A stretch of 35,853 nt of DNA from a virus. The DNA lies in IMG/VR virus record IMGVR_UViG_3300001846_000178, positions 1 to 35,853 of that record; one strand, written 5' to 3'. Position 1 is the stretch's first letter. Every line of letters starts with the position of its first letter. The notes under the pieces were generated by a model. The model saw only the letters and a program-made list of their open reading frames with translations, searched no databases and was not told where the DNA came from. This document shows, in pieces, positions 1-35,853 of the stretch. The translations under genes were made by a program, and so were the position numbers.

Positions 1-842
1 TTATATTGCTCTGCAAATGTTTCTTTAACAAAATTTGCTTCTTCATATGTAATGCTGCAATCTAGTGTTACACGGCAATATGTTTTCTCTGCTAAAAAGT
101 CACTAGGATTATCAATCAGCTTACTTAGTGGCAGCGTTCTGTATTTTGGAGCATCTGGCCAAGTTATATATTCCATTGTGCCATCCCAATCTAAAATCAT
201 CATACCACGCTCGTCATCCCAAGCATCAGCATAGTTATGTGGGAAAGCATTACCAGTATATACAACGTTTCCACGTTCTTGTCTTTTGTGAAAATGTCCA
301 CTAAAAACCTTATCTGGTCTGTTCAAATCATCAACTTTTAGTCCACCATGATCAGGCATTTGTACAAGTGCATTCATATAAAAACTTGGAAGTTCAAAAT
401 GTCCAAACATATATTTGCAGTCAATCTCTTTTAGCTTGCGCCATTCGTCATCAACTAACCAAGGAATAAACGCTACCCCATCTTCAACAAATGCACCATC
501 ATTTATCATTCTTATATTGTTGTAGTTTGCCACCATAGGCACACTATGTATTTCTCTCTTTTCTCGATAATATAAATCATGATTACCTGTAATCATTATT
601 ACTTCATCAAAGTTATCATTTAGTCTTTCTAAATTACTATGTGTGTAATTAAGTGTGCTAACATTAATACTTGCACGATTATGGTGCCAGTCACCAAGGA
701 AGAAGCATTTTTTAATGCCTCTCTTGTGTGCTTCTTCAATCATCCAAATAATAAATTCTTCACAATCAATGTTGTGTGTTCGTGAGTTATTCTTCATACC
801 AAAATGAATATCAGTAAAGATAACAGCCTTATCAAAGAACAT
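1..842 (-). CDS. 47: gp47-like recombination endonuclease subunit (SbcD/Mre11-type), C-terminus outside window
   Basis: This is the nuclease subunit of the phage gp46/gp47 complex (SbcCD/Mre11-Rad50 type), which resects DNA ends for recombination-dependent replication in the cytoplasm. The reading frame starts at the ATG at 842-840 and is open to the window edge, giving about 280 codons; T4 gp47 has about 339. All metallophosphoesterase motifs are visible: D11-x-H13, G50-D51, G86-N87-H88-D89, then a GHFE and a GHFHK motif near residues 145 and 185. A weak AGGA lies upstream of the start. It is the third gene of the leftward unit after gp55, with 12 bases to the previous gene. The partner gp46 would be expected just beyond the left edge. 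The family call is secure from the ordered motifs. Confidence 0.9.
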   Translation of the reverse strand, partial: MFFDKAVIFTDIHFGMKNNSRTHNIDCEEFIIWMIEEAHKRGIKKCFFLGDWHHNRASINVSTLNYTHSNLERLNDNFDEVIMITGNHDLYYREKREIHSVPMVANYNNIRMINDGAFVEDGVAFIPWLVDDEWRKLKEIDCKYMFGHFELPSFYMNALVQMPDHGGLKVDDLNRPDKVFSGHFHKRQERGNVVYTGNAFPHNYADAWDDERGMMILDWDGTMEYITWPDAPKYRTLPLSKLIDNPSDFLAEKTYCRVTLDCSITYEEANFVKETFAEQY

Positions 843-854
843 ATAAGTTTCCTA

Positions 855-1733
855 TTAGATTTTTTCCACTCGATCGTTAAACCAGTTACGTCTAACTCTA
901 TACGCTTTTTCGTATTTGTCAAGTGCGTCTTGTAAATTTTCGTCGTCAGATATTTCTAGATATTCCAATATCATTTTAACTTTTCTGTAATCAAACCAAA
1001 CTGGATCTCTTATATATAATGCATTAGGATTGTGTGTTAATGTAATATCTAAGTTGTTTGGCTGATGTTTTAGTACCTTATCTTTAATTAATTCTCCAAT
1101 ATCATCTTTTTCTTTTAGTTCAGGATAATCTGTATTATCAAGTAAATAAGAATGTAGCCCCCAATGCATAAAATTAAGTTGCCACATATATACAAGTTTT
1201 CCATTATCAAAATCTTCATGCATTTGTTTATGAAATTTAGCATACCAAATTTCTTTCCATTGGCCTACTTCTTCACCATTAACATACATATGATCGCGCC
1301 ACCAAACTTCACTATCCCTATCTATTTGTTCGTGATCTAAAGGCCTAAAAGCATGGGTAACAACATAATGGAAACAGTCTTCCAAAGGATCCTGATCACA
1401 AATTATTAATTTGTCACAGTCTATTTTTTGATCTGCATATTTTAATTCTCCAAAAAAATTACTCCATACTAGCATGTCATAATCTTTTTCAAACTTTCGC
1501 ATAGGTTCAATTATATCACCGCGAACGTTCTCCATAAGCCTGTGGCATTCAATATATTCATCATCACTACGATTATCTAATATTAATGTAGAGCGTTTAG
1601 GATCTAAATCCTGTCTTTTATCATCAATATGAGGTGCATGATATGATTGGGGACCAATGCCTTCTTTATGACACAACCACCAAGCTATACTATCCTGAGT
1701 GCCATTTTTTGCACCGTATATAACAGTAAACAT
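855..1733 (-). CDS. Uncharacterised 292-residue phage protein between gp55 and gp47
   Basis: I do not recognise this protein. It begins MFTVIYGAKNGTQDS, has no signal peptide or membrane segment, and is rich in Trp, Asp, His and Tyr, so it looks like a soluble globular protein. The first 20 residues could form a beta strand followed by a glycine-rich turn, but there is no proper Walker A motif. The start lies one base past the gp55 stop codon, so the two are almost certainly co-transcribed and translationally coupled. The position between the late sigma factor and the recombination nuclease suggests an early or middle role in DNA or transcription, but that rests on position alone. The coding call is firm because the frame is long and fits its neighbours tightly. 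Confidence 0.85.
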   Translation of the reverse strand: MFTVIYGAKNGTQDSIAWWLCHKEGIGPQSYHAPHIDDKRQDLDPKRSTLILDNRSDDEYIECHRLMENVRGDIIEPMRKFEKDYDMLVWSNFFGELKYADQKIDCDKLIICDQDPLEDCFHYVVTHAFRPLDHEQIDRDSEVWWRDHMYVNGEEVGQWKEIWYAKFHKQMHEDFDNGKLVYMWQLNFMHWGLHSYLLDNTDYPELKEKDDIGELIKDKVLKHQPNNLDITLTHNPNALYIRDPVWFDYRKVKMILEYLEISDDENLQDALDKYEKAYRVRRNWFNDRVEKI

Positions 1734-1734
1734 A

Positions 1735-2601
1735 CTAATCCCTTTTTGCTTCTACTTTTTTATTAATAAGTTCCTGTGCATTTTCCCATTCTGCATTAAA
1801 CAATCTTGTGCTTGATGGATTTAGTCCTTCTTCTTCTAGTAAATCATCTCTGATTTCTTGACTACGTTTTTCTAAATTTAATACACGTGTAAAGCTATTA
1901 TTGATTGCTGCGGTATAATAAGCAAATGGATTAGCACTTTTTGCTTCGTTAAACTGTAATCCAATTTGTGTTAGTTGTAACAATGCCTGTCCACGCATCT
2001 CATCTACGTAAGTGTAACCGCGCCAATTGCTTCTCATACTATAACGTTCACACAATTTCATATACATACTTGCTAAACGATTGTTTGTTTTACCATGAGT
2101 TGTACTAAATGCACCGTTACCTAATCCACCTTCCCAATGACTTCTAGCAACCTCTTCCCAACTTCCATCTTCTTTATAATTGTAATGTTTAAAAGGAGGG
2201 AAGTTACATTTTTCATGATAATCTGCTTCTGTTTTAGGTTTGTTTTTCCTATTCTCTTTAGGCACATGATCAAATGTCATAACACGGATTACAACATCTG
2301 TGCTTGGAATAGTTTCAATATCTACAGCAAAGTCAGCAGCTTTTGGCTTTGTTTTCTTGCCTGTAAGTCCTTGTTCCCAACGCTTAACTTCAGCTTCATG
2401 AGCTGCACGTTGCAATCTTGTAGCACGAGTTTGTCTTGCTAGTTCAATAATTTCTTCGTCTATCTCATCTAAATCATTTACAATTGCATCAAATACTCCG
2501 TACTCATCGTCTTTGATCCAACAGTAAGACATTTTAGAGTTATGTATTTCTTTCAATAAGTCTTTGTTAGTTAAGTAAAATTGTTTAGGGGCTCTGGCCA
2601 T
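1735..2601 (-). CDS. 55: gp55-like sigma factor for late transcription
   Basis: T4-type late sigma factor: it binds host RNA polymerase and recognises the TATAAATA element of late promoters. The recognisable part is the C-terminal half: N173-N-R-L, R190-SNWRGYTYVDEM-202 and N224-PFAYYT-230, which match the conserved gp55 core (T4 has a similar RGYTYRDEM and NPFAYFT region). The N-terminal strand (residues 8-20, YLTNKDLLKEI) also looks like the usual gp55 start. The protein has 288 residues against 185 in T4; the extra length lies mainly between residues about 25 and 170 and in a charged tail after 250. The start is an ATG with AGGAG 6 bases upstream. It is the first gene of the leftward unit, read from a sigma70-type promoter at 2623-2651. 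The C-terminus is charged (KKVEAKRD) and lacks an obvious hydrophobic clamp-binding tail. Confidence 0.9.
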   Translation of the reverse strand: MARAPKQFYLTNKDLLKEIHNSKMSYCWIKDDEYGVFDAIVNDLDEIDEEIIELARQTRATRLQRAAHEAEVKRWEQGLTGKKTKPKAADFAVDIETIPSTDVVIRVMTFDHVPKENRKNKPKTEADYHEKCNFPPFKHYNYKEDGSWEEVARSHWEGGLGNGAFSTTHGKTNNRLASMYMKLCERYSMRSNWRGYTYVDEMRGQALLQLTQIGLQFNEAKSANPFAYYTAAINNSFTRVLNLEKRSQEIRDDLLEEEGLNPSSTRLFNAEWENAQELINKKVEAKRD

Positions 2602-2622
2602 ATATTTCTCCTAGTTACGAAC

Positions 2623-2651
2623 ATTGTATAGTTAACATACACGAAAGTCAA
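2623..2651 (-). promoter_or_regulatory. Sigma70-type promoter for the gp55-ORF292-gp47 unit
   Basis: On the minus strand TTGACT (2651-2646) is followed by a 17-base spacer and TACAAT (2628-2623). Each hexamer matches the sigma70 consensus at five of six positions. Initiation is predicted near 2616, leaving a leader of about 15 bases that carries AGGAG (2612-2608) ahead of the gp55 ATG. A host-sigma promoter fits early or middle expression of the late sigma factor. No experimental start site is known. Confidence 0.7.
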
Positions 2652-2660
2652 TCGATATTT

Positions 2661-2680
2661 CAATAGTATAAATACTATTG
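2661..2680 (+). promoter_or_regulatory. T4-type late promoter TATAAATA inside a perfect inverted repeat
   Basis: TATAAATA at 2667-2674 is an exact match to the T4 late promoter. It is embedded in a perfect inverted repeat, CAATAGTA (2661-2668) and TACTATTG (2673-2680), with a TAAA centre. With the usual spacing, transcription would start near 2680, so the message would begin with GGAG (2680-2683), which is also the ribosome binding site for the ATG at 2691. It faces the virion operon and is the natural target of the adjacent gp55. The repeat is too short and AT-rich for a terminator. Confidence 0.75.
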
Positions 2681-2690
2681 GAGAATATCT

Positions 2691-3296
2691 ATGTTAATTA
2701 ATGAAATTATAAATCTGACTGAAGATGCTAACAATGTTGTAGTTTTCTATGGTGGTCGCTTTCAACCTATGCACCAAGGTCATAGAGATGTTTATAAACA
2801 TCTTGTTCAAAAGTTTGGCGCTTCTAATGTATTTATCGCCACTACTTTTAGCCAAAAAGCTCAAAAAGCTCATGCGGCAGGAGACTTTAGTAGTGATCCT
2901 TTTACTTTTGATGAAAAGAAGCAACTAGCAACAACAATGTTTGGAATACCAGCAGACAAAATTATTAACAGTAATCCTTATAGAAGTGAACCTTCTACTG
3001 TAGGGTTAGATAATACTAAAACAGCATGTGTTTTAGTATTTGGTGCAAAAGATGCAGGACGTTTGGGAGGAGGTTCAGTGCAACCTTTACCAAATGATAT
3101 GAAAAATTTACAACCACATAGTGAAACAATTTACTATTATGAAGCACCACTTATGCAAGGCGGCATGAGTGCAAGTGACTTCCGTGAAACGATGGCAAGT
3201 GATGCATCTCCAGAAGATAAACAAAAAGCATTCCAAAAGTTTTATGGTTCTTTTAATGAAAAGATTTTCAAATTTATTGAGGACAGATTAACATGA
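2691..3296 (+). CDS. Nucleotidyltransferase (HxGH cytidylyl/adenylyltransferase superfamily)
   Basis: Predicted to transfer a nucleotidyl group from an NTP to a small phosphorylated substrate, as in the cytidylyltransferase/NMN adenylyltransferase superfamily. G21-G22-R23-F24-Q25-P26 with H28-x-G-H31 is the signature loop, and M159-SASDFRE-166 matches the C-terminal S/T-x-x-R phosphate-binding motif. With 201 residues it is a single Rossmann-type domain, preceded by a short amphipathic N-terminal segment (residues 1-13). The substrate cannot be read from sequence. It is the first gene behind the late promoter, and its stop overlaps the next start (ATGA), so it is expressed with the baseplate genes, an odd place for a metabolic enzyme. 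A virion-associated or assembly role is possible but unproven. The superfamily call is strong, the substrate unknown. Confidence 0.85.
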   Translation: MLINEIINLTEDANNVVVFYGGRFQPMHQGHRDVYKHLVQKFGASNVFIATTFSQKAQKAHAAGDFSSDPFTFDEKKQLATTMFGIPADKIINSNPYRSEPSTVGLDNTKTACVLVFGAKDAGRLGGGSVQPLPNDMKNLQPHSETIYYYEAPLMQGGMSASDFRETMASDASPEDKQKAFQKFYGSFNEKIFKFIEDRLT

Positions 3297-4021
3297 GCGG
3301 AGGTATAAGCCAAAGTCAAAAAGTGATGCTAGGATTAAAGCAACCAGGAAAGCCATTTGGTTATACTGGTTTATTAGCACCTTTAAGCCAAACTAATGGA
3401 ATTTTGTTTCCTTATACTCCTACTATACAAATGAGCCATAGTGCAAACTACGGTGCTTTTGATATAACGCATGGTATGTATGCGCCTAATTATTATGTAA
3501 ATACACCAGCACCTGTTATTAGTTTAACAGCCATCTTTACAAGTAATACAATAGACGAAGCAAAGTATACTATTGCTAGTTTACATTTTCTAAAGTCTCT
3601 TGTAAAATCAGACTTTGGACAACAGCGAAGAGCTACAGCAGGTACACCACCTCCTATTTGTAAATTTTTTGCATACGGACAAGTTCATGCTGAAAATACA
3701 CCTGTTATTGTAAAAAACTTTGGCTATACCCTTACTGAAGATGTTGACTACGTAAGTATAGGAGTTGACTCTATAAATGAAGGTTTAACAGATGCTGACG
3801 GTTTAGATCGCACAAGTGACTTACCAGAACAGTTTAATGCTGGAACAGAAATAATTGAGGACTTTGACGTAACTTCTAACGGTACAGTTAGTATACCTAC
3901 TCAACTTCTTATGCAGATAGAGTTAGGAGTACAAATGGCTCCTAGTAATGTAAGAAAAGAATTTAACATCAAAAGTTTTGCAAGTGGCGGTAGCTTGTTA
4001 AGCAAAAGAGGATATATCTAA
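3293..4021 (+). CDS. Probable baseplate/tail-tube junction protein (gp48/gp54-like)
   Basis: Virion protein of 242 residues, probably at the junction between baseplate hub and tail tube. The N-terminal part has Gly/Pro-rich segments (GLLAPLSQTNGILFPYTP, residues 26-43), then a beta-rich region (ISLTAIFTSNTIDEAKY, residues about 76-92) and a KSDFGQQRR segment. I associate this pattern with the gp48/gp54 tube-initiator proteins of marine T4-like phages, which carry a tube-like beta domain. T4 gp48 and gp54 are longer (about 364 and 320 residues), so which one it replaces is unclear. The start overlaps the previous stop (ATGA), and its own stop overlaps the gp53 start (TAATG). Context (gp53, hub, gp5, gp25, gp6 downstream) strongly supports a baseplate role. 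Confidence 0.6.
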   Translation: MSGGISQSQKVMLGLKQPGKPFGYTGLLAPLSQTNGILFPYTPTIQMSHSANYGAFDITHGMYAPNYYVNTPAPVISLTAIFTSNTIDEAKYTIASLHFLKSLVKSDFGQQRRATAGTPPPICKFFAYGQVHAENTPVIVKNFGYTLTEDVDYVSIGVDSINEGLTDADGLDRTSDLPEQFNAGTEIIEDFDVTSNGTVSIPTQLLMQIELGVQMAPSNVRKEFNIKSFASGGSLLSKRGYI

Positions 4022-4305
4022 TGACAACTTATAGAACAGATAGTGTATATAGAAATACTGGTGTAGTTAATAACAAGTACTTAGGTATTTGGCAGCCAGG
4101 GTCTTTAGATATAGAAAATACTAACACAGAAGATTTTACTATTACACCAAAATATGAAAATAGACCAGATGTGTTAGCACATGACTTATATGGAAATAGT
4201 AAATTATGGTGGGTGTTTGCTCAGTTTAATCCAGACACTCTTAATGATCCTATAATAGATTTTATATCAGGTTTAAAAATAAAAATACCAACAAGGTTCA
4301 GTTAA
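4021..4305 (+). CDS. 53: gp53-like baseplate wedge protein
   Basis: Small baseplate wedge component of 94 residues. The diagnostic stretch is Y45-E-N-R-P-D-V-L-A then H-D-L-Y-G-N-S-K-L-W-W-V-F, followed by N-P-D-T-L-N-D-P and a terminal F-I-S-G. This 'YE.RPD...DLYG...WWVFA..NP..L.DP' pattern marks the gp53 family, where the protein bolts wedge sectors together. It is about half the length of T4 gp53 (196 residues), as is common in marine relatives that keep only the core domain. It starts at TAATG, overlapping the previous stop by one base, and ends one base before the next ATG. Confidence 0.78.
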   Translation: MTTYRTDSVYRNTGVVNNKYLGIWQPGSLDIENTNTEDFTITPKYENRPDVLAHDLYGNSKLWWVFAQFNPDTLNDPIIDFISGLKIKIPTRFS

Positions 4306-4306
4306 A

Positions 4307-6163
4307 ATGGCAAAAACAGTTCCTGACAATTGGATGAGCAAAGTAGACTCAGGTACATATAAGTTTACTTTATATATTGTAGATAGTGATTTATATAACA
4401 ATCCTGAAATACTTGCAACAAATGATTCAGCTGCATTACAAAGTGGCAAAGCAGTAATTATTGCTGAAAGCGGTGTTACTGGTGCTTATAGTATTGAAAA
4501 TATAATAATACAAAGCACAATTAATCCAGGCGCAAGCACTGGCTTTAGTACACCTTCAGGATTTGTTTTTGAAATTTATGAGCCTTTAGGATTTAGTTTA
4601 CTAGACAGAGTTTTGACAGTAGGAAGAAGAATGGGTAGACCTGTCAACTTTCCTAGTCAAGCATATATATTAAAATTAGAATTTTTAGGAAGAGATCCTA
4701 CTACTGGAGGTAGTGTGAAGTATCCAGGAATATATCTGTATAATTTGCGTATTGCTCAAATAAGAGCAAGTTTAGGTCCTGCAGGCGCCAAATATTTTTG
4801 TGTAGCTAACAGTATAATAAAAGCAAGTCAGGTAGAAACTGTAACTAAAACAGATATCACTGCTAGTGGTATTAATACAGTAGGAACATTTGCTTCCAGT
4901 TTACAAAATGCACTTAATGAAGCAGAGATTAATTTATTAACAGAAGCAGAAAAAAAATCAGGTGTTAAGCCGCAACGAATTTTTAAAGTTGAATTCGATG
5001 ATAGTGCTACTATAAAACAAGATCCCGTTAGAAGGGTTAAACGTTTTGATTTAATAAGTGCGCCATGGGCTGGTACTGCCAATAGTGCAGGAGGAGATAG
5101 CAAGCCTAGTGACATGGATGATGCTGATTTAAGATCCATAACTATAAACAATGAAACACAGCTATCTGCTAAAATTACAGAACTTATAGAATTAAATGTT
5201 CCAAGTTTTAGTACCTATGTAAAGGATGCAAGAGAAAATAGTTTTATTGTACCTAATATATTTGTTACTACAACAGAAAGAACTTTATTAGAGAACGATA
5301 ATAATACAAATAAAGAACGTTTGGAAATAACATTAAAAATACACGTAGGCGGAACATTTACAGTACCTAGAAGCATAGCAGCAGAACAAGAAAAACTTCA
5401 AACAACTCGCAGTATACAAGAACAAAGATTTGATAGCTTACCTATCCTTAAAAAATATAACTATTTGTATACAGGAGAAAATACTGAGATATTGGATTTT
5501 CAACTAGACATTGAACAACTTTTTGTTACAGCACAGTCGCCAGCAGCAGGTATATATTATGCTGACAACAATCAACAATTTACACCTACAAACGCAATTA
5601 AAATTACACAAGACGAAGGCGGTGCAGTATTAAGAACTGAATCACAAGAAAGAGAACGAGCTGGCGGTATATTTTTAAGCGATGTTGAATTAATTAAAAT
5701 AAATGTAAATCAAAGTACAGTATATGATAGAATACCAGCCTCACCGCACAATCAACAAGTAAGCGAAACATTAAACGAAACAGATAGAATTGAATCACAT
5801 ATAGCTGGACAAATGGCAAGACGAGATTCAGATAGTCAGAATTTAAATATGGAAATTAAAGGAGATCCTTTTTGGTGCGGAACACCAGATGCAATTAGGC
5901 CAGGTGCAACCTTAAGTGTAGGCGATGCACTAGGAGGTGATGCAATGATTGGATTTTTAAATTTCCAGGCAAATGAAAAGGATCTATTAATAGATCAAAA
6001 TAGAGGTCCTGTAGATTTAATTAGTACAGGAATATATAAAGTTGTAAAAGTAGAAAGTAAATTTCAGATGGGTCAATTTACACAAACGTTAGAAGGATTC
6101 AAAGATGAACAAACAAACACTTTTTTAACACTAGATCAATTAATTAATATAGAGGTAGATTAA
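4307..6163 (+). CDS. Probable baseplate hub protein (gp27-like position)
   Basis: Large virion protein of 618 residues encoded directly before the gp5 spike, where a hub protein that adapts the spike to the tube is expected. It is rich in beta-forming sequence. The C-terminal part (about residues 505-600) contains NMEIKGDPFWCGTPD, a GATLSVGD turn and IYKVVKVESKF, like hub domains in which a plug-like fold ends in a strand that docks on the spike. An extended middle segment (about 355-375) is charged and may be helical. T4 gp27 has 391 residues, so this is larger, and I cannot prove homology by eye. The start overlaps nothing (one base after gp53), and the stop overlaps the gp5 start (TAATG). 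Confidence 0.5.
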   Translation: MAKTVPDNWMSKVDSGTYKFTLYIVDSDLYNNPEILATNDSAALQSGKAVIIAESGVTGAYSIENIIIQSTINPGASTGFSTPSGFVFEIYEPLGFSLLDRVLTVGRRMGRPVNFPSQAYILKLEFLGRDPTTGGSVKYPGIYLYNLRIAQIRASLGPAGAKYFCVANSIIKASQVETVTKTDITASGINTVGTFASSLQNALNEAEINLLTEAEKKSGVKPQRIFKVEFDDSATIKQDPVRRVKRFDLISAPWAGTANSAGGDSKPSDMDDADLRSITINNETQLSAKITELIELNVPSFSTYVKDARENSFIVPNIFVTTTERTLLENDNNTNKERLEITLKIHVGGTFTVPRSIAAEQEKLQTTRSIQEQRFDSLPILKKYNYLYTGENTEILDFQLDIEQLFVTAQSPAAGIYYADNNQQFTPTNAIKITQDEGGAVLRTESQERERAGGIFLSDVELIKINVNQSTVYDRIPASPHNQQVSETLNETDRIESHIAGQMARRDSDSQNLNMEIKGDPFWCGTPDAIRPGATLSVGDALGGDAMIGFLNFQANEKDLLIDQNRGPVDLISTGIYKVVKVESKFQMGQFTQTLEGFKDEQTNTFLTLDQLINIEVD

Positions 6164-7386
6164 TGGCAGGCAATTATATTAAAACAACAGGCTATAAAGT
6201 AGCAGGACGAGCCAAAGCAGAAAGAGAATATAATGTTCACAATCTTTCTGGAATGTATATTGGTCAGGTTGTTAATAATAGTGATAGTCTTAATACAGGT
6301 AGAATTACAGTTCGTATAAGTGATTTTGGCGGTAAAGAAACAGAACGTGTTTGTTTACTAGCAACTCCTTTTGGAGGGTATACTCCAATTTTAGAATCAG
6401 GCGATGATGAAAAACAGTTTGGATCAGAAGGTGAAACTGATAACGGTGCTCCTAAAAGTTATGGTATGTGGAGTCAGCCACCTGATATTGGTACTAACGT
6501 AGTTGTTATGTTTACACCTAGCATGGAACAAGGTGTGTATATGGGCAGCTTAATTGCAAAAGATAGAAACTATATGATGGGCGGTAATGCAAGTGGCAGC
6601 GCATACTTAGACGGACAAACTACATTAAGCCCTACTAGTGAAAAGAATGCATACGATACAAATGATGCTGATACAAGACCAGCTAATCCTGAAAAATTTT
6701 CTACTCTAATAGAACAAGGCACAGCAGGAGACTTTGTTAGAGGACACAGCCAAAGTAGCGCAAGGAGAGAATCTCCTAGTAAAGTATTTGGCATAACAAC
6801 ACTAGGCGGACACACACTTACACTAGATGACGGCAATGGTTCCAGTCAAAATATTCGAATTAGAACAAAAGGTGGCGCACAAATTTTATTAGATGACAGC
6901 AACGGCTTTATTAATGTTATAAACCAAAACGGCAGTGCTTGGTTTGAATTAGATGCTGAAGGAAGAGTAGACATGTATAGTCAGGGAGGCGTAAGTATTC
7001 ATACTGAAGGCGACTATAACGTACACGCAAAAGGCAGTATTAACATGCAAGCAGACCAAGGTGTAAATTTTAAAAGTACAGGTAGCGAAGGTTTAAAACT
7101 AGAGTCTAGTGTAGGTAGTATTGACATTTATAGTGCTATTGACACTAATATTGAAGTAGCCGCAAACCATCATGTAAAGGTTTCAGGCAATTATATTCAA
7201 ACTGCAGGTAGAATAGATATGAACGGTCCAGCAGCTAATAGTGCTACACTAGCTACTATACAGGCACAAACTGCAAACCAAAATGTATTAACAAGTATCG
7301 CAGGTCGTGTTCCAGAACATCAGCCTTGGTTAGGTAATAGTAGTGTAGAAGAATCATTCACACCAGGTAAAGGAAATGTATCATAA
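6163..7386 (+). CDS. 5: gp5-like baseplate spike (OB fold plus beta-helix, no lysozyme domain)
   Basis: Central cell-puncturing spike of the baseplate. Residues about 29-130 form the N-terminal OB-fold (SGMYIGQVVNN, then GRITVRISDFGG, then PPDIGTNVVVMF and GVYMGSLI). After a linker, residues about 209-355 give the repetitive strands of a triple-stranded beta-helix, with VgrG-like short repeats (GGVSIHTEGDYNVHAKGSI, SSVGSIDIYS). T4 gp5 has 575 residues with a GH24 lysozyme between these two parts; here the linker (about 135-208) is only some 70 residues and contains no lysozyme. A lysozyme-fold protein is encoded by the next gene, which overlaps this one by one base (TAATG). This suggests the activity was moved to a separate polypeptide or lost. 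Confidence 0.9.
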   Translation: MAGNYIKTTGYKVAGRAKAEREYNVHNLSGMYIGQVVNNSDSLNTGRITVRISDFGGKETERVCLLATPFGGYTPILESGDDEKQFGSEGETDNGAPKSYGMWSQPPDIGTNVVVMFTPSMEQGVYMGSLIAKDRNYMMGGNASGSAYLDGQTTLSPTSEKNAYDTNDADTRPANPEKFSTLIEQGTAGDFVRGHSQSSARRESPSKVFGITTLGGHTLTLDDGNGSSQNIRIRTKGGAQILLDDSNGFINVINQNGSAWFELDAEGRVDMYSQGGVSIHTEGDYNVHAKGSINMQADQGVNFKSTGSEGLKLESSVGSIDIYSAIDTNIEVAANHHVKVSGNYIQTAGRIDMNGPAANSATLATIQAQTANQNVLTSIAGRVPEHQPWLGNSSVEESFTPGKGNVS

Positions 7387-8111
7387 TGTCAGTCATAACT
7401 TTACCTAATACAATTACAAGCAAAGATCTTATTAGCTTTGATTTGTTTCCAGTAGCAAACGCATGGGCAGCAACAGAACTAGTACCCCTTAAAAATTTAG
7501 AGGCAAGTGATAAGATTTTAAACTACGCTATACGCCATATAAAATGGTCTGGATATAGTTATACAAGTATTGACAAAAATACAAAGATAGGATATAATTT
7601 AAGTGTTGAAACTGAAGGTGACGGCTTGACAGAAAGTTCTGCCTATAACTTATGGATAGATGACTGGAAAGAAAAAGAGAGAAAATTTAAAAAGATATTT
7701 CCTTTAGATGCATGCACACAAAGTCAGTATGATGGCTTGCTAAGTTTATATTACTTTACTGGCGAATTTGCATCTGTAGGTACAGAAATAAGAAAGTTTA
7801 AATTATCAGAATATATTCAGAATAGACAATGGGAATATGTTGCTACGGCTATGACTCTTGCAGGTGGTAAGAATCGTGTAATGAGACAGGGCGAAGCTAA
7901 AATTATAATGTTAGCAGACTACGGTATTCCAAAAGACCGTACATTAATTAAAGAACAAGGACTACAAGAGTTAGTTAAAAAATATCCAGATAGATTTATA
8001 AGCGACAAAGCCAAAGCTCAAGCTGAGTATGTATACTTTGCAGAAACCAAACGGTTCCTCCCCAATATGAGCGAGTCCAGAAAGCGATTGTTGGCCCAAC
8101 TCCTCAAATAG
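7386..8111 (+). CDS. Lysozyme-fold (GH24-like) protein, possibly degenerate
   Basis: A 241-residue protein whose centre resembles phage GH24 lysozymes: K64-NTKIGYN-71 matches the substrate-cleft 'T-I-G-x-G' segment, G80-LTESSAYNLWIDDW follows as the usual helix, T111-QSQYDGLLSLYYFTGEF matches 'Q..aLvsf.yN.G', and M166-RQGEAKIIMLADYG matches the 'GL..RR..E..lf..G' end. In T4 lysozyme the catalytic Glu precedes a Gly at the start of the domain (DEG); here the equivalent is W54-S55-G56, so the Glu seems absent. An Asp (D63) could replace the second catalytic residue, but only with a gap. It could be a structural or binding remnant rather than an enzyme. It is coupled to gp5 by TAATG and probably acts at the tail tip. 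Confidence 0.55.
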   Translation: MSVITLPNTITSKDLISFDLFPVANAWAATELVPLKNLEASDKILNYAIRHIKWSGYSYTSIDKNTKIGYNLSVETEGDGLTESSAYNLWIDDWKEKERKFKKIFPLDACTQSQYDGLLSLYYFTGEFASVGTEIRKFKLSEYIQNRQWEYVATAMTLAGGKNRVMRQGEAKIIMLADYGIPKDRTLIKEQGLQELVKKYPDRFISDKAKAQAEYVYFAETKRFLPNMSESRKRLLAQLLK

Positions 8112-8122
8112 AAAGACAAAAA

Positions 8123-8680
8123 ATGCAAGCCAGTGTACTATTATTAAACGCAGATGCCCAACCACTCAGTTTACTCCCACTTAGCACAATTAGCTGGCAA
8201 ACGGCTGTAAAAGCACTCTACAGCGAAAAAGTTTTTGTTATTAAAAATTACGAAGGTTTATTCTTAAACAGCAATACTATTAGTTTACCTTTACCTAGTA
8301 TTGTTATGCTTAACAGCTATCACAGGCCTCCCTTAAGAGCAAAGTACACTAGGAAAAATCTTTACATAAGAGATGACTATAATTGTCAATACTGTGGCAA
8401 CAAGTTTAGCTACAGTGATCTTACTATTGACCATGTTATCCCAAAATCTAAAGGCGGTAAACTTACATGGGAAAATAGTGTTGCTGCATGTAGAGAATGT
8501 AACTTCAAGAAAAATGATAAGATTATCAAGCCTATTAGGAAGCCTGTAATGCCTAGTTGGCATCAGCTCAACTTTGCTAGTAGAAATTATAAAACTACTA
8601 TACCAGATCCTGGTTGGCAAGAGTTTATACAATGGCCTACAGAAAATCTTGTTATAAATGACAATCCAGTAAGTTTATAA
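8123..8680 (+). CDS. HNH endonuclease
   Basis: Free-standing HNH nuclease of 185 residues. The beta-beta-metal core is plain: C88-x-x-C91, then T101-I-D-H104, N118, and C123-x-x-C126-N127, giving a zinc-binding pair of CxxC motifs around the D-H...N...N active site. The N-terminal part (residues 1-75) is the usual helper domain seen in HNH proteins of the McrA-like group. It is inserted between the lysozyme-fold gene and gp25 in an otherwise conserved baseplate order, which suggests mobility, as homing-type HNH genes often sit beside conserved phage genes. The start is ATG after a weak GAAAGAC ribosome site, 11 bases past the previous stop. Confidence 0.88.
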   Translation: MQASVLLLNADAQPLSLLPLSTISWQTAVKALYSEKVFVIKNYEGLFLNSNTISLPLPSIVMLNSYHRPPLRAKYTRKNLYIRDDYNCQYCGNKFSYSDLTIDHVIPKSKGGKLTWENSVAACRECNFKKNDKIIKPIRKPVMPSWHQLNFASRNYKTTIPDPGWQEFIQWPTENLVINDNPVSL

Positions 8681-8700
8681 ACATAGCACTTAATTTTTAG

Positions 8701-8708
8701 CATAAATA
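8701..8708 (+). promoter_or_regulatory. Candidate late promoter (CATAAATA) ahead of gp25
   Basis: CATAAATA matches the T4 late element TATAAATA at seven of eight positions. With the usual spacing the start would fall at about 8714, the A of the gp25 ATG, so the message would be leaderless. A second near match, TATAAATG at 8653-8660 inside the end of the HNH gene, would give a normal leader of about 48 bases. The motif also arises by chance in this AT-rich DNA. Confidence 0.35.
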
Positions 8709-8713
8709 TTAAT

Positions 8714-9097
8714 ATGACTAAAATTATAGGCTACAGTACCATTAATTCTGAATATACAAGTGAATTGCTAACTGGCATGGAGTTAGCAAAGCAAGACCTA
8801 GTCAATCATTTTAATATTAGAAAAGGAGAGAAATGGACAGATCCTGAGTTTGGTAGTAATTTGCCATTCTTAGTATTTCAGCCTTTAGACGAATCAACTA
8901 TATTAGAAATAACAGAAGATGTAAGGGATGTTGTAAGTAACGATCCTAGATTTGAAGTTGACAGCAACACTGTTAATGTAAAAACTGACGAACATTATAT
9001 CACTGTAATTGTTAGATTAATATATTTACCAACAACAACTGCAACAGAGTTGCAAATTAAGTTCGATAAAGATTTCGAACAAGACGTAGAGTTTTAA
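8714..9097 (+). CDS. 25: gp25-like baseplate wedge protein
   Basis: Baseplate wedge subunit with the gp25/lysozyme-like fold found across contractile tails, where it clamps gp6-type proteins together. The protein has 127 residues; T4 gp25 has 132. The family core is R36-KGEKWTDPEFGSNLPFL, then F-Q-P-L-D-E and N-D-P-R-F, which are the 'GE..~npefGs.l..l~f~p.d' and 'dPR' features of the family. The 33 bases between the HNH gene and this start lack a Shine-Dalgarno sequence. gp6 starts 3 bases after the stop, the same order as in T4-like baseplate clusters. Confidence 0.93.
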   Translation: MTKIIGYSTINSEYTSELLTGMELAKQDLVNHFNIRKGEKWTDPEFGSNLPFLVFQPLDESTILEITEDVRDVVSNDPRFEVDSNTVNVKTDEHYITVIVRLIYLPTTTATELQIKFDKDFEQDVEF

Positions 9098-9100
9098 AAA

Positions 9101-12100
9101 ATGGCACAAAATACTAGACAAAATAAACTTTTTGCGGCAGAAGACTATACAGTAGTTTATGAATCATATGTAAATGCAAACTTTCAAGCATACGACTATG
9201 ATACAATTAGAACTACTATGGTTGACTATGTACGTAATACATATCCAGAAAATTATAATGATTGGATCGAAAGTTCTGAATTCGTAGCACTGCTTGATGT
9301 AGTTGCACAGTTTGGACATAACTTAGCATTTAGAGTTGATCTTAATGCAAGAAACAATTTTTTAAGTACAGCAACAAGACAAGATAGTATTTTTAAACTA
9401 GCAGACTTTTTAGGATATTCTCCAAGACGTAATGTGCCAGCGTTTGGTGAAATGAAGGTTGTTACAGTTAAAACAAACGAATCAGTTATTGGTAGCGAAG
9501 GTACAAGTCTTGGTGGACAAGAAATTAAATTTGATAACACTGTAAGTGCAAATAACATTGACGATTTTATTACAGTAATGAATGCAGTATTCCAGTCAAG
9601 CAACAATTTTGGTAGCCCTAAAAAGCAAGTGATGTTAGACGGTATTAGCACACAGTTTTATGATTTAAATAACGGTGCAAATCAAATTAAATTTGATGTT
9701 AATGGCTTTGCTGAAGGTAAAAGTGTTAACTATAACTTGATTAGTGTAGACTACGACACTACAACAGATACAATTACAGAAAAAAATCCTGACCCTAATG
9801 GATCGTTTGGTGTTTATTATAAAAATGATGGACGTGGACTAACAAGCAATGACACTGGCTTCTTTGTAGGAGTTAAACAAGGTACACTACAGTTTGATGA
9901 TTTTGTAATTGAAAATACAATTGATAACCTAACATTAGATATTAACACAGACAATATTAATAATTCAGACATCTGGGTACAAACAATTGACACAGACGGC
10001 AATGTAATAAAAACTTGGACAAAAGTATCAGATACAGCAAGCAACAATGTAATTTACAACAGTTTTGCAGGCGGTGTTAGAGATATTTTTAGTGTAAAAA
10101 CTAGAGCTAACAATCAAGTAAGTATTAAATTTCCAGATAAAACATTTGGTACATTACCAACAGGAAACATTCGTGTGTGGTATCGTGTAAGTGAAAATAG
10201 CACATACACTGTGCGTCCAGATGATTTATCAAATAAAAAGTTAAGCATTAACTATCTTGGACAAGACGGAAACTTTTACAATGCTGTAATGACTGTCCAA
10301 CTAAAAAGAAGCATTACAACTGCTACAAGTAATGAAACACTAGATAGTATTAAGGAAAATGCACCTAAAAATTATGCAGCACAAGATAGAATTATTACTG
10401 CACAAGATTATAATAGCATACTGCAATCACAAGTAAGTGGTGTTAAGAAAATTAAAAGTGTAAACCGTACCTTCGCAGGACACAGTAGGTATATTGACTT
10501 CAACGATCCAACAGGACAATATAGTAGCTTAGATATTTTTGGCAAAGACGGATCTTTATACAAAGAAGATTTTGTAGAATCTGCAGAATCTAATGTAGGC
10601 GAATCATCTAACCAAATATTTGAAAAACATATTAAAGGACTATTAGATAATGATGGTTTAGTAAATTTATATTACGATAAATTTAGGCTAAGTTTTGAAA
10701 ATGAAAAAATAAATTACAATTACTCTCCTACGTTAACAACAGATAATACATTTGGAGATAATGGTTTTATTTGGACCAGTACTAGTCAAAATAATACTAC
10801 AGCAACTTCAGGATATTTAATTAGTAAACTTCCTGGCGCTGGCACAGATCCAGTTAGGGTAGGTAAATCTCAGTCTAACTATCTTAAATTATTTACAGTA
10901 GGCGCATTAATAAAATTTAGAACTGATAGCACTAATGGTAGTGAAAGCATATGGGCAAAAGTTACAAATATTTTTGTTGATGGTTTAGGAATAGATAAAA
11001 CAGGAAGCCAAGCAGGTATTCCAAGTGGACTTACTTCTTCAGGTAAAGGTGCAATTACATTAGATACTATTATACCTAATGGTAGTGTTATTGAAATTAT
11101 ATATCCTAGCCTATCTAGAAAATTTTCTACAAAAGAAAGTGACATAATTAAGACATATTTAAAAGCAAATAGAAATTTCAGTCTTTCATATGATTATGCA
11201 TCTAGTATATGGAATATTAAAGATAACATCTCATCTGTTAATGTAGATGAGGATTATACTAATTTAGGTAAAGATGACTGGATAATTAATGCTCAATATG
11301 ATAACAGTTTACAATCTTATTCATTTAAAATGAGAACTACAAGATACTATATGTCTAGTGTAAAAGTAAGTTTTAGTAATATTACTAACGAAAAGCAACT
11401 AGATACTTTTACAAACAAAGCGTTTAGAGATAGTATTAGTATTACAGGATTAGTTGGACAGCCTTTAGGAAATTTAGGTAAGTTTTATATTTACGGATAT
11501 AATACAGATCAAGACGGCGTAACTGACAGTAGCAAGGTAATTTTAAGTATTATAGATGCAGATAACGATAGTAGACCAGAAAATCCAGATGCATTTTATG
11601 ATATTGTAGGTAATAATACAATTGCTAATAATGTAAGATTTGAATGGGAACATATTGCTAATAGTAATGAGGTTATTGATCCTAGCTTTACAAACATAGT
11701 AGATGTTTTTGTTTTAAATAGTGGATATGATACAGAATACAGAAATTGGTTAACAACAAATGTTGGAGACGAACCATTGCCTCCAAGTGTATATAGTTTA
11801 ACAAAGCAGTTTGATAGTATCAAATCTAAAAAAGCAATGAGTGATACTGTTGTGTATAAACCAGTAAAATACAAGCCTTTGTTTGGACCTAAGTCAGATC
11901 CAAAACTAAGAGCAAAATTTAGAGTAATTAAATTGCCAAACACAAACTTTACAGATAACGATGTAAAAACAAAATGTGTCAAAGCAGTAGCAGAATACTT
12001 TGAAATTAATAATTGGGACTTTGGAGAAACTTTTTACTTTACAGAACTAGCTGCATATGTACATAAGCAACTTGCAGGTATTATTAGTAGTTTTGTAATT

Positions 12101-12244
12101 GTACCACAAAGTTCAAACAGTGTATTTGGAAATATGTTCCAAGTTACACCAAACTCAGACGAAATTTTTATTCCTGATGTAAGTTTAACAGATGTAGATA
12201 TTATAGCAAACATTACAGATGAAAACATTAGAATAGGACAATAA
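9101..12244 (+). CDS. 6: gp6-like baseplate wedge protein, enlarged
   Basis: Central baseplate wedge protein (baseplate J superfamily), which dimerises to make the iris-like ring around the hub. The N-terminus (YESYVNANFQAYDYDTIR, then P-E-N-Y-N-D-W-I-E-S-S-E-F and R-N-N-F-L-S-T-A) is the gp6 start domain. The baseplate-J core shows at about residues 415-435 (A-P-K-N-Y-A-A-Q-D-R-I-I-T-A-Q-D-Y). The C-terminal domain follows T4 gp6: N970-W-D-F-G-E-T-F-Y-F-T-E-L-A-A-Y then H-K-Q-L-A-G. The total is 1047 residues against 660 in T4, with much of the extra length between about 460 and 900. The giant gene starts 2 bases after the stop. Confidence 0.92.
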   Translation: MAQNTRQNKLFAAEDYTVVYESYVNANFQAYDYDTIRTTMVDYVRNTYPENYNDWIESSEFVALLDVVAQFGHNLAFRVDLNARNNFLSTATRQDSIFKLADFLGYSPRRNVPAFGEMKVVTVKTNESVIGSEGTSLGGQEIKFDNTVSANNIDDFITVMNAVFQSSNNFGSPKKQVMLDGISTQFYDLNNGANQIKFDVNGFAEGKSVNYNLISVDYDTTTDTITEKNPDPNGSFGVYYKNDGRGLTSNDTGFFVGVKQGTLQFDDFVIENTIDNLTLDINTDNINNSDIWVQTIDTDGNVIKTWTKVSDTASNNVIYNSFAGGVRDIFSVKTRANNQVSIKFPDKTFGTLPTGNIRVWYRVSENSTYTVRPDDLSNKKLSINYLGQDGNFYNAVMTVQLKRSITTATSNETLDSIKENAPKNYAAQDRIITAQDYNSILQSQVSGVKKIKSVNRTFAGHSRYIDFNDPTGQYSSLDIFGKDGSLYKEDFVESAESNVGESSNQIFEKHIKGLLDNDGLVNLYYDKFRLSFENEKINYNYSPTLTTDNTFGDNGFIWTSTSQNNTTATSGYLISKLPGAGTDPVRVGKSQSNYLKLFTVGALIKFRTDSTNGSESIWAKVTNIFVDGLGIDKTGSQAGIPSGLTSSGKGAITLDTIIPNGSVIEIIYPSLSRKFSTKESDIIKTYLKANRNFSLSYDYASSIWNIKDNISSVNVDEDYTNLGKDDWIINAQYDNSLQSYSFKMRTTRYYMSSVKVSFSNITNEKQLDTFTNKAFRDSISITGLVGQPLGNLGKFYIYGYNTDQDGVTDSSKVILSIIDADNDSRPENPDAFYDIVGNNTIANNVRFEWEHIANSNEVIDPSFTNIVDVFVLNSGYDTEYRNWLTTNVGDEPLPPSVYSLTKQFDSIKSKKAMSDTVVYKPVKYKPLFGPKSDPKLRAKFRVIKLPNTNFTDNDVKTKCVKAVAEYFEINNWDFGETFYFTELAAYVHKQLAGIISSFVIVPQSSNSVFGNMFQVTPNSDEIFIPDVSLTDVDIIANITDENIRIGQ

Positions 12245-12246
12245 TA

Positions 12247-15200
12247 ATGGCTAACAACAAAAAGAGAGCTGGCAAGCAAACTAACAAAAGCATCAAGACT
12301 AGTAAGTTTTTACCAAGTGTATTTCAGACCAATCTTAATAAGAAATGGTTAGATAGTACTCTTGACCAAATGGTTAGTAAAGGCAACTTACAGGATTTAG
12401 ATGGTTATATTGGTAGCGAAGAAGGTAGGTTAAAAATACCTAGCGATGTATATAATAGTGCAAAATATTTAGAGCCAGCTATTGTTAGTAAAAATAAAGA
12501 CGGATCTATAGACAAAGTAATAACTCATGATGACGTAAGAGATATTAAGTTAAGTACTTTTGGAAATTATAATTTTTCAGCAGCCTATACAAGTAGTAGT
12601 TACTTTTATAGACCTCCAGTTGATATCGATAAGTTTGTAAATTTTGGTAATTACTATTGGGTAGAAGAACTTCCAGTATATGAAAGTGTAGATAATACAA
12701 GTACAGATAGAGATATTACCTCAGAGGCAAATAATAGATTAACATATGAATTGAAAGACAAGAACGAATCCTTTTTAATAGAAGATGGTATGTTGATTAA
12801 ATGTGTAGGCACAGGATGGTCAACAGATTGCAAAGACAAAACTTATCTTGTTACTGGCGTAGGAAGCAACATTACACTTATTTTATACAAAGATGAAACA
12901 GGAAATAAAGTTTACAACAACTTTAGCCAAGCCTCAATTAGGCAAAGTGACTTCTGGGATAAAAGTAATATTACAACCTTATCGCCTAACACAAAAAGTC
13001 AATATTATGACGCTTTCAAATCTCCTTTTCAAATGCTTGATGATTATTTTGTAGCACAAGAAGGACCAAACAAGGCTCCATTATTTGATGGATTTATTTT
13101 TACAAATGATGAAGAAGGTATGATTGATCAGTTTATAACTGGACAGATTGTAATGTTTTCAGAGGATTGGAATTTAGACAGTATTAACGAAGGCAATCCA
13201 AACGGTGTATTAAATGAACAAGACTTAATGATTCCTATGGTAACTCATATTGAAAATGGTAAGCAAATGCTAGTGAAGCTTTATGATACACAAGCGGTAG
13301 GTACACATAATCCTCCTAAAAGATATGAACTTGTAAGAAAAGAAGGAGTATTTTCTGATTCTCAATTTAACAAATATTATGATGAATTAGAAGGTTGGGA
13401 CTCAGAAGAATGGGATAGCAGTGTTAGTGATATAATTATGAAAGATTATATTTTAATAAACAGAAACTGTAAATATCAAACTGCTTGGAGTAGAACAAAT
13501 TTCTGGGTACATAAAAATACAGTAGATAAAGTTAGAAAACTGACAGGTGTTTCTTTATATAGAGAAAACTATATTAATTTAAATAGAGTCGCTAAAAGAC
13601 CAATTTTAGAATTTGATAGCAACATGCACTTATATAATCACGTAAGTGGTTATAAAACTGATCAATTTAAAGGCACTATTGACTTTTATCTAAAAAGAGA
13701 AGGAAAATATATACCACAAGACAATGGTTCTTCTTTAAGTTTTTATGAGCCGTCTCCTGTGCCTACGGGTAGTACAATTATATTTGATCATACAGAAAAT
13801 GATGAAGATAGATATAAAAAAGTTTATCGTGTAAAAACAGATTTTACTTTAGAAGAAGTTTTTACACCATCTAAAGATGATGTTGTAGTAATTACAAATA
13901 GTACAGATTATAATTTTAGAGATGCAGACTTATATTACAATGGTAGATGGATTAGTGGCCAACAGAAAACAAAAATTAACCAAGCACCATTATATCAAGT
14001 ATATGACTATAATAAAACTAAAGTACAAGAACTTTCTCAAACAAAATTTAAAGGTAATACTATTTTTGGTTATAAAATTGGCACAGGCACAAATGATACA
14101 GAATTAGGATTTCCCCTTAGCTTTAAAGATGGACCAAAGGGCGCAGAATATCTATTCGAAAACTATTTAGATACTGCGTTATATGAAAGTGTTTATAGAA
14201 GTGAATATAATTTAAATGTAAGTAATCATAGGAAGTTGGACAATCAATTATTTTTTAAAGTAAGAGATGAACTAAAGTTTAACTACGAACTTAGTAAGAT
14301 GCCGCACGGCTCAAGAGAAAAGTATAATTATACAATTACAGATACAAATAATTTAGAAATACCTTTTGGCTTTAATAATTGGAGAACTGATACAAAAGTA
14401 ATGCTGCATAGCTACTTTGGAAAAGAGATGGTAACTGAGCTTGTAAATCCAGGTATGTATAGTAATAGAACTAAAGGTAATAATAGACACATTGTTGCTT
14501 CTCCTAATAATGTAATGGAGATTGTAAACTTAATTGAGAATAATGAAGTTATATTCCTAACACCTGAAGGTGAAGATATAGAAACACTGTCAGATGCAGG
14601 CAATCCATATATCAACTTACAAATTACAAGATTAAATTCTAGTGTTACAGAATTTCAATTTACACAAGATAACGTTGGATTAATAGTAGAGATTAAAAAC
14701 TCACATGTAGATTATCCTGAAAGTATATTTTTAACTATTAGTAATAAGTCAGATGACATTTACTATAAATTATCAGTAAATGGTAAAAAAATATCTAGAC
14801 AAGATTATAACATTAGTTTAGATAGAATAAGTGTTAAGTCTAATAAATTTAATGTAGGAGATATTGTTGACTTAGAATTTTTAAGTAATGGTAATACTAT
14901 TCCTGAAACTCAAGAATATAATCCTAACAACAAATTAATTGATACCTTTACTATTACAGAGACACTAGATCATTGGAAATCATTATTAAATTATGTTCCT
15001 GATTTAACTGGAGATAGTATAGGCGAAAACAATTATAGTGAAACAACCAAGCTGATAGGCTATGGTGGTGGAAAAATATTTGTACATGAAGATGTCAGTA
15101 TAACACATGATATCAACTATAGTGACAATGCCCTTAATATTACTGGCGCTCTTCAAGAGCAAGGTAAAGATTGGGATAGTTTTAGAGCAAGATTTATAAG

Positions 15201-18200
15201 CCAAGTAAGAAGACTTTACAGTACAAAAGAATATAAAAGTGTATATGATTTAAGTAACGATGCTATTAATTTAATTGTACAAAACAGAAAAGGATCTCCT
15301 CTCTATAAAGACAGTAATATGGCTTATGGTGTTAACAACTACACCTATGAATGGCCAATGGAAGAATTTGTTGACGATTACTGGCTTCCTTTCACATATA
15401 ACACAGATGAAAAAATTAAAGATCATTTATATGTGTATCTAAAAGACGATAGCAAAGAAGAAAATAAGTTTACATATAGGCCGCTCGTTAAAGATGTAGA
15501 TTACAAAATGGTAGGTAACAAACTTACTGTACTGTGTGATGTAATCTTTACGCCTAATTTAGATCCAGTATTGTTAATTAATTATTACAATATGGATTTA
15601 GAAAGTTATATTCCTCCTAGTCCTGTTAAACTTGGACTACAGTTTGGATATAAACCAACTGTTTTAGCAGACAAAATAATCTGCCATGATGGTTACGAAT
15701 ATAGCAAAGCATCAGATGCAGACTTGTATGACTTTACAGATAGTAAATTTGATCCAGTAGTAGCAGCACTATATGATTTAGAAATAAGAATATACAATGG
15801 TTTAGTTATGCAAGATAATCTTGTTCAAGAAGAGATTAATCCATACAAATCAGCTTATGACTATATGCCTAGCTTACATAGATCTGTTTGGTATGATTTG
15901 CTAGAAATAAACAGCTATACAGAACAGTTTTTTAATCTTTGGTTATCTAAAAATAATATAAGTGATATTAATCCTGACAGTTATTTTGATACATCAGATG
16001 AAAATACATGGAACTATAAAAGTGAAGTAGATGCACTAGGAGATAAATCAATTCCAGGACATTGGGTGGGTGCGTATACTGCTATATTTGGTACATCAAC
16101 TCCTCATCTTACACCTTGGCATATGTTAGGATTCAGCTTTAAGCCAACATGGTGGGACAACAAATATAGCTGGACTAATACAGTAAAAAGAAATAAATTA
16201 CTTACAGCATTACGATTAGGAAACGTTTCTCCTAATGATACAATAATACAGGATTTAAGATATGCTAGATATAATTGGGATTGGGAAGATAAATGTCCTG
16301 TAACTTCAGCAGGTACACTAGAAAGCATTAGTACTATTTTAGGTATGCCTAGTGAGTTAAACAGGTCAGTACCATTTGAGTTTGGTGATTGGGGGCCTGT
16401 AGAACAAGAATGGAGAAAGTCTGCTATTGGCTATATGAGTTTAGTAGACGCAGTAGTCAAACTATCACCAGGATTAGCATGGAATGAATTTATACAACCA
16501 GGATCAAGAACTGGTCATAATGATAAAAATATACATATAAGTGAACGCACTAAAAACTTTATGAATAGTAGCGACTACTTAATTCCTGGTAATGTATACG
16601 GAAAAACAATTACAGGTGTAAAACTAAGCAATACAGAAGATGCATTTGATGTTAATGCTACAGAATTTAATTTGATAGGTCCTGATGATACTCCTATTAT
16701 AAACACTGCGGTGTCTTACTTTGATCTGAATGGCTTTACTACTGACATTAATAATGAATTTAAAGTTTACAAGTTTATAAGCGGAGCAAGTGTTTTAAAA
16801 AGAGGATATCTATTTGAAAAGGATCCTACAATTGTAAGTAGTGTGCCTAGACAAACTTATAGTAAAACTACATTAGAAATTCTAACAGCAGAAGTGCCTT
16901 ATGTATCTAATGGTATACTACAAGCACAACACAATTACATATTACGTAATCAATATAACATAGATTTAAAACAAATTTATAGTACAATTGATACACAGCT
17001 TACACATAAACTAAACGGATTTAGTAATAATAATTTATTAAAGTTTAAAGCAGATAGCAGTTTATTTGGTCCAGTTGAGTTATCAAGCAATGACTTTGAA
17101 TTACAAATGTACACAGGCGCATGTAAAGATAATCCTACAGCAAGTAATGTTACAATTACAAAGCAAGGTACATATTATGTTGTAAAAGGTTTAAGCAGTA
17201 ACAAACAAGAGTTTTTATTTTATGAGCCTGATTTAAGTAATAGTGCAAAAAGTGTAGAGTTAACTTTAAACGATTATACTTTCAGAAAATATGAAAACTT
17301 TGTACAAGCACCTAGTGTAGCAGAGTTTGGAACTAAATTTTCTAGAATCCAAGACACTTATAACTTTATAAGAGGTTATTGGGAATGGATGAATGTTAGT
17401 GGATATACTTTAGAACTTCCTAGAGATGCAGCAGGTATGACATTTGTAAAATGGGCAGTAGCAGCAGGTGAAGGAGATTCTATAACTATAGAATTAGGTA
17501 AAGCAATTACATTCAAACCACAAAACGGCACTGTAGAAGAATACAACAAGTATGGATATCATGACAATGATATTTTAAGCACAGATGGTAAGACTATTGA
17601 AAATAAAGACCTAGGTATTACTCGTGAGGATGGTACAGTATACATTACAACAAAAGACAACAGTTACATTGGTAGCGTAAGCAGTGTTGTTGTTGAACAT
17701 GAACATGTAGCTGTAATTAATAACACAACATCATTTGGTGTTAATATGCTTGATCAAGCTAAGGGTAATAGATATGATAGATTGTTTTTACACGGACAAA
17801 AAACTCCTGATTGGACAGGAGAAAAGAAAGCTCTAGGTTATCTAGTACAGGACAATGGCATTGTTGAAAACTTTGATACGTCTGCAGAAACATTTAATGA
17901 TTTTTACAGAACTGATGTAAATGAATTTAACAACGGAATAACAAAGTCTAAAGACTTAACAATAGGAAATCAAAATGACATTTTAGATTTAAATCTAGAT
18001 AGTACAACATTAACAAACTTTTATCAAGGTGCTATTAAAAAGATGGGAACTAATGATGTAATTAACGGTATTGATAGAGCTAAACTAAATCATGGCTTGA
18101 CTACTGTCAATATACATGAACAGTATATGTTTAGACATAGTTATATGGGAGATACTAGTCAACTAGATAGTACAGAATTTAAAATTACTAGCAACGATTT

Positions 18201-21200
18201 AAAGTTAAATCCACAAGTAATTACATTTAATAGTCTTGCAGATACATCTATATCTAATAATGTATATAAATTAGCAACAGGCAATCCTAATATAATTAAG
18301 CAAGGAAATACAAGTTTTGAAACTATCCAGTTTGACGATACAAGTTTAGAATTATTAAGTGCTGGAGAAGTTTTAGAATCAGAAACTAGATATACAAGTA
18401 CAGATATGGACAGTATTAAAGACGTGTTTGATAATACAGCAGATTATGCAGTAATTGAAACTTGGAATAATACCAGCAGTTATAAAAGAGGAGACCAGGT
18501 AAGACACAAAGGATCCTTATATAAATGTAATATTGATGCAACAGGTATATCCACTGTATCAGACGAAATTATTGAAATAGGATCCTTTGGTAATCCTGTA
18601 TTTGATTTTGGCACAACTGCTAATATTGCTGACACAGTAACAACTTTACAATCAACTAAAACAGTATATAGTGACATTGTTGCTGTGGGATCTATTAATA
18701 ATCCAACAATAACAAATACAAACACTTTAACAATTAATGCTACTCCAATTTTATTCAGTAACCTTGTACAACAAAGAGAAGTTCAAGGACCTGCTATAAT
18801 TTCTGGTAATAAAATTTTACCTAGCTTTAATGATGTAACTAATAAAAGCATTACTGTAGGAAGTAATGCTGTTCCTAATATTTTTGTAAACTTTGATACT
18901 ACTCCTGCAAATAAAATACAAAACTTTACAGGCGTAAACGAAGGAGTAACTCCAGGAGATATTATAGAAACATTTACTGGAGATGGAACACAAACAAATT
19001 ACACTATTGCTCAAGTGATTACGACACAAGGATACGATGTTGCAAGTGTTACAATTAACGGCGTAGTAACTACTGACTTTACCCTTGCAGGTCAAATATT
19101 AACATTTAATATTGCTCCTTTATTAGGCGATACTATTGTTGTAACATTGGCACATGATACAATTATTAGTTTAAAAGATACATTTACAATAACTGTAGAA
19201 ACTATAGGCTCAGGTACTCCTTGGAGTGTTGGATCTGTAAAAGTATCAGGTAATATTTTATCTAATTCAGGATATTCAGTAAACGGACAAGACATAACAT
19301 TTGTTACTGCGCCAGCACAAGGTGTTCCTATTGAAGTAACTATTGTGCATGTTCCTATATCAATGAATACTAATGAAATTGTATCTACAATTAATAATGC
19401 AGTTCAAGCTGCTGGAGAAAATAATATTTCCGCATCTATAAGTAGTAACAATACATTAACAATTACATTACTTAATACAAATGATCCAGACGAAATTTTA
19501 AGATTAAGTGGTGGTGGTTCAAATGCTTTACTTGGCTTTAATACATCAGAAACAATTGGTATACAGGATGTAGCACTAGTTGCTGTACAAAATGATTTAC
19601 CATTAAGTTTAATTGTTTCTCAAATTAATGCAGCTAGTGTACCTAATGTCATAGCAAGCGTAAATGGAAATAATTTACAACTTACAAGCACAAACACAAC
19701 AATGTCCGTAAGTGGTAATGCTGTACCTTTATTAGGACTAGAAAATTCATATGACGCAGGTCAAAATACTGTAAACACAACAGTAAGTGCAATCGATGCA
19801 GTATCACAAATACAACAAACATTATCTAATGCTGGTATTACGGATGTACTGATAAGTTTAGATGCAGGACGTATAAAAATTACAAGTACAAGAACAAGTT
19901 TAAATCTAGGAGATACTGAATTTAATAGTACTGCATTTTTAAATACAGGCATAGTTACAAGTACCTCAACATCAATATCAAATGAATTTAATTATAGTGA
20001 ATGGATTGATATAACAGATCAAGATCCTGCATTATTTAATATATGGGTAGCAGATGATAGCGCATATGAACTAAGCAATGTAAGTGGAGTTACAACTAAA
20101 TTTTATGGTTGGAATGTTTTCCAGGCAACTAATACTGGTATGCAATCTCAGTCTAGCTCAAGTATAGATGATTGTGGCATATGTGCAGGAACAGTAACAC
20201 AAGACGGTAATGATGCTGAAGTTACAACTAATATACCTCATAACTTATCTGTAGGTGATTATGTTATGCTATTAAACACAACAACTACTCCTAATATTGA
20301 TGGTATACATAAAGTTACACAAGTCTCTAATAGCAATGCTAATGTGTTTTATATTGACAAATTTATAGAAATATGTGGTAATGCAGTAAGTATCTTAACT
20401 TTAAGAACGATGAGATTTGAAACTACATCTCAAAGAGATACTGCTACTTCTTCAACTGAATGGAATATTCCTAATAATGCAATAGGGTATACAAATAAAA
20501 ATGACACCAATGAGAGAACAACTAATGTGTTTACTTACCTTAACAGTTCTTCAACTTGGACAAAAATAAGAGAGCAGTCAACACGTGTTACAAATAACGA
20601 TCTGAGTCATTTGCTTGTTTACAATACAAAAGACAAGAACCTTGCATTAGAACTAGAACTATTTGATCCTGCACGAGGAATAATTCCTGGTGTTGCGGAT
20701 AGAGAAATAGATCTAAAGACAACTTTTGATCCAGCAGCTTATAACTCTTCTAGCGATCCTAACTATGCTATTACAGAAAACGATTGTTGGACAAGTAATT
20801 TTGTAGGCAAACGTTGGTGGGATACAAGCACTGTAAAATACTATGACTATGATCAAGGACTGAGATCAGGTCCTAATGGTACATATACAGATTACGATTA
20901 TATGACTACACATTGGGGTAAATTATTTCCTGGTAGTGAAATAATTATTTGGGAATGGACTGCAAGTACTGTGCCTCCAGATGATTATAAAGAAGCAGTA
21001 GAAGGTAATGTCGTGATGTTTGGTTCACCAGCAACAGGTGAAGCTTATAGCATATTTGATGTTTCCTTAAATGAAAATCTTTACTTTTATACAACAGATC
21101 AAATGTGGAATCCAAGTTTAGGAAAGTATACAGAAGTATATTACTTCTGGGTAAAAAATAAAGAAACAATTAGTAATCCTAACTATAGACTTACAAACAA

Positions 21201-23277
21201 AGCAATAGGTGATATTATTGAGGATCCTACAAGCAACGGCATTAGTTGGTTTGCAGCAATTAATAGTGATACAATTATTGTATCTAATATTAGTGCATAT
21301 GTAGATGATAACAATACAGTGCTACAAATAAATCGCAAGACACAAGATAATAGTCACAGTAGTTGGATGCTAATTGCAGAAGATAATGATGTAATTCCTG
21401 ATTACTGGTATATTGGTCTAAGAAACAATTATAGTAGACTAGATAGCGAGCTACAAAAAATACCTGATAATAAATTGCATCCTGAGAATAGAATAGGTGA
21501 TGATAGAAGTATTAAACAAGTTTGGTTTACAGATATTGATTCTGCAAGATATAACGGTGTTTTTATTATCAATGATTTATTTAAAAGTATTAATATATTT
21601 GAAGACTTTAACACTACTTGGACTAGTATAGTAAATGATGATTACAATCCTGATAATAGAATACCTTTTAGTGATAAGATTTGGAAATGGTCAGATTATT
21701 ATACAGTAGATTACAATCCTGACTTACTACATACAGATACATTAGATAATACATTACAATTACAAAATGTTGATACAAACATTCATTCTTATGTAAAAGT
21801 TAGACAGTTCGTACAACAGATTGATAGAAGTGAATATTATCTATATATTAACAACGAGTGGAACTTAGTCCGTAAAGAAAATAGTACAGTAGCATTTGAT
21901 GCTAAAGCATTATCTGAAACTATTGGTTGGGACATGGCAGCCTGGGATAGTATAAGTTGGGATAATACATTTATACAGGACTATTGGATTAGAATAGTAG
22001 ATGCTTTACGCAATGTATTATTTGTTGGTAAGCATAGAGATAAGTTTAACACTTTCTTTTTTGAAACTATTAAGTATGTAATTGCAGCAGAAACAAAAAT
22101 TGATTGGGTACACAAGTCAACATATGTTCAATTATTAGTAGACCAAACAGTATCTACTAATACCCGAGTATATAAAAAGAATGATATAAACACTATTATT
22201 GGGTATGTAAACAAAGTTAAACCTTTCCATACTAAATTAAGTGATGTATTTGATTACTACAATACACCACTTGATGTTGCAAATTTAAGTATTGAGGAAA
22301 ATGTTTTACCAGATGATGGATTTAGAGCTACATTGTCTTATCCACAGGTTGAGAAAAAAGTAGTAGGAAATGAATTAAAAGACAGACCAATCTTCAATTA
22401 CGAACCTACTTTTTCTGGTACAACACACACTAGTTTAACAGACTGGAGAACAGTGGCCACATTGGATTATCCAGTTAACACTACTTCAACTTATACAGTA
22501 GATAAAGATCAGTATGTTCTAGGTGTTAATGAATGGGCTATTGCTAAAGTATTGGTAGGCACAAACGAAGTTCAATATCCAGACGATTATATTATAGTGG
22601 ATCAAGATATTGTGTTTGGCATTGTACCTACTCAAGATGTTACAGTAGTATTAAAACCTGCAAGAGATAGAGTGTATGATGGTGGATCATTTACAGATAC
22701 AGATAATAACTTTGAAGAATTACATAACATGGGTACGTTTACAGATTTTACTATGTACAACGACTCATTAGAAGGAGCACCACATAATACAATTGCAACT
22801 GTAAGACCAGAAGAACTATTAAACATTACAGTTCAAACAAATGAAGTAGGAAGCACAAGCGATAGCAAGACAAGAACATTTATGATGATTAAAAATAATC
22901 AAGGCATAACAAGTGCTTTTGGGCTTCCAGATAGTAAAGCAAGCACACTATCTTCAGATTTTGGATTTGAAGATACATCAGCAGATATAACAGACGCAAC
23001 TGCATTTGCAGATGTTGGCTTTGCTGTAATTAATTTAGAACTAATTAAGTTTGTGAAAAATGGTAACGTTTTAAACATTATACAAAGAGGTTTGAACGGT
23101 ACATTTAGTATTAGCCATAGTTCAGGAGATACTATAGTTGATGTTACAAATGCTTACTTAGTTTCAGAAAATATGGATAGTCAAAGATTTAATGAGATTG
23201 GAAAGAGCTTATTAGACAGTGATGGATCTTTAGAGGCAAGCGAATTGCTTTCACAAGGACGAGGAATAGATATATAG
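12247..23277 (+). CDS. Giant virion protein (3676 residues) at the gp7/gp8 position
   Basis: A single open frame of 11 kb, about 400 kDa, in the place where gp7 and gp8 follow gp6 in T4-like phages, so it probably forms the outer baseplate and fibre-bearing part. I cannot prove homology to T4 gp7. The first 120 residues (PSVFQTNLNKKWLDSTLDQM; YFYRPPVDIDKFVNFGNYYW) look like a virion anchor domain. Two W-D rich segments, GWDSEEWDSS (about 389) and GWDMAAWDSISWDN (about 3225), recur near its ends. Residues about 2239-2373 hold two tandem beta modules with the tail-fibre type FTGDGTQTNYTI and INGVVTTDF pattern, followed by three repeats (about 2375-2575) with an I-N or I-Q helix then a strand pair, like flagellar 'IN' motifs. 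There are no membrane segments. The gene reads without frameshift. Confidence 0.9.
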   Translation: MANNKKRAGKQTNKSIKTSKFLPSVFQTNLNKKWLDSTLDQMVSKGNLQDLDGYIGSEEGRLKIPSDVYNSAKYLEPAIVSKNKDGSIDKVITHDDVRDIKLSTFGNYNFSAAYTSSSYFYRPPVDIDKFVNFGNYYWVEELPVYESVDNTSTDRDITSEANNRLTYELKDKNESFLIEDGMLIKCVGTGWSTDCKDKTYLVTGVGSNITLILYKDETGNKVYNNFSQASIRQSDFWDKSNITTLSPNTKSQYYDAFKSPFQMLDDYFVAQEGPNKAPLFDGFIFTNDEEGMIDQFITGQIVMFSEDWNLDSINEGNPNGVLNEQDLMIPMVTHIENGKQMLVKLYDTQAVGTHNPPKRYELVRKEGVFSDSQFNKYYDELEGWDSEEWDSSVSDIIMKDYILINRNCKYQTAWSRTNFWVHKNTVDKVRKLTGVSLYRENYINLNRVAKRPILEFDSNMHLYNHVSGYKTDQFKGTIDFYLKREGKYIPQDNGSSLSFYEPSPVPTGSTIIFDHTENDEDRYKKVYRVKTDFTLEEVFTPSKDDVVVITNSTDYNFRDADLYYNGRWISGQQKTKINQAPLYQVYDYNKTKVQELSQTKFKGNTIFGYKIGTGTNDTELGFPLSFKDGPKGAEYLFENYLDTALYESVYRSEYNLNVSNHRKLDNQLFFKVRDELKFNYELSKMPHGSREKYNYTITDTNNLEIPFGFNNWRTDTKVMLHSYFGKEMVTELVNPGMYSNRTKGNNRHIVASPNNVMEIVNLIENNEVIFLTPEGEDIETLSDAGNPYINLQITRLNSSVTEFQFTQDNVGLIVEIKNSHVDYPESIFLTISNKSDDIYYKLSVNGKKISRQDYNISLDRISVKSNKFNVGDIVDLEFLSNGNTIPETQEYNPNNKLIDTFTITETLDHWKSLLNYVPDLTGDSIGENNYSETTKLIGYGGGKIFVHEDVSITHDINYSDNALNITGALQEQGKDWDSFRARFISQVRRLYSTKEYKSVYDLSNDAINLIVQNRKGSPLYKDSNMAYGVNNYTYEWPMEEFVDDYWLPFTYNTDEKIKDHLYVYLKDDSKEENKFTYRPLVKDVDYKMVGNKLTVLCDVIFTPNLDPVLLINYYNMDLESYIPPSPVKLGLQFGYKPTVLADKIICHDGYEYSKASDADLYDFTDSKFDPVVAALYDLEIRIYNGLVMQDNLVQEEINPYKSAYDYMPSLHRSVWYDLLEINSYTEQFFNLWLSKNNISDINPDSYFDTSDENTWNYKSEVDALGDKSIPGHWVGAYTAIFGTSTPHLTPWHMLGFSFKPTWWDNKYSWTNTVKRNKLLTALRLGNVSPNDTIIQDLRYARYNWDWEDKCPVTSAGTLESISTILGMPSELNRSVPFEFGDWGPVEQEWRKSAIGYMSLVDAVVKLSPGLAWNEFIQPGSRTGHNDKNIHISERTKNFMNSSDYLIPGNVYGKTITGVKLSNTEDAFDVNATEFNLIGPDDTPIINTAVSYFDLNGFTTDINNEFKVYKFISGASVLKRGYLFEKDPTIVSSVPRQTYSKTTLEILTAEVPYVSNGILQAQHNYILRNQYNIDLKQIYSTIDTQLTHKLNGFSNNNLLKFKADSSLFGPVELSSNDFELQMYTGACKDNPTASNVTITKQGTYYVVKGLSSNKQEFLFYEPDLSNSAKSVELTLNDYTFRKYENFVQAPSVAEFGTKFSRIQDTYNFIRGYWEWMNVSGYTLELPRDAAGMTFVKWAVAAGEGDSITIELGKAITFKPQNGTVEEYNKYGYHDNDILSTDGKTIENKDLGITREDGTVYITTKDNSYIGSVSSVVVEHEHVAVINNTTSFGVNMLDQAKGNRYDRLFLHGQKTPDWTGEKKALGYLVQDNGIVENFDTSAETFNDFYRTDVNEFNNGITKSKDLTIGNQNDILDLNLDSTTLTNFYQGAIKKMGTNDVINGIDRAKLNHGLTTVNIHEQYMFRHSYMGDTSQLDSTEFKITSNDLKLNPQVITFNSLADTSISNNVYKLATGNPNIIKQGNTSFETIQFDDTSLELLSAGEVLESETRYTSTDMDSIKDVFDNTADYAVIETWNNTSSYKRGDQVRHKGSLYKCNIDATGISTVSDEIIEIGSFGNPVFDFGTTANIADTVTTLQSTKTVYSDIVAVGSINNPTITNTNTLTINATPILFSNLVQQREVQGPAIISGNKILPSFNDVTNKSITVGSNAVPNIFVNFDTTPANKIQNFTGVNEGVTPGDIIETFTGDGTQTNYTIAQVITTQGYDVASVTINGVVTTDFTLAGQILTFNIAPLLGDTIVVTLAHDTIISLKDTFTITVETIGSGTPWSVGSVKVSGNILSNSGYSVNGQDITFVTAPAQGVPIEVTIVHVPISMNTNEIVSTINNAVQAAGENNISASISSNNTLTITLLNTNDPDEILRLSGGGSNALLGFNTSETIGIQDVALVAVQNDLPLSLIVSQINAASVPNVIASVNGNNLQLTSTNTTMSVSGNAVPLLGLENSYDAGQNTVNTTVSAIDAVSQIQQTLSNAGITDVLISLDAGRIKITSTRTSLNLGDTEFNSTAFLNTGIVTSTSTSISNEFNYSEWIDITDQDPALFNIWVADDSAYELSNVSGVTTKFYGWNVFQATNTGMQSQSSSSIDDCGICAGTVTQDGNDAEVTTNIPHNLSVGDYVMLLNTTTTPNIDGIHKVTQVSNSNANVFYIDKFIEICGNAVSILTLRTMRFETTSQRDTATSSTEWNIPNNAIGYTNKNDTNERTTNVFTYLNSSSTWTKIREQSTRVTNNDLSHLLVYNTKDKNLALELELFDPARGIIPGVADREIDLKTTFDPAAYNSSSDPNYAITENDCWTSNFVGKRWWDTSTVKYYDYDQGLRSGPNGTYTDYDYMTTHWGKLFPGSEIIIWEWTASTVPPDDYKEAVEGNVVMFGSPATGEAYSIFDVSLNENLYFYTTDQMWNPSLGKYTEVYYFWVKNKETISNPNYRLTNKAIGDIIEDPTSNGISWFAAINSDTIIVSNISAYVDDNNTVLQINRKTQDNSHSSWMLIAEDNDVIPDYWYIGLRNNYSRLDSELQKIPDNKLHPENRIGDDRSIKQVWFTDIDSARYNGVFIINDLFKSINIFEDFNTTWTSIVNDDYNPDNRIPFSDKIWKWSDYYTVDYNPDLLHTDTLDNTLQLQNVDTNIHSYVKVRQFVQQIDRSEYYLYINNEWNLVRKENSTVAFDAKALSETIGWDMAAWDSISWDNTFIQDYWIRIVDALRNVLFVGKHRDKFNTFFFETIKYVIAAETKIDWVHKSTYVQLLVDQTVSTNTRVYKKNDINTIIGYVNKVKPFHTKLSDVFDYYNTPLDVANLSIEENVLPDDGFRATLSYPQVEKKVVGNELKDRPIFNYEPTFSGTTHTSLTDWRTVATLDYPVNTTSTYTVDKDQYVLGVNEWAIAKVLVGTNEVQYPDDYIIVDQDIVFGIVPTQDVTVVLKPARDRVYDGGSFTDTDNNFEELHNMGTFTDFTMYNDSLEGAPHNTIATVRPEELLNITVQTNEVGSTSDSKTRTFMMIKNNQGITSAFGLPDSKASTLSSDFGFEDTSADITDATAFADVGFAVINLELIKFVKNGNVLNIIQRGLNGTFSISHSSGDTIVDVTNAYLVSENMDSQRFNEIGKSLLDSDGSLEASELLSQGRGIDI
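18961..19363 (+). repeat. Two tandem beta modules inside the giant virion protein
   Basis: Protein-level repeat of about 65 residues. Module 1 (about residues 2239-2305) has FTGDGTQTNYTI, SVTINGVV, ILTFNIAPLLGDTIVVTL; module 2 (about 2309-2372) has FTITVETIGSGT, SVKVSGNI, ITFVTAPAQGVPIEVTI. Each ends in 'tf...AP..G..i.vt', a pattern I know from phage fibre and adhesin beta modules. It marks a variable, probably surface-exposed part. Confidence 0.6.
19369..19980 (+). repeat. Three diverged IN-type repeats inside the giant virion protein
   Basis: Three consecutive segments, about residues 2375-2440, 2451-2510 and 2515-2575, each have a helix with I-V-S-x-I-N or V-S-Q-I-Q, then an A-S-I-S/A-S-V-N/I-S-L-D turn, a strand such as LQLTST or IKITST, and a hydrophobic L-L-G or L-N-T-G end. 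This resembles the flagellin/hook 'IN' motif. Identity is low, so this is a pattern observation, not a proven family. Confidence 0.45.
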
Positions 23278-23292
23278 CAAGATAATTAATCG

Positions 23293-23300
23293 GCTAAATA
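23293..23300 (+). promoter_or_regulatory. Weak late-promoter-like element before the 23325 gene
   Basis: GCTAAATA matches TATAAATA at six of eight positions. It lies in the 47-base gap after the giant gene, 24 bases before the next ATG, with an AAGGA ribosome site (23307-23311) between. Position favours a real promoter; the match is weak. Confidence 0.3.
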
Positions 23301-23324
23301 CTACATAAGGAATGGTATCAGATT

Positions 23325-23882
23325 ATGAAAAATTTTATTGAACAACCAAATGTTAGTGCAGAAGGACATGTGTTAATAACTGACTTAGATACAAAGGAAG
23401 TTTTGTTAAACAAGTATAATGCAATTAACTTCGAAAATTTAGCATTTGCTATTGCAAATCTATTATCAGGCGAAGTAGGGCATGGCATTAACCATATGGC
23501 ATTTGGTTATGGCGGCACAGACATAAATCAAAACGGACAGGTAAATTATAAGACTCCTAAAGTCAATGGTGCAGATGGTGGACTTTATACATCGTCTAAT
23601 TTTACAAAAACAATTGAAACATTTGAAGTTGATAATCAAGAAACACAACCATATACTGATTTAATTATGACAGTAGTATTAGATTATAATGATCCTAGCG
23701 ATGCCAAAGATACAGATACAAGTGTAAACTTTGAAGAAGAAAAAGACTACGTTTTTGATGAAATAGGCCTAGTGAATAATAATAATAAATTTTTAACACA
23801 TCTAATCTTCCATCCAATCCAAAAGAGTAAAAATAGAAAATTAGAAATTAAATATTCTTTAAGAATAAAGGCAGGAGTGTAA
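23325..23882 (+). CDS. Conserved virion-associated protein (185 residues)
   Basis: A 185-residue protein of a type I recognise from marine T4-like phages but cannot name. Its features are G14-HVLITDLDTKEVLLNKYNAI, M58-AFGYGGTDINQNG, the downstream DYVFDEIGLV, and H-L-I-F-H-P-I-Q-K-S-K-N-R near the C-terminus. It looks all-beta and lacks membrane or signal segments. The gene sits between the giant virion protein and a fibre-like gene, starts one base before the next ATG (stop 23882, next ATG 23884), and follows a weak late-promoter-like element, all consistent with a baseplate or fibre accessory. The start at 23325 is chosen over the ATG at 23312, which is in another frame. Confidence 0.7.
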   Translation: MKNFIEQPNVSAEGHVLITDLDTKEVLLNKYNAINFENLAFAIANLLSGEVGHGINHMAFGYGGTDINQNGQVNYKTPKVNGADGGLYTSSNFTKTIETFEVDNQETQPYTDLIMTVVLDYNDPSDAKDTDTSVNFEEEKDYVFDEIGLVNNNNKFLTHLIFHPIQKSKNRKLEIKYSLRIKAGV

Positions 23883-23883
23883 G

Positions 23884-24789
23884 ATGGCATATACAATAGA
23901 AATAAATGATGGACAAATTACAATTAATGATGGTGAGTTAAATCTAGAAACAAGTTTGCAACTTGTAGGTAGAGACTACTTTGGTTACGGCGAAGCTATT
24001 GCACAAAACTTAGTAGACTTACTAGAAAATTTTGCATCTGCACCCTATGCAGATGGAGACTTTGGTCCTACTAATCCAACAGTAGGTCAGCTATGGTATA
24101 ATAAAGGCATAGCGGGATATAAATATTGGAACGGAACTACTTGGTTAAACTTAAATGCTGGGTTAAAGGCAGTAACAGTAAAGGATAACCAAAACATAGA
24201 TCATACAGTAACAGTAATGTATGAAACAGATAGTAATGGTGACGAAAAATTAATCGCAGCATATAGCGCAGAAGATATTCCAGTACTGCACAATGATGAA
24301 CCTTTAAAAGATAAATTTGTAGCAAATACAATTTATAAGGGTATAACATTAGCAGTAGGAATGAAACTTCACGGTACAGCAACATCAGCACAATATGCTG
24401 ACCTTGCAGAGCTTTATCAAAGTGATCAAGAATATGAAGCTGGTACTGTATTAAAGATTGGCGGCGAAGCTGAAGTGACACAAACAACTGATGCGCTTTG
24501 TATGGAAGTGTTTGGTGTTGTAAGTAGCAATCCAGCGTACTTAATGAATAGTGCAGCGGAAGGTACAACTGTTCCAGTGGCACTAGAGGGTAGAGTTCCA
24601 GTAAGAGTAATTGGTGAAGTAAAAAAGGGACAGCGTCTAGTTGCTAGTGAGACACCAGGTGTAGCACGTGGAGTAACGAAGTTTGAACATGCAGAAGGCG
24701 ACGATTGGTTTAGAATGGTTGGCCGAGCATTAGAGGATAAAACAACTTTAGGCGAAGGTTTGGTAGAAGCAGTAGTCGGAGCAAAGTAA
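23884..24789 (+). CDS. Tail-fibre-like virion protein
   Basis: A 301-residue fibre-type protein. The N-terminal part carries S-L-Q-L-V-G-R-D-Y-F-G-Y-G-E, L-L-E-N-F-A-S-A-P, then G-Q-L-W-Y-N and Y-W-N-G-T-T-W-L, a domain common at the start of marine phage fibres. The C-terminal part has A-T-S-A-Q-Y-A-D-L-A-E-L-Y (about residues 172-184), E-A-G-T-V-L-K-I-G-G and S-N-P-A-Y-L-M-N, which I associate with the C-terminal chaperone or cleavage-type domains of phage fibres; whether autocleavage occurs is not visible. It acts in host attachment or as a connector. It starts one base after the previous stop and ends one base before the next ATG, so the three genes are one unit. Confidence 0.7.
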   Translation: MAYTIEINDGQITINDGELNLETSLQLVGRDYFGYGEAIAQNLVDLLENFASAPYADGDFGPTNPTVGQLWYNKGIAGYKYWNGTTWLNLNAGLKAVTVKDNQNIDHTVTVMYETDSNGDEKLIAAYSAEDIPVLHNDEPLKDKFVANTIYKGITLAVGMKLHGTATSAQYADLAELYQSDQEYEAGTVLKIGGEAEVTQTTDALCMEVFGVVSSNPAYLMNSAAEGTTVPVALEGRVPVRVIGEVKKGQRLVASETPGVARGVTKFEHAEGDDWFRMVGRALEDKTTLGEGLVEAVVGAK

Positions 24790-24790
24790 T

Positions 24791-25978
24791 ATGAGCACCT
24801 GGCTACCAGACACAGAAGTTAGCGTTGGCAAAATAATAAAAGCAGAACACTTTAACACAATGTTAAGGCGTTTAAAAGACTTCTGGGTAGGCGATTTATA
24901 TACATACACATCAGATCATACTGAAAATGATCCTATTCCTGCTGATGTTCCATTTAGACGACATGGTTGGGGTCAACCAAACATTTTGCCTGCAGAAGTA
25001 AGTGTAGGTCAAATTATTACTGCAGAGCATATTAATCATCTAATAGTAGTTCTTAATGTAGCAATATTTCATATTGATAAAACAGACTTACCTCCAATGG
25101 CAAAAATTACATTTAACTATGATAACGATCCATATGGAACACCAACTAATAGTATAGCAACTGTAGACATGTCATATTATACTTTAATAATGACAAAAAT
25201 GGATCAAATTGAAAATGCAAAATACGATGCAGATAATATATCTATTATAACAGATGTAGCATTAGTAGAAACTACACAAGGATTTACCTGGAGCGATGAC
25301 TTGTATTGTATTTTAGGTGCAACATTTAATGATTATAATGAAGCAAGACATTATTTTAATAGTGGTGGTGTAATTACATTTGAACTAGAATGTGGAGGCG
25401 CATCAGGCGGATCTATACCTAAGTGGGAACAATTTTTTCATCTAATTGGTGAAATAAGAATTGGTGCAGACAGTTCTACTACTACTGGTTTTCTTCAAAA
25501 CACTATTATAAACGGAGGATTTTATAATATAGATTTTGGTACAGATTGGACAACAATATTTGAAATTGCTGGGCAGCAATTTATTAATAGTGAATATGGC
25601 CCTGGAGGAGAATACGCTGGAGAATATGGAAGAGGTGAATACGCTGGAGAATATGGTAATGTATATAGCCTAGGTGAATATGATTCTAGACGAGTACGTG
25701 TTCAAGGACGTATTATTGAAGATATCAATGAATATAGAATAGAACTTAGAATAATATTATTAGAAGACGCAGAGGATGATCTGCTTCCTATTCAAAATAC
25801 GATAAGTGTAACTGTTGGATATTTAGAAATTTTAGACACACCTACATTATCAGACTATACTAGTATTACAGGACTAGAACAATATTTTACATTTAAAGAT
25901 AACCCTAGCTATAAATTTGAAGCTAAACAAAGTCCAACTGTAAGCATAGTTCAGCAGTGGACATCTGAAGATCTTTAA
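24791..25978 (+). CDS. Repeat-containing virion/fibre protein
   Basis: A 395-residue protein, probably an appendage. The first 90 residues contain a duplication: E9-VSVGKIIKAEHFNTM and E69-VSVGQIITAEHINHL, 60 residues apart. The middle is beta-rich and varied. At about residues 273-292 a Gly-Glu-Tyr repeat (GEYAGEYG, twice) resembles the flexible repeats of adhesive fibres. No enzyme motif is seen. It is the last gene of the late virion block, and its stop is followed by the sigma70-type promoter of the accessory module. Whether it is a fibre or a chaperone cannot be decided by eye. Confidence 0.65.
   Translation: MSTWLPDTEVSVGKIIKAEHFNTMLRRLKDFWVGDLYTYTSDHTENDPIPADVPFRRHGWGQPNILPAEVSVGQIITAEHINHLIVVLNVAIFHIDKTDLPPMAKITFNYDNDPYGTPTNSIATVDMSYYTLIMTKMDQIENAKYDADNISIITDVALVETTQGFTWSDDLYCILGATFNDYNEARHYFNSGGVITFELECGGASGGSIPKWEQFFHLIGEIRIGADSSTTTGFLQNTIINGGFYNIDFGTDWTTIFEIAGQQFINSEYGPGGEYAGEYGRGEYAGEYGNVYSLGEYDSRRVRVQGRIIEDINEYRIELRIILLEDAEDDLLPIQNTISVTVGYLEILDTPTLSDYTSITGLEQYFTFKDNPSYKFEAKQSPTVSIVQQWTSEDL
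25610..25656 (+). repeat. Exact 20-base tandem repeat with a 27-base period
   Basis: The 20-base unit at 25610-25629 recurs exactly at 25637-25656, giving the nine-residue repeat GEYAGEYGR/GEYAGEYGN in the 24791 gene. The identical DNA suggests recent expansion by slippage or duplication. Confidence 0.85.
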
Positions 25979-25987
25979 AATTACTCA

Positions 25988-26016
25988 TTGACAAACAAGG
26001 ATAACTATTGTATTAT
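25988..26016 (+). promoter_or_regulatory. Strong sigma70-type promoter of the accessory module
   Basis: TTGACA (25988-25993), a 17-base spacer and TATTAT (26011-26016) match the consensus at 6/6 and 5/6. Initiation is predicted near 26023. AGGAG at 26030-26034 gives a good ribosome site 6 bases before the ATG at 26041. It marks the switch from late virion genes to an early or middle module read by host RNA polymerase. Confidence 0.75.
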
Positions 26017-26040
26017 TAACAATAACTACAGGAGTGATCT

Positions 26041-26388
26041 ATGGATGAAAGATTACAGAAAGCACTAGACTTTTCTAACTATACACTTACACTAAACAAT
26101 CAAAAAAGAAATATTAAAAATAGAGTTGCACAGCTTCAAATGGTGCATAGTGATGGTGGTGTCTTTATTGCAGACCATACAACTATTAATTTTGTTAAGC
26201 ATATGGCTGATAATGACCATAAGAATGTTTATATATTAGACAGTAAAAATAATCCTATTAAGGTTACAAATCCATCTGACTTGTATGATAAATTGATGAG
26301 TGCATACTATAGTGCAACTAACGAGTATGCAACAGAATATGAAAAGCTAAGGAAGGCTAGGAACATTAAACAAATTATGGATTGGTAA
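26041..26388 (+). CDS. Small conserved phage protein of unknown function (115 residues)
   Basis: I do not recognise a function. It begins M-D-E-R-L-Q-K-A-L-D-F-S-N-Y and has a helical start, a middle with GGVFIADHTTINFVKHM and I-L-D-S-K-N-N-P-I, and a long helical C-terminal half (S-A-Y-Y-S-A-T-N-E-Y-A-T-E-Y-E-K-L-R-K-A-R). I believe similar short proteins occur in other marine T4-like phages, but I cannot name them. It is the first gene behind the sigma70-type promoter, so it is likely expressed early or in the middle phase. Its stop overlaps the next start (TAATG). Confidence 0.8.
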   Translation: MDERLQKALDFSNYTLTLNNQKRNIKNRVAQLQMVHSDGGVFIADHTTINFVKHMADNDHKNVYILDSKNNPIKVTNPSDLYDKLMSAYYSATNEYATEYEKLRKARNIKQIMDW

Positions 26389-27278
26389 TGGCGTACGAAG
26401 CAGAAAATGGTGTTTGCTTCTTTGCTTACAACAATAAAGAAATTGATTATATAGAGCTCGCAGTACTAGCAGCAGGATATGTAAAAAAATATTTGGGCCT
26501 TCCTGTGTGTCTCATAACAGATAGTGGAGGCAAAAGCTGGTTGTACGAAAGCCAACAACAAGATAAAAAATATATTGATTATATTGTTGAAACAGAAGAT
26601 GAGTTGCCTACAAACATGCGCAAGCATTATGACAGTCCTTGGACTGAATTTTCTGCTCAGTTTAGCAACGGTAACAAACATAAAATTTATGAGTATAGTC
26701 CTTTTGAAAAAACATTACTGCTAGATATTGACTACATTGTAAAAACAGACTTTCTACTAAAAATATTTGAAAGTGAAAATCATATAGCAATGTTTGATTC
26801 TGCACTTACTGCTCGTAACTCATTACCAGCGTTAAATGAAAGACGTTTGTATGATGCTGGAGTTAAAATGTGGTGGAGTACTGTTGTATATTTTGACCGC
26901 AGTGAGTTCAGTAAGATGTTTTTTGACTTATGGGCGCATGTTGCTGATCACTATGATTTTTATCAATACCTATATAACTTTCCTGGAAAATTATTCCGTA
27001 CAGACTATTGTGTAAGTATTGCTGCACACATACTTAATGGTATGGAAGATGGAGATATTATTAATAACTTTGACAATATTCCTATGAGTTTTATGAGTCA
27101 AAAGGATGACATAGTTGAAGTAAACAATTATGAGGATTGGATATTGTTAGCTCATGATCCACGTGAACCTTGGAAGAATATTACAGTGAAGCATAGTAAA
27201 TATGACTTGCATGCAATGAATAAAAGAGCACTTGCGAGAATGACACCTAAATTATTGGATATGTTACGAAATGAATAA
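26388..27278 (+). CDS. GT-A-like glycosyltransferase (DxD)
   Basis: A 296-residue protein that probably transfers a sugar from a nucleotide donor. It has a Rossmann-like start (V9-C-F-F-A-Y-N-N-K-E), a hydrophobic strand ending in L111-L-D113-I-D115, which is the DxD metal and donor site, and downstream V-V-Y-F-D-R and D-Y-C-V-S-I-A-A-H-I segments typical of GT8-like GT-A enzymes. The H-S-K-Y-D-L-H segment near the C-terminus could bind substrate. The start is the ATG of TAATG; a TTG six bases upstream is open but lies inside the previous gene and is less likely. It overlaps the next gene by 8 bases. Donor and acceptor are unknown. Confidence 0.7.
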   Translation: MAYEAENGVCFFAYNNKEIDYIELAVLAAGYVKKYLGLPVCLITDSGGKSWLYESQQQDKKYIDYIVETEDELPTNMRKHYDSPWTEFSAQFSNGNKHKIYEYSPFEKTLLLDIDYIVKTDFLLKIFESENHIAMFDSALTARNSLPALNERRLYDAGVKMWWSTVVYFDRSEFSKMFFDLWAHVADHYDFYQYLYNFPGKLFRTDYCVSIAAHILNGMEDGDIINNFDNIPMSFMSQKDDIVEVNNYEDWILLAHDPREPWKNITVKHSKYDLHAMNKRALARMTPKLLDMLRNE

Positions 27279-28113
27279 TGGATATGTTATAAGTGCAATT
27301 ACTGATATAGAAAAAAGACAAGCCACTACGCTTGCTTACACTATTAAGAGTTCTATGCCTGATGCAAATGTAACGCTTGTTACAAATAATTTACAACAAA
27401 TTGACAAAGAATATTATGAACCTTTTAATGAAATTGTTGAATTTCCTTTCACAGTTAAAGGTACTACAAGACAAAACGATTGGCAATTATATTGGGCTAG
27501 TCCGTACCAAAATACAATTGCTATTGATTGTAAGTCTATTCTTAAACAAAGCCAATATCAACTTTGGGATTATCTAATTGAAGGATATGATATTGCATTT
27601 CCTAATAGTGTGTTACACTACAACGGAAATAATATAAAATTAGATAATAGAAGAGTATATGAGGAAGAATACTTTACAACTAATTTGTGTTCAGGAATGT
27701 TTTATTGGAAAAAAGATACAGAACTAGCTCTAAAATATTTTAAAATGGCAGATGTAATTATGCAATGGTGGGAGGATAGCTGTAGGAAGTTTTATGCAGA
27801 ACATCATGTTCCTTTGTATTATGATAGCGACCTAACTCATAGTCTTATTGGTAATCTTATAGGGGAAGATCTCACAGTATCTGATAGTGATTTATTTACA
27901 TATATTGATATGGATGCTACTCTTGCAAATGGATATTTAGGTAGGTGGAACAATTGGACTGATAGGTTAAGTGTATGGGCAAGTAATAATGGCAAAATTA
28001 AAATACAAAATTTTGCTATTAACAGACTACTAAACTATAATGATGATAATTTTTTAACACAAGAAATTTATAATGAACAGCAAAACTATTACAGATACTC
28101 AAATAAAAAATAA
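27271..28113 (+). CDS. GT-A-like paralogue with altered DxD (D-C-K)
   Basis: A 280-residue protein similar in plan to the preceding gene: beta-alpha start (Y5-V-I-S-A-I-T-D), then V-T-L-V-T-N-N, then N-T-I-A-I-D86-C87-K88 at the place where its neighbour has L-D-I-D. The third position of DxD is Lys, so metal-dependent activity is doubtful; it may be an inactive partner or use another residue. F-T-T-N-L-C-S-G-M-F-Y-W and Y-D-S-D-L-T-H-S-L follow. It overlaps the previous gene by 8 bases and the next by 41 bases, so translation is coupled. Divergent duplication of a GT is my reading; the family of both is unproven. Confidence 0.55.
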   Translation: MNNGYVISAITDIEKRQATTLAYTIKSSMPDANVTLVTNNLQQIDKEYYEPFNEIVEFPFTVKGTTRQNDWQLYWASPYQNTIAIDCKSILKQSQYQLWDYLIEGYDIAFPNSVLHYNGNNIKLDNRRVYEEEYFTTNLCSGMFYWKKDTELALKYFKMADVIMQWWEDSCRKFYAEHHVPLYYDSDLTHSLIGNLIGEDLTVSDSDLFTYIDMDATLANGYLGRWNNWTDRLSVWASNNGKIKIQNFAINRLLNYNDDNFLTQEIYNEQQNYYRYSNKK

Positions 28114-29065
28114 TATACCATATTGGGTTAAGTTTTCTAAGCAAAACGGTAAAATAAAAGGTATAAGTAGTAGTCCTATACAGGACTTTGATGATAGTGA
28201 GCGAGTTATTGAAAGTATTAATCCAGTATGCAGAGACTTACTAAAAGGAAAAGCCAACAGACGTAACTATGCTGTGCTTTGGGATCCTGTAAAAAATATT
28301 TGGGAAGTTGATGTAAAAAGTAGTACGTTAGTTATAAAGCCATTAAGCGATAGACTTGCGCCAGTTACAACAGAAAAAAATCCTTTTTCTACTGATATAC
28401 ACATTACAATTAGTAAATTATCAGGTGCAGTTAAACTTACAGCCAACTTAAAACAAATAGCAAAGCATCTAAACCTAAGTAGTATACAACAAATTGTTTC
28501 AGACGATACAGGATTAATAGATCTTTATTTTACTAGAAAAAATGATCCTGATTATCTTATACAAGTGCTTAGTGTAAATGCTGAGGAACTTATTGTAAAC
28601 AGAGAAACAATTACATATATCGACATAAAATTTTTAGATACTATAGATTGGACAGACGTTAGTTTATACACAAAACCTATTTTTAAAATGTATAGTATGG
28701 AGTTTTTAGAGAGTAATGTAGAAATTAAAAGTACGCAATTACATGGTCAGATTAGTCGAGCTACATACAAAAACAATACAAATGACACAGATATAAATAT
28801 ATACGTAGTTAATGATAAAGTTATGATAAAATCTAATCTTACTCATCAACAACTTTACTACTTTAAAGGAAAAAAGACTTTTCCAATTTACATAAGTGAT
28901 AATGAAATAGATAACTATATTACAACACTAAAACTAAACACATTAGATTTGTGTCATAATACTATAACAGAACTAGATAAGCCTTGGTATTGGCCTGATG
29001 AACCATTTATTACTTACAAACATCCTAAACTAAGGATAAACTACCATAACGGAGAACAGCAATGA
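28073..29065 (+). CDS. Uncharacterised protein of the glycosyltransferase module (330 residues)
   Basis: No family recognised. It has no membrane or signal segment. It begins with Y-W-V-K-F-S-K-Q-N-G-K-I, which looks like a small strand-rich domain, and alternates beta-rich segments with charged stretches such as K-P-I-F-K-M-Y-S-M-E-F-L-E-S. The C-terminus ends with P-W-Y-W-P-D-E-P-F. The ATG at 28073 lies 41 bases inside the preceding gene, and no other early ATG is available; the long overlap suggests coupling. It ends with ATGA overlapping the next start. It belongs to the module by context only, perhaps as an adaptor or acceptor protein. Confidence 0.75.
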   Translation: MNSKTITDTQIKNNIPYWVKFSKQNGKIKGISSSPIQDFDDSERVIESINPVCRDLLKGKANRRNYAVLWDPVKNIWEVDVKSSTLVIKPLSDRLAPVTTEKNPFSTDIHITISKLSGAVKLTANLKQIAKHLNLSSIQQIVSDDTGLIDLYFTRKNDPDYLIQVLSVNAEELIVNRETITYIDIKFLDTIDWTDVSLYTKPIFKMYSMEFLESNVEIKSTQLHGQISRATYKNNTNDTDINIYVVNDKVMIKSNLTHQQLYYFKGKKTFPIYISDNEIDNYITTLKLNTLDLCHNTITELDKPWYWPDEPFITYKHPKLRINYHNGEQQ

Positions 29066-30048
29066 CAAATATGACAAGTATCAACGAATTTGATATAGTA
29101 TATCTTTCTTATGATGAACCTAATGCAGAAGAAAATTTTGCAGACCTATTAGACAAATGTCCGTGGGCAAAACGTGTACACGGTGTAGAAGGTTCTGATG
29201 CTGCACACAAAGCATGTGCAATGGAAGCAGAGACAGATAGATTTATTACTATTGACGGAGACAATATTGTACGACAAGATTTCTTTAGTACTGAAGTTGA
29301 TATGGATAAAGTTAGAGATACAGATGTTATTAGCTGGGCTGGTAAAAATACAATCAATGGTTTAGTTTATGGTAATGGTGGTATTAAGTGTTGGCCTAAA
29401 AGTGTTGTAATGAATATGCGTACACATGAAAACGCTCCTACAGATGACCCACGTGCGCAGGTAGACTTTTGCTGGAATATTAACTATGTACAGATGAACA
29501 ACATTTATTGTGATGTTATGAATAACGGTAGTCCATTACAGGCATGGCGGGCAGGTTTCCGTGAAGGGGTTAAGATGACATTGGTAGATGGAGACGTGGT
29601 AGATCCTCTACAGCTGGAAAGACTTGTTCATAAGAAAAACTTCCAAAGACTTCTAACTTGGATGAGTGTAGGTGATGATTGTGAGAATGGTATTTGGGCA
29701 GTGTATGGTGCTAGACTAGGATGTCAAATGACAAATATTCTTAGAGATACTTGGGATTGGAAAAATGTAAGAGACTTTAATTGGTTAGTTAACTATTTCG
29801 AAACGGAAGTATTACCTAAGTTTCAAGACAACGATGACCAATTGTGTAAGCGGACAGGTGTACGTTGGAACTACAAGGCTGTTGAAGAAGAAAGTTTACG
29901 CCTAGGCATTGAGCTAAGACGTGACTTAAAATTACCTATTGCAGATTTAGGAGTAGAAGGAAGTCGATTCTTTAAATCAGTTTATGTAAACCCTAGTCGG
30001 TTAGGCGCACAGGTACGTGAGGATCAGGTAGAAGATACCTTAGAGTAA
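29062..30048 (+). CDS. Glycosyltransferase-like protein with DGD motif
   Basis: A 328-residue protein of a type common in marine myoviruses. F10-D-I-V-Y-L-S-Y-D-E-P-N-A-E-E-N starts a GT-A fold, and F61-I-T-I-D65-G-D67 is a textbook DxD, followed by F-F-S-T-E. Y-G-N-G-G-I-K-C-W and a W-R-A-G-F-R-E-G segment fit the acceptor side of GT2-like enzymes. The C-terminal third is helical and carries charged D/E repeats. It probably builds or attaches a sugar. It overlaps the previous gene by four bases (ATGA) and is followed after 3 bases by the first radical SAM gene. Donor and acceptor are unknown. Confidence 0.65.
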   Translation: MTNMTSINEFDIVYLSYDEPNAEENFADLLDKCPWAKRVHGVEGSDAAHKACAMEAETDRFITIDGDNIVRQDFFSTEVDMDKVRDTDVISWAGKNTINGLVYGNGGIKCWPKSVVMNMRTHENAPTDDPRAQVDFCWNINYVQMNNIYCDVMNNGSPLQAWRAGFREGVKMTLVDGDVVDPLQLERLVHKKNFQRLLTWMSVGDDCENGIWAVYGARLGCQMTNILRDTWDWKNVRDFNWLVNYFETEVLPKFQDNDDQLCKRTGVRWNYKAVEEESLRLGIELRRDLKLPIADLGVEGSRFFKSVYVNPSRLGAQVREDQVEDTLE

Positions 30049-30051
30049 TTT

Positions 30052-31251
30052 ATGAATAAAGTAAAACATCAACCATGGGCATCTGGCGCATCTGGCCATA
30101 TGAGTCATCCTATTTTTGGTAATGTGTGGATTAAAGATACTCAGGGTTTAGATTATGAGCAGCCAGACTTAAAAGGCAGATACTGTAATAAACTTTTTAC
30201 ATGGCTTGAAGTTGATATGCATGGTAGATGTTGGATGTGTTGTCCTAGTTGGTTGCCTTATAATATTGGCAATATACTGGAAGACAGTATAGAAGATATC
30301 TGGAACGGTCCAAAAGCTCAAGAGTTACGTAAGCAGATTTTTTCAGGAGACTGGCATTATTGTCAGGCTTCTTTTTGTCCAGCTATACAATCAAATGATT
30401 TACCAACTATTGATAGAGTTTTAGCAGATAAAGTGTCTTCTCATGATTTTGAAAAACAAATGCTAAAAGACAAAACTACAATTGTACCTGTACTACCAAC
30501 ATACATAAACTTTAGTAATGACGAAAGTTGTAACTTAAAATGTCCAAGTTGTAGAACCACAAAGCTATTATATACATCAGGCAACCTTTATGATAAGCGT
30601 AAAGCAATCAATGACAAAATGATTGAAGCCTTTTTGACAACACCAACAGACAGACATTTTGGTATTTACGTAACTGGTAGTGGAGATCCTTGGGCAAGTA
30701 AAATATACAGAGATATGTTATACAACTTAAACGGTAACGACTTTCCTAATTTGTCAATTAGTATGCAGACAAATGGCGTAATGTATACACCTAAGTTATG
30801 GGATAAAATAAACAAAATACATAATAACTTACGTAATTGTAGGATTAGTTTTGATGCAGCTACAAAAGAAACATATGAAGGCAAAACAAGACTAAACGGA
30901 GATTGGGATTTATTATTATCTAACTGTGAGTTTTTAGATAGCAAGAAAAAAGAATATCCTAAGTTTAATATCATTTATGACTTTGTAGTACAGTACGACA
31001 ACTATAAAGAAATGACCCAATATATAGAATTGGTACAAGAAAAGTTTCCTAATCATCATCAGATATGTTTTAGCATGGTAAGTGATTGGGGTACGTGGAG
31101 CCCAGAAGTTTACAATCAAAAATGTATTTGGAAAGAAGATCATCCTGAGCACGAACAATTTTTGGAACTTTTAAGAGATCCAATCTTTGATGATCCAAAA
31201 GTTGTATTGGGTAACCTAACAAGTATGAGAGAGAAGGCGTTAAGCAAATGA
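30052..31251 (+). CDS. Radical SAM protein 1 with N-terminal Cys-rich domain
   Basis: Radical SAM enzyme of 399 residues. The [4Fe-4S] cluster motif is C160-N-L-K-C164-P-S-C167 (CX3CX2C). T208-G-S-G-D-P-W replaces the usual GGE strand and should help to bind SAM. Before the core lies a domain with C45, C60, C63, C64, C104 and C109, which could hold an auxiliary cluster; such SPASM/twitch-type domains usually sit at the C-terminus. I-S-F-D-A-A-T (about residues 266-272) fits a core strand. SPASM-type enzymes often modify peptides or sugars. The start is ATG 3 bases after the previous stop, and the end overlaps the next start (ATGA). The substrate is unknown. Confidence 0.82.
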   Translation: MNKVKHQPWASGASGHMSHPIFGNVWIKDTQGLDYEQPDLKGRYCNKLFTWLEVDMHGRCWMCCPSWLPYNIGNILEDSIEDIWNGPKAQELRKQIFSGDWHYCQASFCPAIQSNDLPTIDRVLADKVSSHDFEKQMLKDKTTIVPVLPTYINFSNDESCNLKCPSCRTTKLLYTSGNLYDKRKAINDKMIEAFLTTPTDRHFGIYVTGSGDPWASKIYRDMLYNLNGNDFPNLSISMQTNGVMYTPKLWDKINKIHNNLRNCRISFDAATKETYEGKTRLNGDWDLLLSNCEFLDSKKKEYPKFNIIYDFVVQYDNYKEMTQYIELVQEKFPNHHQICFSMVSDWGTWSPEVYNQKCIWKEDHPEHEQFLELLRDPIFDDPKVVLGNLTSMREKALSK

Positions 31252-32744
31252 ATGAAAATGAACTACAACGTGCATTAGATATGAAAGAGCGCCTTAATAA
31301 AGTTGGCTCTGGTTTTTGTTTGGCTAAATGGGATCAAGTAACTATGCACTTGCATAATGGTATGACACATAGTTGCCACCACCCACATCCTCATAAAGTT
31401 GATATTGACGAAGTAAAACGTAATTACAAAGCAATACATAACGATACAGAAAAACTAAAACAACGGGCATGCATGTTGAGAGGTGAGCGTCCTACTCCAT
31501 GTAACTATTGCTGGCGGGTTGAAGATAATAATAAAGACGCTGTAAGTGATAGATATTTAAAGAGCAGTAACCTATTTGGTCATAGATTTGATGAGATTTT
31601 AAAGAGTGGACTAGGTGCAGACCATACTCCAGAATATGTAGAGGTTAGTTTTAGTAATGCTTGTAATTTAAAATGCACTTATTGCGGCCCTCATTTCAGT
31701 AGTAAATGGGTTGCGGAACAAGAAGCAAATGAACCTATAATGCTAACAGATGCAGTAACTAAAGAAGATACCTGGAACTATCATGGCCTAGATTGGTTAC
31801 GAAGTGTAAACGAGCTTCCAATACCTGCTAAAGATTATAATCCATATGTAGAGGCATTTTGGAAATGGTGGCCAGAACTTAAACAAAGTCTTAAAACATT
31901 AAGAGTGACGGGTGGCGAGCCTTTAATGAGCAGAGACACTTTTAAACTTTTAAAACTAATTGAAGAAGATCCTATGCCTGATCTTCAATTAGGAATGAAT
32001 ACTAACTTAAATGCACCAGAAAAAAACTGGCAAGAACTTATAGAGTTTATTAAACGTAATGAAGACCAAAACTTAGTTAAAAAGATTACTTTGTATTCCA
32101 GTTTAGACGGATGGGGCAAGCAAGCTGAATATATTAGAAGCGGTTTAGACTTTAATTTACTTTGGGATAGACTGATGTATATGATTGAAAATCATCCAAG
32201 TGTTGATAATACAATTATGACTGCATATAGTTTGTTAAGTTTACCTAGCTACAAACGTATGCTAGAAGAAGTTTTAGCAGTAAAACAAAAATATAATAGA
32301 TATAACGGATTATTAGAAAGTAGATTTAATCAATATAAGAATTGGTTCCATGAAAATAGTGATCCTAATTTTTGGATACGTAATGAAAAACCATGTGTAG
32401 TACATTTAGATATTAGTCCAATTTACTTTCCTCCTTTTCTTTCTGTTACAGCGGCGCATAAAGAACTGGCAATGCCTTATCTATGGGATCAATATAGTTT
32501 TATGATGCACAACTTAACATTGGGCGAGGACAACAGGAACTTCTATGACTTTGAAGCAGAGAAAATGGGAAGAGTAGCAGACTATAACTACTACAACGGC
32601 ATAGGCTATGACAAATGGGATAGTGATCAAAAGACCCATACACAAAACTTTAAACGGTTTATTAATAGTATTGATAGGCGCAGAGGAACAGACTTTTGCA
32701 AAGTATTTCCTGAACTAGAAGAATACTATAGAGGTATAGAATGA
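31248..32744 (+). CDS. Radical SAM protein 2 (N-terminal twitch type)
   Basis: Radical SAM enzyme of 498 residues. The cluster motif is C139-N-L-K-C143-T-Y-C146, followed by G-P-H-F-S-S-K-W, and the SAM motif is G222-G-E-P-L. The N-terminal domain has C24, C43, C75, C85 and C88 plus a His cluster (S-C-H-H-P-H-P-H, about 42-49), enough for an auxiliary cluster. It shares C24, C43 and the main cluster position (139) with the next gene product, so the two are paralogues. This layout matches what I recall as the 'twitch domain-containing radical SAM' family of phages and marine bacteria. The C-terminal third (from about 330) is longer than in the partner. Both gene ends are ATGA overlaps. Confidence 0.85.
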   Translation: MNENELQRALDMKERLNKVGSGFCLAKWDQVTMHLHNGMTHSCHHPHPHKVDIDEVKRNYKAIHNDTEKLKQRACMLRGERPTPCNYCWRVEDNNKDAVSDRYLKSSNLFGHRFDEILKSGLGADHTPEYVEVSFSNACNLKCTYCGPHFSSKWVAEQEANEPIMLTDAVTKEDTWNYHGLDWLRSVNELPIPAKDYNPYVEAFWKWWPELKQSLKTLRVTGGEPLMSRDTFKLLKLIEEDPMPDLQLGMNTNLNAPEKNWQELIEFIKRNEDQNLVKKITLYSSLDGWGKQAEYIRSGLDFNLLWDRLMYMIENHPSVDNTIMTAYSLLSLPSYKRMLEEVLAVKQKYNRYNGLLESRFNQYKNWFHENSDPNFWIRNEKPCVVHLDISPIYFPPFLSVTAAHKELAMPYLWDQYSFMMHNLTLGEDNRNFYDFEAEKMGRVADYNYYNGIGYDKWDSDQKTHTQNFKRFINSIDRRRGTDFCKVFPELEEYYRGIE

Positions 32745-34030
32745 ACATCAAAGATTTGATAGAATCAGATGCAAGCAAACAAGAAATAATAGACAAAACT
32801 AAAAGCTATTGTCCTTTGCTATGGAGTCATCTGCATGTAAGTGCTAGTGGTGATGTTCTGCCTTGTTGTATTGGACATTGGGACTTACCTATTGGTAATA
32901 TAAACAGGCAAAGTTTTGACGAAATATGGCAAGGCGACGAAATTAAAAAACTGAGAACAAAACTTATACAAGACAAAAAAGTACCTCATTGCCGTACATG
33001 TTATATGAAAGAAGATAGCAGTGGATTTAGTTTAAGACATGATGCTATTAATAAATTTCATGATGTAAGTAAACAAATGGTATTAGACACACAAGACGAT
33101 GGCACTAGTGATAGTGCAAAGCCAGTGTATTGGGATATTAGATTTAGTAACATATGTAATATGAGATGCAAAATGTGTGGACATTTTAGTAGTAGTAAAT
33201 GGTTTGCTGATGCTAAGGAGTTAGCTGAGGATGGTATATACAACTATACAACTGATAATCCTAAAGCAATTATACATGGTGTAGAGGATAGCGTTAGCTT
33301 ATTAAACAGATTGGAAGAGTATTTACCACATGTACAAGAGATATACTTTGCAGGTGGAGAGCCATTGTTTATGGAGGAACATTATACTATTCTTAATAAG
33401 TTAGTTGAGCTAGGTATTACTGACGTTCATATTCGTTACAGCACAAATCTTAGTATAATGAAATATAAAAAGACTAATGTAGTTGATTTATGGAAACACT
33501 TTAGTAATGTTTATTGTGCTGGTAGTATTGACACATATGGCGCACGTGCTGAAAATATTAGGAAAGACACTGTTTGGTCTGAAATAGAAGAAAATATGTC
33601 TATGATTAAAGAGAGTACTCCTCATGTCAAAGTTGGAATAAGTCCTACACTACAGATAATGAATGCATATACTGTTTGTGATTTAAATAAAGACTGGATT
33701 GAGAAGGGATGGGTAACTCGTTATAGTATGTTCTGGAATATACTATCTAACCCAAGTTTTTATAATATACAACATTTGCCAGATCATATGAAAGAAGAAA
33801 TAGAAACTATCTGGAAGGAACACTTAGAATGGTTACGTATTGCAGATCATAGTCCTGTACACGGAACAATTAATACTGCAATTAAATGGATGTGGAGTGG
33901 TAAACATAATCCAGAAGAACTTCATCAAATGTGTAAGCATACAAAACGTATAGACAAAATGCGTAATGAAGATACACGTGCTACCTTCCCTGAGCTAAAA
34001 TATATTTGGGATAATTATTGGGATGATTGA
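32741..34030 (+). CDS. Radical SAM protein 3 (N-terminal twitch type)
   Basis: Radical SAM enzyme of 429 residues, paralogous to the preceding protein. The cluster motif is C139-N-M-R-C143-K-M-C146, then G-H-F-S-S-S-K-W, which is nearly the same as in radical SAM protein 2, and the SAM motif is G205-G-E-P-L. The N-terminal domain has C24, C42, C43, C84 and C87, set out like a SPASM/twitch domain: a strand L-H-V-S-A-S-G-D-V-L-P-C-C, then I-G-N-I and F-D-E-I-W, a pattern usual in SPASM domains. It overlaps the previous gene by ATGA and the next by 8 bases. It may act with radical SAM 2 as a pair on one substrate. The substrate is unknown. Confidence 0.87.
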   Translation: MNIKDLIESDASKQEIIDKTKSYCPLLWSHLHVSASGDVLPCCIGHWDLPIGNINRQSFDEIWQGDEIKKLRTKLIQDKKVPHCRTCYMKEDSSGFSLRHDAINKFHDVSKQMVLDTQDDGTSDSAKPVYWDIRFSNICNMRCKMCGHFSSSKWFADAKELAEDGIYNYTTDNPKAIIHGVEDSVSLLNRLEEYLPHVQEIYFAGGEPLFMEEHYTILNKLVELGITDVHIRYSTNLSIMKYKKTNVVDLWKHFSNVYCAGSIDTYGARAENIRKDTVWSEIEENMSMIKESTPHVKVGISPTLQIMNAYTVCDLNKDWIEKGWVTRYSMFWNILSNPSFYNIQHLPDHMKEEIETIWKEHLEWLRIADHSPVHGTINTAIKWMWSGKHNPEELHQMCKHTKRIDKMRNEDTRATFPELKYIWDNYWDD

Positions 34031-35246
34031 ACTTAACAATAATAATTTCCATGACGGACTAATTTTCAAATTATTAAAACTGTATGACCTAAACTACGCT
34101 GACAGTAAAAGTTATATACACTGGTGTGACATACAAGGCGATCCAGAACAAAATGATTTTTACTTGGGACGTATATCTGACAATTTAGATAGTCAAACTA
34201 TTAGCGATGCACAAAGCGGTAAAGCTAAAATAGTTTTTGCTACATGGCAAGAAAGTATAGGGCCTAGTATTGAGCCATATCAACTATGTGATCATTATTT
34301 TGATGTAGACTTGTTATTAGAACAGTTCTGTGATGACAATAATATTCCTTATGAAAATGTTGTATGGGTTAGTGGTGACTTAACTACAGAAGCAAGACAA
34401 AAAAGCAAAGTAATTAAAAGCTATAGCTATACTTGTTATGGTCACGACATAATGGAACAATATAATAATCTCAAAGATAAAGGACTATGGGATATTATTC
34501 CATATAAGGAAAGAAACTTTAATAAAAAGTTTTTATGTTTACAAAGATGGATGAAGCCAGGAAGAGTATACTGGAGTTATCTTATGCATTTGAATGACAC
34601 AATTCGTAAAGGACATGTTAGTATACCTAATCGTATGGCAACATTTAGTTTTAGTGAGAAAGTTAAACAGTTTATTAATAATTTAACAAATCATCCAGAA
34701 CGCTATACTAACGAAAATATTAGTAAAGAAAAAATTAAAAAAATATATACATTGCTAAGTGATTTGAATTACGATGTTCCTTTAATATTAGATGTGCCAG
34801 ATGCAAACGACAACTGGTGTGCTGGTGAAGATACAACTCTAAGCAGTGTTCCTTATTATAATACAAGCATGTTTAGTGTAATTACGGAAACACAGATAGA
34901 AGGTCCAGGTGTGTTTATAAGTGAAGCAGCATTTAGACCTTTTATATATCAACACCCTGCTATATGGATAGGACAACAATACACAGTTAAGTATTTAAAA
35001 GCAATGGGATTCAAAACTTGGGACTGGCTATTAGACGAGAACTACGACAATATTCCTAGTATGTTTAATAGACTGGAATATGCCCACGCAAGTTTACAGC
35101 AATTGTGTATTAAAAATGTAGATAAAGAGATTTTATATAAAATACAGGATCAATTAGACTATAATTTAGATTGGATGAGTACAGGATTTTATAATTATCA
35201 AAAACAAAAATTGGATAATATCCTAAAAGATATATTATATAAATAA
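34023..35246 (+). CDS. Probable GT-B-like glycosyltransferase (hypothetical)
   Basis: A 407-residue protein. The distinctive part is about residues 281-355: S-M-F-S-V-I-T-E-T, then F-I-S-E-A-A-F-R-P-F, H-P-A-I-W-I-G, L-K-A-M-G-F-K-T-W and D-E-N-Y-D-N-I. I know this order from phage and marine bacterial proteins that look like the donor-binding half of GT-B enzymes ('vvTEt...ftEKt.kPi...PfI..G...L...GF.TF...~DEsYD'). Here the Lys of the usual E-K is Ala, so activity is uncertain. The start ATG is 8 bases inside the radical SAM 3 gene (ATGATTGA). The stop is part of a perfect late promoter motif at 35238. Confidence 0.55.
   Translation: MIELNNNNFHDGLIFKLLKLYDLNYADSKSYIHWCDIQGDPEQNDFYLGRISDNLDSQTISDAQSGKAKIVFATWQESIGPSIEPYQLCDHYFDVDLLLEQFCDDNNIPYENVVWVSGDLTTEARQKSKVIKSYSYTCYGHDIMEQYNNLKDKGLWDIIPYKERNFNKKFLCLQRWMKPGRVYWSYLMHLNDTIRKGHVSIPNRMATFSFSEKVKQFINNLTNHPERYTNENISKEKIKKIYTLLSDLNYDVPLILDVPDANDNWCAGEDTTLSSVPYYNTSMFSVITETQIEGPGVFISEAAFRPFIYQHPAIWIGQQYTVKYLKAMGFKTWDWLLDENYDNIPSMFNRLEYAHASLQQLCIKNVDKEILYKIQDQLDYNLDWMSTGFYNYQKQKLDNILKDILYK
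35238..35245 (+). promoter_or_regulatory. Candidate late promoter overlapping the stop codon before the epimerase gene
   Basis: TATAAATA is an exact late-promoter match made by the codons TAT AAA TAA. It lies 23 bases upstream of the epimerase ATG, and initiation near 35251 would leave a leader of about 18 bases with GGA at 35260-35262. Exact copies also occur inside genes at 24118 and 28792, so chance is a real possibility. Confidence 0.4.
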
Positions 35247-35268
35247 CATAGTACTTAATGGATATGAA

Positions 35269-35853
35269 ATGATTTTATTAACAGGTGCAAATGGATTTAT
35301 TGGAAGCCATTTAGCTAAAAAACTAAAATGTATTACTGTAGATAAAGAAAATTGCCAATATAATGGCGACTTAAATGATATTAATTTTGTTAATTCACTA
35401 CCAGATGTGGACACAGTAATACACTTAGCAGCTTTTAATAGTACAAAAAACTTTTATAGTACACCTTTTAGTGTAATAGATAGTATTATTACTCCTACAA
35501 TGAACTTATTAAAGCGTTATCCTAATGCACACTTTGTATATGCAGGCAGTAGCGAGGAGTATGCTGGTACAATTAATATGGGATGGGCAAAGCCTCCTAC
35601 ACCAGAAGATGTTCCTCTTAGTATTGAGGATATTACAAACCCTCGTTGGTGTTATGCAAGTGGCAAGATTGCAATGGAGAGTGCAGTAATAAGTCACAGC
35701 ATACAATCAGGTAACACATATACTATATTAAGGTTCCATAATATCTACGGACCAGGACAACAAAATCATTTTATTCCTGAATTTATAGACAGAGTATTGC
35801 ATGGACAATATATATTATATGGATATGATAACACTCGTAGCTTCTGTCACATA
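35269..35853 (+). CDS. NAD-dependent sugar epimerase/dehydratase (extended SDR), C-terminus outside window
   Basis: Nucleotide-sugar epimerase or dehydratase of the extended SDR family; 195 codons are in the window and the frame is open at the edge. The NAD-binding motif is G6-A-N-G9-F-I-G12, D25 at the end of strand 2 favours NAD, and the catalytic Y129-x-x-x-K133 is present (WCYASGK) with S/T in V-Y-A-G-S-S-E-E-Y. R-F-H-N-I-Y-G-P-G follows, as in GalE/RfbB-like enzymes. It probably supplies a sugar nucleotide for the glycosyltransferases upstream. The start is the ATG at 35269; an ATG at 35264 is stopped after two codons. The exact reaction cannot be told without the C-terminal half. Confidence 0.88.
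   Translation, partial: MILLTGANGFIGSHLAKKLKCITVDKENCQYNGDLNDINFVNSLPDVDTVIHLAAFNSTKNFYSTPFSVIDSIITPTMNLLKRYPNAHFVYAGSSEEYAGTINMGWAKPPTPEDVPLSIEDITNPRWCYASGKIAMESAVISHSIQSGNTYTILRFHNIYGPGQQNHFIPEFIDRVLHGQYILYGYDNTRSFCHI

Follow-up and report, generated by a model that had tools for sequence, protein, structure and literature searches.

Three consecutive radical SAM genes with an N-terminal twitch-like domain in a putative glycan operon of an environmental phage

Three radical SAM genes in one operon

Why would a phage carry three consecutive radical SAM genes among genes for glycosyltransferase-like proteins? Such an arrangement is present in the 35,853 nucleotides of the virus record IMGVR_UViG_3300001846_000178 analysed here (the window), and a first-pass annotation had proposed that the set could make an unusual sugar. 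The three genes are:

rA, 30052..31251, plus strand: 399 aa; N-terminal SPASM/twitch-like domain (C45, C63, C64, C104, C109), then radical SAM core (C160/164/167; GSGDP)
rB, 31248..32744, plus strand: 498 aa; N_Twi_rSAM member (288 bits); auxiliary C24, C43, C85, C88; core C139/143/146; GGEP
rC, 32741..34030, plus strand: 429 aa; N_Twi_rSAM member (369 bits); auxiliary C24, C42, C84, C87 plus C43; core C139/143/146; GGEP

The ATGA overlaps of the three open reading frames were verified in the sequence at both junctions (rA/rB and rB/rC), and the CX3CX2C motifs were located at the residues claimed for them (C160/164/167 in rA, C139/143/146 in rB and again in rC). A Cys-rich domain ahead of the core was confirmed in 3/3 proteins: the Pfam SPASM model scored above its cut-off in rA (aa 45-105) and in rC (aa 24-88), and the alignment with NF033640 included the N-terminal domain, starting at aa 22 in rB and aa 21 in rC. 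With a curated cut-off of 170 bits for NF033640, both rB (288 bits) and rC (369 bits) passed, while rA, with 70.5 bits, stayed under it; judged by this profile, rA is a distant relative of the family. The three genes had been described as alike, which is correct for their layout, but rA is far more distant from rB and rC than this wording implied (GSGDP instead of GGEP, and 70 bits against the required 170).

In alignments of distinct viral homologues the CX3CX2C motif was intact throughout (15/15, 219/219 and 282/282). Loss of catalytic cysteines in relatives, a point raised by the first-pass annotation, was checked for, and these residues were never missing among the aligned homologues. The four auxiliary cysteines, like the catalytic ones, were kept in virtually every homologue; rB has exactly four invariant ones, rC has four plus C43, and rA has C45, C63, C64, C104 and C109. 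The genes rA, rB and rC fall into three clades that separate deeply, which rules out recent duplication.

Auxiliary domain and predicted fold

Four conserved auxiliary cysteines, as read from the alignments, indicate a single auxiliary cluster per enzyme, of twitch and not SPASM type. SPASM domains have at least seven conserved auxiliary Cys and two clusters, and only four to five were found in rA, rB and rC, despite the Pfam SPASM matches of rA and rC. The twitch class is defined by an auxiliary domain C-terminal to the core, whereas in rA, rB and rC the domain is N-terminal.

Residues 19-89 of rC gave a profile match to the C-terminal twitch of BtrN (4m7s/4m7t) with an E-value of 3.7e-6. BtrN, an aminocyclitol dehydrogenase of butirosin biosynthesis, has in common with rC a one-cluster twitch with four Cys ligands, but its twitch comes after the core, and that of rA, rB and rC before it (permuted). 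The substrates of the twitch enzymes BtrN and MoaA are small molecules (PMC9012708).

The AF2 model of rC (pLDDT 94.8) has the radical SAM barrel fold, and its best structural matches were radical SAM enzymes with Z up to 12.2. The closest core folds included BlsE (Z 12.2), anSME (11.8), SkfB (11.5) and DesII (11.1), in which peptide enzymes (anSME, SkfB) tie with sugar or nucleoside enzymes (BlsE, DesII). Single-sequence searches of rA, rB and rC against solved structures gave weak matches only, and one of rA to an "enterotoxin" structure (E 0.05) was put down to chance.

Neighbouring genes

The radical SAM genes are surrounded by the following genes:

X115, 26041..26388, plus strand: small conserved protein; first gene of the operon after fibre-like genes
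GT1, 26382..27278, plus strand: putative GT8-like protein; invariant D115xD117; marginal glycogenin match (E = 1)
GT2, 27271..28113, plus strand: putative transferase; fast-evolving
U330, 28073..29065, plus strand: fast-evolving; mean identity between lineages 23%
GT3, 29062..30048, plus strand: putative GT-A; DxD with invariant D65/D67; most conserved upstream neighbour
U407, 34023..35246, plus strand: GT-B-fold glycosyltransferase (predicted structure); 8-base overlap with rC; after rC in 7/7 lineages
NAD-dependent SDR epimerase/dehydratase, 35269..35853, plus strand: YASGK kept; truncated at the window end, resumes in the record after 19 Ns

Four glycosyltransferase-like genes had been counted here, and the count survives in part. 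U407 models as a GT-B glycosyltransferase: its predicted structure (pLDDT 88) gave a best Z of 13.0 over 280 residues, and after structural re-alignment 50/50 listed rows were glycosyltransferases or glycosyltransferase-fold sugar enzymes. This assignment came from the structure model, while the Pfam search of U407 members gave chance matches only. GT3 is weakly GT2-like, with a Pfam match in 3/25 members, and its profile gave chance matches only against solved structures. For GT1 and GT2 the identity as transferases is weakly supported, by the invariant DxD and marginal match in GT1; GT2 obtained no assignment. The epimerase neighbour, also claimed earlier, matched PF01370. No nucleotidyltransferase was identified in the window's own cluster.

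Conservation and linkage among phage lineages

The gene order X115-GT1-GT2-U330-GT3-rA-rB-rC-U407 plus sugar genes recurs in seven phage lineages. The preservation of order and cysteines across independent lineages means that the arrangement is not due to chance. In all seven lineages the rA-rB-rC-U407 block is linked with a sugar set that consists of a dehydratase/epimerase, a cupin, a C-methyltransferase and short versions of a DegT aminotransferase and a sugar dehydrogenase; relatives also have a TylF O-methyltransferase, an FkbM methyltransferase and a CTP-transferase-cupin fusion. The Pfam families of these sugar-tailoring genes were Epimerase, UDPG_MGDP_dh, Cupin, DegT, Methyltransf_13/23/14, TylF, FkbM and CTP_transf_like + MannoseP_isomer. 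Because the sugar dehydrogenase (263 aa) and the aminotransferase (204 aa) are unusually short, canonical nucleotide-sugar activity is not assured for them.

Sequence identity between lineages is about 65% for the block, against about 25% for the adjoining fibre-like genes; mean identities were 0.61-0.66 for rA/rB/rC and 0.23-0.31 for the fibre gene at 24791-25978, GT2 and U330. The Spearman correlation of pairwise identities was 0.82 for rA-rC and 0.84 for rA-U320, as opposed to 0.11 for rC and the fibre gene at 24791-25978, and all contigs found to carry the U320 gene have several radical SAM genes as well. The check on gene order bore out that rA, rB and rC are conserved and inherited together, next to glycosyltransferases and enzymes of sugar-nucleotide type. 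Five relatives have an rA-rC pair but lack rB, U407 and the sugar set, so this pair can work with other partners.

Arrays of N-terminal-twitch radical SAM genes were widespread in environmental phages. For a neighbour gene in other arrays an amidinotransferase identity was guessed, which Pfam did not confirm, and it was dropped.

Proposed function and alternatives

Our preferred reading, with a probability of roughly 0.55, is that rA, rB and rC serve as non-redundant radical SAM enzymes in a phage operon for glycan biosynthesis and tailoring, with the radical steps taking place on a sugar. The earlier proposal of an unusual sugar is thus the best reading, based on the conserved linkage to glycosyltransferases and sugar-nucleotide-type enzymes and on the never-lost catalytic cysteines. 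We infer from these genes a carbohydrate as radical SAM substrate, as well as the type of reaction and the acceptor (host surface, virion or DNA). The sugar set (SDR dehydratase/epimerase, cupin isomerase, DegT aminotransferase, sugar dehydrogenase, C-methyltransferase) would produce an amino or keto sugar. Each radical SAM enzyme would cleave SAM, and the resulting 5'-deoxyadenosyl radical would abstract hydrogen at a carbon atom of the sugar. The electron could then pass to the one auxiliary 4Fe-4S cluster in the N-terminal twitch, as in BtrN-type dehydrogenation; alternatively, this cluster might aid epimerisation or dehydration. U407 and GT3 would then attach the product, most likely to a host surface glycan during infection and less likely to the virion. 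The BtrN twitch match of rC and the GT-B model of U407 favour this reading. Weighing against it are the tie of peptide with sugar or nucleoside enzymes among the core folds, the weak support for GT1 and GT2, the rA-rC pairs of the five relatives, the failure to identify a nucleotidyltransferase in the window's own cluster, and the shortness of the sugar dehydrogenase and aminotransferase.

Peptide maturation is the commonest role of SPASM-type radical SAM enzymes, and together with a rC core equally near anSME, SkfB, SuiB and sugar enzymes, and a position after fibre-like virion genes, this could mean that the enzymes act on a peptide or protein (tail fibre, host protein or RiPP-like peptide) and that the adjoining sugar genes are unrelated in purpose. 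We regard this as unlikely, since the enzymes have one auxiliary cluster against two in SPASM, the operon showed neither a short precursor ORF nor a gene for peptide recognition, the linkage to sugar enzymes and the GT-B transferase is close, and the block does not track the tested fibre gene (0.11 for rC against 24791-25978). More improbable is DNA hypermodification, in which the sugar of the block would be attached to modified bases in the phage's own DNA. The best structural match of U407 was indeed T4 DNA beta-glucosyltransferase (Z 13.0), but a fucosyltransferase tied with it (Z 12.5) and GT-B folds are similar throughout the class. Likewise, genes of DHFR and thymidylate synthase lie within the cluster in two lineages, between GT3 and rA or rB, but this synthase is missing from the cluster in the other lineages and has the canonical PFNIASY motif, which we take to be the mark of thymidylate synthase and not of dCMP hydroxymethylase.

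Least probable, and disfavoured here, is a selfish or redundant build-up of paralogues in a hypervariable region, without joint function. Such a process would fit the variable number of radical SAM copies (3 to 17 matches per record) and the location in a known variable island of marine myophages (PMC7029224). Against it stand the three deep clades, the preservation of order and of all functional cysteines across large divergence, and the co-inheritance with sugar genes.

Keeping three distinct, oxygen-sensitive and costly enzymes together with glycosyltransferases and sugar-tailoring genes over large divergence implies a definite gain to the phage. A sugar substrate would mean new radical carbohydrate chemistry and an activity for the large curated family NF033640, and it would open to experiment an old idea, that phages alter the host surface to exclude competitors. 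In a wider and only tentative proposal, environmental phages carry permuted-twitch radical SAM enzymes in modular arrays, each with between three and about a dozen of them, which put radical-tailored sugars on surface glycans, without a characterised counterpart, and the present operon is a compact instance.

Relation to known systems and source phage

The reversed domain order pointed out by the first-pass annotation is already curated as the NCBIfam subfamily NF033640 (twitch domain-containing radical SAM protein, N_Twi_rSAM), whose layout is identical to that of rB and rC and whose name carries no reaction. What differs here is the presence of three deep clades within one operon. The suggestion of an undescribed system was overstated. 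The pelagimyophage host recognition cluster, whose place in T4-like genomes is between VrlC and gp14, is a variable island with radical-SAM cassettes beside glycosyltransferases and resembles this locus in its location after baseplate/virion genes and in its fibre-like genes, but here there is a specific radical SAM triple with a sugar set, and the phage gp6 is jumbo-phage-like (PMC7029224). The T4-like environmental virus TARA_ERS488813_N000010 also has many radical SAM genes in a single genome, 12 in number, which its authors tied to Fe-S metabolism (PMC5332604). Phage-borne support by an Fe-S assembly scaffold (PF01521) was found in only 1/9 of our related records. The operon is a new variant added to the radical-SAM/glycosyltransferase cassettes already reported from phages. 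The statement that there is no assigned pathway held, as no characterised pathway with the same gene order was found in the searched records, genome samples and literature. Loci of Clostridia, Bdellovibrionota and Bacteroidota, examined for the neighbours of rA in bacteria, showed no characterised pathway. A search via U320 for bacteria from which the sugar set could have come was negative in the 369 + 385 genomes sampled from two classes, a result of little weight.

The source is an uncultured tailed phage, probably of jumbo type. The operon follows virion genes, including fibre-like ones, and the record stops before any neck gene. No tie to phages of SAR11 or of cyanobacteria emerged: the closest gp6 baseplate proteins of cultured phages belong to PA5oct, SCTP-2 and similar jumbo myophages (35-38% identity). 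Searches of cultured phages gave no near-identical DNA and no relatives of rA or GT3. The sole cultured-phage relatives of rB and rC found by sequence (about 22-26% identity) were in Vibrio phage K566/K567 (OZ196521), where the other operon genes had no match, but where three annotated radical SAM genes are likewise near one another.

Source record and gene layout

The full environmental virus record has 43,073 bases, and the window covers positions 1-35853 of it, stopping where a run of 19 Ns (record 35854-35872) begins inside the epimerase gene. The first 26 kb of the window are filled by tailed-phage virion genes, among them baseplate genes, one gene for a late sigma factor and one for a virion protein of 3676 residues. 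Among cultured phages, jumbo myophages such as PA5oct and SCTP-2 had the closest gp6-type baseplate proteins (35-38% identity), so a large myophage, of which this record would be a fragment, is the probable source. Downstream of the fibre-like genes there is a mostly overlapping run on one strand, X115-GT1-GT2-U330-GT3-rA-rB-rC-U407-epimerase. Past the window end, the next genes of the record encode a redoxin-like protein, a short dehydrogenase of the UDP-glucose/GDP-mannose type, a P-loop protein, a cupin, a shortened DegT aminotransferase, U320, a C-methyltransferase and a U320 paralogue. The epimerase, dehydrogenase, cupin, DegT and C-methyltransferase genes are here called the sugar set.

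26041-30048, + strand, X115, GT1, GT2, U330 and GT3
30052-31251, + strand, radical SAM gene rA
31248-32744, + strand, radical SAM gene rB
32741-34030, + strand, radical SAM gene rC
34023-35246, + strand, U407
record 36626-37417 (L093:2627-3418), short nucleotide-sugar dehydrogenase
record 38316-38930 (L093:4317-4931), short DegT aminotransferase
record 38927-39889 (L093:4928-5890), U320, conserved phage protein family with H95, H161 and E164 invariant

Radical SAM proteins

The first-pass annotation had described three radical SAM genes with their cysteine positions and two ATGA overlaps, and a check of the sequence bore this out. With the cut-off of NF033640 (N_Twi_rSAM, twitch domain-containing radical SAM protein) at 170 bits, rB (288 bits) and rC (369 bits) are members, and rA (70 bits) falls below it. 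In rA and rC the Pfam SPASM model matched above its cut-off, N-terminal to the core. When 39 relatives of rC were combined into a profile, it matched the C-terminal twitch domain of BtrN at rC residues 19-89 (E 3.7e-6), so the auxiliary domain is predicted to be of the BtrN kind, placed on the opposite side of the core: in BtrN the twitch domain is C-terminal to the core, while the matching domain of rC is N-terminal. Among distinct viral homologues, the core cysteines were intact in every aligned row (15/15 for rA, 219/219 for rB, 282/282 for rC) and four auxiliary cysteines were conserved almost as strictly, a number that would fit one auxiliary cluster.

The AlphaFold2 model of rC (pLDDT 94.8) is confident over its whole length, and its barrel was closest to BlsE, anSME, SkfB and DesII, at equal or almost equal scores. 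Structure comparison found the fold also in uncultured tailed-phage proteins and, as a more distant match, in the cultured Vibrio phage KVP40. In the maximum-likelihood tree rA, rB and rC each fell into a deep clade of its own, made up of phage sequences and some bacterial ones; in the rB clade the branches of the related loci L083 and L002 are short.

Linkage across phage lineages

IMG/VR scans found rA-rB-rC-U407 with GT3 upstream in six other distinct lineages (L083, L008, L086, L005, L002, L248). The relatives are metagenomic contigs throughout, and several mutual near-duplicates were removed before lineages were counted. GT3 and rA are parted in L002 by an insert of DHFR, thymidylate synthase and nucleotidyltransferase, and the sugar half is inverted in L005 and L248 with adjacency kept. 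In four more contigs (L236-L239) this sugar set recurs, and different rA-, rB- and rC-type genes are interspersed among its members. At L002:5208-7314 and L239:4273-6343, GT3 is separated from the radical SAM genes by inserted genes for a cytidylyltransferase-cupin fusion, DHFR and thymidylate synthase.

Either rB or rC directly adjoins rA on the same strand in 14 of 16 distinct close rA relatives. In five contigs GT3 is followed by an rA-rC pair, and rB, U407 and the sugar set are missing. The minimal recurring unit is thus GT3 with rA-rC; in many other contigs it is GT3 plus rB.

Rank correlation of pairwise identities was 0.82 for rA-rC and 0.84 for rA-U320, but only 0.11 for rC against the fibre gene 24791-25978, and these identities point to co-inheritance of rA, rC and U320. 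Mean identity between lineages was 0.56-0.68 for the radical SAM and sugar genes, and 0.23-0.31 for that fibre gene, GT2 and U330. Between L083 and L002 rB is 93% identical, and since the other block genes of this pair differ more, recent exchange of rB is suggested.

Sugar genes, U320 and glycosyltransferases

The sugar set includes an SDR protein with YASGK, a cupin and a C-methyltransferase in which each of the three expected domains is present; those of relatives add a PhyH oxygenase, a cytidylyltransferase-cupin fusion and methyltransferases of the TylF and FkbM families. Across all lineages, both the DegT protein (201-223 aa) and the sugar dehydrogenase (261-266 aa) are shortened. The DegT lysine motif is conserved in all lineages (SFQFHK in L248) and the dehydrogenase GGACLPKD in 7/9. 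Both may therefore be minimal enzymes whose substrate is not a standard nucleotide sugar and possibly not a nucleotide at all. U320 was confined to contigs that also hold the radical SAM and sugar block, and was absent from 754 sampled bacterial genomes of two classes only.

U407 had no Pfam match. Its model (pLDDT 88) indicates a GT-B glycosyltransferase: the best 50 re-aligned structures were all of this class, with T4 beta-glucosyltransferase (Z 13.0) and alpha-1,3-fucosyltransferase (12.5) tied at the top. The DxD aspartates of GT3 are invariant, and 3 of 25 members gave a weak GT2-family match. GT1 and GT2 are tentatively taken as glycosyltransferases.

Possible function and known systems

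Most likely, the enzymes of the block build an unusual sugar and transfer it. The computed evidence covers the gene families with their order and linkage, the conserved cysteines, the domain order and the GT-B model. By known chemistry, the 5'-deoxyadenosyl radical would attack a sugar carbon and the auxiliary cluster would accept the electron as in BtrN, whose radical chemistry with such an acceptor is reviewed in PMC9012708. By analogy with phage biology, the product may be put on a host surface glycan, the target proposed for marine myophage glycosyltransferases (PMC7029224). Less probably, the radical SAM enzymes modify a peptide, or the block serves DNA hypermodification.

Parts of the setting are already known: in pelagimyophages, radical SAM cassettes are variable components of the host recognition cluster (PMC7029224), a T4-like environmental virus has 12 radical SAM genes (PMC5332604), and the permuted layout is the NCBI-curated subfamily NF033640. 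The literature search found no paper describing this specific operon, giving the N-terminal SPASM arrangement a function, or reporting radical SAM steps in a phage glycan pathway.

Larger radical SAM arrays

Many other phage contigs hold arrays of five or six rB/rC relatives, some beside carbamoyltransferase genes. Such N-twitch arrays recur widely among environmental phage contigs, and a carbamoyltransferase gene frequently lies in the locus; the rB-rB-rC-rC-rC pattern, bigger than the triple of the window, was seen in L181, L155, L207, L057, L010 and about 80 other loci. A related 151-kb record (IMGVR_UViG_3300025809_000991) had 17 family matches, with the rA-rB-rC operon at 47-51 kb and, at 61-89 kb, another cluster holding about a dozen radical SAM genes. 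Gammaproteobacteria MAG MED685 (locus L096, contig NZGL01000008.1) had 21 family matches, most on one contig (C3), which looks phage-like; binning may have put a phage contig into this bacterial genome.
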